Shown: one piece after another, positions 1-64,000 of the stretch
Numbering within the stretch: position 1 is the stretch's first letter
Layout: each line of letters opens with the position of its first letter
Source of the DNA: Bacillus gobiensis
Lineage (GTDB): Bacteria > Bacillota > Bacilli > Bacillales > Bacillaceae
NCBI RefSeq assembly: GCF_001278705.1
Contig: NZ_CP012600.1
Span: 2,977,917 to 3,041,916, forward strand
DNA: 64,000 nucleotides
Reading direction: 5' to 3'
Notes under the pieces: model-generated
The model's input: the letters and a program-made list of their open reading frames with translations, nothing else
What the model was told of the DNA's origin: nothing
Database searches by the model: none
Position numbers and translations under genes: made by a program

Positions 1-616
1 ATTCGTTTGTATTTCCGACATCCATAAATTCGATAAATCGGAGGATTAGCCCTTGTTCTTTAAAATAATGAGCCATCGGGAGAATATCCTCTTCATTCAC
101 CCCTTTTTGGACGACCATATTGATTTTTACTCCTAAACCTGCCTTCCTGGCTGCTTCGATACCTTCCAGCACCTTTTTAATCGGGACACCGCGGCCGTTT
201 ATTCTTTTAAATCGGTCATCATCTAATGAATCGAGGCTGATCGTCACCCGGTTTAGACCGGCTTTTTTTAACCGCTCTGCATATATAGGGAGCAGCGTAC
301 CGTTGGTTGTCATCGCCAGATCGTTCAAACCTTCTATACGCGCTAGCATCTCTACTAATTGAGGCATATCCTTTCTCATTAAAGGCTCCCCGCCTGTCAG
401 ACGAATCTTTTCAACGCCAAACTTTTGAACGAATAAACGGGCAAGCCGCTCTAATTCTTCAAATGAGAGAAGTTCTTTTTTCTCAAGAAACGGATAATCC
501 GGTCCGAATATTTCAGCTGGCATACAATACGTACATCGTAAGTTGCAGCGGTCTGTGACAGATATTCTTAAGTCCCTGAGCGGACGGTTTAGTTGATCAG
601 TGATTGACTTTTCCAC
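1..616 (-). CDS. moaA: GTP 3',8-cyclase MoaA (3' end outside window)
   Basis: Radical-SAM enzyme for the first step of molybdenum cofactor synthesis, GTP to 3',8-cyclo-GTP. The visible 205 codons include the radical-SAM cluster motif CNLRCTYC (Cys24, Cys28, Cys31), the GGEP motif at about 75-78 that helps bind SAM, and the NGR segment of the family. The family is about 340 residues, so the C-terminal part with the second 4Fe-4S cluster lies beyond base 1. A GTG start at 614-616 is chosen because GGAGGTGA sits just upstream; no longer frame is needed. It is on the same strand as spoIID but a terminator-like hairpin separates them, so it is probably its own transcription unit. Confidence 0.95.
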
Positions 617-841
617 GAAGCTCACCTCCACTTTTTCTGTTCTTGATTGAACAATTTCTGACGAATCCGACAATTCTTCAGCAATTTTGTCATTGCAAGC
701 CGAAAAGCCTGTGCTTTCATCTATTGTAAACTGTCTCTGATAAGTTCTTCACATAACAAACTCGTTAATGTTAATTATTATAAAAGTGTTTTACATTACT
801 ATACTCGTACATCCATGGTTTTTTCAAGTTATGGACAGAAA

Positions 842-877
842 AAAACCGCTTATCTTTTGGATAAGATAAACGGTTTT
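842..877 (-). terminator. Rho-independent terminator after spoIID
   Basis: Read on the minus strand, an outer AAAACCG/CGGTTTT stem and an inner CTTATC/GATAAG stem (with a small bulge) are followed by a T-rich run. It begins four bases past the spoIID stop codon. Confidence 0.75.
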
Positions 878-880
878 AGG

Positions 881-1882
881 TTATTTTTTCGCCGTATACG
901 TGTTGAGGAATTGATCGGATGGAGAAATTTCCACCCCTTTATAATAATACTTCACTATTTCTTCCGCGGTCTTGCCATCTTCGGCCAAATAATGTGCACC
1001 GTACTGGCTCATTCCGATGCCATGCCCGAAACCCTTTGTAGTAATTGTGATCGTGTCATTATTTCGTACCCACTGAAAGTCAGCTGATCTTAACCCTAGC
1101 TTTTCACGAATTTCTCTTCCGGTTAAGCTTTTTCCATTGATGACTGCTGTGGCCACCCTTTTGCCTGGTGTACGTGCAGTAATTTCGCCAATGCTGTTCC
1201 CGTCCTTCAGATTTACGCCAAGCTTTTGTTCAAATTCTGCGACAGAGAACTTTTTTGTATCCTTAAATTTTGGTGATTTTTCATCCCAGCTGCTTTTTAC
1301 GCTTTTCAAATACTCGATTTTATTTTGCCAATAAGCTTCGGAATTTTCCGTATAACCATTGCTTGTAGAAAAGAATGAAGGTGAAATAGGCTTTCCATCA
1401 TATGTAAGGATTTTCCCCTGGGTAGAAGCAACCGCGTCTGTAACTTTTTTGATTTTCTTATCAAAATTTTTCTTCCATGCTTTCTTCAATTCGGAATTGT
1501 TTTTATAAACTTGAAACATTTGTGTATCATCGACAAGCGACCCTTTTGGCGAGCTTACTGCTTTATTACCGGTCATTTGCCTGACAATATAGGTTCTTGC
1601 CGCCAGCGCTTGAGCTTTTAGCGCTTCCTCTTCGAAATCTGCAGGCATTTCGGATGCGACGACTCCTATAACGTATTCCTCCAATGGAATATTTTCCACT
1701 TCCTGCTTTGCTGTTCGGTACACAGAAACCGAAACTGATGAATCTTCCAGCTTAGGTACCCCCTTAGCTTGATTTTTCGGTGCCGCTCCGTTCGAACCTT
1801 CATGGAAAGGTAGGACAAGGATCGTCGGGATGAGAAGAATGATTAGACTTAATCCTGATAGTACTAGTGCCAATTTTTTCAT
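881..1882 (-). CDS. spoIID: Stage II sporulation protein D, septal peptidoglycan lytic transglycosylase
   Basis: Membrane-anchored lytic transglycosylase that works with SpoIIP and SpoIIM to dissolve septal peptidoglycan and drive engulfment of the forespore. The 333-residue product has an N-terminal membrane anchor (about residues 4-25), the YVIGVVASEMP block with the probable catalytic Glu at 78, and the C-terminal GFGHGIGMSQYGA motif typical of the SpoIID family. A longer frame starts at 1921, but GGAGG lies 8 bases before the MKKLAL ATG, so the start at 1882 is preferred. It lies downstream of murAA; a terminator and a sigma-E-like promoter between them indicate separate mother-cell expression. 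Confidence 0.95.
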   Translation of the reverse strand: MKKLALVLSGLSLIILLIPTILVLPFHEGSNGAAPKNQAKGVPKLEDSSVSVSVYRTAKQEVENIPLEEYVIGVVASEMPADFEEEALKAQALAARTYIVRQMTGNKAVSSPKGSLVDDTQMFQVYKNNSELKKAWKKNFDKKIKKVTDAVASTQGKILTYDGKPISPSFFSTSNGYTENSEAYWQNKIEYLKSVKSSWDEKSPKFKDTKKFSVAEFEQKLGVNLKDGNSIGEITARTPGKRVATAVINGKSLTGREIREKLGLRSADFQWVRNNDTITITTKGFGHGIGMSQYGAHYLAEDGKTAEEIVKYYYKGVEISPSDQFLNTYTAKK

Positions 1883-1916
1883 AACAGCTGCCTCCATATT
1901 TTTTGTCTCTACTTTA

Positions 1917-1945
1917 TTCATATGGGGGAGGACAAGCTAATATGA
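1917..1945 (-). promoter_or_regulatory. Candidate sigma-E promoter of spoIID
   Basis: Minus strand TCATATT (-35 like, 1939-1945), a 14-base spacer, then CATATGAA (-10 like, 1917-1924). The spacing and the -35 fit the sigma-E consensus; the -10 is imperfect. B. subtilis spoIID is sigma-E dependent. Confidence 0.5.
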
Positions 1946-2032
1946 CATCCAGTCCTTTTTGCAGTCCGATTGTTTTCATTATTTACGTATTCTTTTTTGC
2001 AAAAAAGTGCATACTGTTTTTAATGACTTTGC

Positions 2033-2068
2033 AAAAAAATCAGCATGCCACTCGGGTGACATACTGAT
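2033..2068 (-). terminator. Rho-independent terminator after murAA
   Basis: On the minus strand a 13-base-pair stem (ATCAGTATGTCAC paired with GTGGCATGCTGAT, two G-U pairs, loop CCGA) is followed by seven T. Confidence 0.9.
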
Positions 2069-2119
2069 CTATAAAAAAATTATTGCGAGCAAATCAGATG
2101 GTACTTACGTGAACCCCAA

Positions 2120-3421
2120 TTATGCTTTTAAATCGGTTAAGCTCGTTAATTCAACGGCTGTTTCTTCAGTTACTCGTTCAATATCGGCTCCCAAGCCTGC
2201 AAGCTTGTTATGGAAATTGACATAGCCTCGATCTAAGTGCTTCAATTCGGTTACTCTTGTGTATCCATCAGCTGCCAGCCCGGCAAGAATAAGTGCGGCT
2301 CCAGCACGCAAATCGGTTGCAGCTACCTCTGCTCCTTGCAGAGGAACAGGACCATTGATAATAACCGAGCGACCTTCAATTTTGATATTACCATTCATGC
2401 GCCTAAATTCTTCTGCATGCATAAAACGGTTTTCAAACACAGTTTCTGTGATCATGCTCGTTCCGTTTGCGCATAATAGCAATGCCATCATCTGCGACTG
2501 CATATCAGTTGGAAATCCAGGATGCGGCATTGTTTTGATATCAATGGACTTTAATTGGTTGGGACCAATGACTCTGAGTCCCTCTCCTTCTTCGATAATG
2601 GTAACACCCATTTCCTGCATCTTTGCAATTAACGAGGTGAGATGTTCTGGAACTGCTCCTTGAACTAATACGTTTCCTTTCGTAATTGCAGCGGCTACCA
2701 TAAAAGTTCCTGCTTCAATTCGATCCGGGATAATCAGGTGATGAGTACCCTTAAGCTTTTCCACACCTTCAATTTTTATTGTACCAGTACCCGCACCGCG
2801 GATTTTTCCGCCCATAGCATTAATATAGTTAGCAAGATCCACTATTTCCGGCTCTTTTGCAACATTTTCAAGAATGGTAGTTCCCTTTGCCAAAGACGCA
2901 GCCATGATTAAGTTTTCCGTAGCCCCTACACTAGGAAAATCAAGATAAACCTTTGCACCTTTTAGTCTGCCGTTTACTTCGGCTTCAATAAATCCGTTTC
3001 CTACTTTAATCTCGGCTCCCATTGCTTCGAAGCCTTTAAGATGCTGATCAATCGGTCTTGAACCAATTGCACATCCCCCTGGCAGAGCTACTCTGGAACG
3101 GCCTGTGCGAGCAAGCAGCGGGCCCATTACAAGCACGGAAGCACGCATTTTACGTACATATTCAAATGGGGCTTCAGTGGTTAACTCATATGATGCATCA
3201 ATGACGACTTGATTGTTCTCAAAATGTACTTCTGCTCCTAAATGACGTAACACTTCATTAATTGTATATACATCGGAGAGCGTAGGCACATCACAAATTA
3301 CGCTTTTTTCTTCACTGGCTAATAAGGATGCAGCGATGACTGGCAAAACGGCATTTTTAGCTCCTTCAACTTTCACTGTACCGTTTAACTTATTACCGCC
3401 GCGGACGATGATTTTTTCCAA
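2120..3421 (-). CDS. murAA: UDP-N-acetylglucosamine 1-carboxyvinyltransferase MurAA
   Basis: Transfers enolpyruvate from PEP to UDP-GlcNAc, the first committed step of peptidoglycan synthesis; the target of fosfomycin. 433 residues, the normal family length. The active-site loop [11 protein letters not shown] carries the catalytic Cys117 and the substrate-contact segment [13 protein letters not shown] is at the N-terminus. A TTG start at 3421 (M-EKIIVRGG) is chosen because GGAGGGG lies just upstream and homologues start there; the frame is open to 3442. It follows ywmB closely. A second paralogue, murAB, lies at 33.3-34.6 kb in this window; two copies are usual in low-GC Gram-positives. Confidence 0.96.
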
Positions 3422-3453
3422 AGTATTCCCCTCCGCGTCCATAATTCTATATA

Positions 3454-4194
3454 TTAATATTCAGACGTTACGATTGGTGTTCCAATCACAATCATATGTT
3501 TTCCGCCCATTCCTGAGCTTCGAATCGCGATCTGCAGATTCATTTTATGATCAGCAGTCGATATATAATTTTTCCATCTCGTTGTATAAGCTGATATTGA
3601 TACGAAATTTGGTTCATTTAGCTGTTCAACCGGCTCGGCAGAAAATTCATCTGCTAAATCTTTTGCTTTTTTTTGCAAAACAATATTCATCATACCATTT
3701 AACTCGCCTTTAAGACAAGAAAAAATTGTAACCTTCTCTTGAAGTATGTCGTAAACTTTCCGTTCAAACTGCTCATATGTATGACTCCAGTTATCCCGTA
3801 CAAATGCTCCTGATTGCTCATACAATAAGTACGAGCTTGATGAATCGTTTTTGAGGGTTGAAACGAGCTGTAATTTCATGGTTGTCTGATTTTTTTCGTT
3901 ATATAATATGCCTGTCGCCTTGACAACATGATCTTCTTCTTTTATCGACCACTTATATTGACGATATTGGGTCTCTAAATGTTTCATTTTTCGAAAAAAA
4001 TCTTTTCTGTTCAACTGTAAGTTTTTCTTTGCATACAGTGTCCATTCCGTAATATCGGTGTCGTGTTTTTCCAATGCCTTTGCTAACTGGGAAAGCGGCG
4101 TTTCCTCTTTGGCCTGTAAGCTATGAACCACAATTATCGTGCCAATAAGAATAAGTGCAAAAACAAATGTTGATTTGAATTTATTTTTTACCAT
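3454..4194 (-). CDS. ywmB: YwmB family protein, predicted exported
   Basis: 246-residue protein of the YwmB family, function not established. An N-terminal hydrophobic segment (about residues 8-26) followed by a positively and negatively charged soluble part suggests a signal anchor and an extracytoplasmic domain. It sits between ywzB and murAA as in B. subtilis and ends 32 bases before the murAA start, so the two are likely co-transcribed. Assignment rests mainly on position, size and overall character of the sequence. No catalytic motif is visible. Confidence 0.85.
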
Positions 4195-4350
4195 TTCGAA
4201 TCATCCTCTCCTACTATCCATTCTTGCTCAGATAGCAGGAAAGCATACGTGGAAATCCTCGTCAAAACCCTTGTCGATTTGACGAATTGTGCTATATCCG
4301 TTAATTACCTTATACCCTAAAGGGCCTATTCAAAAACCTTTAGGGTTCTT

Positions 4351-4581
4351 CTAAAAAAGATAGGGAAGCTGTTGTGAATAATTTAAATAATCCAGGAAAA
4401 AATCACTTACAGTTGAACCGATCGCAATTGTCAGCAAAATCATAAGAAGCCTGGCCTGCACAATCATGCCTTTTCTAATGAGAGGATCGATGTTGACTGA
4501 TTGAAGAGCCCACCAAGTGATTGCGAAAAAGACGAGGTGGACAATCATCCCAACGATAGCTTGTTGAGCGAGTATTTCCAT
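4351..4581 (-). CDS. ywzB: DUF1146 small membrane protein YwzB
   Basis: 76-residue protein with two hydrophobic segments (about 8-28 and 44-62) around a conserved-looking charged loop with IDPLIRKG. This is the DUF1146/YwzB family found downstream of the ATP synthase operon in Bacillus; its function is unknown. GGAGG lies ahead of the ATG. The ATP-operon terminator lies upstream, so it probably belongs with ywmB-murAA or has its own promoter. Confidence 0.85.
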   Translation of the reverse strand: MEILAQQAIVGMIVHLVFFAITWWALQSVNIDPLIRKGMIVQARLLMILLTIAIGSTVSDFFLDYLNYSQQLPYLF

Positions 4582-4692
4582 TTCCTTAGCCTCCTTGAAT
4601 TGCCCTTTCCTAGTATATTAGTAAGAGGGATAAAGATGATAAAATGATTATTGTCAGAATGTTTTAACAATGAGGGGGTATATGAAATACTT

Positions 4693-4719
4693 AAAAAAGG
4701 CAGTCCGTTATGGACCGCC
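4693..4719 (-). terminator. Terminator of the ATP synthase operon
   Basis: Minus strand GGCGGTCC-loop-GGACTGCC followed by six T, located about 150 bases after the atpC stop. A classical intrinsic terminator. Confidence 0.9.
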
Positions 4720-4865
4720 CCTGTTCACGATGAGAAATCCCATCGTAATATTGCATTAACGGGCAGTAAGAACTTACTAGATTGCCCGATCGGTTCATCT
4801 AACAATCAGATTCAAGAACGAGGCAAAACAAAGTATGTCGAACCCCTGCTGATTGAAGGTTTACC

Positions 4866-5276
<411 letters not shown>

Positions 5277-5286
5277 CTAGGACGGT

Positions 5287-7597
<2,311 letters not shown>

Positions 7598-7678
7598 TCA
7601 CCACCTTATTTTTGCGTTCTCGTATTTTTTGAAAAGAGAGAAAAAGATCACTGCTTTTTCTCATCTTTTTAATTCAGT

Positions 7679-9187
<1,509 letters not shown>

Positions 9188-9203
9188 TTAGGTTTCACCC
9201 CTT

Positions 9204-9749
9204 CTACGATATTTCTCCTGACAGCTGACGTTCGATACGGGCTAATTTGCCGCTGATACTGCCGTCATAGATTCGGTTTCCAATGCGGATTTTCACACCG
9301 CCTATTAAATCCGGATCGATCTCGTTGCGTACGCGAAGAGAGAAAACTCCGGCTTTTTTTGCAAAAACTTCAGATAGAGCGGTAAGCTCTTTTTCCTGTA
9401 ACGGCTTTATTGAATAGACGATTGCATCTTCTCGTTCGCGAATCTTATTCGCAAGACTGGAGAAGTCCACGGCAAGCTCAGGAATTGCCCGTATTCTGTG
9501 GCGGTCTATCATTAAAAACAATGTGTTAAGAACCGGTTCAGATATGGCTGCAAACGACTTTTTGATCAGCGTTTTTTTTGATTCGGCGGAAACTTTAGGA
9601 TTGAGTAACAGGTTTATTAGCTGATTTTCAGCCAAAAACACCTCTCTCACAACCTGAAGTTCTTCTTCAATTTCGTTTAAAGCAGAGCGTTTAAGCGCAA
9701 TCTCAAACAAAGCAGTTGCGTATGGCTTGCTGATATCTGATCCGCTCAT
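9204..9749 (-). CDS. atpH: F1Fo ATP synthase delta subunit
   Basis: 181-residue OSCP/delta subunit that ties the peripheral stalk (AtpF) to the top of F1. The N-terminal [13 protein letters not shown] motif and the C-terminal [13 protein letters not shown] motif are typical of the family. Its ATG overlaps the atpF stop codon (ATGA), indicating translational coupling. Confidence 0.96.
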
Positions 9750-10267
9750 CGGCTTTCTCCGATTTCTTTCAGGTAATCCTGAATCAGCTGCTCTTGGGCT
9801 TGTTCATCAAGCTCTTTTTCAATAACCTTCGAGGCAACCAAGACAGACAAGGAAGCAACCTGTTCACGCAGCGCTGAAACTGCCTGCTCTCTTTCCTTGA
9901 CAATCTCTTGTTTCGCTGATTCCTTTAAACGCTCTGATTCATTACGTGCTGCTTGGATAATCTCGCTTTTTTGCTGTTCACCCAGCTTTTTCGCATTCTC
10001 GATCAGGCTTTGAGACTCTGCTCTCGCCTTTTTCAAAAGCTCCTGCTGCTCTTCAATCATCTGCTTCGCTTCCGCATTTCGTTTTTCAGCGGACGTAATC
10101 TCGCTGGCAATATGATCCTCACGCTGCTTCATCACATTCAAAAGCGGCTTTAAAGCATATATTTTCAGCAGCCACAGCAATACCAAGAAGGCTGCTATTT
10201 GAAATAAGATATCTCCGCCGTTAAAATCTAACCCACCGGCTCCTAAAACCAAAGGTGCTTTTACCAT
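9746..10267 (-). CDS. atpF: F1Fo ATP synthase subunit b
   Basis: 174-residue peripheral-stalk subunit: one N-terminal membrane helix (about residues 18-36, with [18 protein letters not shown]) followed by a long charged, Ala/Glu/Gln-rich coiled coil. The frame is open upstream to 10333, but that ATG has no ribosome binding site; the ATG at 10267 (MVKAPLVLG) gives the family's normal length, although the GGGAG upstream is rather far (14 bases). Overlaps atpH by 4 bases. Confidence 0.93.
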
Positions 10268-10396
10268 CGTTCTAACGTCAACTCCCTTCCACAGTCTTAG
10301 CTGAATTCTATGGATTTCGATTTCATCATACATAAAGGAATGGCGAAGGTTCGCTTGGAATGTTCTTCGCCATCTCGTTTTTCATATAAGGCTTTC

Positions 10397-10654
<258 letters not shown>

Positions 10655-10658
10655 CTAA

Positions 10659-11784
<1,126 letters not shown>

Positions 11785-11787
11785 CTA

Positions 11788-12045
11788 CTACTCAGTCTCC
11801 TGATGAAAATATTGTGTTTCTCCGGGGAATAGTCTGCAGGAAAAACCCTTACAGAAAAACCCAGATGAAGAATAAAGTGCTTTTAACAAAGGTGAAAATA
11901 AAACCAACCATCCAGCCATCTCCCCATAAAAGGCAGCAGCCACATTCGAAAGATTTAATAATAGGCCAAAAGCCATACGGATGATGAGGTTTATTCTCAT
12001 AAAAAAGGGCATATACCAGGGGAGTTAAAGGGGGTATGAAAACCT
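11788..12045 (-). pseudogene. Probable decayed atpZ upstream of atpI
   Basis: No intact family protein is encoded here, but AtpZ-like pieces appear in successive different reading frames: HPYGF in one, AFGLLLNLSNVAAAFYG in a second, GRWLDGWF (compare the AtpZ signature GRWLD) in the third, STLFFIWVFL back in the first, and a Gly/Phe-rich tail in the second, ending directly at atpI. AtpZ is a short two-helix protein usually encoded immediately before atpI, so the position fits. One frame is open for 74 codons (11788-12012), but it lacks a ribosome binding site and its second half does not look like a membrane protein. At least three frame changes would be needed, so decay is likelier than sequencing error. 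Confidence 0.5.
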
Positions 12046-12275
12046 TATCAAATTACCCTTGTTTAGCATACAATAGCGCCTATTGTATGTCAATCTGTTT
12101 AAAGTTAAAAAACCGTTCGCATCTAAAGGCTACACAGAATGTTCACATTTTTAGCAAAAACAGAATTGTACAAGTTCACTGCCTATTCTTTTTTGTGCGA
12201 ACTACTTACAGGTAATGACATTGATCGAGACGTTCGACCCGATAATATCATTCTCCTAAATCATTTTAGAACATA
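12046..12275. other. Regulatory intergenic region between upp and the atp operon
   Basis: Together with the atpZ relic there is no functional gene between atpI and upp. This part holds the atp promoter with its palindrome (12065-12093). I see no gene or other repeat in the remainder. Confidence 0.6.
12065..12093 (-). promoter_or_regulatory. Sigma-A promoter of the atp operon with an embedded inverted repeat
   Basis: Minus strand TTGACA (12088-12093), exactly 17 bases, then TATGCT (12065-12070). The spacer and hexamer edges form a perfect inverted repeat: CATACAATAG, three bases, CTATTGTATG (12067-12089). This is the only strong promoter seen upstream of atpI. The repeat is placed where a bound repressor would block polymerase. 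Confidence 0.8.
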
Positions 12276-12307
12276 AAAAAGAGAGACAGGCCAAGCCTCA
12301 TCCCTCT
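12276..12307 (-). terminator. Terminator after upp
   Basis: Minus strand AGAGGGATGAGGC/GCCTGTCTCTCT imperfect stem followed by a T run, about 20 bases after the upp stop codon. Confidence 0.8.
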
Positions 12308-12326
12308 AAATACCATCTTTTTCCCG

Positions 12327-12956
12327 TTACTTCGTTCCAAACATGCGGTCTCCTGCATCACCAAGTCCGGGAATGATGTATCCTTTTTCATTCAGCTTTT
12401 CATCGAGTGCTGCGATATAAATGTCAACGTCAGGGTGATACTTTTGAACTTCTTCTACACCTTCCGGGGCTGCAATTAAGCACATAAAGCGAAGATTTTT
12501 CGCTCCTCTTTTTTTCATGCTGTTCAAAGCTTCAACCGCAGATCCTCCTGTCGCAAGCATTGGATCGACAACGATAAATTCGCGTTCTTCGACGTCAGAT
12601 GGAAGCTTGACGTAATATTCAATCGGCTTTAGCGTCTTAGGATCACGATAAAGTCCGACGTGGCCTACTTTCGCAGCAGGTATCAGCTTTAGAATGCCGT
12701 CAATCATTCCCAGCCCCGCTCTTAAAATCGGAACGACTCCCAGCTTCTTTCCGGAAATGACTCTGGATTTTGCCTTCTGAACCGGTGTTTGTACGTCCAC
12801 CTCTTCCGTTGACAAATCTCTTGTTATTTCAAAAGCCATTAAAGTAGCAACTTCGTCCACCAATTCTCTGAATTCTTTTGTTCCCGTATTTACATCACGG
12901 ATGTATGTAAGCTTATGCTGAATCAACGGATGATCAAACACATATACCTTTCCCAC
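12327..12956 (-). CDS. upp: Uracil phosphoribosyltransferase
   Basis: Salvage enzyme converting uracil and PRPP to UMP. 209 residues; PRPP-binding loop [12 protein letters not shown] at 129-140 and the C-terminal uracil-binding [13 protein letters not shown] segment. Start GTG at 12956 behind AAGGAG. It stands between glyA and the atp operon, as in B. subtilis. A glyA terminator lies upstream, so it likely has its own promoter. Confidence 0.97.
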
Positions 12957-13070
12957 TATCCTTCACTCCTTCTTATTAAGCAGCAGGCCGCTCTCATCTT
13001 ACACTTCAATTGATTCTACAAAAAAAGACAACAGTTTTCAACGATTGAGTGAAATAGGCATTTTTTTCTA

Positions 13071-13107
13071 AATAAAAACCTGATTTCCTTTTACAGAAAT
13101 CAGGTTA
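13071..13107 (-). terminator. Terminator after glyA
   Basis: Perfect 11-base-pair stem AACCTGATTTC/GAAATCAGGTT with an 8-base loop, then a T-rich run on the minus strand. Confidence 0.9.
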
Positions 13108-13113
13108 ATTTTC

Positions 13114-14361
13114 TTAATAATCAATTTCAGAATAAAGCGGGAATTTTTCTGTCAAAGACTCTACGCGTTGTGCAGCTTCTTTAAGTTTTTCTTCGTCTTC
13201 CGGATTTTTAAGGGCTAGTGAAATAATTGCCGCGATTTCATCCATCGCTTCTAAGTCAAAGCCTCTCGCTGTCACTGCAGCTGTTCCGATGCGAATTCCG
13301 CTTGTTACAAATGGGCTTTCCGGGTCAAAAGGTATTGTGTTTTTGTTTACGGTAATTCCAATCTCATCAAGCACATGTTCAGCAGTTTTTCCGGTAATGC
13401 CCAACGATCTGACATCAAGCAATACTAAATGGTTGTCCGTTCCGCCGGAAACAAGCTGGATTTCTTCTTTTAACAAAGCCTCTGCCAGTCTGTTCGCATT
13501 TTCAACGACTTGTTTTGAATAGTCTTTAAATTCGTTTGTTAATGCTTCTCCGAACGAAACTGCCTTTGCAGCAATAACGTGCATCAGCGGTCCGCCTTGG
13601 ATTCCAGGGAAAATTGACTTATCAATCTTTTTGCCGAATTCTTCCTTACATAGGATCATGCCGCCGCGAGGTCCGCGCAATGTTTTGTGAGTAGTCGTTG
13701 TAACAAAGTGGGCATGAGGAACCGGGTTCGGATGAAGTCCTGTGGCGACAAGGCCGGCGATATGAGCCATATCAACCATAAAATACGCCCCAACTTCGTC
13801 TGCTATCTCACGGAATTTTTCAAAATCGATGACGCGTGGATAAGCACTTGCACCAGCAACAATCAATTTAGGTTTATGTTTAAGGGCTTTTTCACGGACA
13901 TCCTGATAATCAATAATGTGGGTATCCTTGTCTACTCCGTATTCAATGAAGTTGTACTGTACACCGCTGAAATTAACAGGGCTGCCGTGTGTCAAATGTC
14001 CGCCGTGAGAAAGATTCATACCGAGCACTGTATCGCCAGGCTCTAAAATTGTAAAATATACTGCCATATTGGCTTGAGCGCCTGAATGAGGCTGAACATT
14101 TACATACTCTGCACCGAATATTTCCTTCGCACGATCTCTGGCAATATCCTCTACAACATCAACATATTCACAGCCGCCGTAATATCTTTTTCCGGGATAT
14201 CCTTCGGCATATTTATTCGTTAAGACGGATCCTTGAGCTTCCATCACAGCCTCAGATACGAAGTTTTCAGAAGCAATCAATTCAATTTTAGACTGCTGGC
14301 GCTTACGCTCATTCTGAATCGATTGAAACACTTGCTTGTCTTGCTCAGGTAAATATTTCAT
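13114..14361 (-). CDS. glyA: Serine hydroxymethyltransferase
   Basis: PLP enzyme interconverting serine and glycine while loading one-carbon units onto tetrahydrofolate. 415 residues. The PLP lysine is Lys226 in [14 protein letters not shown]; the PHSGAQAN and IELIASENF folate/PLP motifs are present. ATG at 14361 is favoured (GGAGAGG upstream); a TTG two codons earlier is possible. Preceded by its own promoter and a PurR-type operator. Confidence 0.97.
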
Positions 14362-14414
14362 ATGCAAATTCCTCTCCTATCGACATCCGTGTTGTCATAT
14401 TTTATTCCATAACT

Positions 14415-14444
14415 ATTGTACATGTTTTTTCTGCAAAATGTAAA
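14415..14444 (-). promoter_or_regulatory. Sigma-A promoter of glyA
   Basis: Minus strand TTTACA (14439-14444), 18-base spacer, TACAAT (14415-14420), about 50 bases before the glyA start. Confidence 0.65.
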
Positions 14445-14476
14445 AGTTTTTTTAAAATAATTGCATTTTCAACCCC

Positions 14477-14521
14477 AAAACCGAATATTAGAATAAAATA
14501 AAATAATGATAGTTCGTTATT
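14477..14521 (-). promoter_or_regulatory. PurR-type operator upstream of glyA
   Basis: Two inverted PurBox-like elements: AAAACCGAATATT at 14477-14489 (plus strand) and AATAACGAACTAT at 14509-14521 (minus strand). Each differs at one position from AWWWCCGAACWWT, the Bacillus PurBox. They lie about 33 bases upstream of the -35, the usual PurR arrangement. glyA belongs to the PurR regulon in B. subtilis. The 19-base gap is slightly longer than usual. Confidence 0.65.
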
Positions 14522-14538
14522 CAATAGGATCCAGCAAA

Positions 14539-15078
14539 TTATTTCAAATAAACGGCTCGTTCACCGCCGATTAATTTCGGACGTGTTCGCGCCACGGTGA
14601 GGTGGGCGGATCCCAGTGAACGTACAGAAAGCCGGACCGGAACCGCTACATGTTTTAAATGCATGCCGATAAAGGTATCTCCAATGTCGATCCCAGCATC
14701 TGCCTGAATGTGCTCTACAAGAACCGGCTCATCCATGTTTTGATACGCATACGCAGCCATTGAACCTCCTGCGCGTTTAACAGGTATTGCAGAAACGACA
14801 GGGAGGTTTCTTGCAGCAGCTATTTTTTCTTCAACGACGATTGCACGGTTCAAATGCTCACAGCATTGAAAAGCGACTTCAACCCCAGTTTCCTTTTTCA
14901 GTTTGGCAAGCCCTTGAAAAATAATCTCCGCAATCTCTTCACTTCCGGAAGTCCCTATATGTTCTCCAGCTATTTCACTCGTACTGCATCCAATAACAAT
15001 CAGCTGATTTTCCTTTAAGCTTGTCTTCTCCTGAAATTCATTGAGGATTAAAAGCCAATCCTGCTGCAGGTTTTGCAT
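14539..15078 (-). CDS. ywlG: UPF0340 family protein YwlG
   Basis: Conserved protein of the UPF0340/TIGR01440 family, function unknown; 179 residues from the ATG at 15078. The frame opens two ATGs earlier, but AAAGG is best spaced to the chosen one. Conserved-looking segments are [20 protein letters not shown] near residues 26-45 and [15 protein letters not shown]. Lies 12 bases after rpiB in the ywlE-rpiB-ywlG order seen in B. subtilis. Confidence 0.88.
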
Positions 15079-15090
15079 GCTCATCATCCT

Positions 15091-15540
15091 TTATAGGGTA
15101 GATTTTTCATAATCTGAAATTTTTTCAATTCTTTTGGAATGACGGCCACCGAGAAATTCTGTCGTTAGCCATATTTTAGCGATTTCCCTTGCAAGCCCAG
15201 GGCCAATTACTCGTTCGCCCAAGGCTAGAACATTCGTATCATTATGCTCTCTTGTTGCTTTTGCGCTGAACGTATCATGAGCAAGCGCACAACGAACACC
15301 GTTTACCTTATTCGCAGAAATGCTCATTCCGATCCCGGTTCCGCAAATTAAAATGCCTCTGTCCACTTCACCTGAAGCGACCTTATGCGCCACCGGAAAT
15401 GCATAATCGGGATAATCGACGGAGCCCGAATTGCAATCACAGCCTATGTCCAAGTAATCGATCTTCATTTCTTTCATTAAATTAATGATTTCTTCACGTA
15501 TATGAATGCCTCCGTGGTCAGAAGCAATGGCAACCTTCAT
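15091..15540 (-). CDS. rpiB: Ribose-5-phosphate isomerase B
   Basis: 149-residue RpiB-family sugar isomerase interconverting ribose 5-phosphate and ribulose 5-phosphate. Active-site Cys66 in ICGTGIGMSISANK; ASDHGG at 6-11 holds the catalytic/phosphate residues. Start supported by AAGGAGAG. Upstream ywlE is 67 bases away. Confidence 0.93.
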   Translation of the reverse strand: MKVAIASDHGGIHIREEIINLMKEMKIDYLDIGCDCNSGSVDYPDYAFPVAHKVASGEVDRGILICGTGIGMSISANKVNGVRCALAHDTFSAKATREHNDTNVLALGERVIGPGLAREIAKIWLTTEFLGGRHSKRIEKISDYEKSTL

Positions 15541-15606
15541 GATTATGCTCTCCTTCTCCTCATGCTATTCACTTTCATTTTACCCTTCACGATCGTAATT
15601 TTAAAG

Positions 15607-16050
15607 CTATTCCTCTATCTTGCTAATGAGCTTCATGATGAGGTCCCTCAATTCATCACGAGTGCCTTGGTAGACGGATAAAGGTCCGCCAAATGGATCG
15701 GCAATATCACCTGGTTCATTATTGACATAGCCTTTTAACGAATAGATCTTTTCTTTATATTCGGCAAATTTTTTATAAAGTATTTCCTTGTGTTGCTCTG
15801 TCATCGTCAGAACAAGATCAGCCCATTCCATATTTTCTTCTGTTAGAGGAGATGTTTTATGGTTTAATGCGATGCTTTTTTCAAATAAAGCATCCATCGC
15901 TTGAATAGATGCCCTTCCTCCTTTAACAGCGAAAATCCCGGCAGATCGAACGGACGCATCTATATTTTTTTCCTCAACAACTGACTTAAATAAAGCTTCA
16001 GCCATCGGACTCCTGCAAGTATTGCCGGTACAAACGAACAATATATTCAC
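15607..16050 (-). CDS. ywlE: Protein-arginine phosphatase YwlE (LMW-PTP fold)
   Basis: Low-molecular-weight phosphatase fold. In B. subtilis YwlE removes phosphate from phospho-arginine, opposing the McsB kinase. The P-loop C7-TGNTC-R13 has threonine at 11, the residue that in B. subtilis favours phospho-arginine; the DPFGG loop near the C-terminus holds the general acid Asp. A GTG at 16050 is chosen because AAAGGAG lies 8 bases upstream and it places the nucleophile at Cys7; a GTG at 16059 overlaps the ribosome binding site. mcsB is not in this window. Confidence 0.93.
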   Translation of the reverse strand: MNILFVCTGNTCRSPMAEALFKSVVEEKNIDASVRSAGIFAVKGGRASIQAMDALFEKSIALNHKTSPLTEENMEWADLVLTMTEQHKEILYKKFAEYKEKIYSLKGYVNNEPGDIADPFGGPLSVYQGTRDELRDLIMKLISKIEE

Positions 16051-16140
16051 TCCGATCACTCCTTTAACGATATTATATAGGAAAAAGCATTAAAACGATA
16101 ACAACGTTGCATCAGGTTCTCTCCTGTTTCTTTTTTATAT

Positions 16141-16172
16141 AAGAAAAAGCAGCCAATCCTATGATTCGCTGC
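16141..16172 (-). terminator. Terminator after mntP
   Basis: Minus strand GCAGCGAATC/GATTGGCTGC stem with one mismatch, then a T-rich tail. It starts just past the mntP stop. Confidence 0.75.
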
Positions 16173-16174
16173 GT

Positions 16175-16735
16175 TTAGATAGGCAATAATAATTTTAATC
16201 CAAAACCAAGCAATATGGCTCCTCCAAGGGCTTCACTATATGTACCAAAATGTTCCTGAACCTTTTTACCGATCAACAGCCCAAACCATGTCAGTACCAT
16301 ACTAAATAAGCCAAACATCAAAATCGTTAACAGCGGCTTTGTTCCATAGATCCCCAAGCTGAGACCAACAGAAAAGCTGTCCAAGCTTACACTAATGGCA
16401 AAAAGGAGCAATCCATATCCGGTAGGAGTAACGAAGGGAGCCTCGTCTTTTTTTAGTGAGGCATAGATCATCTGAACACCTAGAATCGCAAGCAACGCTC
16501 CGCCTATATATACAGCCACTTCACCTAGAACTCCTGACAAAAAATACCCGGCAGCCATGCCAAGCAGCGGCATTATAATATGAAACAGGCCGATGACTAC
16601 TCCGATTCGAAAAATTTGCTGGAGCCGCAATTTAACCATTCCCATTCCAAGACCAATTGAGAAGGCGTCCATTCCAAGCGCAAACGCCACTATACATAAT
16701 GTAAGTATTTCCCCCATCAAGAAGTCAATGTTCAT
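16175..16735 (-). CDS. mntP: Manganese efflux pump MntP
   Basis: 186-residue membrane exporter for Mn(II) with six predicted helices in two repeats, each with the [16 protein letters not shown] type acidic motif ([13 protein letters not shown] near residues 15-27 and [14 protein letters not shown] around 110-125). The frame is open to 16783, but GGAGG immediately precedes the ATG at 16735. The short upstream gap to ywlC has no recognisable yybP-type manganese riboswitch. Confidence 0.92.
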
Positions 16736-16815
16736 CCGTAACCTCCTTGGACACACCTGTAACGATAGCTTATGCATGTCCAAGAAGAGATAGAACTTAC
16801 TCCCCGAGGCTAAAC

Positions 16816-17859
16816 CTAAAGCTGGAGCATTTTATTTCCTGCTGCTTTAAGAAGCCGATTCATAATCGCTTTTCCAACCCCTTCATCCGGAAAGCTTTCG
16901 GCTAAAAGGATATCAAGCTCATCATCATCAAAGCTTCGAAGCGTATCATATAAACTATAGGCTACGGTATCCAGCTTGCTCCGGCTGCCGCATGACTTAA
17001 CCGAAGAAGCATTATATACAGATTCCCGCTCCTTTGTTGTTAATATTCCTACTCTCAGACCTTCCTGCCTATACCGGTCAGCAAGCTCTTGTATTTGCTC
17101 CGGTCTTCCATCAACAATTGTTAGCGGAGCTACCGGAGCATAGTGCCTATACTTCATCCCTGGAGAGATCGGCGCCTTTCTTTCATCCGTTAACGCCTCA
17201 TCCATTCGCACCGGACCTGCTACTCTCTCCAGCTCCTCTTTCGTGATTCCACCGGGTCTTAAAATCACAGGTGCTTCGCCGATACAAGAAACAACCGTTG
17301 ATTCAAGCCCCACTCCAGTTGGTCCGCCATCAATAATCCCGGCAATTTTTCCATCCAGATCATTCAATACATGAACAGCCTTTGTCGGACTCGGTTTTCC
17401 TGACAAATTCGCGCTTGGAGCGGCAATCGGCAGACCGCTTTGTTTAATGATTTCCATCGCAACGGGATGACTCGGCATTCGGACTGCTACTGTATCAAGC
17501 CCGGCAGTCACCTTTGTTGATAGCTTCCCCTGCTTGCAAGGGACCACAATTGTCAGCGGACCCGGCCAAAAGCTTTTGATAAGTTCTTCTGCGTATGGTT
17601 GAATATTTTCTGTGAATCGCTCGAGATCCTCTATTTTCGAGATATGGACAATAAGCGGGTTATCACTCGGACGCCCTTTCGCTTCATATATTTTCATGAC
17701 CGCTTCCGTACTCATTGCATTAGCACCGAGGCCGTAAACCGTTTCTGTCGGAAAGGCAACTACCTCATTTTTTTGCAATAGCTGCGCAGCCTGTGAAATC
17801 TGTGAATAATTTGTGGATAAATCCTTTTTTGCATCCACAGTCCATTGCATCGTTTTCAT
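16816..17859 (-). CDS. ywlC: L-threonylcarbamoyladenylate synthase (Sua5/YwlC)
   Basis: Makes threonylcarbamoyl-AMP from threonine, bicarbonate and ATP, the first step of tRNA t6A37 modification. 347 residues: the YrdC domain (about 20-210; [30 protein letters not shown]) and the C-terminal Sua5 domain (about 240-347; [15 protein letters not shown] linker). ATG at 17859 with GAGGAG upstream. Its leader contains part of a DnaA-box cluster; the B. subtilis homologue is among the DnaA-bound loci I recall. Confidence 0.94.
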
Positions 17860-18047
17860 TTTATCCAAAACTCCTCTAAATCTTTTAAAATACTCCTAGT
17901 TATATAAGCATTTTCCGCAAAAATTACTGTAGAAAGTATAAGTCAAGAATAACAGAAAAACAAGTGTTGTCCACATATTGTGGATAACACTTGTTTGCCA
18001 GTGGATATGTTTGTGAATAAGATGTTGAAAAAAAACCGTTATCCACA
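17801..18047. promoter_or_regulatory. DnaA-box cluster at the ywlC-ywlB junction
   Basis: Three perfect TTATCCACA boxes (17812-17820 minus, 17979-17987 minus, 18039-18047 plus) and four with one mismatch (17801-17809, 17861-17869, 17967-17975, 18012-18020) in under 250 bases, plus two weaker ones (17831-17839, 18000-18008). The cluster runs from the first codons of ywlC to the stop codon of ywlB. DnaA-box clusters outside oriC, including one near ywlC, are known in B. subtilis, where they titrate DnaA or control genes. Confidence 0.85.
17956..17995 (-). terminator. Terminator of ywlB built from two inverted DnaA boxes
   Basis: A 17-base-pair near-perfect hairpin (arms 17959-17975 and 17979-17995, one mismatch, 3-base loop) followed on the minus strand by five T. 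The inner part of each arm is a DnaA box (one perfect, one with one mismatch). Confidence 0.8.
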
Positions 18048-18491
18048 ATCCCTCATTTCTTTCACCATAAGTTCCGCTCCTTTGGATTTCAGCGCTTCTG
18101 CTGCATGCTCTGAATGGTGGATGGCTTGGGGAATGTTTTTTGTTTTTTTGAACCCCATCACATCTAAAAATTCGAACGAGGCCTGTTGGTTGGCAACCAA
18201 GTACAAGGTCCGAATCCTTTCATGGTCGCAAAGTAACTGCATGCTTTGAAAAAGCGAAACAATATGCCCCTGGTTCAGCTTGTCGGAAACAACCAATGAT
18301 CGCAATATACCCCGACTATCCCCTAACTCTTCCAACCCTAAACACGCTGCAATTTTTTTATTGTTTTCTTCGAGAATAATAAATTTGCTGCCTTGAGTTC
18401 CAACCCCTTCATGCCCTACATTCGCCTCTTGTAAAAACTGAATAATTGCCTGCTCGTCCGACTTCTCCGCCACCCTCATTTGATAGTACAC
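18039..18491 (-). CDS. ywlB: GNAT family N-acetyltransferase YwlB
   Basis: 150-residue acetyltransferase of unknown substrate. The GNAT fold is seen as a beta-strand VVSDKLNQGHIVSLF region replacing the usual acetyl-CoA loop, then LYLVANQQASFEFLDVMGF, the typical last strand-helix. The GTG start at 18491 follows AGGGG. The TAA stop is embedded in a perfect DnaA box. Position between spoIIR and ywlC is as in B. subtilis. Confidence 0.82.
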   Translation of the reverse strand: MYYQMRVAEKSDEQAIIQFLQEANVGHEGVGTQGSKFIILEENNKKIAACLGLEELGDSRGILRSLVVSDKLNQGHIVSLFQSMQLLCDHERIRTLYLVANQQASFEFLDVMGFKKTKNIPQAIHHSEHAAEALKSKGAELMVKEMRDCG

Positions 18492-18560
18492 ACTGTCACC
18501 CCTATAGTTTATCTCCTTACTTCAATTTATGAGGGTATGTGCAGGTATATGCCCGTTCAT

Positions 18561-19214
18561 TTAAGAAAAAAGACCTTCAAACCATTCAACTAAAAAGAAT
18601 TTGACCTTAGGTTCTTCTTCATCTTCTGAATTTTCCTCAGTAAGAGAGCTTAATTCTTCTTTCTCTTCAATACTCTCATTAGACTCTTCTTCTTCCGGCT
18701 CCTGGACAGCCTCTCCATTTGAAAAATCGAGAAAGCATAGAGGCGGAAACAGGACACACCACCAGTTCGCTCCCTGCCCTTCTCCGAGAGTAATTAATAC
18801 CGCTTCGTAGTCGCCTGCCGGATAGACGAAGTTCCCGTAAAGCTTTGTCGGAAATGCAACTTTATTGAATTCGACCGAAATCTTTTGACTCATTCCTTCC
18901 TGATCCATCACTTGTTCTGCCACTTCTTCAAGCTCAGGAACCCTTGAGCGGATGACGTTTCTCGCTTCTTCAACAGACGTTAAATCCTGTACCCAGGATG
19001 TAATTTCGCCCTTCACTTCATCTCTGATTTTTCGCTTAAGTTCCTGATCCTCTTCAGCATCGCTGTTCGCCAATATGCGAAGCCTTATCGCTTCATCAGG
19101 AATGACTTTGGTTTCACCGCTGGTCGATTGAGCCGTTTCCTCTTTATATAAACTGGCGATCGCTCCGATTAGCAAACAGTAAATATAGATATATGCTAAA
19201 AATGATTTTTTCAT
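18561..19214 (-). CDS. spoIIR: Stage II sporulation protein R
   Basis: Forespore-produced signal exported into the intermembrane space, where it triggers SpoIIGA to process pro-sigma-E in the mother cell. 217 residues: N-terminal signal/anchor (about 4-22), the conserved IRLRILANSDAEEDQELKRK core at about 44-63, and NWWCVLFPPLCFLDFS at about 150-165. The C-terminal 45 residues are very acidic and end in a hydrophobic VKFFLVEWFEGLF tail. A sigma-F-type promoter lies upstream. Confidence 0.95.
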   Translation of the reverse strand: MKKSFLAYIYIYCLLIGAIASLYKEETAQSTSGETKVIPDEAIRLRILANSDAEEDQELKRKIRDEVKGEITSWVQDLTSVEEARNVIRSRVPELEEVAEQVMDQEGMSQKISVEFNKVAFPTKLYGNFVYPAGDYEAVLITLGEGQGANWWCVLFPPLCFLDFSNGEAVQEPEEEESNESIEEKEELSSLTEENSEDEEEPKVKFFLVEWFEGLFS

Positions 19215-19251
19215 TTTTTACTCACCGTTCCTCTCCCCCGATATCTATGAA

Positions 19252-19281
19252 TAGTATGGACAGAGAAAATCCGGTTTAAAC
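19252..19281 (-). promoter_or_regulatory. Candidate sigma-F promoter of spoIIR
   Basis: Minus strand GTTTA (19277-19281), a 15-base spacer, then GTCCATACTA (19252-19261). The -35 fits GYWTA and the spacing fits sigma-F; the -10 is partial. The same layout occurs before pbpG in this window. Confidence 0.6.
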
Positions 19282-19557
19282 AAATAGAATCTATTATTCT
19301 TATTTTTTCTTAATACTTTCATACGAATCTCATATAAAGAAATGGATGTAAACGTGAGGAAGGTTGAAGTTATGCCTTATTAAGCAAGGCAGGGCTCCAT
19401 GTTTGAAGAGGAATCAGCGCAGCCCATGTTCATGTGTATATGAAACTGACAATCCTGAAATCCGATCGTCACCTCCATACACGCGCTTTTGTTGACTGTA
19501 TTTTATTGGTATAATTAATTTATATAAATGATCGTTAAAATAAAAGGAGACTGTAAA
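19282..19557. other. Intergenic region before a small secreted-peptide gene
   Basis: No gene between spoIIR and the small gene at 19558. The region holds the spoIIR promoter on one side and, at 19507-19515, an extended -10 element TGGTATAAT on the plus strand without a good -35. Nothing else recognisable. Confidence 0.5.
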
Positions 19558-19773
19558 ATGACCCTGATGAAAAACAAGCACGTTGCGGGAATATCCATTA
19601 TTTTTGCAACAATTCTTCTTGTTTCTTCTTTATTAACTTTTTCTGCGAGTGCATTCAATAATAAAGAAATAGAGTTATTAACTACTAAATGTTACGAAAC
19701 TAATGGAGAGGTAGAATTAATACTTCATAACCCTCTTACACATAGCTATTCTTTCAGCTGTAATAAAAATTAA
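19558..19773 (+). CDS. Small predicted secreted peptide, unknown
   Basis: 71-residue product, not recognised. It has a basic N-terminus, one hydrophobic segment (about 11-29) and an ASA cleavage-like site, leaving a mature peptide of about 38 residues with two cysteines (TKCYET and SFSCNKN). AAAAGGAG lies 8 bases before the ATG at 19558, and an extended -10 (TGGTATAAT) stands about 45 bases upstream, so expression is plausible. The frame is open from 19528 but without a better start. AT-rich and on the opposite strand to its neighbours, as expected of a lineage-specific gene. Confidence 0.6.
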   Translation: MTLMKNKHVAGISIIFATILLVSSLLTFSASAFNNKEIELLTTKCYETNGEVELILHNPLTHSYSFSCNKN

Positions 19774-19934
19774 GTCAAATAACAAAATCGCTAATGTTAT
19801 TTAAAGGAAGTCCTAATTCAAGATCCTCGAGGTTGGAAATAGAGTAGAACATCTTCCAAAATCCATCAAGTAGTCTTTCAATATTTGTTTACCTGAGCTA
19901 TCATTACAATTCTCCCAATGATATACGAGACCAA

Positions 19935-19970
19935 ATAAAAGAAGAAGCGCCATCAGCTAGGCACTGCTTC
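19935..19970 (-). terminator. Probable terminator of prfA-prmC
   Basis: Minus strand GAAGC..GCC/GGC..GCTTC imperfect stem overlapping the prmC stop codon, followed by CTTTTATTT. Confidence 0.5.
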
Positions 19971-20831
19971 CTCCTTTGCGATAACCGCATAGACTATTCG
20001 GTCTTTTCCATTGATATCTTGTTTCACCTGGACTTCCGCTTGCGGAAATGCATTCAATAAAAGCGATCGGACGGCCTCGCCCTGAGTGTGCCCGATTTCA
20101 AATACAACGATGCAGCGATCAGCCAAGACATTGGGCAATTCCTCCATGAAGCGTTTATAAAAGCCTAACCCGTCCGAACCATCAGTTAAAGCTCGTACCG
20201 GCTCATGGAGTCGGACCGTTTCAGAAAGGGTATCTAGTTCCTCCAGCGAAATATAGGGAGGGTTGGAGACAATGATATCCGCTTTCTGATTCGCTTGGAC
20301 AAGCGGCTTGAGCAAATCTCCGCAAACGAATTCGACCTTGGCTCCAAGCCGTTTGGCATTTTCAGAGGCTACCTTCAAAGAAGCTTGTGCAATATCGGTG
20401 GCTGTTACGAAAAGTTCGCAGTTTTCCAATGCCATCGTAATCGCAATCGCTCCGCTTCCTGTCCCGACATCAACTGCCCGCAGTCCTTTTTCACCCGGAA
20501 AAACCGTTTCGATTTTCGACAGTGCGAACAAAACGACCTCTTCCGTTTCCGGACGTGGAATTAAGACATCTTCGTTTACGACAAATTCGCGTCCGTAAAA
20601 ATATTCCTTTCCAGTTATATACTGCACTGGAATACCTTCTGCATGTCTTTTAACCATTGAGCTAAACCGATCCAGCTGCAGATTAGAAATTGAGTCATGC
20701 AGGCTTGCCAGCAGCCGGCTCCTGTCCGTGTTTAATTCATGAAGCAGCAGGATTTCTGCTGCATTTTCGTCTCTTCCTGCTTCTTTCAAACAAGAAGAAG
20801 CCCATTTAAGGGCCTCAAATACGGTGTTCAT
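19953..20831 (-). CDS. prmC: Release factor N5-glutamine methyltransferase PrmC
   Basis: Methylates the glutamine of the GGQ motif in peptide-chain release factors. 292 residues: N-terminal helical RF-binding domain, SAM motif DVGTGSGAI at 121-129, catalytic NPPY at 190-193. Its start directly abuts the prfA stop, pairing enzyme and substrate in one operon, as in B. subtilis. Confidence 0.96.
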   Translation of the reverse strand: MNTVFEALKWASSCLKEAGRDENAAEILLLHELNTDRSRLLASLHDSISNLQLDRFSSMVKRHAEGIPVQYITGKEYFYGREFVVNEDVLIPRPETEEVVLFALSKIETVFPGEKGLRAVDVGTGSGAIAITMALENCELFVTATDIAQASLKVASENAKRLGAKVEFVCGDLLKPLVQANQKADIIVSNPPYISLEELDTLSETVRLHEPVRALTDGSDGLGFYKRFMEELPNVLADRCIVVFEIGHTQGEAVRSLLLNAFPQAEVQVKQDINGKDRIVYAVIAKEEAVPS

Positions 20832-21902
20832 TTAGTTTTCAGCCCTTTGAAGCTTGCTTGATTGGTCTTCAACAATCAATGCATCAATAAATTCATCAAG
20901 CTTTCCTTCCATGATTTGGTCCAGCTTTTGAATCGTTAAGCCGATGCGATGATCTGTTACCCGGTTTTGCGGATAATTATAGGTGCGAATACGCTCGGAG
21001 CGGTCACCTGTACCAACCGCTGACTTTCTATTTTGGTCATATTCCGCTTGAGCTTCCTGCTGAAATTTATCATAAATTCTAGCACGAAGAACCTTCATTG
21101 CTTTTTCTTTGTTTTTGATTTGCGATTTTTCGTCCTGACAGGACACTACGACACCTGTTGGAAGGTGAGTCAATCGTACAGCTGACATCGTCGTATTTAC
21201 GCTTTGGCCTCCAGGACCGCTTGATGCAAATGTATCGACACGGATATCCTTCTCATGAATATCGACCTCAACTTCCTCTGCTTCAGGAAGGCAGGCTACA
21301 GTCGCGGTAGATGTATGGATTCTTCCGCCGGATTCTGTTTCCGGAACACGCTGAACTCTGTGGGCTCCATTTTCGTACTTCATCTTTGAGTAAGCACCAT
21401 TTCCGTTGATCATGAAAATAATTTCTTTGTATCCGCCGGTACCTGTGACGCTTGCTTCCATCACTTCAGTTTTCCAGCCTTGAATTTCAGCATAGCGGCT
21501 GTACATACGATACAGGTTTCCAGCAAACAACGCCGCTTCTTCTCCGCCGGCAGCGCCCCTGATTTCCATAATTACGTTTTTGTCATCGTTCGGATCTTTT
21601 GGAATGAGCAAAATTTTTAATCGCTCAGCCAATTGTTCTTCCTCAGCCTGAAGCTCTGACACTTCTTCTTTAACCATCTCACGCATGTCGGCATCCAGCT
21701 TTTCTTCGAGCATCGCCTTTGCATCTTGCAATTCTTCCGTTATCGTTCGATACCTTCTATATACTTCAACAGTTTCTTGAATATCGGATTGTTCTTTTGA
21801 ATATTCTCTAAGCTTATTTGAATCGCTGATGACTTCTGGGTCACTTAACAGCTTATTTAATTCTTCATAGCGATCTTCAATTGATTTTAGCCGATCTAAC
21901 AC
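20832..21902 (-). CDS. prfA: Peptide chain release factor 1
   Basis: RF1 terminates translation at UAA and UAG. 357 residues; stop-codon recognition tripeptide PET at 187-189 (PxT class), GGQ at 231-233 for peptidyl-tRNA hydrolysis. The GTG at 21902 is chosen (GAGGTGAAG upstream; homologues begin LDRLKSIE); the frame is open to 21992 but that extension is cysteine-rich and unlike the family. Confidence 0.96.
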
Positions 21903-22063
21903 AGACTTCACCTCTGTTTTATATACGCATAACATTTTAATTATAGTACAGTGAACGCATGCCGTCAAAAGCAAATACAGTCCAATTTTCACGTTTCACA
22001 GCAAAGCGAATTTGATAAGATTAAACTGAGCGAAAAAAATCTATATAAAAGGAGTTTTTTCTT

Positions 22064-22447
22064 ATGCTGCAAGCTATCCACCACATCGCTGTTATTTGCA
22101 CTGATTATGAAAAGTCAAAATCTTTTTATACGGATATACTCGGATTCGAAATTATCGCCGAGGTCTACAGGGAAGAAAGAGATTCCTATAAGCTCGACCT
22201 TTCGCTAAATGGGGATTATGCAATCGAGCTCTTCTCCTTCCCTTCTCCACCGTCAAGGCCGTCACGTCCGGAAGCAGCCGGTCTTCGCCATCTGGCATTC
22301 AAGGTCGACAACATTCATCAAGCAGTTGAACACTTGAACAAAAAAGGCATTCAAACCGAACCGATTCGGATTGATCCCTATACAGAAAAAGCTTTTACCT
22401 TCTTTAGCGATCCAGACGGGCTTCCCCTTGAGCTTTATGAAGGCTGA
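22064..22447 (+). CDS. ywkD: VOC/glyoxalase-fold metalloprotein (YwkD, GloA2-like)
   Basis: 127-residue vicinal-oxygen-chelate domain protein of the YaeR/GloA2 type. Two beta-alpha-beta-beta-beta modules; metal ligands plausibly His6/His7 (IHHIAV), Glu (YAIELFSFP), His (LRHLAFKV) and Glu at the end (PLELYEG). Substrate unknown. AAAAGGAG precedes the ATG. Divergent from prfA, next to racA, as in B. subtilis. Confidence 0.85.
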   Translation: MLQAIHHIAVICTDYEKSKSFYTDILGFEIIAEVYREERDSYKLDLSLNGDYAIELFSFPSPPSRPSRPEAAGLRHLAFKVDNIHQAVEHLNKKGIQTEPIRIDPYTEKAFTFFSDPDGLPLELYEG

Positions 22448-22526
22448 TCACAAGAATCGACATTTGGCTCGTATCTAATTGAAGCAGCACTTTCTTTGCC
22501 GAATTACTTCTTGTTTTGTCTAACAG

Positions 22527-22556
22527 AAAGGATACTCTCTTTAGCAAGTAGAATAC
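22527..22556 (+). promoter_or_regulatory. Sigma-H promoter of racA
   Basis: AAAGGATAC (-35, 22527-22535), 12-base spacer, GTAGAATAC (-10, 22548-22556). Fits RNAGGAWWW and RNNGAATWW. B. subtilis racA is sigma-H dependent. Lies 26 bases before the racA start. Confidence 0.75.
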
Positions 22557-22581
22557 CTTCTGAAAAAGGGAGGTATGGAAA

Positions 22582-23142
22582 ATGAACACAACTGTCGTCG
22601 CAAGTGAACTCGGGGTTTCTACAAAAACGGTACAGCGGTGGGTTAAACAGCTCGATTTCCCTGCATCTCGGAACGAATATGGCCATTATGAATTTACCAA
22701 TGAAGATGTTGAGGCGCTAAAAAAAATTAAAGACCAATTAAAAAACGGCGCATCCATGCATGAAGTTGCCAGTAAAAGCGAAAACCACAAAAAGGCTTTT
22801 GTTTGGACAGAAAGAACGGGATTTGACCATGGACAGAAGGAATACATCATTGCTTTAGAACAAAAGCTTGAGAACCTCAGCCAAAGAGCCAATGCGGAAA
22901 TGGAGCATATGGGGAAAATCATCTCCAATCTTGAAAAAAAGCTGACCCAAAAAGCCGATGATGTTGTTTCCTATCAGCTCCTGCAGCATCGAAGAGAACT
23001 CGAAGACCTTCAATCAAAGCTTGTTGATATGGAGGAACAGCTGCAAAAATCGAATGAGAAGCTAGCTGCCACTGAAATGGCCGCTTCTATCGAGAATCAA
23101 AAACCAAAAAAACGGCTGAAATCCTTATTCTCGTTTTCATAA
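22582..23142 (+). CDS. racA: Chromosome-anchoring protein RacA
   Basis: DNA-binding protein that gathers the origin region and ties it to the cell pole (through DivIVA) at the onset of sporulation. 186 residues: MerR-type helix-turn-helix at about 4-60 (VVASELGVSTKTVQRWVKQL), a linker, a long coiled coil (about 88-165) and a basic tail (KPKKRLKSLFSFS). GGGAGG lies upstream of the ATG. Convergent with ywkB, sharing a bidirectional terminator. Confidence 0.94.
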   Translation: MNTTVVASELGVSTKTVQRWVKQLDFPASRNEYGHYEFTNEDVEALKKIKDQLKNGASMHEVASKSENHKKAFVWTERTGFDHGQKEYIIALEQKLENLSQRANAEMEHMGKIISNLEKKLTQKADDVVSYQLLQHRRELEDLQSKLVDMEEQLQKSNEKLAATEMAASIENQKPKKRLKSLFSFS

Positions 23143-23160
23143 TGATCGAATATAAATGAG

Positions 23161-23198
23161 AAAAAGAACCCTTATCACACGATAAAGGTTCTTTCTTT
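23161..23198. terminator. Bidirectional terminator between racA and ywkB
   Basis: AAAGAACC/GGTTCTTT outer stem and TTATC/GATAA inner stem, with A-rich flank on one side and T-rich on the other, so it can serve both convergent genes. Confidence 0.8.
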
Positions 23199-23200
23199 CG

Positions 23201-24148
23201 TTATACAAGAAGTGAAATAAGTATGGGCAATGTAATTAATGACAGGATTGCACTAATCACAAAAGCTGATGCTGTTTCGGCTTCTTGGCTTTTAAACTGA
23301 GTAGAAATCATGACTGCAACTGCTGAACCCGGAAAGGCTACGAGCAGAACTGACTTCGTTACTTCATCTGCCGTAAGTCCTATAAGCAAAGCAATACCAA
23401 ATGTAAATATCGGCTGTACAACTGTTTTTAAGAAAGCAATGCTAAATGCCGGAAAGCTAAATTTTATTTTCTTAATTCCCACTGTAACCCCTACCGCAAA
23501 CAACGCGACTCCAGAAGTGGTGGTGCCGATCATATCCAGCATATTTCCGATCAGATCAGGAGCTTTAAATCCCAGAAATACCAGCAATGTGCCAAGAAGA
23601 GGCGCCCACGCAAGCGGAACTGATAAACCATGTAAAATCGCTTTTAGGGTCACCTTTCCAAGCCCTTCGGTACGATCAGCGGCTTTTTCTCCTATCGTGC
23701 CAATTATAATTGATAAAGGATCAAGCAAAGCATTAACAACGATTCCCGTAATGGCAATCGGAATGGCCACCTCACCTGCTCCATATAAGCTTCCTAATAC
23801 AGAAATCCCCATAAACGCAAAAGTTGGCTGGGCTGAGTTTAGCGAGAACATGGACGCTCCAGTCAATTGATATGAAAATACGTAACGAACGACCAATAAT
23901 ACGATAATGTAAAAACCGATGATCCCCAAAACCAGCGTTACCATCAGAGGGATCTCCGCTTTGAATTCGTCCTTTGGTGTCGCAAGCGTACTTGCTAAAA
24001 AGTGTGCAGGAAGTGCATATTTTGTAACAAAAGAACTGATTCCTTTTGAAGATTTCCCATCATATCCGCCATAACGGCCCGCAAACCATCCCAAGAGGAT
24101 AACAAAAAATATAGGTGCTAAAAGGATAAGTATGGAAAAAAAGTTCAT
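23201..24148 (-). CDS. ywkB: AEC-family transporter YwkB, probable malate permease
   Basis: 315-residue membrane protein with about ten helices of the auxin-efflux-carrier family, bacterial members of which transport dicarboxylates. Family features: a central broken helix with [17 protein letters not shown] and the [12 protein letters not shown] segment near the C-terminus. Lies 43 bases after the malic enzyme gene, so import and oxidation of malate are probably coupled in one operon. Substrate is inferred from context. Confidence 0.87.
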
Positions 24149-24191
24149 CGTTATCCCTCCTGTAGACTAACTTAAATTTTCTATATTAATA

Positions 24192-25889
24192 TTAATTTCC
24201 AATGATAGACCGGTACGCCGGCTCCCACATCGCAGCTTTAACTGTTTCTTCTATATTTTCAGGGACGACTCTTGCTATTCCTTCATCGACCGCAGCCTTA
24301 ACAACATCAACGGCGACTTGAATCGATACTTTTTGCAATTCATCAACCTTCGGAAGCAATCCGGCTTCATTGCTCTCTGTATTTGTCATATTCGCCACCG
24401 CATTTGCTGCAGCTGCAAACATCGCATCACTCATCACTTGTGCTTTGGAAACGATCGTTCCGAGGCCAAGTCCAGGAAAAACAAACGCATTATTTGACTG
24501 TCCGATTTCGTATGTTACGCCTTTGTATTCAACTGGATCGAAAGGACTTCCAGTGGCAATCAATGCTTTTCCGTCGGTCCATTCAAGCAAATTACTTGGA
24601 ACCGCTTCGGCAAGATTCGTCGGATTCGACATAGGAAGAATGATCGGATGTTCCGTGTGAGCAGCCATTTCTTTGACAATTTCTTCAGAAAATGCTCCAG
24701 CCACTCCAGATGTACCAATTAGAATCGTTGGTTTCACTTGTTTGATCACTTCATAAAGAGAGATCTCGCCTTTTTCATTCTTTGCCCATGATTCAACTTC
24801 ATCTTTTGCACGCAAATACGGCTTTTGAAAATCACGTATATCTTCCATTCCTTCAATAAGAAGGCCGCGATAATCAACTGCCCAGAATTTTTTCTCCGCT
24901 TCTTCTTTTGTTATGCCATCAAGCGATATCGCATCACGGATCTGATCTGCAATTCCGATGCCCGCAGACCCAGGGCCAAAAATAACAACTCGCTGGTCTT
25001 TCAAGCTGGTATTTAATTTCTTAACCGCAGATAATACCGCAGCAAGTGTGACAGCTCCGGTTCCTTGGATATCATCATTAAATGTTGGCAATTTATGATT
25101 GTATTTCTTCATAATATTACGCGCATTAAAGTTGCCGAAATCCTCCCAATGTAAAAGAGCTGATGGGAAAAATTTAGTGGCTGCTTTCACGTAGGCATCA
25201 ATAAACTCATCATATTTTTCTCCGGTCTCTCGCGGATGCTTGTTTCCGATATAAAGCGGATCGTTCACTAATTTTTGATTGTTTGTTCCTACATCAAGAA
25301 CAACAGGGATTACTCGGCCGGGATCGATTCCAGCTGCAGCTGTATAGACCGCCAGCTTTCCTACCGCAATATTAATACCGCCTACTCCCCAATCTCCGAT
25401 ACCTAAAATACTTTCTGAATCCGTCGTCACGATCAGATCGATATCACCGGCAGTCGCGTGTAAATTTTCAAATGCCTTTTCAATTCCGTCTATGTCATCT
25501 ATTGAAAGATAAATACCGTGCGGACGGCGATATTCATGGCTGTATTCCTGGATCGCTTCACCGACGGTCGGCGTATAGACAACAGGAAGCATTTCTTTCA
25601 GGTGATTTTTAAGCAGTTTATAGAACAAAACTTCATTTCTATTTTGCAAATCGTTTAAGTACACATTTTGGCGAAGCCGGTCAGGCTGTGTAGAAAATTG
25701 CTCATAAGCCCGTTCAACCTGCTGTTCGAGTGTAAGCACTTTAGGAGGCAGCAGACCTTCAAGTCCTAGCTCTTCACGTTCTTCCAACGTAAATGCCACA
25801 CCTTTATTTAACCTCGGAATTGATAATACGTCTTTACCTCGTAGAGCAGTTTTATAGTACCCTTCCTTTGTTTTTACGATGTTGTTCAT
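24192..25889 (-). CDS. maeA: NAD-dependent malic enzyme
   Basis: Oxidatively decarboxylates malate to pyruvate. 565 residues: malic N-terminal domain ([13 protein letters not shown] near 110, the [13 protein letters not shown] region) and NAD-binding domain ([16 protein letters not shown] near 315, [13 protein letters not shown]). An ATG at 25889 is chosen because AAAGGAG precedes it and homologues begin there; the frame is open to 25994 with a non-conserved extension. Equivalent to B. subtilis ywkA. No malate-sensing two-component system is nearby. Confidence 0.94.
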
Positions 25890-26331
25890 TATTAACTCCT
25901 TTCTTCGAAATCGGCAAGCGCCTAAATGAATCCGATTACAACCTTTATTTACATGCAGGATAATTCTTGTCCATTGTATGCCTGCCTTTAGCATAAAACA
26001 ATATTATTTAATTAGATTAATTATTCATCAAATTACTCAATTTTTTTAGTTAAAAAAAACATACATTAGAATCAGATGTTTAGTAAAAATGGCAGATTTT
26101 CATGACAGAAAGATTAGTTCTAAAAGCAATATATAGTAATAAGGACCTGAATACGTTTTTGCATGTTAAGAATATTTTGTCCTTAAATTTATGAAAAAGT
26201 ACATCAATCTTTTAAGTCCATAAACAGCAATCGAGAAGAAATTCTAAACTTGTAAATATAGTAAACTTACAATATGAACAGTAGATTAAATGACTAAAAA
26301 TTCCGGCAGCTAAACTAAGGAGGAGAATTCA
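25890..26331. other. AT-rich intergenic region, maeA promoter side and accessory-operon promoter
   Basis: 442 bases without a gene between two divergent units. A possible promoter for the accessory genes lies at 26250-26278. I could not identify a convincing maeA promoter. Multiple A and T runs but no coding potential or clear repeats beyond the inverted repeat listed separately. Confidence 0.5.
26250..26278 (+). promoter_or_regulatory. Candidate promoter with inverted repeat before the alpha/beta hydrolase gene
   Basis: TTGTAA (26250-26255), 17 bases, TATGAA (26273-26278). TTGTAA and TTACAA (26267-26272) form an inverted repeat across the spacer, resembling operators of small repressors of the MarR/TetR kind. 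No regulator gene is adjacent. Confidence 0.4.
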
Positions 26332-27195
26332 GTGACAAAAAACCACGAAAAGATGGTCCAAGCAAATGGGGTGGAACTTTGTGCCGAGACATTCGGAAGT
26401 CCTAAAGACCCGGCGATTCTACTTATCAGCGGCGCCCCGTTGTCCTGCTCAATGCACTGGTGGGACAACGATTTCTGCGAGCGCCTCGCGGAAAGCTCCC
26501 GTTTCGTTATTCGCTACGATCTCCGCGACTTCGGGCGATCAGTCAACTACGAGCCGGGGGATCCCCGGTACAGCCTCCGTGATTTGGCAGCAGATGCTGT
26601 AGGCCTGCTTGACCATTTTGGTCTGGCCAAAGCCCATTTCGTAGGTTTTGCAATAGGCGGATGGATCAGCCAGCTTGCAACACTTGATTATCCCGATCGG
26701 GTTGCATCACTCACCTTGATCTCAACAAGACCTACTGCTCACGGAGCCAATGACCCCGACCTTCCGGAACACTCGAATAAGTTCATGGCAAAGCTCAGGG
26801 GAATGGCGGATCCCGACTGGTCTAATCGATCTGAAGTAATCGATTACATTGTCAATTTTGGACATGCTCTTTCCAATTCACAGTTCTTCGACAAAACAAC
26901 CAAACATAGTCTCGCAGATCGCATCTTTGACCGTACCGTCAATATTGCGTCGAGCATGAAAAACCCGCCTTTGATTAAAAAGGGGGATCGTTGGAGGGAG
27001 CGACTCGGAGAGGTGACTGCCCCGACTCTTGTGGTTCACGGTACGGAGGATCCCTTTTTTCCCTATGGCAACGCACTCGCCCTTGAGAAGGAGATTCCAG
27101 GTGCCAAATTAATTACTTTAGAACAGATTGGACACGAGCTGCCAAAAACAGTCTGGGATATTGTCATTCCAGCGATTTTACAGCACACAGATTGA
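26332..27195 (+). CDS. Alpha/beta hydrolase-fold protein lacking the nucleophile serine
   Basis: 287-residue member of the alpha/beta hydrolase family close in layout to aclacinomycin-methylesterase-like proteins (SGAPLSCSMHWW oxyanion region at 33-44, RYDLRDFGRS at 61-70). The nucleophile elbow, normally GxSxG, reads G105-F-A-I-G109, so the catalytic serine is alanine (codon GCA). The other triad candidates remain: Asp240 in VVHGTEDPFF and His268 in QIGHELP. It may be non-hydrolytic or use another residue. GTG start at 26332 behind AGGAGGAG. First of three co-directional, relatively GC-rich genes, probably acquired. Confidence 0.88.
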   Translation: MTKNHEKMVQANGVELCAETFGSPKDPAILLISGAPLSCSMHWWDNDFCERLAESSRFVIRYDLRDFGRSVNYEPGDPRYSLRDLAADAVGLLDHFGLAKAHFVGFAIGGWISQLATLDYPDRVASLTLISTRPTAHGANDPDLPEHSNKFMAKLRGMADPDWSNRSEVIDYIVNFGHALSNSQFFDKTTKHSLADRIFDRTVNIASSMKNPPLIKKGDRWRERLGEVTAPTLVVHGTEDPFFPYGNALALEKEIPGAKLITLEQIGHELPKTVWDIVIPAILQHTD

Positions 27196-27253
27196 CAATC
27201 AAAGAAGAAAATGACGCACTAGGAGAACGACAGAGGAAAAGGAGAGATAGAAC

Positions 27254-27718
27254 ATGAACCATCTATTGTTCAAACAATTTGAAATGACAAGAGGTTGGTT
27301 GATTGAAGCAGCAGAATCAGTCTCGCAGGAAAAAGCAAAAGTGCAGCCAGACGGTTTTAACAACACGATTCAATGGCATATCGGGCATGTATTAACCGTT
27401 ACAGACCAATTAATGTTCGGTATCTCCGACAATACCATCCATCTTCCAGCACACTATGTCGAATTATTTGCCACTGGTACTCAGCCAACTGATTGGAAAG
27501 CGGAAGCACCCAGTTTAGACGAGCTAATCACAAAGTTGAAGGATCAGCCGGTTCACCTTCAACAGCTTCCTTCTGAGCGATTAAATGATGCATTCGAAAC
27601 ACCTTTTCTCGGACATAAAACGTTTGGAGAAATAACAGGTTTTGTGATCGTTCATGAGGCGATTCATATAGGGAAAATTGAAGAGATGAAGCGTGTCATT
27701 GAACACTCTGGATTATAG
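27254..27718 (+). CDS. DinB-family protein
   Basis: 154-residue four-helix-bundle protein of the DinB/YfiT superfamily, thought to be metal-dependent transferases using bacillithiol or related thiols. Likely metal ligands: His45 (WHIGH, 41-45), His133 and His137 (VHEAIHIGKI). Substrate unknown. AAAAGGAGA precedes the ATG. Sits 58 bases after the hydrolase gene in the same direction. Confidence 0.85.
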   Translation: MNHLLFKQFEMTRGWLIEAAESVSQEKAKVQPDGFNNTIQWHIGHVLTVTDQLMFGISDNTIHLPAHYVELFATGTQPTDWKAEAPSLDELITKLKDQPVHLQQLPSERLNDAFETPFLGHKTFGEITGFVIVHEAIHIGKIEEMKRVIEHSGL

Positions 27719-27765
27719 AACTTACAAAAGCAAATTTTTAAGAAACAGAAAGGAGCAGGATCTAT

Positions 27766-28491
27766 ATGAAAAATAATGAAAAAATTGCTCAACAGCCGAA
27801 AATTGTGTCACAGGAAGAATGGCATGATGCTCTCGAAAAGCTGCATGTCAAGGAGAAGGAACTCACCCATGAATTGCACGCGTTGGCCGCAGAACGCCGC
27901 AGGCTTCCAATGGTCCAGAACGACAAGGATTACATCTTCGAGGGCCCGGACGGCACAAAGAGCTTGCTTGAACTATTCGAAGGACGACGCCAACTCATCG
28001 TCTACCACTATATGTTCGACCCAAGCTGGGACAAGGGTTGCGTTGGCTGTTCAATGCTGGTCGACGGAATCGGCCATCTTGCTCATTTGTACGCCCGCGA
28101 CACCTCCTTGGTCCTCGTTTCCCGTGCGCCGCTGTCCAAGATTGAGCCGTTCAAGGCGCGCATGGGCTGGACCGTACCGTGGTTCTCCTCGTTTGGCAGC
28201 GACTTTAACTATGATTTCGAGAAAACTACAGATAATGGCGAGGTGCCGGGTTTGAGCGTTTTTCTCCGTGATGGCGACAGCATCTTCCGTACCTACTATA
28301 CCTTAGACGGCACCGAATGGCTGAACCCTAACTTCCAATACCTCGATCTGACAGCACTCGGCCGGCAGGAGGGTTGGGAAGATTCACCTGAGGGATGGCC
28401 GCAAACCCCGCCCTATAAATGGTGGCGCCTCCACGATGAATATGATCACTCAAAAAGCTCGGACTCCTGTTGCAATTCCGATAGAGAATAA
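27766..28491 (+). CDS. DUF899 family thioredoxin-like protein
   Basis: 241-residue protein of the DUF899 family (thioredoxin-fold, function unknown). After a helical N-terminus (about 15-50) come DYIFEGPDGTKSLLELF and HYMFDPSWDKGCVGC, the latter with a CxxC pair (Cys92, Cys95), then SFGSDFNYDF and the PPYKWWRLHDEY C-terminus. Codon use is visibly richer in G and C than the flanking core genes. AGAAAGGAG lies before the ATG. Last gene of the accessory unit, followed by a terminator. Confidence 0.88.
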   Translation: MKNNEKIAQQPKIVSQEEWHDALEKLHVKEKELTHELHALAAERRRLPMVQNDKDYIFEGPDGTKSLLELFEGRRQLIVYHYMFDPSWDKGCVGCSMLVDGIGHLAHLYARDTSLVLVSRAPLSKIEPFKARMGWTVPWFSSFGSDFNYDFEKTTDNGEVPGLSVFLRDGDSIFRTYYTLDGTEWLNPNFQYLDLTALGRQEGWEDSPEGWPQTPPYKWWRLHDEYDHSKSSDSCCNSDRE

Positions 28492-28558
28492 ATTATAAGC
28501 GCTCAATCACAGTAACATCGTATAATAAAATATTGCTTTATGATTATGTCTCCCCTTA

Positions 28559-28586
28559 CCGTCTTAAGCAAGCTTAAGACGGTTTT
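28559..28586 (+). terminator. Terminator of the accessory unit
   Basis: CCGTCTTAAG, loop CAAG, CTTAAGACGG, then TTTT. A perfect 10-base-pair stem about 70 bases after the DUF899 stop codon. Confidence 0.85.
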
Positions 28587-28740
28587 CGTTGTGCGTATTC
28601 CCTTTTTCTTTTATGTAAAATCTACCCTTGCACTCGAAAACAGAACCGAAATGAATTGTAAATCATGGAATATCCCAATATTGCTTGTTTATTATTTGCT
28701 AGATAATTGATGCGAATTAGGAGTTGTTCCTTTATAAGAA

Positions 28741-29292
28741 CTATAATCCTATCGGGTTAATAATTCCACAATATATTAGATCTTCATATCGATTTTCTTT
28801 CTTCACATGGTCAATTAATATCCCTTCTTTTTTCATGCCTAATTTTTGCAAAACTCTCCCTGAAGCAGGATTTGAATCAAAGTAACGAGCAAATACTTTA
28901 TGGTATTGCTTTTCATCAAATGCAAATTGTAATATAGCTTGCGCTGCCTCTGTAGCATATCCATTTCCCCAAAAATCTTCACCAATCCAATAGGCTATTT
29001 CACCATTATTAAATTTTTGGTTATTAGATAGCGCTATAGCTCCATATAATTCTCCACTTTCCTTATCCGTTATAGCAAATTCATATAATTTATTTGCATT
29101 AAAATTACCAAGATGATGTTCAATCCACGAAAAAGCATCCTCTATAGAGTATGGATAAGGTAGATACAATGTATTTTTATAAAGGTTATAATTATTACAA
29201 AGTTTAGTAACAGCTCCTGCATCAGATTTTTGAAACAGTCTTAGTATCAGCCGTTTAGTGGTAATTGTTTTATTTTGATTATCATATATCAT
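28741..29292 (-). CDS. RimJ/RimL-type GNAT acetyltransferase
   Basis: 183-residue acetyltransferase of the Acetyltransf_3 group that modifies protein N-termini, amino acids or small amines; the substrate is unknown. N-terminal TKRLILRLFQKSD, acetyl-CoA loop around GEDFWGNGYATEAA (122-135; Q/RxxGxG/A pattern as WGNGYA) and C-terminal NPASGRVLQKLGMKKEG. AGGGAGG precedes the ATG. AT-rich and alone between the accessory unit and tdk. Confidence 0.88.
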   Translation of the reverse strand: MIYDNQNKTITTKRLILRLFQKSDAGAVTKLCNNYNLYKNTLYLPYPYSIEDAFSWIEHHLGNFNANKLYEFAITDKESGELYGAIALSNNQKFNNGEIAYWIGEDFWGNGYATEAAQAILQFAFDEKQYHKVFARYFDSNPASGRVLQKLGMKKEGILIDHVKKENRYEDLIYCGIINPIGL

Positions 29293-29463
29293 AAGAAATC
29301 CTCCCTATATCAGGGGTTATTTTCATCAATCTTTATTTTCAATAATCGAACTTTGTTTTAAATGATTAACCTTTAATTGAACTCAAATTAAATATAAAAA
29401 ATTTATTACAATCAACGGATTCTATTTATCGGGTTAATGCTCTCGAAATCGACGGTGTTTTCG

Positions 29464-29493
29464 AAAAAAAACACCTGAAAAAAGCTTCAGATG
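29464..29493 (-). terminator. Terminator after tdk
   Basis: Minus strand CATCTGAA/TTCAGGTG stem (one G-U pair) followed by eight T. Confidence 0.8.
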
Positions 29494-29499
29494 GCTTGA

Positions 29500-30069
29500 T
29501 TATAATGGCGGATTAGCATGGCATTTGCGGCATACAGGGTAATAGGATTCATGCCCTCCGATTTGGATTTGGTCACCGGTGTATACAGGCTTTCCATTAT
29601 CAACCCGTAAATTCATAATAGCCTTTCGTTCGCAAAACCAGCAAATGGTTTTCATTTCTTCAATCTTGTCCGCGTATAGTAATAAATACTTGCTTCCTTC
29701 GAACAGTTCATTTTGAAAATCATTTTTTAAACCAAAGCCCATCACAGGGATATTTAGTTCATCTACAATTTTCGCCAATTCCAACACATGTTCTTTTCTA
29801 AGAAATTGCACCTCATCTACGAGTACGCAATGCGGCTTTGGCTCGTATTCCTGGACGATATTATAAATATTGGTCTCGTCAAAAATCGGGATCGCTTCTC
29901 TACTAAATCCGATCCGGCTAGAGACGTAACCGATCTTGTCTCTTGTATCGATTCCGGATGTAAAAATTAATACGGTTTTATTTTGCTCTTCATAATTATG
30001 TGCTACTTTTAATATTTCGATCGATTTTCCGCTGTTCATTGCCCCGTATTTAAAAAATAACTGTGCCAT
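29500..30069 (-). CDS. tdk: Thymidine kinase
   Basis: Type II thymidine kinase, salvage of thymidine to dTMP. 189 residues; P-loop GAMNSGKS at 9-16, DEVQF at 85-89 (catalytic Glu and Mg site), and structural zinc cysteines 143, 146, 180 and 183 (CWFC and CRKC). AAGGAG ribosome binding site. Downstream of rpmE as in B. subtilis. Confidence 0.96.
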
Positions 30070-30254
30070 ATATTACTCCTTGCAATTCTTTTTTGGTTCC
30101 ATATTCATTATAAATGGAATCATAGAGGTAATAAAACAAAAGAATGAATATCCCCCTATATATTCTCCTATTTTTCCCATTTCATAGCACTATTTTATGA
30201 AAAACGAGGATAAGATTAAAAGGACAGGGCTTGATCCTTATAAGGTCTAACGAC

Positions 30255-30290
30255 AAAAAAAGCAGGCAAGAACAATGCTTGCCTACTTTT
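30255..30290 (-). terminator. Terminator after rpmE
   Basis: Minus strand AGTAGGCAAG/CTTGCCTGCT stem (one G-U) flanked by A and a run of seven T. Confidence 0.9.
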
Positions 30291-30302
30291 AATATCCAAA
30301 AA

Positions 30303-30509
<207 letters not shown>

Positions 30510-30626
30510 TCATCTCCTTCCGCCCTGAATCCTTTCCGGAAACAGAGTTACTTTTCCAAAATCAATATCATTCGGAAAGCACATAAAGTCATCTTATCAG
30601 AATCAGAAGATAATTTCAATACATTA

Positions 30627-31913
30627 TTATCTTCTTGTAGCAGGAGTCATATTTGCCTGCTTCCACTCTTGAGTCAACAAATCGTAAAATTCCTGATTGG
30701 TTTTGGTTTTCTTTATTTTCCTCATAAATTTCTCGGCAAAATCCGGAGAATCGGACATCGTTTTCCGTAAAGCCCAAAGGCGGTCAAGATGCTCTTTCGG
30801 CACAAGAAGTTCTTCTTTTCGAGTACCAGATCTTCTGATGTCGATTGCCGGGAATATTCTTCTTTCCGCTAGAGCACGATCCAAATGAAGCTCCATATTT
30901 CCCGTTCCCTTAAATTCTTCATAAATCACATCATCCATACGTGAACCCGTATCGACTAAAGCTGTAGCTAGAATGGTTAAGCTGCCGCCTTCTTCGATAT
31001 TTCTCGCAGCTCCAAAAAAGCGTTTTGGTCTGTGGAAGGCCGCGGGGTCAATCCCTCCGGAAAGAGTTCTGCCGCTCGGAGGAATGACGAGATTATATGC
31101 ACGGGCAAGCCGGGTAATGCTGTCCATTAGGATGATAACGTCCTTTTTATGCTCCACAAGCCTCATGGCGCGCTCTAAAACAAGCTCTGCCACTTTAATA
31201 TGGTTTTCCGGAACCTCATCAAAGGTAGAGCTTACGACATCACCATCGACGGAACGCTCAATATCCGTTACCTCCTCAGGTCTCTCATCAATTAACAGAA
31301 CAATAAGCTCAGCTTCCGGCTGATTGGTTGTTATGCTGTTTGCAATTTCTTTTAGCAACATCGTTTTTCCGGCTTTTGGCGGAGCAACAATCAGTCCGCG
31401 CTGCCCAAAACCAACAGGAGAAATAATGTCCATTATTCTCGTTGACAGCCCATGAGGCTTCGTCTCCAGATTCATTTGTCTATCTGGATATAGAGGGGTC
31501 AGAGCCGGGAAGTGAACACGTTCTTTCGCAGTTTCAGGATCATCGCCATTGACAGCTTCCACGTGAAGCAAACCGTAGTACCGTTCATTTTCTTTCGGCG
31601 GACGTACTTTTCCGGAGACCTTGTCCCCATTTCTTAAGTCAAAACGACGGATTTGCGAAGCAGAAATGTAGATATCCTCTGAGCTTGGTGAATAGTTAAT
31701 CGGGCGGAGGAAACCGAAGCCTTCTGATTGGATAATTTCCAGTACGCCTTCCATAAAGAGCAAGTCTTCCTGCTCTGCATTTGCCTTTAGGATAGCAAAA
31801 ATCAGTTCTTTTTTTGTCAGTTTGCTGTAATAGGAGATTTTATAATGTCTCGCCAATTCATACAGCTCTTTTAATTTCATATTTTCTAAAGTTGAAATAG
31901 ATACAACTTTCAT
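30627..31913 (-). CDS. rho: Transcription termination factor Rho
   Basis: Hexameric RNA-dependent ATPase that ends transcripts. 428 residues: N-terminal SAP-like helix domain (about 10-45), cold-shock-like RNA-binding domain (about 52-125, GFGFLRP), Walker A APPKAGKT at 177-184, Walker B VIILMDS, Q-loop and R-loop region [12 protein letters not shown]. Two upstream and downstream flanks carry terminators of other genes, so it is likely monocistronic or read with rpmE. Confidence 0.97.
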
Positions 31914-32272
31914 AAGAACACCACACTTTTCTAATCATAATGTGTACGCTTTCTACTTTCATAAACCATTTGCATTATTGAAATATATCACAAGATAAAT
32001 CAGCTTCTTCTTACATTACACGTCTGTCCTTAAAGGGATTAAGGCAATAGGATTTAAATACTGAGTGTATAGACTGAAGGGAATGAAAAATTCCGGGCTG
32101 GTTCATGTGAAGACATAAAAGTTTTGCGGCAGGGAAAATAGATTTGCCCTGACTAAAAAGAAGCAGGATACGCAGAAAATAGCAGTACCTCTTAGTTTTA
32201 CCCTATTTTAAAAGAATATTCAAGCGTAATTCCTTTTTGACATCAAAATGATAGAGATGTCTTTTGCTTGTT
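31914..32272. other. Intergenic region between glpX and rho
   Basis: About 360 bases before the glpX terminator hold no gene. I see no convincing promoter hexamers, riboswitch or repeat, although the rho leader must lie here. Confidence 0.5.
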
Positions 32273-32307
32273 AAAAGAAAAAGCAGGATGGTCCCGCTTT
32301 TTCTTTT
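32273..32307 (-). terminator. Terminator after glpX
   Basis: Long stem AAAAGAAAAAGC with GCTTTTTCTTTT extended by GGGA/TCCT, ending in a T-rich arm; it starts about 20 bases past the glpX stop. Confidence 0.8.
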
Positions 32308-32327
32308 GATGAAGAAAATCCTTTCGA

Positions 32328-33293
32328 TTATGGACGAATTACGAGGTTGGGTTTTTTCTTCAGGCTGTGCTGGCCGTCTACAAAACGGACGGTACCTGAT
32401 TTTGCACGCATAACTACACTGTGAGTTGTTCCAACGCTTCCTTTAAATTGCACACCTTTAAGCAGCTCTCCGTCAGTAACGCCGGTTCCTGCAAAAATGG
32501 CGTCATCACCTTTAACCAGGTCTTCCATCCGAAGGACTCTGTTAACATCGATGCCCATTGCTGCACATCTTTTTAGTTCTTCCTCGCTTTGCGGCAGGAG
32601 CTTGCCTTGAATTTCTCCTCCGAGAGCCTTTAAGGCAACGGCTGACAATACTCCTTCAGGCGCTCCGCCAGAGCCAAACAAGATGTCAACGCCGGTATGG
32701 TCAAAAGCGGTGTTAATGGCGCCAGCGACATCACCGTCGTTGATCAGCTTTATTCTGGCGCCGGCCTCTCTAAGCTCAGAAATAATCTTTTCATGACGCT
32801 CACGATATAAAATCGTTGCTACGACATCTTCAATATCCTTATTTTTTGCTTTCGCAACTGCCTTTAAATTATCAATCACAGGCGCTTCAATATCAATGAG
32901 ACCTACGGCTTCCGGACCTACAGCAATCTTATCCATATACATATCCGGTGCATTCAGCAGATTTCCATGGTCAGCAACGGCAATTACCGCAAGGGCATTC
33001 CAGCCGCCGCTGGCAACAATATTGGTCCCTTCAAGAGGGTCTACCGCTACATCCAGACGGGGGCCGTACCCGTTTCCAAGCTTTTCCCCGATATAAAGCA
33101 TTGGCGCCTCGTCCATTTCCCCTTCGCCAATAACGACTGTCCCTTTCATTGGAATGGTATCAAATACATCTCTCATTGCACTTGTTGCTGCATCATCAGC
33201 TTCATCTTTTTTTCCGCGCCCCATCCATCTCGCAGAAGCTAAAGCAGCAGCTTCCGTCACACGTACCAATTCCATTGATAAACTTCTCTCCAT
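32328..33293 (-). CDS. glpX: Class II fructose-1,6-bisphosphatase
   Basis: Dephosphorylates fructose 1,6-bisphosphate in gluconeogenesis; GlpX type, lithium-sensitive, metal-dependent family. 321 residues. Metal and phosphate motifs: [12 protein letters not shown] (about 55-66), [10 protein letters not shown] (about 87-96) and [13 protein letters not shown] at 33293 ([16 protein letters not shown]) matches homologues. Follows murAB by 34 bases, so probably co-transcribed. Confidence 0.95.
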
Positions 33294-33327
33294 TGTTATC
33301 GTTCCCCTTTGTTTGCTTTTTTTGATG

Positions 33328-34617
33328 CTACGAATTTTGCAGCTGTTCTATTTCCTCTTGAGAAAGTTTCTCTCTCCAAACGGCAGCGCCAAGTCTGGTC
33401 AGCTTCTCCTCCAAATTGCTGTAGCCTCTGTCGATATGCTCAAGGCCAGTGATTTCGGTTACGCCGTCTGCGATAAGGCCTGCGACAACAAGGCACGCTC
33501 CGGCCCTGAGGTCGCTTGCCTTTACCTTTGCACTTTGCAAGCTCTTTGTGCCGGTAATGATTGCTGATCTACCTTCCACTTTGATGTCGGAGCCCATTCT
33601 CCTTAACTCGTCAACATGCTTAAAACGTGCGGAGTAGACGGTATCCGTGACGACGCTTGTGCCTCTGGCCTTTGTGAGCAGAGCCGTCATCGGCTGTTGA
33701 AGGTCAGTCGGAAAGCCCGGATAAACGAGTGTCTTTATATCGACAGGCTTGATTTCCTTTTGCCCTCCAATTACCAGGACCTGATCATTGCTCGTCTCGA
33801 TTCGAATCCCCATTTCACGAATCTTGGCAATGAGTGATTCCAAGTGTGTTGGAATCACATTATCAATGAGAACCTCTTTGCCCATCGCTGCGCCGGCAAT
33901 CATAAAAGTACCCGCTTCAATCCTATCAGGAATAATCGCGTGTCGGCAGCCATGAAGAGATTTTACTCCCTCAATCCTTATGACGTCTGTCCCGGCACCT
34001 TTAATTTTTGCTCCCATATTCGCTAAAAGTGTTGCAACATCAATAATTTCAGGCTCTTTTGCTGCGTTTTCAATGATCGTTTTTCCTTCTGCCATGACAG
34101 CTGCAAGCATGATATTAATCGTTGCACCTACACTGACGACATCGAGATAAATCCGGGCCCCTACCAGCTTCTCGGCTCTTAGATAGATCGCCCCTTGCTC
34201 ATTGGTGACTTCTGCACCGAGTGCTTCAAAGCCCTTAATGTGCTGATCGATCGGACGAGGTCCAAGATGGCAGCCTCCAGGAAGACCAATGACGGCTTTT
34301 TTGAACCGCCCTAGCATCGCTCCCATTAAGTAATAGGATGCCCGCAGTTTTTTTACTTTTCCATTTGGCAACGGCATACTAATCATCGGAGTTGGGTCTA
34401 CGACCATTTCTCCTTTTTCCAAATGGACATTTCCTCCTATTTCCCGAAGCAAATCACGCAAAATGAAAATATCGGAAATTTTCGGAAGACCTTCAATGGT
34501 GACTGTTGAATCCGCTAGAATCGTTGCAGGAATAAGGGCAACAGCGCTATTTTTCGCTCCGCTTATATGGACAGACCCTCTTAAAGGCTCGCCCCCTGCA
34601 ATGTTTAACTTTTCCAT
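33328..34617 (-). CDS. murAB: UDP-N-acetylglucosamine 1-carboxyvinyltransferase MurAB (MurZ)
   Basis: Second MurA paralogue, same reaction as MurAA. 429 residues; catalytic Cys116 in [11 protein letters not shown], substrate loop [17 protein letters not shown] at 34617 is chosen (AAAGGGAG upstream); the frame opens at 34644. Located between tal and glpX as in B. subtilis, where MurAB is the minor, non-essential form. Confidence 0.95.
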
Positions 34618-34904
34618 AATCGTCTCCCTTTCTGAAGAGGTCACTTTTTAAAGAGTAGAATTTCTTGCAAGAATTCAAAGGCGTACTAGTCGAAGTATAG
34701 AAATCCCGCCTTTAGGAAGAATTAGCGGCGGAGAAAAATGTGCCTTTCAAAAATCTATCCAATTCAACAGGAAAGAATACAATTTTTCCGAAGATTATTG
34801 AAGAATTTACGAAGCTTTATGAGGTTCACTAGAAACACAGTAGTTTCCAGCATCCTATAGGAAGATCTGACAAGCGGGGATTCTCCCGCTTGTCTTCTTT
34901 CAAC

Positions 34905-35552
34905 CTACGAAGAAAGCTCTTTGTTCCAATCCGCTAAAAATTGCTCAATCCCTTTATCTGTAAGAGGATGCTTCGTTAAGCTTTTAATAACTTTTAATCC
35001 CATGGTTCCAATATGAGCGCCTCTTAAAGCGGCCTCTGTAACATGAAGAGGATGGCGAATGGATGCAGCAATAATTTGCGTATCGAGTTTATGAATTTCA
35101 AATATTTGGGCTATTTCAGAAATCAATTCAAGCCCGTCATGGCCAATATCATCTAGACGTCCAAGGAATGGAGAAACATAGGTCGCTCCTGCCCTTGCAG
35201 CCAAAAGCGCTTGATTGGCGTTAAAGATTAAAGTCACATTTGTTTTGATCCCAAGATCGGTTAAAGCCTTAACAGCTTTCAGGCCATCAGGTGTCATCGG
35301 AATTTTCACTGTGATATTCGGAGCAATTTTCACAAGTTCCTTTCCTTCTTCAATCATTTCGTTTGCATCGAGAGAAATGACTTCAGCACTTACTGAACCT
35401 GACACAATATCTGTTATTTCGCGCAGACGGTCGTGGAATGATACGTTTTCTTTTGCTACCAAACTAGGATTAGTGGTTACACCGGCAAGAATACCTAACT
35501 CATGGGCTTCTTTAATATCTTCAATATTTGCGGTATCAATAAAAAATAACAT
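34905..35552 (-). CDS. tal: Transaldolase (small, TalC/FSA-like type)
   Basis: Transfers dihydroxyacetone units in the pentose phosphate pathway. 215 residues, the short subfamily. Schiff-base lysine Lys83 in [18 protein letters not shown] at 26-32; [10 protein letters not shown] at 35552 is chosen (ribosome binding site AAAGGAGGA); the frame opens at 35651 across a terminator hairpin, which cannot be coding in the mature sense. Follows fbaA, and lies before murAB. Confidence 0.95.
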
Positions 35553-35596
35553 ACTACATCCTCCTTTTATGTTTGCGCTTTCTAACAAATTGCGAT

Positions 35597-35625
35597 AAAA
35601 CCGCCTGATGTATTCAGGCGGTTTT
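35597..35625. terminator. Terminator between fbaA and tal
   Basis: AAAACCGCCTGA/TCAGGCGGTTTT, a perfect 12-base-pair palindromic stem with T tract on either strand. It ends or reduces transcription from fbaA before tal. Confidence 0.9.
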
Positions 35626-35663
35626 ATTGGCCAGCAGCCTGTTAAAGGCACTAGCCAATACCA

Positions 35664-36521
35664 TTAAGCCTGCTGAGAAGAACCAAATTCACGCATTTTA
35701 CCGATAACCGTTTCTTTAATAGCTTCGCGAGCCGGTCCAAGGTATTTACGTGGATCATATTCATTAGGTTTTTCTGCCAACACAGCACGAACTGCTTTAG
35801 CAGAAGAAATTTGGTTTTCTGTATTCACATTAATTTTTGCAGTACCGTAAGAAATTGCTTTTTTGATATCTGCAGTTGGAATTCCAGTTCCTCCGTGAAG
35901 TACTAGAGGAAGTCCAGTTGAAGCACCAATCTCTTCCATTTCTTTGAATCCAAGATTTGGCTCTCCCTTGTACGGGCCATGCACAGAGCCAAGCGCTGGA
36001 GCCAAAGTATCGATTCCAGTACGTTCAACTAATTCCTGGCATTCTTTTGCATCGGCATAAATTACGCCTTCCGCAATAACATCATCTTCTTGTCCGCCAA
36101 CTGTGCCCAGTTCAGCTTCTACAGATACACCGTGGAAGTGGGCAAGCTCAACAACCTTAGAAGTGATCGCAATATTCTCTTCAAACGGATGGTGAGATGC
36201 ATCAATCATAACAGACGTAAAGCCTGCATGGATCGCTTTTGCACAAGATTCAAAGCTTGAACCGTGGTCAAGGTGAATAGCTACAGGCACTGTGATGTTG
36301 TAGTCTTCCATAAGCCCTTTAACGATAGAAACAACCGTTTTAAATCCTCCCATGTATCTTCCGGCGCCCTCTGATACACCAAGGATTACTGGTGATTTTT
36401 CAGCTTCTGCAGCTTGAAGAATCGCCTGTGTAAACTCTAGGTTATTCAAGTTGAATTGACCAACTGCATAACCTTTTTCTTTTGCTTGATTCAACATTTC
36501 CGTCATAGATACTAAAGGCAT
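35664..36521 (-). CDS. fbaA: Class II fructose-1,6-bisphosphate aldolase
   Basis: Zinc-dependent aldolase of glycolysis and gluconeogenesis. 285 residues. Catalytic/metal motifs: [12 protein letters not shown] (about 80-91, Asp and His), [13 protein letters not shown] (about 131-143), [11 protein letters not shown] with zinc His, and [13 protein letters not shown] ribosome binding site. Downstream of spo0F but with a 168-base gap holding an inverted repeat and promoter-like sequence. Confidence 0.96.
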
Positions 36522-36689
36522 GTCGAAAATCCTCCTTATGTAGCCTAGTTTCCTTTTAGAAAAAAGCTATTTATCCTAGCATGACTTAAAAAAAGTCATA
36601 TGTAAACTAATTAGATAGCGTGCATGGCTTTTCTCCATCTATAGGATACCAATTTTTAATCCATTCGGCAACATTGAGAGAAGATATCC

Positions 36690-37070
36690 TCAATAGGAAC
36701 CATTAGATTTCAGCGGGAGGTATGTTTTTACTGCATCTCTTATCTCATCAATGTCGAACGGTTTCGCAAAATGGGTCAAAGCTCCGAGGTCTTTTGATTC
36801 CTGTATCATATCCAATTCCCCGTAGGCTGTCATGATGATCACTCGAATATCTTCATCAATCACCTTCATACGTTTCAAAATTTCGATTCCATCCATTCCA
36901 GGAATTTTCATATCAAGCAGCACAAGGTCGGGACGATGGTTTTTTACTACATCAAGTGCTTGCATTCCATTGGCCGCCTGAAAAGTTTCATAGCCTTCTT
37001 TATGAAAAACTTCATTTAATAAAATTCTAATCCCATATTGGTCGTCAACGATTAAAATTTTTTCCTTCAT
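36690..37070 (-). CDS. spo0F: Sporulation initiation phosphotransferase Spo0F
   Basis: Single-domain response regulator passing phosphate from sporulation kinases (KinA-E) to Spo0B and so to Spo0A. 126 residues: acidic pocket Asp9/Asp10 (LIVDDQ), phosphorylation site Asp53 ([11 protein letters not shown]), Thr81 (IMTAYGE) and Lys103 (FAKPFD). No output domain, as expected. A near-consensus sigma-H promoter lies upstream. Confidence 0.96.
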
Positions 37071-37122
37071 TATATTTTACACCCCAATTTCATAATTTTA
37101 CACTTTATTCGTTATTTAAACT

Positions 37123-37177
37123 ATTCTGTTCCATCTTCTTATTTCCTTTAATTATAATCGGCAACTTTCCGACAATT
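37123..37177 (-). promoter_or_regulatory. Sigma-H promoter of spo0F with an upstream 0A-like box
   Basis: Minus strand AAAGGAAAT (37141-37149), 11-base spacer, ACAGAAT (37123-37129): a good sigma-H promoter. About 20 bases upstream, ATTGTCGGAA (37168-37177) resembles the Spo0A box TGTCGAA with one change. In B. subtilis spo0F is driven by sigma-H and activated by Spo0A. Confidence 0.7.
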
Positions 37178-37251
37178 TCTGCTGATATTTTTCTATATGG
37201 CAAGGTGAGATATAATGAAATCATATTATTATGCAAAGGGGACAGCAAGAC

Positions 37252-37767
37252 ATGCTGAAAATTTTTACGACCCAGCTTTCTGGACTATTTAAAAGAATTC
37301 ACGACCAAGAAGAAGAAGCAATAGAAGACGGAGCCAGAATGCTTGCCCAATCAGCTATCAGCGGACATACCGTTTATATATACGGAAAAAATGAATTCTC
37401 AGGGATCGCCAAGGAAGCGATTTATGGCAGGGAAACCCTTCCCTATGTCAAAGAGTTCCCGGAAGAAATCGGAGAAATAACACCGCAGGACAAAGTGCTA
37501 ATGTTTCTCCAAGGAACGACAGAACAAGACGAACTAGACCTCGTCCGCAGTCTCCATGAACAAGAAACAGGCATCATCGCAGTGTCAACAGAAGGCAGAG
37601 AAGCATTTGAAAATTACTGCGACGTGTGGATTGACACAAAGCTGAAAAAACCGCTTGTACCTGACGATACCGGCGAAAGAATCGGATATCCGTCGTTAAT
37701 GGCGGGACTTTATGTATATCATGCATTGGCGCTGACGTTAAAAGAAATTTTAGATGAGTATGAATGA
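37252..37767 (+). CDS. ywjG: DUF2529 family protein YwjG
   Basis: 171-residue protein with a sugar-isomerase-like (SIS) fold suggested by GHTVYIYGKNEFSG and the IIAVSTEGREAFENYCDVWIDT stretch; function unknown. ATG at 37252 chosen because AAAGGGGA precedes it. Divergent from spo0F as in B. subtilis, on the way to pyrG. Confidence 0.85.
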   Translation: MLKIFTTQLSGLFKRIHDQEEEAIEDGARMLAQSAISGHTVYIYGKNEFSGIAKEAIYGRETLPYVKEFPEEIGEITPQDKVLMFLQGTTEQDELDLVRSLHEQETGIIAVSTEGREAFENYCDVWIDTKLKKPLVPDDTGERIGYPSLMAGLYVYHALALTLKEILDEYE

Positions 37768-37905
37768 GGATTACTGAGCTGACAATTTGTGCGAGCAGCT
37801 GCAGATCCAGGCGATTATAAGCGGGTAGATTTTATAAGGAACTTGCGTTTTTTGAAAGAGCCCAAGTAAAAAAAGTATAATAACTAATCATTTTAAGGTG
37901 ATACG

Positions 37906-38451
37906 ATGGATAGTATAACGAAATCTTATTTTGAAAATCTAGAAGCAAAGGACAAAAGCCTACAATTGGAAGCCTTTCAGAATATTATGGATGCCACAAA
38001 AGGAAAAGTAGACTGGGCCTATGAAGTTTGGGATCAATTAATAGAATGGCTGACCGATCCCGATAATCACAGGAGATCGAGGGCCGCACAGTTTCTTGCT
38101 GGTTTAGCAATCAGTGATCCGGATAAACGGATGCTTTGCGATTTTCCAGCGTTATGGGAAGTGACCAAGGATCCGAAATTTGTCACCGCCCGGCATAGTT
38201 TACAATCGATTTGGAAGGTTGGTTTAGCTGGGCCAGAACAAAAAGAAATGGTACTCAATCATATTATTGAACGCTTCAAAAATGGAATGAACGAAAAACA
38301 TTATACCTTGATTCGATACGATATGATTGAAGGTTTAAAAAAATTATACGATGAAATCAATGATGAGCATATTAAGGAAATAGCAATGACATTGATTGAA
38401 TCGGAGGAAGATAGCAAATACCGAAAGAAATATTTGTCCGCCTGGAAGTAA
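37906..38451 (+). CDS. HEAT-repeat-like helical protein, unknown
   Basis: 181-residue, wholly helical product. Repeated helix pairs of about 35-40 residues, e.g. DNHRRSRAAQFLAGLAISDPDKR (abbreviated here by position 53-75) and KFVTARHSLQSIWKVGLAG (92-110), suggest a HEAT/ARM-like scaffold. Function unknown. It lies between ywjG and pyrG, a spot where B. subtilis has no gene as I recall, so it is probably an insertion. AAGGTGATACG precedes the ATG. Confidence 0.7.
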   Translation: MDSITKSYFENLEAKDKSLQLEAFQNIMDATKGKVDWAYEVWDQLIEWLTDPDNHRRSRAAQFLAGLAISDPDKRMLCDFPALWEVTKDPKFVTARHSLQSIWKVGLAGPEQKEMVLNHIIERFKNGMNEKHYTLIRYDMIEGLKKLYDEINDEHIKEIAMTLIESEEDSKYRKKYLSAWK

Positions 38452-38592
38452 GAAAAAACGAAATCCTTTCATTATTACGATTTCGGTTCATCATTTTAAT
38501 GAACGGTTAAATTTTCTTAATTTATTTTAAATCTATGCAATTATCCATTCCCATGCGAATCGATCTGGTGAACTCCATGGTTTGTAAGACAG

Positions 38593-38634
38593 AAAAAAAA
38601 GTGACTCACGGCATTTGCCCGAGTCACTTTTTTT
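38593..38634. terminator. Bidirectional terminator of pyrG
   Basis: AAAAGTGACTC/GAGTCACTTTT stem with runs of A before and T after, usable on both strands between the HEAT-like gene and pyrG. Confidence 0.9.
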
Positions 38635-38635
38635 A

Positions 38636-40336
<1,701 letters not shown>

Positions 40337-40359
40337 TTAAAGGGAGTGTTCCCTTAACC

Positions 40360-40402
40360 TTAGAAAAATAGAAAGCTCCCTTTCATTTTTTTGAAAGGGA
40401 GC
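40360..40402 (-). terminator. pyrG leader attenuator hairpin
   Basis: Minus strand GCTCCCTTTCA, short A loop, TGAAAGGGAGC, then TTTCTATTTTTC: an intrinsic terminator about 40 bases after the transcription start and 117 bases before the pyrG start codon. Its 5' arm is C/U-rich (CUCCCUUUC), able to pair with a poly-G tract. In B. subtilis pyrG, repeated G addition at transcript start under low CTP makes such an antiterminator. Confidence 0.8.
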
Positions 40403-40437
40403 ATATTATACGTTCAGTTCGTCTTCTTTTTTGAAGT

Positions 40438-40477
40438 GCCCAAAATACATACTACCTAGTTCGACTTTGAAAGTCAA
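40438..40477 (-). promoter_or_regulatory. pyrG promoter with GGGC start
   Basis: Minus strand TTGACT (40472-40477), 17-base spacer, TAGTAT (40449-40454), then the likely start GGGC at 40441-40438. The GGGC start is what the CTP-sensing slippage mechanism requires. The -35 overlaps the end of rpoE. Confidence 0.75.
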
Positions 40478-40482
40478 GACTG

Positions 40483-41031
40483 TTATTTTCCGTCTAAATC
40501 TTCGTCGTCATCTCCGTCTTCTTCATCGTCTTCGAGAAAATCTTCATCGTCTTCGTCGAAGTCTTCATCTTCAAGAAGATCATCATCTAAATCTTCATCT
40601 TCATCAAAATCGTCGTCATCATCGTCGTCATCTACGGCATCAACAGGGACATCGTCTAAATCAATGTCATCCTCATCAACTTCCTCAAATTCGTCGAGGT
40701 CCAAATCTTCTTCAATGACTTTTTTGGCTTTCTTCTTTTTAGCTTTCACTGTAGGCTGAGTTTCCTCATCAAGCTGATCATAAGGATACCAGCTTCTAAG
40801 TCCCCACGTGTTGTCAGACAAGGCTAAAAATCTTCCATCGATATTTAAGTCTGTATAGAACTGAGCTACTCGGTCAGCTAATTCTTCCTCTCTAACGCCT
40901 GTTAAAGAAGCAATCTCATTAAGCAAATCCTTAAACGGAATTGCTTTTTTTTGGTCTGAGAAAATTTCAAAAGCAACTTCCACTAAAGACATTTCCTTAA
41001 GCTGCTCCTGTGAGTATTGATTTAAACTCAA
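40483..41031 (-). CDS. rpoE: RNA polymerase delta subunit
   Basis: Gram-positive accessory RNA polymerase subunit that speeds recycling and affects start-site selectivity. 182 residues: folded N-terminal HARE-HTH domain (about 1-88, FLALSDNTWGLRSWYPY), a lysine-rich spacer KAKKKKAKK (98-106) and a very acidic Asp/Glu tail to the end. TTG at 41031 is chosen: AAAGGGAG lies 8 bases before it, whereas the GTG at 41040 overlaps the Shine-Dalgarno sequence. Confidence 0.95.
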   Translation of the reverse strand: MSLNQYSQEQLKEMSLVEVAFEIFSDQKKAIPFKDLLNEIASLTGVREEELADRVAQFYTDLNIDGRFLALSDNTWGLRSWYPYDQLDEETQPTVKAKKKKAKKVIEEDLDLDEFEEVDEDDIDLDDVPVDAVDDDDDDDDFDEDEDLDDDLLEDEDFDEDDEDFLEDDEEDGDDDEDLDGK

Positions 41032-41369
41032 TTCAGACACTCCCTTTCTATTACATGTATGTATCTATCTTTTTACTATTGTTGATAAGGCGAACCTTGA
41101 ATTCGCGCTCTTGTACCTACAATAAACCATACCACTCATTATAAACAAATCCATACAGTTTATGCCACCATTATTCATGTTAATTTTCTTTCTTTTTTTC
41201 GCTAAAAAATCACCACGTATTCACGGGGTGATTTTCCCACAGAATAGACCACCGCACTTCCAAAGGCTGGAGTGACAACTTTCACCGCAATCTAAAGTCA
41301 ATGTTTTCGAAAGACCTTCTCTGTTTTTATAAGCGATCCAGCGATCTTTGACCCCTATTATCATAGTCT
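41032..41369. other. Intergenic region between fadF and rpoE
   Basis: No gene. Contains the fadF terminator (41204-41234) and, on the minus strand, TTTATAATG at about 41136-41144 as a possible -10 for rpoE without a clear -35. In B. subtilis an acyl-CoA dehydrogenase gene (acdA) sits here; no remnant of it was seen. Confidence 0.5.
41204..41234 (-). terminator. Terminator after fadF
   Basis: Minus strand AAATCACC/GGTGATTT stem with a 12-base loop, ending in six T. About 135 bases past the fadF stop. Confidence 0.75.
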
Positions 41370-43472
41370 TCAACCCGTAGAGCCAAAGACAGACCGTTCC
41401 AGTAGCTCGGCAACGTCATAGGTTCCGACTTGGCTTTCTGCTTCTTTGGCTTTCGTACCGTCTCCCATCATCGTAAGGCAGTACGGGCATCCCGTGCTGA
41501 TGACAGATGGGTTCGTTTTTAACGCTTGCTCGGTTCTTGCGACGTTCATTCTAGTTCCCGATTCCTCTTCCATCCACATGAGGCCGCCACCGGCTCCGCA
41601 GCACATTCCGTTTTCACGGTGTCTTTCCATTTCGACCAGCTCAATTCCAGGGATCGATGCGAGTATCGCTCTAGGCGGATCATAAACGTTATTATACCGG
41701 CCGAGGTAGCATGAATCATGGAAGGTGACCCTTTCTTCTACCTGAAATTCCGGCTTCAGCCTTTTTTCTTTTAATAGCTGGGCGAGAAGATCGGTGTGGT
41801 GATAGACCTCTCCCTTAAAACCAAAGTCGGGATATTCGTTTTTAAATAGATTGTAGGCATGGGGATCAATCGTTACGATTTTTTGTATATCATTTTCCGC
41901 AAATTCCTGGATGTTTTTTTCGGCAAGTTCTTGGAACAGAAACTCATTGCCGAGGCGGCGGGGAGTATCTCCTGAGTTCTTTTCTTTATTGCCTAAGATA
42001 GCAAACGAGACACCTGCCTCATGGATCAGCCGGGTAAATGACAATGCGATTTTTTGGCTTCGATTATCATAAGAACCCATCGAGCCGACCCAAAATAAAT
42101 AGTCAAATGATTTTTCATCTTTTCTCAGTTCTTTGACTGTTGGAATGTAAACCTCACTCGCCTCACGCCATCGTTCTCGTTCTTTTCTGTTTAGCCCCCA
42201 CGGATTTCCTTGCCTCTCGATACTTGTCATCGCCCTTTGGGCATCTGCATCCATTTTTCCTTCTGTTAGAACGAGGTAGCGGCGCAAGTCAATGATTTTA
42301 TCTACATGCTCATTCATCACAGGACATTGATCCTCGCAGTTTCTGCATGTCGTGCATGCCCAGATTTCCTCTTCCTTTATGACGCCGCCAATGAGGCTTG
42401 GATGGTCATCTCCCGCCGCTGCTGCTTCTTGAGTTCCGCTGCTTCCTCCTGCCATAGCAAGCTGATTTCCTTTAGTATGCTTAAATGCATATGCAGGAAC
42501 CCAAGGAAGCTGGGAAGTCACGGCCGCCCCCGTATTCGTTAAATGATCCCGCAATTTCAAAATCAGATCCATCGGTGACAGCATTTTTCCTGTACCAGTC
42601 GCAGGACACATATTTGTGCATCTCCCGCATTCCACACAAGCATAAAGGTCAATCAACTGAGATTGGCGAAAATCCTCTATTTTTCCGACGCCAAAGCTTT
42701 CGCTGGTTTCATCCTCAAAATCAATTTTCTCAAGCTTTCCCGGATTTGAAAGGCGCTGTATAAAAACATTGACGGGTCCTGCGATTAAATGGGCATGCTT
42801 TGATTGGGGTACATAGACAAGAAAAGTGAGCAAAATAAGCAAATGCCCCCACCAAGACAGATAAAAAATGATGGCTGCCCCCGTTTTCCCGATTCCTGCA
42901 GCTCCAAATGCAAGCGCAAAAAGAGAAGCAATCGGTTCATTCCATGTCAATCCGTGTCCATGCCAAATGGCATTCATCCCGTTGCCAAGCAAAACCGTAA
43001 ACATTAAACCGGCAATAAATAAAAGTACGAGTCCAGGTTTAAGACCTCTTTTCAAGCGGACAAGCTTCTCTACATATCTTCTGTGAAACGCCCAGGCAAC
43101 AGCAGCGAGAATTAAAAACGCTACCACCTCTTGAAAAAAAGTGAAACCTGGATATAAGCTTCCCAGAGGAAGAGTACTACCCGGAATAAGGCCTTTTACA
43201 ATAAAATCGATAGCCCCAAATTGAACGAGAATAAAACCGTAAAAAAATACGACATGGATCAGCCCGCTTTTTTTATCCTTCAAAAGTTTTTTCTGGCCAA
43301 AAACTTGAATCCAAATATTTTTCATCCGTTCCTTAAAATGCTGGTCAAATGCTTCCTTTTTGCCAAGTTGAATGTATGCAATCCTTGTTCGAATGACGTA
43401 GACGAACAAATAAATTGAGTAAGCGGTTACAATAAGGAACGCAATTGCATTGACCCAGTTCCAAACATTCAT
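41370..43472 (-). CDS. fadF: Membrane-bound iron-sulfur oxidoreductase FadF (heterodisulfide-reductase-like)
   Basis: 700-residue protein, probably the electron-accepting partner of acyl-CoA dehydrogenase in fatty-acid beta-oxidation. About six N-terminal membrane helices (nitrate-reductase-gamma-like, residues 1-215), then two 4Fe-4S motifs, CVECGRCTNMCP and CTTCRNCEDQCP, and two CCG domains ending in FHDSCYLGRYN and NGMCCGAGGG. Equivalent to B. subtilis ywjF. Preceded by a promoter overlapping a FadR-type operator, which supports a fatty-acid role. Confidence 0.9.
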   Translation of the reverse strand: MNVWNWVNAIAFLIVTAYSIYLFVYVIRTRIAYIQLGKKEAFDQHFKERMKNIWIQVFGQKKLLKDKKSGLIHVVFFYGFILVQFGAIDFIVKGLIPGSTLPLGSLYPGFTFFQEVVAFLILAAVAWAFHRRYVEKLVRLKRGLKPGLVLLFIAGLMFTVLLGNGMNAIWHGHGLTWNEPIASLFALAFGAAGIGKTGAAIIFYLSWWGHLLILLTFLVYVPQSKHAHLIAGPVNVFIQRLSNPGKLEKIDFEDETSESFGVGKIEDFRQSQLIDLYACVECGRCTNMCPATGTGKMLSPMDLILKLRDHLTNTGAAVTSQLPWVPAYAFKHTKGNQLAMAGGSSGTQEAAAAGDDHPSLIGGVIKEEEIWACTTCRNCEDQCPVMNEHVDKIIDLRRYLVLTEGKMDADAQRAMTSIERQGNPWGLNRKERERWREASEVYIPTVKELRKDEKSFDYLFWVGSMGSYDNRSQKIALSFTRLIHEAGVSFAILGNKEKNSGDTPRRLGNEFLFQELAEKNIQEFAENDIQKIVTIDPHAYNLFKNEYPDFGFKGEVYHHTDLLAQLLKEKRLKPEFQVEERVTFHDSCYLGRYNNVYDPPRAILASIPGIELVEMERHRENGMCCGAGGGLMWMEEESGTRMNVARTEQALKTNPSVISTGCPYCLTMMGDGTKAKEAESQVGTYDVAELLERSVFGSTG

Positions 43473-43520
43473 AGCCCCATCCCCCTTTTTTGCGGATCAA
43501 GGTTTTTAACGCTTAGCTTT

Positions 43521-43550
43521 ATCATAATTAATGAATGGTCATTCAGTCAA
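43521..43550 (-). promoter_or_regulatory. fadF promoter overlapped by a FadR-type operator
   Basis: Minus strand TTGACT (43545-43550), 18-base spacer, TATGAT (43521-43526). Overlapping the spacer, TGACTGAATGACCATTCA (43532-43549) matches the Bacillus FadR operator TGAATGAMTANTCATTCA with about three differences. FadR represses beta-oxidation genes until acyl-CoA accumulates. Confidence 0.7.
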
Positions 43551-43632
43551 TGACTTTTCTTGCACGTTAATGTTTATCCGCTTGAAAATAAGGGTATAGG
43601 GGAATAAATATATAAGGAGAGAGGGGCTACAT

Positions 43633-43905
43633 ATGTCAAACATTAAATCTTTTAAAATTACAGCGAAGAAAATGACCCTAAGAAATATGATAGAACTTTA
43701 TCACTCCTGTCAAAACGTAAGCCATCAAATCTATATTTACTCAAAAAAGTCAATGGGGAAAATAAAAGATATAATAGATTTCGAAACGTACAGAATGATA
43801 AATCCGGATTCAGAGTACGTCATCGTGATTGAAGGAAAAGAAGCTAAACATATCGTTAATCGATTTGAGAAACTTTGGAGTAATAACGCCCTATTAAAAG
43901 GCTGA
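43633..43905 (+). CDS. Degenerate HPr-like protein without the active-site histidine
   Basis: 90-residue protein with the size and pattern of HPr/Crh: FKITAKKM first strand, KSMGKIKDIIDF in place of HPr GKSVNLKSIMGV, and SEYVIVIEGKEAKHIVNRFEKLW as the last strand and helix. The HPr phosphorylation site region GLHARPA is replaced by KMTLRNM, so no His15, and the Ser46 equivalent appears to be Asp. It cannot be a phosphotransfer protein; perhaps a regulatory relative of Crh. AAGGAGAGAGG precedes the ATG. Convergent with a GNAT gene and sharing its terminator. Confidence 0.65.
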   Translation: MSNIKSFKITAKKMTLRNMIELYHSCQNVSHQIYIYSKKSMGKIKDIIDFETYRMINPDSEYVIVIEGKEAKHIVNRFEKLWSNNALLKG

Positions 43906-43926
43906 GACTTGTAACTCAGCCTTTTT
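43896..43926. terminator. Bidirectional terminator
   Basis: AAAGGCTGAG/CTCAGCCTTT stem, 8-base loop, with T run on the plus strand and A-rich flank for the minus strand. It overlaps the stop codon of the HPr-like gene. Confidence 0.9.
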
Positions 43927-43931
43927 CTTGT

Positions 43932-44396
43932 TTACAGTGCCTTTTCGACAATCTTCATATCCATGGGCCTCATTAGGAAATCTTCAGAATTCTCTAAAGA
44001 AGAAAAACCATATTTTTCGTAAAGACCGTGCGCATCCTTCGTTGCCAGCATAAAGCGGCATCCTTCAAGCTCTGGATGGCTGACAATCTTTTGAATCAGT
44101 TTTTTCCCCAGTGAGTGTCCCCGGTATTCGGGCAGAACAAACACATCCGCCAGCCAGCTGAATTTGACAAAATCAGTGACAACTCTGGCAAACCCTGCTT
44201 GATTCCCTGTTGACGCTTCATAAATCCCGTAGCATAACGGTGAATTCAAGATGAGTTTCACTACAGCTTCTCTCTTAATATCTTTTGCCCAATAAGATTC
44301 CTCACTTAAAAATGTATGAATCAATTCAATATTCAGCTTTTGTTTATCTGTTGAGATCAGAAAACCGTTGCCAAGATCGCGTTCTATTCTCTGCAC
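43932..44396 (-). CDS. GNAT family acetyltransferase
   Basis: 154-residue acetyltransferase of unknown substrate. Acetyl-CoA-binding segment VFVLPEYRGHSLGKKLIQKI (about 90-109; RxxGxG/A as RGHSLG) and C-terminal HGLYEKYGFSSLE. GTG start at 44396 behind AAAGGAGG. Flanked by two terminators, so monocistronic. Confidence 0.88.
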   Translation of the reverse strand: MQRIERDLGNGFLISTDKQKLNIELIHTFLSEESYWAKDIKREAVVKLILNSPLCYGIYEASTGNQAGFARVVTDFVKFSWLADVFVLPEYRGHSLGKKLIQKIVSHPELEGCRFMLATKDAHGLYEKYGFSSLENSEDFLMRPMDMKIVEKAL

Positions 44397-44462
44397 CTAT
44401 GTTCCTCCTTTCGCTTTCTTTTAGTTTAGCAGGGTGCATGGGCAGTTTCCATCTTCTACAAG

Positions 44463-44501
44463 AAAATCTCCTTGCTGCTTGTAACAGCAAGGAGATTTTT
44501 T
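44463..44501. terminator. Terminator after argS
   Basis: Perfect 15-base-pair stem AAAATCTCCTTGCTG/CAGCAAGGAGATTTT with T run on plus and on minus (AAAATC side), directly past the argS stop. Confidence 0.9.
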
Positions 44502-44502
44502 A

Positions 44503-46179
44503 TTAAGAGTACATTTTTTCCGGCGCTGATACACCGATCAGCTCCAATGCATTTTTCAATGTAATACGCGTCGCCTTCATTAGGGCAAGACGGGCCCGGC
44601 TCTTTTCTTCATTTTCAGGATCGAGCACTTTTTCTGCGTTATAGAAGCTGTGCAGTACTGACGCCAGCTCATAAATATAGTTTGTTACGCGATGAGGAAT
44701 TCTTTTTTCAGCAGCATCTGCCACGATTTCAGGAAAGCTTCCAATCGTCTTTAACAGATCGTATTCTTTTTCTGAATGAATTTCCTTCAGATCTAAAGTG
44801 CCTTCTGTTTGAATCCCGAGGCTTTCACCCTGCCTTATCATGCTGCAAATTCTGGCATGAGCGTATTGCGCATAGTATACAGGGTTTTCGTTGGATTTTG
44901 ACACGGCAAGGTCCAAATCAAAATCCATATGTGTATCAGCGCTCCGCATAGCGAAGAAGTACCGGACAGCGTCAAGGCCTACCTCTTCGATTAAATCACG
45001 CATCGTAACCGCTTTTCCGGTTCTTTTGCTCATTTTCATTTTTTCTCCGTTTTTATAGAGGTGGACGAGCTGGATGATTTCGACTTCAAGCGTCTCTTTC
45101 GGATAGCCCATTGCTTCGATTGCCGCGTTCATCCTCGGAATATATCCGTGGTGGTCAGCTCCCCACACATTGATTAGCTTGGTAAATCCCCGGTCTAATT
45201 TATCCTTATGGTAGGCGATGTCCGGCAAAAGATACGTGTAGGTGCCATCGTTTTTAATGAGCACCCGGTTCTTGTCATCACCGAAGTCAGTTGACCGAAA
45301 CCACGTAGCTCCATCCTCGTCGTAAATAAAGCCCTTTTCCTTTAAGATTTCTAGTGCTTGGTCGATTTTTTTATTTTCATATAAAGAGGTTTCTGAATAC
45401 CAAACATCGAACGGCACACGAAATTCTTCGAGATCGGATTTCAGTTTATCCATTTCGTATTTCAAGCCATATTCGCGGAAGAAGGACAAACGCCCAATCT
45501 CTTCCTCATGAATAAACCGGTCACCGTATTCGTCGGCTATTTTTTTTCCGATTTCGATAATATCTTCCCCGTGGTATCCGTCCTCCGGCATGTCTTTCTC
45601 AAGACCCAGCGCCTGAAAGTAACGGGCATCGACTGATAACGCCAAATTGTTGATTTGGTTTCCTGCGTCATTAATATAATATTCCCTGCTGACGTCATAG
45701 CCTGCTTTTTTAAGAGTATTGCAAAGAGAATCTCCGACTGCTGCACCTCTCGCATGGCCTAAATGAAGATCTCCCGTTGGATTGGCAGAGACGAACTCTA
45801 CCTGAACCTTTTCGCCTTTGCCTACGTTTGATTCCCCGTAAGCTTCGCCAGCCTCCAGCACTGCAGGAATTAATTCTGTTAAATAATGATTATTCATGTG
45901 AAAATTAATAAAGCCCGGTCCTGCAATTTCAATTTTTTCAATCGATGCTTTTTCCTTGTCAAATGAAGACACGACTTCATCAGCGATTTGCCGCGGCGCT
46001 TTTTTCGCAATACGCGCAAGCTGCATCGCCATATTAGTTGAGTAGTCGCCGTGGCTTTTATCCTTCGGTGTTTCAAGAACAACCTCCGGGATTTCTGCTT
46101 CGTCTGCCAAGCCTGCATTAAGTACAGCGGCTTTTATTTCTTCTTTCAGCTGATTTTTTATTTTTTCAACAATACTCAT
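44503..46179 (-). CDS. argS: Arginyl-tRNA synthetase
   Basis: Class I synthetase charging tRNA-Arg. 558 residues: N-terminal Add-1 tRNA-binding domain (about 1-110), HLGH signature at 139-142 in [21 protein letters not shown] near 373, and DALR anticodon-binding C-terminus. The ATG overlaps the ywiB stop (ATGA). No T-box leader seen. Confidence 0.97.
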
Positions 46180-46589
46180 CCCTGCTCCTCCTTATAAGCG
46201 ATAGTCAATGTATGTAAATGTCTCTGATCGTGATCAACAAGCATGTCATAAACAAGTCGAATAGTACCGGAGCCAATTTCGATTTCTTTAGTTTCCACGC
46301 CCAGTTCAAGCTCTCCAAACGGCATTTTATAGAGTGTCCTCGTATGAACATCCGGCAAAAACCGCTGCTTCATCCGGATCGCGCCGGTCCTCATAATGAG
46401 CACTTCACCTGAGTGTGCTTTCACCGTTGTTTTCACTTTTCCTAAATCGTGTTCCTCATGATAAACGAGATAAATTTTATTATTTTTTAAATAATATTGA
46501 CCTGTCGTCTGAAATTCAATCGTCTCCGTATCTTTTCCTTCGTTTACGACCGATTGAACATGAATGCTGACGGGTGTCTCCCGATTCAT
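46176..46589 (-). CDS. ywiB: DUF1934 family protein YwiB
   Basis: 137-residue lipocalin-like beta-barrel family protein (DUF1934), function unknown. Alternating strands throughout ([35 protein letters not shown]). Overlaps argS by 4 bases, so translationally coupled, as in B. subtilis. Confidence 0.88.
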
Positions 46590-46663
46590 TGCGGCACTCC
46601 CTTTTCATGTTTGCTCTATGACTTGACTAGTATAATCATTCACGGGAAAAAGTTCAACCTGCC

Positions 46664-47029
46664 TTATGCAAACAAGCTTTGAATTCTCGCGGAAACTTCC
46701 CGCGGCCTTATATCTATGGAAGAAAGAGAATGAATATCGATCCACATCGGCTCATAAGTGCCTCTTTTCTTATTGGAAAATTCCTTTCCCTGCCCAGTGC
46801 CAAAATCACCTCCAATGATTTCAGCGAGAAAAAAATATTGCATACCATAAACTTCACTTTTGCCAGAAGGCCTTTCACAGTAATTTTTACGTTCAGCTGT
46901 TTCTCCGTTTTCGATTCCGCCTCCCGGAAAGACATAATAAGTTGAATCTTCTCTTTTTCGCTTGATTAAAGCGACTTGGTTGTTTTCTATTAAAACAGCA
47001 GACCCTCTGTCTCTCATGAATCTGTACAC
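46664..47029 (-). pseudogene. Broken Nudix hydrolase gene
   Basis: The frame is open for 121 codons but the Nudix box is destroyed. It starts normally (DRGSAVLIENNQVALIKRKRE, then VFPGGGIENGET), after which the expected REXXEE core is missing. The following NVKITVKGLLAKVKF is encoded in a different frame, and the product returns to frame at YGMQYFFLAEIIGG. So a deletion of about a dozen codons plus compensating frameshifts is inferred. The catalytic Glu pair is lost. Could also be sequencing error, but several changes would be needed. Confidence 0.6.
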
Positions 47030-47131
47030 TTCCTCTACCGTTTATCATAAATAATTTTATCAGAACTTTCAGTTAAGTCGAAAAAAATATATACTTAATA
47101 GAAGCACTGTTACAGATAAGGAGAGTTAACT

Positions 47132-48382
47132 ATGGTATTTATTTCTAACCACATTCGAGCGGTATTCGAAGATCTTTCGAATGATTTGAAAGTGAAAAAA
47201 GGCTTGGAATTTCTGAAAGCAGACAACGATCGGACGACTACTGATCAAATTGAACTGACCGAGATATCCGCCCCCACTTTTTACGAGGATGCCCGCGGCC
47301 AAAGGTATGCCGAAAAGCTTAAAGAGTTAGGGCTGCAACAAATTGAAACTGATGAGGCGGGGAATGTCTTCGGCCTCCGCTCAGGAACCGGAAATGGTCC
47401 AAAACTGGTAATTTGCGCTCACCTTGATACCGTTTTCCCTGCGGAGACAGATGTGAAAGCTGCTGTAAAAGACGGAAAGGTATATGCGCCGGGTATCAGT
47501 GATGACGGCAGGGGGCTGGCTGCTGTTTTAACCTTGACCAGGGCGCTTCAGAATGTGGAAATAGAAACAGAGGGCGACCTGCTGATCGGGGCTACCGTTG
47601 GCGAGGAAGGGCTTGGTGATTTGTATGGTGTAAAAGCTCTGTTTCAAAATCGCAACGACATCGACGGCTTTATTTCGATTGAGCCAGGTACTCCGGACAG
47701 AGTTGTTTATCAAGGTGTCGGCAGCCGAAGATACGAAGTGACGTTTACAGGACCCGGCGGACACAGCTTCGGCAGCTTTGGAACGGCAAGCGCCATTCAT
47801 GCGTTAGGGCGGGCGATTCATCATATTTCTTCTATTCAGCTGCCAAAGGAACCGAAAACGACATTTAATGTCGGGGTCATAAATGGGGGAACCTCAGTCA
47901 ACACGATTGCTCAAAACGCCTCGATGCTAGTAGACATTAGATCCGTTGCCCAAGAAGAATTAGCAAAGCTGGAACAAGTTATTTTAGGTTATATCCAGCA
48001 AGCAGCGGACGAAGAAAACGCCCATTGGACGCAAGATGCTATTTCTGTTCAATGCAAGCTAGTCGGCGACCGACCGGCCGGAACCCAGCCCGAAGACAGC
48101 TTGATCGTCCAAGCCTCACTTGCCTCTGCAGAAAGCTTGGGATATCAGCCGGAATTGGATCAGCCAAGCAGCACAGACAGCAACGTTCCGATCAACCTCG
48201 GTATTCCCGCAGTTACCCTGGGAGGCGGAGGAGATTCCGGAGGAGCCCATACCCTGGAGGAATATTTTGACCCAACGGATGCTTATGTCGGGCCGCAGAC
48301 GATATTACTGGCTGTGTTAGCTCTGGCCGGTGTAAAAGGAGTTTGTGAGCCTTTGTTAAAAAAGAAAAATTTAAAAGTTTGA
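47132..48382 (+). CDS. M20 family metallopeptidase (peptidase T-like)
   Basis: 416-residue zinc hydrolase of the M20 family. Putative zinc ligands: His in VICAHLDTVFP (about 93), bridging Asp in GISDDGRG (about 125), Glu-Glu in GEEGLGD (about 160, general base), Glu in SIEPGT (about 186) and His in GGAHTLEEYFD near the C-terminus. The dimerisation domain lies between. Substrate unknown: perhaps di- or tripeptides or an acyl amino acid. AAGGAGAG precedes the ATG. Confidence 0.9.
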   Translation: MVFISNHIRAVFEDLSNDLKVKKGLEFLKADNDRTTTDQIELTEISAPTFYEDARGQRYAEKLKELGLQQIETDEAGNVFGLRSGTGNGPKLVICAHLDTVFPAETDVKAAVKDGKVYAPGISDDGRGLAAVLTLTRALQNVEIETEGDLLIGATVGEEGLGDLYGVKALFQNRNDIDGFISIEPGTPDRVVYQGVGSRRYEVTFTGPGGHSFGSFGTASAIHALGRAIHHISSIQLPKEPKTTFNVGVINGGTSVNTIAQNASMLVDIRSVAQEELAKLEQVILGYIQQAADEENAHWTQDAISVQCKLVGDRPAGTQPEDSLIVQASLASAESLGYQPELDQPSSTDSNVPINLGIPAVTLGGGGDSGGAHTLEEYFDPTDAYVGPQTILLAVLALAGVKGVCEPLLKKKNLKV

Positions 48383-48537
48383 TTGCTGTAAACCAGTTCT
48401 TTTGAATTTTCTTCAGGAATGGTAAGAGGCTTTTCGGTGGCTAGGGCGAAATGAGCAGTATGCTTGTATTTTTTGATATATTTTAGATTTTCAACGGGGG
48501 CTTGTGCAAACTTTTCTGTGTACTCGTGATTTAATAG
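48383..48537. other. Intergenic spacer downstream of the M20 peptidase
   Basis: No gene or terminator-like hairpin was recognised between the peptidase stop codon and the tandem-repeat array. Confidence 0.4.
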
Positions 48538-48925
48538 GTTTGTGCGATCTTGAATGTGATCTTGAACCTGATTTTTGCGATTTTTAGGTGTTATTTGCGA
48601 TCTTGTCCTGTTTATTTGCGATTTTGAGATTTTTTTGGCAATCTTGTCCCGTTATTTGTGATTTCGGGATTTTTTTGTGATCTTGTATAAGAAATACTAG
48701 ATCGTTTGGGATTTCGCATGATCTCCCCTCATTTATGCGCGATTCTATCTTGTTTATGCGCGATCTTCCCTCGGTTATGCGCGATCTTTCCTCGTTATGC
48801 GCGGTCTTCCCTCGGTTATGCGCGATTTCCCCTCATTTATGTGCGATTTTCCCTCGTTATGCGCGATCTTTCCTCTGTTATGCGCTATTCCACCTTATTT
48901 ACGAGCGATCTTGCCTGATAATCGC
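48538..48925. repeat. Imperfect tandem array of about 20-21-base units
   Basis: About 18 units related to GCGCGATCTTCCCTCGTTAT. The units from about 48738 to 48920 are the most regular (nine in a row, 20-21 bases); earlier ones are diverged with GCGATCTTGTCC cores. The 21-base period keeps frames open on the plus strand, but no ribosome binding site or good start is seen, so it is not coding in my view. It lies between convergent genes. Confidence 0.85.
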
Positions 48926-48943
48926 ACGCTTGGCTTGAAATCC

Positions 48944-48978
48944 AAAAAGCACCGGAAAATTACTTCCGGTGCTCGTTT
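48944..48978. terminator. Terminator after the binding-protein gene
   Basis: AGCACCGGAA/TTCCGGTGCT perfect stem, 6-base loop; minus strand is followed by five T. Ends the peptide-transporter operon. Confidence 0.9.
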
Positions 48979-50600
48979 TAATTTGCTCCAGTCAGCGACC
49001 AATTTTGAAGATCTTTATGAAAGCCGAATACTTTCGGTTCTCCCTCTTCTACTTTTTTGCTTACTGCTGCAAAGTCATTGTCAGAGTATAGTGTGAATAC
49101 AGGCAGGTCCTCATTCCATAATTTTTGCAGCTCTGAATAGATTTTTTTTCGTTTTTCTACGTCAGGCTCGGCTTTGCCTGCTTCTAGTAATTCATCAGTC
49201 TGTTTACTGCTGTATTTTGGATAGTTCGATGAACCGCCGGTTTTATAAATAGTAGAAATATCTGGATCAAGTGTATTCGTAAAGCCGATGAACATGATAT
49301 CATAGGCTCCTTTTTTCGCAGTAGCCAGCAGTGTTGGGAAATCGTAGGTCGTTGTTTTCACTTTTAACCCGATCGCTTCCAAGTCCTGGGTGATAATATC
49401 GGCAGATTGTTCTCGAACTTTGTTTCCTGTAGGTACGATAATATTTAGCGGCTTATTAAAGTCCCAGCCGGCGTCTTGCAGCATCTGCTTTGCTTTTTCA
49501 GGATCATACGTGTACTTCTGAGATTCTTTATCTAGATAAGGGCTGACGGATGTGTACGGTCCATCGACAATTTCTCCTTGACCTTTTAACAGCTTGTCCA
49601 CGATGGCCTGACGATTAATTGCATAGGCAATCGCTTGTCTGATTTTCGCATCGCCGACATTTTCTGATTGGGTATTAAACATGATGGTTTGGTATCCAAA
49701 CGTTTTATCGAACTTGGTCGTAACATTGCTGAGATTTTGTACCGTTTCGAAATCTTGGGCGGCAATTTTTCCAATTCCGCCAGCAGCATTCATGCTAAGC
49801 TCACCTGTTTGCAGCTGCGCTACTATATTTGCAGCAGGCATGATTTTCACAAACATTTTATTCAGCTTTGGCTCGCCTTTATAGTAGTCTTTATTTGCTT
49901 CAAATTCGACATATTGATCTTTCTTATACTGCGTGAATTTAAACGGGCCGTTGGTTACCGTCGGTTTTTGCATAAATGGATCCTTCGATAGATCCTCCGG
50001 TTTTACATCACCGAGCACGTGTTTAGGCAAAATCATAAATTTTGAACCGAGCTGTTCTTTCACTAAATTCTCATCGACAGGATTTTTTGTTTTAAAAGTA
50101 AACGTCTTATCGTCGACTTTTACCACCGATGGGATTTCCGTTTTCCCTTCAGCAAGTTTTCCGTTTGCGTCTAATCCATCAATGATCGTAAGGTAGTTAC
50201 CTACGCTTGTTTCTGTTTTCGGATTCGCAACAAGATTCAGAGTAAAAATGGCATCATCTGCTGTCACTGGCTTCCCGTCAGACCAATTGGCATCTGGATG
50301 GATTTTAATTGTGAAATTCTGATTATCGGTTGTTTCAAATGATTCCGCCAGCTTGGGCGTAAAGCTTTGCGGCGCATCCATATCCAAAAACGTATCAAAC
50401 ATAAATTTTTCGATAAACTGTCCGGCAACATCTGTTGTATTAATCGTATTAAAGGTAACAGGCGGATTGACCATGCCGATAAACATGCTTTGCCCTCCGG
50501 AACTGTTTGATGAGGTGTTCGTTCCCCCGCCGCCGCAGGCTGCAAGCACGATCAAAGATAAGATGGCGATGCTGCAATAAATTTTTTTTAAAGCCTTCAT
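48978..50600 (-). CDS. Peptide-binding lipoprotein of an ABC importer
   Basis: 540-residue extracytoplasmic solute-binding protein of family 5 (OppA/DppA/DppE type). Lipoprotein signal with lipobox LAAC and Cys22, followed by a Gly/Ser-rich tether; the family signature WSDGKPVTADDAIFTL is near 108-123. It is the last gene of a five-gene transporter set, downstream of the permeases. The ligand cannot be read from sequence: peptide, or acylated amino acid given the amidohydrolase upstream. Confidence 0.92.
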   Translation of the reverse strand: MKALKKIYCSIAILSLIVLAACGGGGTNTSSNSSGGQSMFIGMVNPPVTFNTINTTDVAGQFIEKFMFDTFLDMDAPQSFTPKLAESFETTDNQNFTIKIHPDANWSDGKPVTADDAIFTLNLVANPKTETSVGNYLTIIDGLDANGKLAEGKTEIPSVVKVDDKTFTFKTKNPVDENLVKEQLGSKFMILPKHVLGDVKPEDLSKDPFMQKPTVTNGPFKFTQYKKDQYVEFEANKDYYKGEPKLNKMFVKIMPAANIVAQLQTGELSMNAAGGIGKIAAQDFETVQNLSNVTTKFDKTFGYQTIMFNTQSENVGDAKIRQAIAYAINRQAIVDKLLKGQGEIVDGPYTSVSPYLDKESQKYTYDPEKAKQMLQDAGWDFNKPLNIIVPTGNKVREQSADIITQDLEAIGLKVKTTTYDFPTLLATAKKGAYDIMFIGFTNTLDPDISTIYKTGGSSNYPKYSSKQTDELLEAGKAEPDVEKRKKIYSELQKLWNEDLPVFTLYSDNDFAAVSKKVEEGEPKVFGFHKDLQNWSLTGAN

Positions 50601-50633
50601 AGGTTTTCCCCTCCGTAATTACAAACTGATGTA

Positions 50634-51548
50634 TTATCTAAAGCTTTTTGGATCCAAGGCATCTCGCAGCCCGTCGCCCATAAAATTAATCGATAGAACG
50701 GATAGTACAATCATTAAACCAGGCGGAATCCAAAGCCAGGGCTGAGTTCCTAATACTGTGAGAGACTGTGCTTCCGTCAGCATATTTCCCCAGCTTGCGG
50801 TTGGCGGCTGCACACCCATACCAAGAAAGCTTAATGATGTTTCGAGAATAATAGCAGACGCCACTCCAAACGTCGCATTGACCAGTATCGGAGCCAGACA
50901 GTTCGGCAAAATGTGCTGAAACACGATCTTAGGTGCAGAGTAGCCAAGAGCAACACCCGATTTAATATAATCCATTTCTTTCACAGCCAGTACACTCCCC
51001 CTGACGAGGCGGGCGACAGATGGCCAACCAAGCAACCCAATTACGACAATAAGGTTAAAAAGGCTCGGGCCAACGATACTCACCAATACAAGAATGACCA
51101 TTAAGTATGGAAATGACATAAAAATATCTGTTAAACGCATAATTACCGCGTCCACCCATTTGCCGAAGTAGCCGGCAATTGCCCCAAGAACAGTTCCGAT
51201 GACGATATAAATCGCAACAGCCCCAATCCCTACTGAGAGAGAAACTCTGGAAGCATAAATCAGCCTGCTTAATAAATCTCTTCCCACTTGATCAGTACCC
51301 AAGACATGGGCAGCTGACGGAGAGGCTGCGAATTCCCCATGTACGGCATAGGGACTAAGTGGCGCCAGAACCGGAGCAAATATAGCAACAAGAACAATCA
51401 ATGTAAAAATAACAAGTCCGACAACCGCCAGCTTATGTTTAAAAAACCTTCGCGTAATGACACGCAGATTGCTTTCTTCTTTCCCTAAAGATTCCGTCAC
51501 ATCGGGCAATTTTATCTCTGTATCGACCTTTGGATTTGCCAAAGACAC
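50634..51548 (-). CDS. ABC peptide importer permease, DppC/OppC type
   Basis: 304-residue permease with an N-terminal cytoplasmic stretch and about six helices. EAA-type coupling motif around ALGYSAPKIVFQHILPN (about 200-216). GTG at 51548 chosen: AAAGGAG is 8 bases upstream, while the GTG at 51557 overlaps it. Second permease of the set, 18 bases after the first. Confidence 0.92.
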   Translation of the reverse strand: MSLANPKVDTEIKLPDVTESLGKEESNLRVITRRFFKHKLAVVGLVIFTLIVLVAIFAPVLAPLSPYAVHGEFAASPSAAHVLGTDQVGRDLLSRLIYASRVSLSVGIGAVAIYIVIGTVLGAIAGYFGKWVDAVIMRLTDIFMSFPYLMVILVLVSIVGPSLFNLIVVIGLLGWPSVARLVRGSVLAVKEMDYIKSGVALGYSAPKIVFQHILPNCLAPILVNATFGVASAIILETSLSFLGMGVQPPTASWGNMLTEAQSLTVLGTQPWLWIPPGLMIVLSVLSINFMGDGLRDALDPKSFR

Positions 51549-51566
51549 AGCAGGCACTCCTTTCTG

Positions 51567-52517
51567 TTAGTTGTATTTGATTCTCGGATCAGCTACGGAA
51601 TATAGAACATCAGCCAGTAAATTAGAGAATAATACAGCGAACGCAGCCAATAAATTGACAGCCATCAGGGTAGGATAGTCCCGGGATCCAATGGATTGGA
51701 TCGTTAATTGGCCCAGCCCCGGCCATTGAAAGATTTGTTCGGTAACAACTGCTCCCCCGATCAATAAAGGGATGTCCATACCGACAATTGTAATAATTGG
51801 AATAAGTGCGTTTCTCAGCGCATGTTTATTTGTGACAACAAATTCTTTTACTCCTTTGGCCCTGGCTGTCCGTAAATAATCCTGCCCCAGCACCTCCAGC
51901 ATGCTCGATCTGACGTAGCGGACCATACTTCCTGCGATGCCTGTTCCCAGAACAAGGCCCGGCAACAGCATATGAAGAAAAGTATCCATAAATCCGCCGG
52001 AGCCGCCTAACGTGTTCATGCCTCCGGTTGGCAGCACCTGAAAAATTAATGCAAAAACATAGATAGCTCCCAAACCGAGAAAGAAATGCGGAATTGAGAT
52101 ACCGAGAAACGAGAACGTTGTCGTTAAATAATCTGTCCATGAATACTGCTTCGTCGCACTGATGATCCCGATCGGAATGGCAATTAAGTAGGCAATAACA
52201 AGAGAAAATCCCATCAGAAGAAGGGTTGGGCCAATCCTTTCAGCAATCATACCCATGACCGGTTCATACGTCGTAAAGGAATTGCCAAAGTCTCCTTTAA
52301 ATACATTGATCAGCCAGTGCCAGTATTGGACATAAATAGGGTCATTCAAGCCAAGGGCTTCCCTTTTGATTTGGATATCCTGCTCAGTTGCATCAGGATT
52401 AATATACATTTCGACAGGATCGCCGGGTGCCATGTTTACAATGAGAAAATTAAAGATCGTTACCCCTAGCAGAACAGGGATTGCGATAAGCGTCCTTCGC
52501 ACAATATACTGGAACAT
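51567..52517 (-). CDS. ABC peptide importer permease, DppB/OppB type
   Basis: 316-residue permease, MFQYIVRRTLIAIPVLLGVT start typical of the family, about six helices and the ARAKGVKEFVVTNKHALRN coupling loop. ATG at 52517 overlaps the stop of the upstream ATPase gene (TAATG), showing translational coupling; the frame is open to 52637 inside that gene. Confidence 0.92.
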   Translation of the reverse strand: MFQYIVRRTLIAIPVLLGVTIFNFLIVNMAPGDPVEMYINPDATEQDIQIKREALGLNDPIYVQYWHWLINVFKGDFGNSFTTYEPVMGMIAERIGPTLLLMGFSLVIAYLIAIPIGIISATKQYSWTDYLTTTFSFLGISIPHFFLGLGAIYVFALIFQVLPTGGMNTLGGSGGFMDTFLHMLLPGLVLGTGIAGSMVRYVRSSMLEVLGQDYLRTARAKGVKEFVVTNKHALRNALIPIITIVGMDIPLLIGGAVVTEQIFQWPGLGQLTIQSIGSRDYPTLMAVNLLAAFAVLFSNLLADVLYSVADPRIKYN

Positions 52518-53539
52518 TAGTTCACACCTCCTTGCAGCGGAAAATGGCAAGCAACAGATTGATCGCTGCCAAGCAGCTTCGGTGTTTGCTGTCGGCAAAT
52601 GTCCTTCGCGATTGGGCATCTTGTGTGAAAGCTGCATCCTTTCGGGGGATTCGCAGGACTGGGTACATCTCCTTCAAGCACAATTCTTTCCCGGTCCCGC
52701 AAATGTGGATTTGGGATTGGATAGGCGTTTAACAACGCTTGCGTATATGGATGCTTCGGATGTTTAAAAATGTCCTCCGTTTTTCCGATTTCAACAATTT
52801 TTCCAAGATACATGACGGCGATTCGATCACTAATGTATTTCACTGCTCCTAATCCGTGAGCAATAAACAAATAGGTTAAACGGAATTTTTTCTGCAAATC
52901 CTTTAACAAATTAAGGATTTGCGCTTGAATGGAAACATCAAGTGCGGAAACTGGTTCATCACACACAATTAAATCAGGCTCCAGAATTAACGCACGGGCA
53001 ATTCCGATTCTTTGCCTTTGCCCGCCTGAAAACTCATGGGGATATCGATTTTTATGCAGTTTCGTAAGGCCGACGATTTCAAGGATCTCCTCCACTTTCT
53101 TGTTTGCCTCCTCTTTGCCGGCCAGCTTGTGTGCCAAAAGCGGCTCAGCCAGCAAATCTCCCACTCTTTTTCTCGGATTCAGTGATGAATAAGGATCCTG
53201 AAAAATAATCTGCAGATTGAGGCGTACCTTTCGCAAGTCATTTCCTTTAAGTGTCGATAAATCATTTCCTTGAAAAATGATTTGCCCTTCCGTCGGCTCT
53301 TCCAGCTTAACTATCGTCCGACCTGTTGACGATTTTCCGCAGCCGGACTCGCCAACCAGCGCCAACGTTTCACCTGGATTAATAGCAAAATTCAATCCAT
53401 CCACTGCTTTGACGTGGCTAACGGTCCTCGATATAATCCCTTTTTTGATCGGATAGTATTTTTTCAGCTGCTTAATTTCAATGAGCGGCTTGTCCGTTTG
53501 CTTTTCAATTATGTTCTTCTCAGCCATCGAAACACTCAT
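52517..53539 (-). CDS. ABC peptide importer ATPase, OppF/DppF type
   Basis: 340-residue ATPase. Walker A GESGCGKS at 63-70, signature FSGGQRQRI, Walker B LIVCDEP, H-loop His in FIAHGLG (the usual Asp after His is Gly here), and the oligopeptide-ATPase C-terminal motif with cysteines (GCSFHTRCP). GAGGTG precedes its ATG, which overlaps the preceding stop by 4 bases. Confidence 0.94.
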   Translation of the reverse strand: MSVSMAEKNIIEKQTDKPLIEIKQLKKYYPIKKGIISRTVSHVKAVDGLNFAINPGETLALVGESGCGKSSTGRTIVKLEEPTEGQIIFQGNDLSTLKGNDLRKVRLNLQIIFQDPYSSLNPRKRVGDLLAEPLLAHKLAGKEEANKKVEEILEIVGLTKLHKNRYPHEFSGGQRQRIGIARALILEPDLIVCDEPVSALDVSIQAQILNLLKDLQKKFRLTYLFIAHGLGAVKYISDRIAVMYLGKIVEIGKTEDIFKHPKHPYTQALLNAYPIPNPHLRDRERIVLEGDVPSPANPPKGCSFHTRCPIAKDICRQQTPKLLGSDQSVACHFPLQGGVN

Positions 53540-54555
53540 GCACGCACCTCCAATTCTAAAGCAGCCTCGCTGTATAACTGATCTTCATACAACCAGCACC
53601 TGACCTTATGCGCCTCTTTTCCGGCAAGGGAATCCAACTGCGGCTTCTCCTCAAGGCATTTCTCCATTGCAAGTGGGCACCGCGTATGAAACCGGCATCC
53701 CTTCGGCATATTTTGAAGAGTAGGAACTGTTCCAGGTATCGAATAGAGCCTTTCATGCTTGTCCGATTCCAGATGTGGGATCGATTGCATCAGCCCTTTC
53801 GTATAAGGATGCTTCGGATCATCAAATAATGTGAAAACATCCGCTTCCTCTACCACTTGACCGGCATACATAACAAGTACTTTATCAGCCATTTCGGCAA
53901 TGACTCCTAGATCGTGGGTAATTAAAATGATGGCGGTTTTGGAATCCTCCCGTAAATCCTTCATTAGCTGCAGGATCTGCGCCTGTATCGTGACATCCAA
54001 AGCAGTTGTAGGCTCGTCGGCAATTAAAAGGTTCGGTTGACAGGATAAGGCCATTGCGATCATGACCCTTTGCCTCATACCGCCTGAGAGCTCATGGGGA
54101 TACTGGTCGATAATTTCCTCCGACCTTGGAATTTTTACTTTCTTCAGCATTTCAATCGCATATTCTCTCGCCGCTTTTGCGTTCATGTCCGTATGAAGCC
54201 TGATCGATTCAATCAGCTGGTTCCCAATCGTGAAAACAGGGTTGAGCGACGTCATCGGCTCCTGGAAGATCATTGAGATTTCATTGCCGCGGATGTGCCT
54301 CATATCCGCTTCTGTCTGCTTGGGGATGTCAATTCCATTTAACTGAATTGAGCCTTCTTTTATATATCCATGCTTTCCCAAAAGACGCATGATCGACAAA
54401 GAGGTAACGCTCTTTCCGCAGCCTGATTCTCCAACAATGCCAAGTGTTTCACCCTTTTCAAGCGCAAAGGAAACCTCTTCAACCGATACAACTTCCCCTT
54501 TATCTGTTGAAAATGCTGTTTTTAATTTATCTACTTTGAAAAATGGTTGGGCCAC
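53536..54555 (-). CDS. ABC peptide importer ATPase, OppD/DppD type
   Basis: 339-residue ATPase. Walker A GESGCGKS at 42-49, signature LSGGMRQRV, Walker B LLIADEP, H-loop ITHDLGV, and C-terminal GCRFHTRCP cysteine motif. GTG start at 54555 behind GGAGGTG. 35 bases after the amidohydrolase gene. Confidence 0.94.
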
Positions 54556-54590
54556 TCTTGCACACCTCCAATTGGTTGTTTGCCAGCTTC

Positions 54591-55787
54591 TTAGACTACC
54601 GACTCGGCAGTTTTGACCGCAGAATAATGATAGACAAGGGACAAAAGAGATTTTGCAGCATGCACCATCGCCCGTTCATCAAAATCAAATTTCGGATGAT
54701 GGTGGGGATAGATCGCTCCGATATCTTCATTTCTGGCACCTGTGTGATAAAACATTCCCGGCTTTTTCAGCAAATAGTAGGCAAAGTCTTCTGCTCCCAT
54801 AATCGGCGGTGTTTCTACCAGTGTCTCTTCACCTGCGGAAGAAGAAATCACCTCTTTAAACACCTCGACTTCCGCCTCATGATTGTAAACGGCAGGATAG
54901 CCATTTTTATAGATAACCTCATATTCGGCCTGGAACGTCTTGCACACCCCGTCGACAATATTTCGAAGCTCTTCTTCAACAAAGGCTCTAATCTCTTGAT
55001 CAAACGTTCTGACAGTGCCCGTAATAACCGCAGAGTCAGCAATTACATTATTGGCATTGCCAGCATGGAAGGATCCGACAGAAACGACAGCAGATTTTTG
55101 TGGATCTACCCGCCTGCTTACGATATGCTGCAGCTGGTTAACCAGCTGAGCACCGATAGCAATCGAGTCAATTGTTTCGTGAGGCGAAGAACCATGCCCG
55201 CCTTTCCCGATAATTTTTATTTCAAAGGAATCGGCTGACGCCATTGTATATCCACTTCGATAACAAAACGTTCCAAGCGGGGCTCGTGAAGATAAGTGAG
55301 TGCCGAAGACCACATCCACCCCATCCAAGCATCCGTCGTCGATCATGCTTTTGGCTCCACCGGGGAATACTTCTTCAGCATGCTGGTGAATAAGCACGAC
55401 ATTACCAGCAAGAAGGTGCTTATTTTCGCTTAATACTTTTGCTACTGCAAGCAAGGTTGCCGTATGTCCGTCATGACCGCAGGCATGCATCACACCCGGA
55501 ACTTCCGACTTATACTCCACTTCTTTTTCGTCTTGAATAGGGAGCGCATCAAAATCGGCGCGCAATGCAATCGTTTTTCCCGGCTTTCCTCCAGATATTT
55601 TTCCGACAACTCCATTTCCTCCAACACCTGTTTGAACTTCAATACCATAGCTTTCAAGTATTCCGGCAATCATTTTTGGCGTTTCAACTTCTTGAAAGGA
55701 GAGCTCGGGATTTTTATGTAAATGACGTCTCCATTCGACCATTTGTTGGAACATTCCCTCTGCTTGCTCGTGCCATTCTTTAATCAC
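54591..55787 (-). CDS. M20 family amidohydrolase
   Basis: 398-residue metal-dependent amidohydrolase of the HipO/AmaA group, which removes acyl groups from amino acids or indole derivatives. Metal motif MHACGHDGHTA (Cys and His ligands), HQHAEEVFPGGA, GTHLSS, and MGAEDFAYY near the C-terminus. GTG at 55787 chosen because AAAAGGAGG lies ahead; the frame opens at 55928 with no family similarity. First gene of the presumed operon that continues into the ABC importer, so imported compounds may be deacylated in the cytoplasm. Confidence 0.92.
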   Translation of the reverse strand: MIKEWHEQAEGMFQQMVEWRRHLHKNPELSFQEVETPKMIAGILESYGIEVQTGVGGNGVVGKISGGKPGKTIALRADFDALPIQDEKEVEYKSEVPGVMHACGHDGHTATLLAVAKVLSENKHLLAGNVVLIHQHAEEVFPGGAKSMIDDGCLDGVDVVFGTHLSSRAPLGTFCYRSGYTMASADSFEIKIIGKGGHGSSPHETIDSIAIGAQLVNQLQHIVSRRVDPQKSAVVSVGSFHAGNANNVIADSAVITGTVRTFDQEIRAFVEEELRNIVDGVCKTFQAEYEVIYKNGYPAVYNHEAEVEVFKEVISSSAGEETLVETPPIMGAEDFAYYLLKKPGMFYHTGARNEDIGAIYPHHHPKFDFDERAMVHAAKSLLSLVYHYSAVKTAESVV

Positions 55788-56002
55788 ATGTGTTCCTCCT
55801 TTTAGTACTTTTTCACTGTTTTGATATTTCTGAATTTTTTTAACAGAATTCAACACCGCCAACAGTACGATTCTTTTTGCATACAGTAACATATATTTTG
55901 ACGATGTTTGTATTTTAAGTAAGATCATATGACAAATTATTTTAAAACATTAAATTTCTTTGCAATATTTGAGAAAATTTAACAAAAATCCAGCTAGAAA
56001 AC

Positions 56003-56038
56003 AAAAAGAATGCTATTCATAAAAAGAAATAGCATTCT
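56003..56038 (-). terminator. Terminator after the APC permease gene
   Basis: Minus strand AGAATGCTATT/AATAGCATTCT stem, then five T. It separates the APC permease from the amidohydrolase operon. Confidence 0.85.
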
Positions 56039-56049
56039 ATTCGTGTATA

Positions 56050-57642
56050 TCATTTTTCAACATCCAAGGAGCTACTTTCAGTTCGATCTGAGTCAATGAT
56101 TGCTTTTGGAAGGCCCGTATACTTTGCCCAGTAGTAAATCACCAGAGCACCCGCAGCAGTAACCAGGAGATCAACCGGATTACTCAATAGCCCGAGTCCT
56201 CCTCCAAAGCTGCCAAAATAGGATATCACAAGCATCATGCAATAGTAGGCCACGATCCACCAAGATGATTTCAACTGCTGGGCTAAGCTGACCTCTTCTT
56301 TTGGGACATATTTTGAGAAAGCCAAATAAATGACGTACATAACGAGCTGAGACCCCAACAGCCAGGAGATCGTACCCCAGCCTGACCAATAGACAATGTA
56401 AGTGGCAAAAATAAATGAAATAGGCGCGATCACACTCATTCCTTTTAAATTAAATGGCTTCTTAAGGTCTTTTGCATTTACTTCGAACGCAGCAGACGAG
56501 ATTGGAGCCACCGCATATGAGAGAATCAAGGCAACGGAGCAGACATTAACAAGCGCGTTCCAGGACGGAAAAGGCAGCGTCCAAAAAACTGACATGCCAA
56601 AGGATAACCATAGCGAAGCACGGGGAATACCCGTTTCTTTATGTACCTTAGAAAAAACATTAAACAGAGTCCCGGTATGCGACCACGCGTATACTAAACG
56701 TGCTGTTGTATTCATAAAAATATTGCCGTTTCCTCCCGGAGATAGAATGGCATCCATTACGACTAGAGTAGCAAGCCAACCCAATCCAAGCATAACTGCA
56801 ATATCTTTGAAAGGAAGCGGAAATTCACTTTGAATGTTTTCCCACCCATTATTCAGCATATCGGTTGGTATACTTCCGATAAACAGCAATTGCAGAGTAG
56901 TATAGATCGCGGCAGCCAGGACAATACAAACGATCAAGGCAATCGGAATGTTTCGCTGCGGATTCTTCACTTCACTTGCGACAGATACAATAGGATGAAG
57001 CCCCAGATAGGCAAACATAACTCCGCCTGTAGAAATCGCCGCCTGTATGCCTTGGAATCCAAAAGGTGCAAACCCAGCTGCTGTTAAATTGGCAGATTTA
57101 AAATGAAATAGAAGGACAACGATAATTGTAAGCGGGACAAAATATTTAAAAATAGAAATAATAATATTGGACTTGGCAAAAGTTTTTACACTCCAATAAT
57201 TGAGGAGAAAAAATAAACAAAGCAGCCCAAATTGGACAAACCAGCCCAATATTGTCGGCGACTCTGAACCCTCCACTGTCAGATTCGGAAACCAATACGC
57301 GATATACTGCCTGACTGCTGTCACTTCGATAGAAATCAAGCTCGTGTAAGCAACGATAGTAATAAAAGAGATAAGGTAACCGACCAATGGCCCGTGAGAA
57401 TACACCGGATAGCGTAATATTCCCCCGGTTCTAGGTATGGCTGCACCGAGCTGGGCATAAATAAAACCGATTAATAGTACGATTATTCCTCCTATGATCC
57501 AGGATAAACTACCGATCGGCCCTGCTTTAGAAGCGACATTGCTAACGGCAAACAACCAAGCTGAACCAAAAATTGCTCCCAGTCCAATAAGAATCAGATC
57601 AAATAATGAGATGGTTTTCTTAAACTTCCCTTCACTAGCCAT
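56050..57642 (-). CDS. APC-superfamily amino acid permease
   Basis: 530-residue transporter with 12-13 hydrophobic segments. N-terminal GLGAIFGSAWLFA (about 22-34) is the unwound TM1 substrate motif (GxGAxxGSGxx) of the superfamily. Substrate not determinable. ATG at 57642 preceded by AAGGAGG. Adjacent to, but terminated before, the amidohydrolase-importer operon. Confidence 0.9.
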   Translation of the reverse strand: MASEGKFKKTISLFDLILIGLGAIFGSAWLFAVSNVASKAGPIGSLSWIIGGIIVLLIGFIYAQLGAAIPRTGGILRYPVYSHGPLVGYLISFITIVAYTSLISIEVTAVRQYIAYWFPNLTVEGSESPTILGWFVQFGLLCLFFLLNYWSVKTFAKSNIIISIFKYFVPLTIIVVLLFHFKSANLTAAGFAPFGFQGIQAAISTGGVMFAYLGLHPIVSVASEVKNPQRNIPIALIVCIVLAAAIYTTLQLLFIGSIPTDMLNNGWENIQSEFPLPFKDIAVMLGLGWLATLVVMDAILSPGGNGNIFMNTTARLVYAWSHTGTLFNVFSKVHKETGIPRASLWLSFGMSVFWTLPFPSWNALVNVCSVALILSYAVAPISSAAFEVNAKDLKKPFNLKGMSVIAPISFIFATYIVYWSGWGTISWLLGSQLVMYVIYLAFSKYVPKEEVSLAQQLKSSWWIVAYYCMMLVISYFGSFGGGLGLLSNPVDLLVTAAGALVIYYWAKYTGLPKAIIDSDRTESSSLDVEK

Positions 57643-57713
57643 CAACTTCCTCCTTCACAATATAAAGCCATGAAAATCCCTCCTTAGCATTTCTATTTTT
57701 TCATTTATCATTC

Positions 57714-57745
57714 AAAAAAAGAATCCACTAACATTTAGTGAATTC
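57714..57745 (-). terminator. Terminator after speE
   Basis: Minus strand GAATTCACTAA, loop ATG, TTAGTGGATTC, then seven T. Directly past the speE stop. Confidence 0.9.
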
Positions 57746-57756
57746 TACATTTTAAG

Positions 57757-58587
57757 CTATTTCGTCAGATCACTCACAAATTTCGGAAGCACGAAGGCTG
57801 CCTTGTGAATTTCTTTCGTATAATACTTTGTATCGATATCAAAAAAGCGGTCGTCTTCAACAGCTAACGGATCGTATTTTTTTGAACCGATTGTAAATGT
57901 CCACAAACCGCTCGGATACGTCGGTATGTTTGCAAGATAAAGCTTAGTAATCGGGAAGATTTCACGGACATCACGCTGGACATTTGTGATTAAATCTGGA
58001 GTGAACCATGGATTGTCTGTTTGCGCGACAAAAATGCCGTCTTCTTTTAGCGCATTTGATATTCCGGAATAAAACCCTTTTGAAAAAAGGTTAACGGCAG
58101 GCCCTACAGGCTCCGTTGAATCGACCATGATTACATCATACTCGTTCTCAGCCTTAGCGATATGCATAAAGCCATCATCAACCAGCACTTCTACCCGCTC
58201 ATCCTCAAGTTTACCGGCAATGGATGGCAGAAATTTTTTGCTGTATTCGATCACTTTTCCATCGATATCCACCAATGTTGCTTTTTTTACTTGTGGATGC
58301 TTTAGTATTTCGCGGATAACTCCACCGTCACCGCCACCTACTACTAGAACATTTTCAGGATTTGGATGGGTGAAGAGCGGCACGTGTGCAACCATTTCAT
58401 GATAAACAAACTCGTCTTTTTCTGATGTCATAACCATCCCGTCAAGAAACAACATGTTCCCGAATTCTTCTGTTTCTACCATTTCCAGCAGCTGATAATC
58501 GGTCTGTTCACGATGGAGGGTTTGTTTGACCTTCATTGTGATGCCGAAGTTTTTCGTCTGCTTTTCTGTATACCATAGTTCGCTCAT
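57757..58587 (-). CDS. speE: Spermidine synthase
   Basis: Aminopropyltransferase making spermidine from putrescine and decarboxylated SAM. 276 residues; GGGDGG at 84-89 (nucleotide binding) and VDSTEP around 155 (catalytic Asp). ATG at 58587. In B. subtilis agmatinase speB follows in the same operon; here a terminator and an unrelated permease follow instead. Confidence 0.96.
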
Positions 58588-58776
58588 TCATTTACTCCCT
58601 TTCAGTCATTTGATATTTATCCCGTATTAACGGGCAGTAAGACCCTCGCTGATTGAGGTTCACTTTATGGATTTTAGATTCTATTAATTTCATCTTTTGC
58701 CCAAGGAAAAAGTATAGTGTAAGCCGGAAAAATTGTAAAGATGAAGCGCACTAAATGATTTTTCAGCTCTTTTTAT

Positions 58777-58806
58777 GTTTAGATGCCCCTTACTTTCCAC
58801 ATACTA
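58777..58806 (+). promoter_or_regulatory. Candidate sigma-F promoter of pbpG
   Basis: GTTTA (58777-58781), 15-base spacer, CCACATACTA (58797-58806). Same GTTTA-N15-xxxCATACTA layout as before spoIIR. B. subtilis pbpG is transcribed in the forespore by sigma-F. Confidence 0.6.
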
Positions 58807-58838
58807 AATAAAGATAAACCAGGTAGGGGGTGAAGGCA

Positions 58839-60914
58839 TTGGATATGATGGCAAATAAACGCCTTAGAATGACGATGAAAACTTTGCGCGCTTGCTTTTT
58901 CATCTGTCTATTTGCTTTAGCCATTCTTTCAACGATTCTATTAAGTGTCATTCTCGTTGCGAAGTGGCAGGGACCTCCGTCGGTAAAGGTGAATCAGTCT
59001 ACCATTCTTTATGCAAATGACGGAGCTAAGCTTGGCGAAACCCATCACGGCGAAAAAAGGTATTGGGTTTCCCTCGATGAAATGAGCCCTGCAATCATCA
59101 ATGCGACTGTTGCCGTAGAAGACCGGCATTTTTTTGATCATCACGGCTTTGATATCAAACGGATCGCCGGAGCTGCCTTTGCAGACTTTAAAGCATTGGC
59201 GATGGTGCAGGGGGCAAGCACAATCACCCAGCAGTATGCCAGAAACTTATATTTGGATCATGATAAAACCTGGAAAAGAAAGCTGAACGAAGCTTTTTAT
59301 ACGATACGCCTTGAACAAAATTACTCAAAGGAAGAAATTCTGGAGGGCTATTTAAACACGATTTATTACGGGCACGGAGCTTACGGCGTGGAGGCAGCCT
59401 CGTGGTTTTATTTTGATAAGCCAGCTAAGGATTTGAATATTGAAGAAGCGGCAATGTTAGCAGGCATCCCAAAAGGACCGAGCATCTATTCACCGTATAT
59501 CAATAGAGATAAAGCAATTGAAAGACAGCAAACTGTACTTCATATGATGGAAGAGCAAAATTTTATCTCTGAAAAAGAAGAAAGCACATTGCGTGGGCGA
59601 ACCCTGTCTATACGTCAACTGAAAGATAGTGATATGCCAAAAAAACCAGCCCCTTATTTTTATGATGCGGTATTGAAAGAACTGGAGCATACCCTGAAGC
59701 TATCGAAAGAAGAAATAGAGACTGGCGGTTTACACGTATATACAACACTCGATCCTCGCATGCAAGAAATTGCCGAACAAGAGATTAACCGCCGTATTGA
59801 TAACACGTCAAAAATCCAGGTTGGATTTGCCGCAATGAATCCCGGGAATGGCCACGTGCTTGCATTAGTCGGGGGTGTTGATTATGAGAAAAGCCCTTTC
59901 AATCGAGTGACACAAGCAAAACGGCAGCCAGGTTCAACGATGAAGCCCCTTCTCTATTACAATGCAATCAAGCACGGGTTTTCTCCATCAACCCTAATGA
60001 AAAGCGAGGCTACTACATTTACGATTGAGCCCGGCGGAAAAGCCTATTCACCCGCTAATTACAATGGTTATTATGCGAATGGCAACATTACGCTTCTTCA
60101 AGCTCTTGCCTTGTCGGATAATATATTTGCTGTAAAAACGCATTTATTTCTCGGGATGGATCAGCTCATTCAGACAGCAAGGCAACTGGGAATAAAGGAT
60201 GAGCTCGCTGAGGTTCCTTCTCTGGCGCTAGGGACGTCGCCCATAAAACCGATTGAAATGATTAACGCTTACGGCATTCTTGCAAATGGCGGCAGGGAAA
60301 TTACTCCGGTATTTATCAAGAAGGTGACTGACGCCTCAGGCAATGTACTTTATGAAGAGTCGAACAGCGACGGACAGATTCTCGATAAAAAGGCGGCATT
60401 TGTCACCGCAAGCATGATGACGGGAATGTTCGACCAAGCCTTAAACAGCTATACTTCGGTGACAGGTCGTACGATTTCTGATCAATTGACCCGCACCTAT
60501 GCCGGGAAATCCGGCACGACAGAAACAGACAGCTGGATGATCGGCTTTTATCCAGGACTGGTTTCCGGCGTGTGGACCGGCTATGATAAAACCTACACGA
60601 TCGACTCTGTTGCTGAAAAAAGCTACAGCAAGCAGATTTGGGCCGGCTTTATGGAAAAAGCATTGGAAAACGAACCAGAAGCTTTTTTCAAACCGCCTGC
60701 AGGCGTGTCAGGAATATATATCGATCCCAAGACCGGCTTCGAAGCAGGTCCTGGCTGTGCCAATAAACACTTTACCTATTTTGTAAAAGGAACCGAACCG
60801 ACGGGTGTATGCTATGGTAATGGTGAGATGAAGAAGAAAGAAAAAAATGTACAACCAGCTGAGAAAGAAAATAAGCGGCCAAAATGGTGGGAAAAGTGGC
60901 TGGGAGCCGGTTAA
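58839..60914 (+). CDS. pbpG: Class A penicillin-binding protein PbpG
   Basis: Bifunctional peptidoglycan synthase of sporulation. 691 residues: cytoplasmic stub and membrane anchor (about 14-42), GT51 glycosyltransferase domain with EDRHFFDH (catalytic Glu at about 94) and GASTITQQYARN, transpeptidase domain with SxxK at Ser366-Lys369 (QPGSTMKP), SDN at about 426-428, and KSGTT near 557. TTG at 58839 is chosen (AGGGGGTG upstream, 6-7 bases); the GTG at 58830 overlaps the ribosome binding site. A charged tail ends the protein. Corresponds to B. subtilis ywhE next to speE. Confidence 0.92.
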   Translation: MDMMANKRLRMTMKTLRACFFICLFALAILSTILLSVILVAKWQGPPSVKVNQSTILYANDGAKLGETHHGEKRYWVSLDEMSPAIINATVAVEDRHFFDHHGFDIKRIAGAAFADFKALAMVQGASTITQQYARNLYLDHDKTWKRKLNEAFYTIRLEQNYSKEEILEGYLNTIYYGHGAYGVEAASWFYFDKPAKDLNIEEAAMLAGIPKGPSIYSPYINRDKAIERQQTVLHMMEEQNFISEKEESTLRGRTLSIRQLKDSDMPKKPAPYFYDAVLKELEHTLKLSKEEIETGGLHVYTTLDPRMQEIAEQEINRRIDNTSKIQVGFAAMNPGNGHVLALVGGVDYEKSPFNRVTQAKRQPGSTMKPLLYYNAIKHGFSPSTLMKSEATTFTIEPGGKAYSPANYNGYYANGNITLLQALALSDNIFAVKTHLFLGMDQLIQTARQLGIKDELAEVPSLALGTSPIKPIEMINAYGILANGGREITPVFIKKVTDASGNVLYEESNSDGQILDKKAAFVTASMMTGMFDQALNSYTSVTGRTISDQLTRTYAGKSGTTETDSWMIGFYPGLVSGVWTGYDKTYTIDSVAEKSYSKQIWAGFMEKALENEPEAFFKPPAGVSGIYIDPKTGFEAGPGCANKHFTYFVKGTEPTGVCYGNGEMKKKEKNVQPAEKENKRPKWWEKWLGAG

Positions 60915-60921
60915 CAAATTA

Positions 60922-60965
60922 AGAGTCACTTGATCGACGACGGATCAAGTGACTCTGTTTATTTG
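60922..60965 (+). terminator. Terminator after pbpG
   Basis: AGAGTCACTTGATC/GATCAAGTGACTCT 14-base-pair stem with a short loop, then GTTTATTT. Confidence 0.85.
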
Positions 60966-61002
60966 AGTATAATTATCGTTATATCCGCAAGATCCATAAA
61001 TG

Positions 61003-61029
61003 AAAAACCCCGGGCTTAGATTCAGCCCG
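61003..61029 (-). terminator. Probable terminator of ywhC-ywhD
   Basis: Minus strand CGGGCT, loop GAATCTA, AGCCCG then GGGTTTTTC. About 105 bases after the ywhD stop. Confidence 0.55.
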
Positions 61030-61134
61030 AAGCTCTCCATGGTCTGGTGTAAAACCAGCTATTAGAATATATATATCAAATTTGAGAGTATATGTCCATC
61101 TTATTTGAGTATATTTTCACAGAAAATTCTTACT

Positions 61135-61650
61135 TTACTTTTGTAAGAGTTGATCTTTTAACTCATCTGTTGATCGGTCCCAAAATCCTTTGTCGTGCTT
61201 TTGAAGAAAATCTGCAAGCACTTGCTTGGAGCTGTCATCCATTTTATCAACAATTATTTTTCTTTTCATCGATTTGTCCATAAGATTGACGTGCTCCGGA
61301 AGAGATTTGTAGCCGCGTCGAATGCTCCTGTCTACCGTCATCTCACAGGCTGTGACACCGGCATAATACGGCCCTTCTTCTTTTCGGTCGATCGTAACCC
61401 ATACAAGCCAAAACGGCTTTCCGTTTGGCACTTCCTCTTTATTGGGAAGAAATTTGATTCCTTTTTCTACCGTGCTTCTCGCGTGCATGGCGCCGATATC
61501 AACAAATGCTTCCTTCTCCTCAACATCAACAAATACAGGAGAAATGTTATCCAGGCTTAGTGCGCCTACTCCATATCCGCCATGGCCGTCCGTAGGATCA
61601 TTTTTAATGATATTAAAACCAATCGATTTTTTCTTTTTTCCGCCTTCCAT
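61135..61650 (-). CDS. ywhD: YwhD family protein
   Basis: 171-residue conserved Bacillus protein of unknown function. Features: lysine-rich N-terminus, the GHGGYGVGALSLDNISPVF segment, MHARSTVEKGIKFL, and FWLVWVTIDRKEEGPYYAGVTA. No known catalytic motif. AGGAGG precedes the ATG. 12 bases after ywhC, so co-transcribed. Confidence 0.9.
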   Translation of the reverse strand: MEGGKKKKSIGFNIIKNDPTDGHGGYGVGALSLDNISPVFVDVEEKEAFVDIGAMHARSTVEKGIKFLPNKEEVPNGKPFWLVWVTIDRKEEGPYYAGVTACEMTVDRSIRRGYKSLPEHVNLMDKSMKRKIIVDKMDDSSKQVLADFLQKHDKGFWDRSTDELKDQLLQK

Positions 61651-61661
61651 AAGAAAACCTC

Positions 61662-62336
61662 CTAAAGCAATGGTTGTAATAGTGTATTAAAGACATTAAG
61701 GGTGAATCGCATTCCCCTATCTAAAACCGGCCAGATTAAGATATTGTCTAACGGCGTTATGATTAAAATTAAGAATAAAATGGCGCCATAAGACTCGTAC
61801 TGGGTCATTTTTGCCCGTACATCAGGGGAAACAAGGTCCTGTATGATCCGAAATCCATCCAAAGGAGGAAACGGCATTAAGTTAAATAAAAACAGCACCA
61901 AATTTAAATGCACCCAAATATTAAAAAACAATGTGAGAGACTGCAAGTATCCGTCAGGCAGTCCGGCAATAAACGGCAGCTTCGCAAGGATCACCTGCAA
62001 GAAAAGTCCAAGAAACGCTAAGACCAGATTGCTGAACGGTCCAGCAAATGAAACGAGTATTCCTGCCCTGCGAGGGTTTTTAAAGAAAAACCGGTTAACG
62101 GGGACAGGCTTCGCCCACCCAAAACCAACGAGAAATATCAAAATCGTCCCAAACGGATCCAAATGCTTGATCGGGTTCAGTGTCAGCCGCCCTTGTTTTT
62201 CCGCAGTCGAATCTCCAAATCGGTATGCAACATAAGCATGAGAAAATTCATGGACAGTAAAGGCGGCGATTAACGTGATCGCGACAAACGGAATATATTC
62301 TAAAGGAAACGCTAAAAAGTTCGAAAAAATATCCAA
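61662..62336 (-). CDS. ywhC: Site-2 protease family membrane metalloprotease YwhC
   Basis: 224-residue intramembrane zinc protease (M50 family). HEFSH at 29-33 within TVHEFSHAYVAYRFGD gives two histidine ligands and the catalytic Glu; the third ligand Asp is in FPPLDGFRI near 150. About six hydrophobic segments; the short form without PDZ domain. Start TTG at 62336 behind GAGGGA. Substrate unknown. Confidence 0.92.
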   Translation of the reverse strand: MDIFSNFLAFPLEYIPFVAITLIAAFTVHEFSHAYVAYRFGDSTAEKQGRLTLNPIKHLDPFGTILIFLVGFGWAKPVPVNRFFFKNPRRAGILVSFAGPFSNLVLAFLGLFLQVILAKLPFIAGLPDGYLQSLTLFFNIWVHLNLVLFLFNLMPFPPLDGFRIIQDLVSPDVRAKMTQYESYGAILFLILIITPLDNILIWPVLDRGMRFTLNVFNTLLQPLL

Positions 62337-62665
62337 ATGGCAAAATCCCTCTTTCTCTTAAAGCTCTTCCTTTTAGTATACTATATCCTTTCTTTCTTTT
62401 CTAAACCGACAGCTTTTTTTGTCACGACTTCACTGCTGCTGTTCTCTTTAGGAAGTAATACCATATAAAATTCCTGAGACAATCATTAAACTGCCTATGC
62501 CAAAAAATCTTCAATCGATTTTTTTCTCGGCCCGCAGCTGTATTTTTCAATAAAAATTTTCTTGTATTTTTCTGCTTCCGTGATAACATTTTATTGTTTG
62601 TTAAAAAGAGTGAATGACTATTGTTTATTAATAAAATTAGTAATAGAGGAGAAATCGGATAAGAA
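62337..62665. other. Divergent intergenic region between ywhC and the TRIC-type channel gene
   Basis: 329 bases, AT-rich, no gene. GAGGAG at 62647-62652 is the ribosome binding site of the right-hand gene, rather far from its ATG. A palindromic AGTATACT occurs at about 62373-62380. No clear promoter pair could be assigned. Confidence 0.4.
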
Positions 62666-63271
62666 ATGACTTGGGAAGTTTTAAGTATGATTGGTACAAT
62701 AGCTTTTGCTGTCAGCGGAGCCATTATTGCCATGGAAGAAGAATATGATATTTTTGGCGTTTATATTTTAGGAATTGTCACTGCCTTTGGCGGCGGGGCA
62801 ATAAGAAACCTGTTAATCGGTGTTCCAGTCTCTGCTTTATGGGAGCAGGGATTATTTTTTCAAATTGCTTTGTTATCCATAACAGCAGTGTTTTTATTCC
62901 CGTCTAATCTCCTGAAGCATTGGCAAAGATGGGGCAATCTGTTCGATGCCTTCGGTTTATCTGCCTTTGCGATTCAAGGTGCGATATATGTTTCAAACAT
63001 GAACCATCCACTCAGTGCAGTGATTGTTGCAGCTGTTTTAACAGGAATCGGCGGCGGAATTATTCGCGATTTATTAGCCGGACGGAAACCGATTGTGTTA
63101 CGGTCCGAAATATATGCAGTATGGGCTATTCTTGCTGGCATACTTATTGGACTTAAAATCGCTTCAAACTCTTGGGAATTGTATATATTATTTGGCCTCG
63201 TAACTATTATGCGTGTCCTTTCCTACACTTATAATTGGAAGCTGCCGATACGCAGACTTGGGGCGAATTAA
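62666..63271 (+). CDS. TRIC/UPF0126 family membrane channel
   Basis: 201-residue membrane protein with seven predicted helices in two homologous halves, each with a Gly-rich motif: FAVSGAIIAMEE and AFGGGAIRNLLIG (about 13-24 and 46-58), then FAIQGAIYV and GIGGGIIRDLLAG (about 102-110 and 128-140). The family is the prokaryotic trimeric intracellular cation channel, of uncertain physiological role; in some literature glycine transport. Its ATG is about 13 bases from GAGGAG, so the exact start is uncertain. Confidence 0.88.
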   Translation: MTWEVLSMIGTIAFAVSGAIIAMEEEYDIFGVYILGIVTAFGGGAIRNLLIGVPVSALWEQGLFFQIALLSITAVFLFPSNLLKHWQRWGNLFDAFGLSAFAIQGAIYVSNMNHPLSAVIVAAVLTGIGGGIIRDLLAGRKPIVLRSEIYAVWAILAGILIGLKIASNSWELYILFGLVTIMRVLSYTYNWKLPIRRLGAN

Positions 63272-63298
63272 AAAATCGACGGAGTTCCGTCGGTTTTT
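63271..63298. terminator. Bidirectional terminator
   Basis: CGACGGA/TCCGTCG stem with AAAAA on one side and TTTTT on the other, between convergent genes. Confidence 0.85.
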
Positions 63299-63300
63299 AA

Positions 63301-63951
63301 TCATATCATCGTGCTTTCTTTGTCCATTTCATCAATTACACTTTGGACATCATTCGGACGATAAACAAGATAATCTGGATTTTCTTTTGCTAACAGTTCA
63401 GCTGAATCATATCCCCATGCAGCTGAAATAATCCTAATATTTGATTTGCGGCAGGCTTCTATATCTCTTAATTCATCGCCAATATATACAGCCTCGTCAT
63501 AACTTATTTTTAATTTCTTCATAAAAGTATTGATTGTATGATTCTTACCAAAAAATTTTTTTGCTGGATAAATGTGATCATAAATATCCATGTTATTATT
63601 TTTTAAAAAGGTACGGATACTCGGCTTCAAATTTGATGAAATGATACTAAGAACATACCCTTTTTCTTTCAAGCCGAAAACCAACTCTCTAATTCCTTCA
63701 TTCGTCTTTAAGGAACCAATAGTTTCCTGATATCTGCTTTTTGCATACATCCCCATCTGAGGCACTCTGTAAAGAGGAACCCTTAGTACTTTGCATCGAT
63801 CTGGAATAGACAAGGTGCTTAAATATTCAATTTCATCAGGCTCAATAATTTTATAGTTATATTTCTCAGCCAGCTCATTATAAAATTTCACCATTAGTCC
63901 TCTTGAGTTAACAATGGTTCCATCAAAATCGAAAATAGCTGTTTTAATCAT
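63301..63951 (-). CDS. HAD-family phosphatase, phosphoglycolate-phosphatase-like
   Basis: 216-residue haloacid-dehalogenase hydrolase. Motif I FDFDGT with nucleophile Asp8 and Asp10, motif II IISSN, motif III Lys in the MKKLKIS region and motif IV YIGDELRDIEA. Helical cap domain between residues 18 and 80. Substrate unknown. Convergent with the channel gene. Confidence 0.88.
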   Translation of the reverse strand: MIKTAIFDFDGTIVNSRGLMVKFYNELAEKYNYKIIEPDEIEYLSTLSIPDRCKVLRVPLYRVPQMGMYAKSRYQETIGSLKTNEGIRELVFGLKEKGYVLSIISSNLKPSIRTFLKNNNMDIYDHIYPAKKFFGKNHTINTFMKKLKISYDEAVYIGDELRDIEACRKSNIRIISAAWGYDSAELLAKENPDYLVYRPNDVQSVIDEMDKESTMI

Positions 63952-64000
63952 TTCTTCACGCCCACTCTTCTGAAATTAAAAAGTATAACCACTTATCTTT

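Follow-up and report, generated by a model that had tools for sequence, protein, structure and literature searches.

A DnaA-box cluster at the ywlB-ywlC junction of Bacillus gobiensis, its conservation among Bacilli and its extension into the ywlC reading frame

The junction between the ywlB-like gene and ywlC of Bacillus gobiensis carries seven DnaA boxes with at most one mismatch, three of them perfect copies of TTATCCACA, in both orientations within 247 nt (positions 17801-18047; Table 1) of the 64,000-nucleotide stretch of DNA that we analyzed, hereafter the window. The boxes are present with a conserved geometry, they adjoin a promoter-like element, and they coincide with a constraint on the codons of ywlC. 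Most probably, this site is the local version of the DnaA cluster at the ywlB-ywlC junction of Bacillus subtilis, and it would repress ywlC and hold DnaA. Binding of DnaA and repression of ywlC in B. gobiensis would follow by orthology with B. subtilis; we infer that DnaA also binds the boxes located in the coding sequence and that the site contributes to the titration of DnaA. A sequence-only reading of the window had already counted three perfect and four single-mismatch boxes in both orientations, and had placed the ywlB stop codon inside one of them; all seven were located in our analysis. Its statement that B. subtilis has a DnaA-box cluster near ywlC was likewise correct, this being the published region 6. 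Our analysis additionally places two boxes in the ywlC coding sequence and one in front of its start codon, and it adds two degenerate boxes.

Table 1. Features of the ywlB-ywlC junction (window positions)
Feature	Position	Strand	Description
ywlC / tsaC	16816-17859	-	L-threonylcarbamoyladenylate synthase, 347 aa; TIGR00057, PF01300, PF03481
Box TTATTCACA	17801-17809	-	1 mismatch; inside ywlC, offset +50
Box TTATCCACA	17812-17820	-	Perfect; inside ywlC, offset +39, Leu-Ser-Thr codons
Degenerate box GCATCCACA	17831-17839	+	2 mismatches; relic of the relatives' +20 coding box
Box TTATCCAAA	17861-17869	+	1 mismatch; between likely ribosome-binding site (17871-17876) and ywlC start codon
Predicted ywlC -10	17935-17940	-	TATACT, 17 nt from -35
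Predicted ywlC -35	17958-17963	-	TTGTTT, inside 3' arm of outer stem
Hairpin around dyad	17958-17996	-	T-rich tail; possible ywlB terminator
Box TTGTCCACA	17967-17975	+	1 mismatch; second half of inverted double box
Box TTATCCACA	17979-17987	-	Perfect; first half of inverted double box (dyad)
Degenerate box ATATCCACT	18000-18008	-	2 mismatches; decayed box 2 of tandem pair, 3 bp from box 1
Box TTATTCACA	18012-18020	-	1 mismatch; box 1 of tandem double box
Box TTATCCACA	18039-18047	+	Perfect; overlaps ywlB stop codon
ywlB-like open frame	18039-18491	-	150 aa; named by synteny, between spoIIR and ywlC

The product of ywlC matched the TIGR00057 profile with 217.7 bits (cut-off 123.2). That of the ywlB-like gene, which has spoIIR one gene upstream, gave only an acetyltransferase match below the cut-off (54.6 bits vs. 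125) and no Pfam match. With ywlC identified by TIGR00057 and ywlB by synteny, the cluster lies at the junction between the two genes, and a ywlB-like gene precedes ywlC at all 44 loci of the genus and all 36 further loci of the family. The ywlB-like frame occupies positions 18039-18491 on the - strand, so that its TAA codon is part of the perfect box at 18039-18047. This box is peculiar to the window species (one of 44 genus loci at this offset); when these 44 loci were searched for conservation of a box at the ywlB stop, none was found.

It is the clustering of the boxes that is unusual. The window as a whole contains 21 matches with at most one mismatch, compared with a shuffle mean of 15.6, but the densest 247 nt held one box in 69, two in 75 and three in six of 150 dinucleotide shuffles, as against the seven boxes of the window. 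Similarly, the genome (4,597,587 bases, one contig) contains 45 perfect boxes, compared with 34 matches to a backward control pattern, so that the genome-wide total is not remarkable. The cluster does not represent oriC: the dnaA gene, with boxes around it, is positioned at 3,555,885-3,557,201, about 560 kb away. Another cluster of this genome (4322500-4326800) is flanked by gcp (TsaD, TIGR03723) and an ABC-F gene in convergent orientation and fits the gcp/ydiF region of B. subtilis; among 30 chosen genomes, 26 had at least four boxes in the 450 nt that follow the gcp stop codon and four had none there. Two further box clusters were noticed at 3064000-3068000 and 3450000-3454000; the former, near a thiD-like gene, we take to be perhaps the ywcI/vpr region of B. 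subtilis.

We located ywlC in 44/44 genomes of the genus, 80/80 of the family (including the genus), 150/150 of an order sample and 160/161 of a class sample. Boxes were examined at 44 loci of the genus, at 36 more from the family, and at 64 and 40 additional loci of the order and the class, respectively. The order and class loci are part of these samples, mostly with one or two per family; those from the order, all outside the family, cover 45 of 46 further families (one with a partial match was omitted), and those from the class cover 34 of 35, one family being left out. A panel of named records, consisting of the best 80 of at least 595 matched stretches, appears to share at least two genomes with the other samples. 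Given this overlap and the relatedness of the genomes, the counts are not independent events. Between offsets -250 and +63 at ywlC, boxes with at most one mismatch occur at 20.0 (genus), 23.4 (family), 20.1 (order) and 8.9 (class) per kb, compared with 0.67, 0.48, 1.55 and 0.85 per kb between -900 and -250. Three or more boxes are present at 44/44 genus, 36/36 family, 61/64 order and 21/40 other class loci. Among the best 80 of at least 595 matched stretches, grouped by record name, the same holds for 19 of 21 records from Bacillaceae-like bacteria, Planococcaceae, Sporolactobacillus and Brevibacillus, for three of four Staphylococcaceae and for both Enterococcus records; it holds for none of five Paenibacillus, none of five Lactobacillaceae and none of the 43 other named records, which include Clostridia, Negativicutes, archaea and MAGs. 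This distribution indicates a site that is old within the Bacilli, though missing in some of them. Goranov and co-workers (in 2005) reportedly mentioned recognisable DnaA sites in other bacteria. At two Enterococcus and two class loci, we noticed a perfect box at -12 from the ywlC-like start, over the ribosome-binding region.

The array upstream of ywlC consists of a tandem pair, a 12-bp gap and an inverted pair, with a 3-bp gap inside each pair. At the 80 genus and family loci, a start-to-start spacing of 12 in inverted orientation was found in 80, and tandem spacings of 33, 21 and 12 in 74, 69 and 67, respectively. The corresponding numbers at the 64 order loci are 34 (inverted 12), 16 (tandem 33), 27 (tandem 21) and 24 (tandem 12); at the 40 class loci, the inverted spacing persists in nine, while the others are mostly lost or shifted. 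As seen in an alignment of nine loci, box 2 of the tandem pair has decayed in the window, whereas relatives carry a box with at most one mismatch there; both degenerate boxes listed in Table 1 occupy offsets at which relatives possess good boxes.

The inverted pair forms the inner part of a hairpin with a T-rich tail, as the sequence-only reading had noted, and as a fold this structure is real: its arms (17958-17975 and 17979-17996, 18 nt each) form 17 of 18 pairs (94% complementary), and folding as - strand RNA yields -22.9 kcal/mol (z -5.2). The single A.C mismatch is present because the two boxes differ at position 3. In spite of the T-rich tail on the - strand, a consensus terminator scan did not report the hairpin, perhaps owing to a stem that extends into its T tract; the only site that it listed between 17500 and 18700 is a terminator-like one on the + strand at 18533-18554, near the ywlB start. 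The predicted ywlC -35 element begins three bases after the dyad and is weak, matching 3/6 consensus letters; a consensus promoter scan did not list the predicted -35/-10 pair, and listed another promoter-like site nearby instead. The pattern TTGNNN-16/18-TATA[AC]T, starting 1-5 nt after the dyad, was found at 44/44 genus, 31/36 family, 11/42 order and 0/10 class dyads, and at five of the 13 dyads in the named panel (best 80 of at least 595 matched stretches). Should the predicted promoter be correct, the -35 region of ywlC would coincide with the outer stem's 3' arm.

Dyad and outer stem vary in different ways. In 59 distinct hairpins from genus and family, position 3 of the dyad box is an unpaired A.C in 13 and G.U in 12; in 40 hairpins from the order, position 5 is C-G in 24, a wobble in seven and unpaired in nine, and this position corresponds to the degenerate letter of the DnaA-box consensus TTATNCACA, as given in the available text of PMC4447404. 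The changes inside the dyad fit the degeneracy of the DnaA box and not base pairing. The outer stem, in turn, shows compensating changes in genus and family (59 hairpins; outer-1 pair: GC 28, CG 19, TA 11, GT 1; outer-2 pair: CG 45, TA 9, TG 4, CA 1) and is often missing further out: it has two or fewer pairs at 0/44 genus, 2/36 family, 18/42 order and 7/10 class dyads, and at 5/13 of the named dyads (best 80 of at least 595). Terminator-like dyads number 29/44 in the genus, 26/36 in the family, 16/42 in the order, 2/10 in the class and 4/13 among the named ones from the same best 80 of at least 595. Moreover, of the 32 order loci at which no ywlB-like gene was detected upstream, 19 possess the dyad, which is terminator-like in four of them. 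Kept without the stem and without ywlB, the dyad is therefore more widely distributed than the terminator-like stem, which may have been elaborated in near relatives. The alignment that the sequence-only reading had proposed as a check on boxes versus hairpin thus shows that box positions are kept more widely, and that the outer stem covaries in near relatives.

Within the ywlC reading frame, relatives carry boxes at offsets +20 (Val-Asp-Asn/Lys), +29/+32, +39/+42 (Leu-Ser-Thr) and +50/+53 (Tyr-Pro-Gln/His). The +20 box (at most one mismatch) is present at 34/36 family and 38/64 order loci, with none listed among the genus loci. At least one coding box with no more than one mismatch starts between +3 and +62 at 44/44 genus, 36/36 family, 58/64 order and 16/40 class loci, and a perfect one at 34, 32, 51 and 16 loci, respectively. 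We permuted the codons within each gene 200 times, keeping protein and codon usage. Perfect boxes in codons 2-24 exceed this synonymous expectation 4.4- to 6.5-fold (genus 34 vs. 5.2, family 45 vs. 8.0, order 74 vs. 16.7), and none of the 200 shuffles reached the observed number in any group; by genome, 51/64 from the order have such a box where 15.5 (sd 3.1) are expected. Codons 25-125 are enriched as well (19 vs. 1.7, 12 vs. 1.5 and 25 vs. 3.9). Deeper boxes were seen in relatives at +208, +266, +336 and +360, that at +208 being TTGTCCACA within a conserved IVHI motif.

Codon choice at the motifs, counted only at loci where the motif is present, is strongly skewed. The proline of YPQ/H is encoded by CCA in 21/21 genus, 32/33 family and 32/32 order motifs (elsewhere 19%, 35% and 36%), the valine of VDN/K by GTG in 15/15 family and 63/69 order motifs (elsewhere 18% and 25%), and the serine of LST by TCC in 43/44 genus and 21/21 family motifs (elsewhere 18% and 13%), but in only 4/7 of the order sample. 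Not every letter is kept: in 16 of the 21 LST motifs of the family, threonine is encoded by ACT, and the box thereby loses its last base. A first control, comprising upstream frames between -900 and -250 (143 of 144 loci), was itself enriched (69 vs. 25.6 expected with at most one mismatch; 12 vs. 2.13 for perfect boxes), and our guess is that boxes extend into the upstream gene at some loci. We then used controls situated farther away: 52 other open reading frames of the window (10 observed vs. 11.5 expected), 90 flanking frames of 30 genus loci (4 vs. 5.5) and, as a second flanking set, 37 frames of 13 named loci (9 vs. 6.6), these being the 13 of 18 cluster-bearing loci with over 3 kb. For ywlC of the window alone, the whole-gene test is weak (two boxes with at most one mismatch, P 0.056; one perfect box, P 0.007). 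The coding-box codons precede the Sua5 domain model, which begins at residue 27, and N-terminal alignments to solved relatives start at residues 15-21; hence, this is a stretch where the protein may tolerate constraint. Collectively, the codon data provide good support for a constraint that DnaA boxes would impose on ywlC. A literature search found no paper on DnaA boxes in the ywlC coding region or on class-wide conservation of the site; key B. subtilis cluster papers lay outside its coverage, and such findings may be in print.

We propose that DnaA would bind a core of two double boxes, one tandem and one inverted, each with a 3-bp gap, with 3 bp separating the end of the last core box from the predicted ywlC -35, and that it would also occupy the boxes at the start codon and within the first 20 codons. 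The resulting complex would cover the promoter and repress ywlC, and by holding several DnaA molecules on the origin-proximal chromosome, the site would lower the level of free DnaA. In near relatives, the inverted pair would also be built into the stem of a hairpin at which ywlB transcripts may terminate and whose 3' arm doubles as the predicted -35 region. In B. subtilis, ywlC has been described as DnaA-repressed, and PywlC-lacZ expression was lower in a mutant with about twice the amount of DnaA, an effect that the authors consider likely to result from the extra DnaA (available text of PMC12112137); their fusion covers 240 bp upstream and 73 bp downstream of the ywlC start codon. With the promoter pattern found at only 11/42 order and 0/10 class dyads, repression at this particular promoter may not be general.

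Several other explanations deserve consideration. The stable stem, the T-rich tail and the compensating changes of the outer stem in genus and family would suit inverted boxes that are kept only as the stem of a ywlB terminator. We find this barely credible and have rejected it, since changes inside the dyad break the pairing (A.C in 13/59; position 5 other than C-G in 16/40), loci that lack a stem or ywlB still keep the dyad, and boxes outside the hairpin are conserved too. In another scenario, DnaA on the dyad might work as a roadblock or as an attenuator, with an effect that would depend on the RNA hairpin; in its favor, the sequences of the dyad, the outer stem and the -35 overlap, both in the window and in near relatives. 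With the stem often absent where the dyad is kept, and with nothing of this kind for the ywlC site among the papers listed in a literature search, we deem this quite unlikely. The sequence-only reading had proposed that DnaA binding could compete with transcription through the hairpin or depend on it. This gained no support, as the dyad persists with an outer stem of at most two pairs (18/42 in the order) and without ywlB (19/32).

The boxes in ywlC could be a by-product of the conserved protein motifs VDN/K, LST and YPQ/H, given that these residues are conserved within groups and that related motifs occur in some sequences from outside the Bacilli. The enrichment of the upstream-frame control tempers the case against this view, which we nonetheless rejected as highly improbable: 0/200 protein-preserving shuffles reached the observed numbers, codon choice at the motifs is skewed, and the distant controls are near 1. 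Finally, the site might be a titration sink only, with ywlC repression as an incidental consequence that is not itself under selection. Boxes do reach beyond the promoter into the coding sequence, and early initiation follows when six non-oriC clusters are deleted (Okumura, 2012, as cited in the available parts of PMC5295017 and PMC13220808); the same reviews also give counter-evidence on titration, as the deletion phenotype is strong only with all six clusters removed (PMC5295017) and no over-initiation occurs at about 10-fold DnaA (PMC13220808). A pure sink could sit anywhere, but the fixed spacings recur at the same gene over many families, and the array abuts a promoter-like element in genus and family; we therefore regard a sink alone as unlikely. 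The earlier suggestion of a conserved site for DnaA titration or DnaA-dependent regulation stands with respect to conservation and, by orthology with the reported ywlC repression, to regulation, while titration rests on reviews that present evidence on both sides.

Discussions of non-oriC DnaA-box clusters treat them as sinks or as promoter sites. At ywlC, such a cluster has been retained by a single gene all the way from Bacillus to Enterococcus; its spacings are fixed in nearer relatives, and some of its boxes are written into the reading frame, so that synonymous recoding in B. subtilis could tell which boxes matter for repression and for initiation timing. Loss of ywlC in B. subtilis leads to a stringent-response signature that affects 27/37 stringent transcription units, and a section heading of the same study reports elevated (p)ppGpp in suppressor strains (available text of PMC4634966). 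Repression of ywlC by DnaA could therefore feed back on growth and replication, and we offer such a loop from DnaA via ywlC to growth and replication as a hypothesis. That two t6A genes, ywlC and gcp/tsaD, have conserved clusters raises the question why; coincidence is possible. Selection on the coding boxes may have shaped the codons of ywlC, and perhaps its N-terminal residues, across much of the Bacilli, and DnaA may, together with the gcp cluster, tie its abundance to t6A modification; we put forward this wider picture tentatively and consider it rather doubtful.

Region 6 of B. subtilis ("upstream of ywlC; downstream of ywlB") belongs to the eight regions that DnaA binds most strongly in vitro, and these are bound in vivo as well; it contains 9 predicted sites in 300 bp and has an apparent Kd of 0.25 µM for ATP-DnaA (available text of PMC4447404). 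As the counterpart of this published site, the window cluster is of a kind already known. Both share the gene junction and dense boxes in both orientations within about 300 bp (seven in 247 nt in the window); the window differs in its decayed tandem box 2 and in the extra perfect box over the ywlB stop codon, and neither coding boxes nor wide conservation are discussed in the available part of PMC4447404. Escherichia coli DnaA favors paired boxes that are separated by 2 or 3 bp, and pairs with a 3-bp gap are common to both systems; one of the two pairs in the window is inverted, however, whereas the E. coli model joins tandem boxes (available text of PMC11317965). The E. coli datA locus is likewise a non-oriC box cluster that limits initiation; datA acts together with IHF and stimulates DnaA to hydrolyze its bound ATP (available text of PMC5295017); B. 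subtilis is without IHF and datA, as stated in the available part of PMC13220808. The gcp(tsaD)/ydiF cluster comes close in context, being also a published and conserved B. subtilis cluster beside a t6A gene; it differs in lying between convergent genes after gcp, and not at the gcp promoter.
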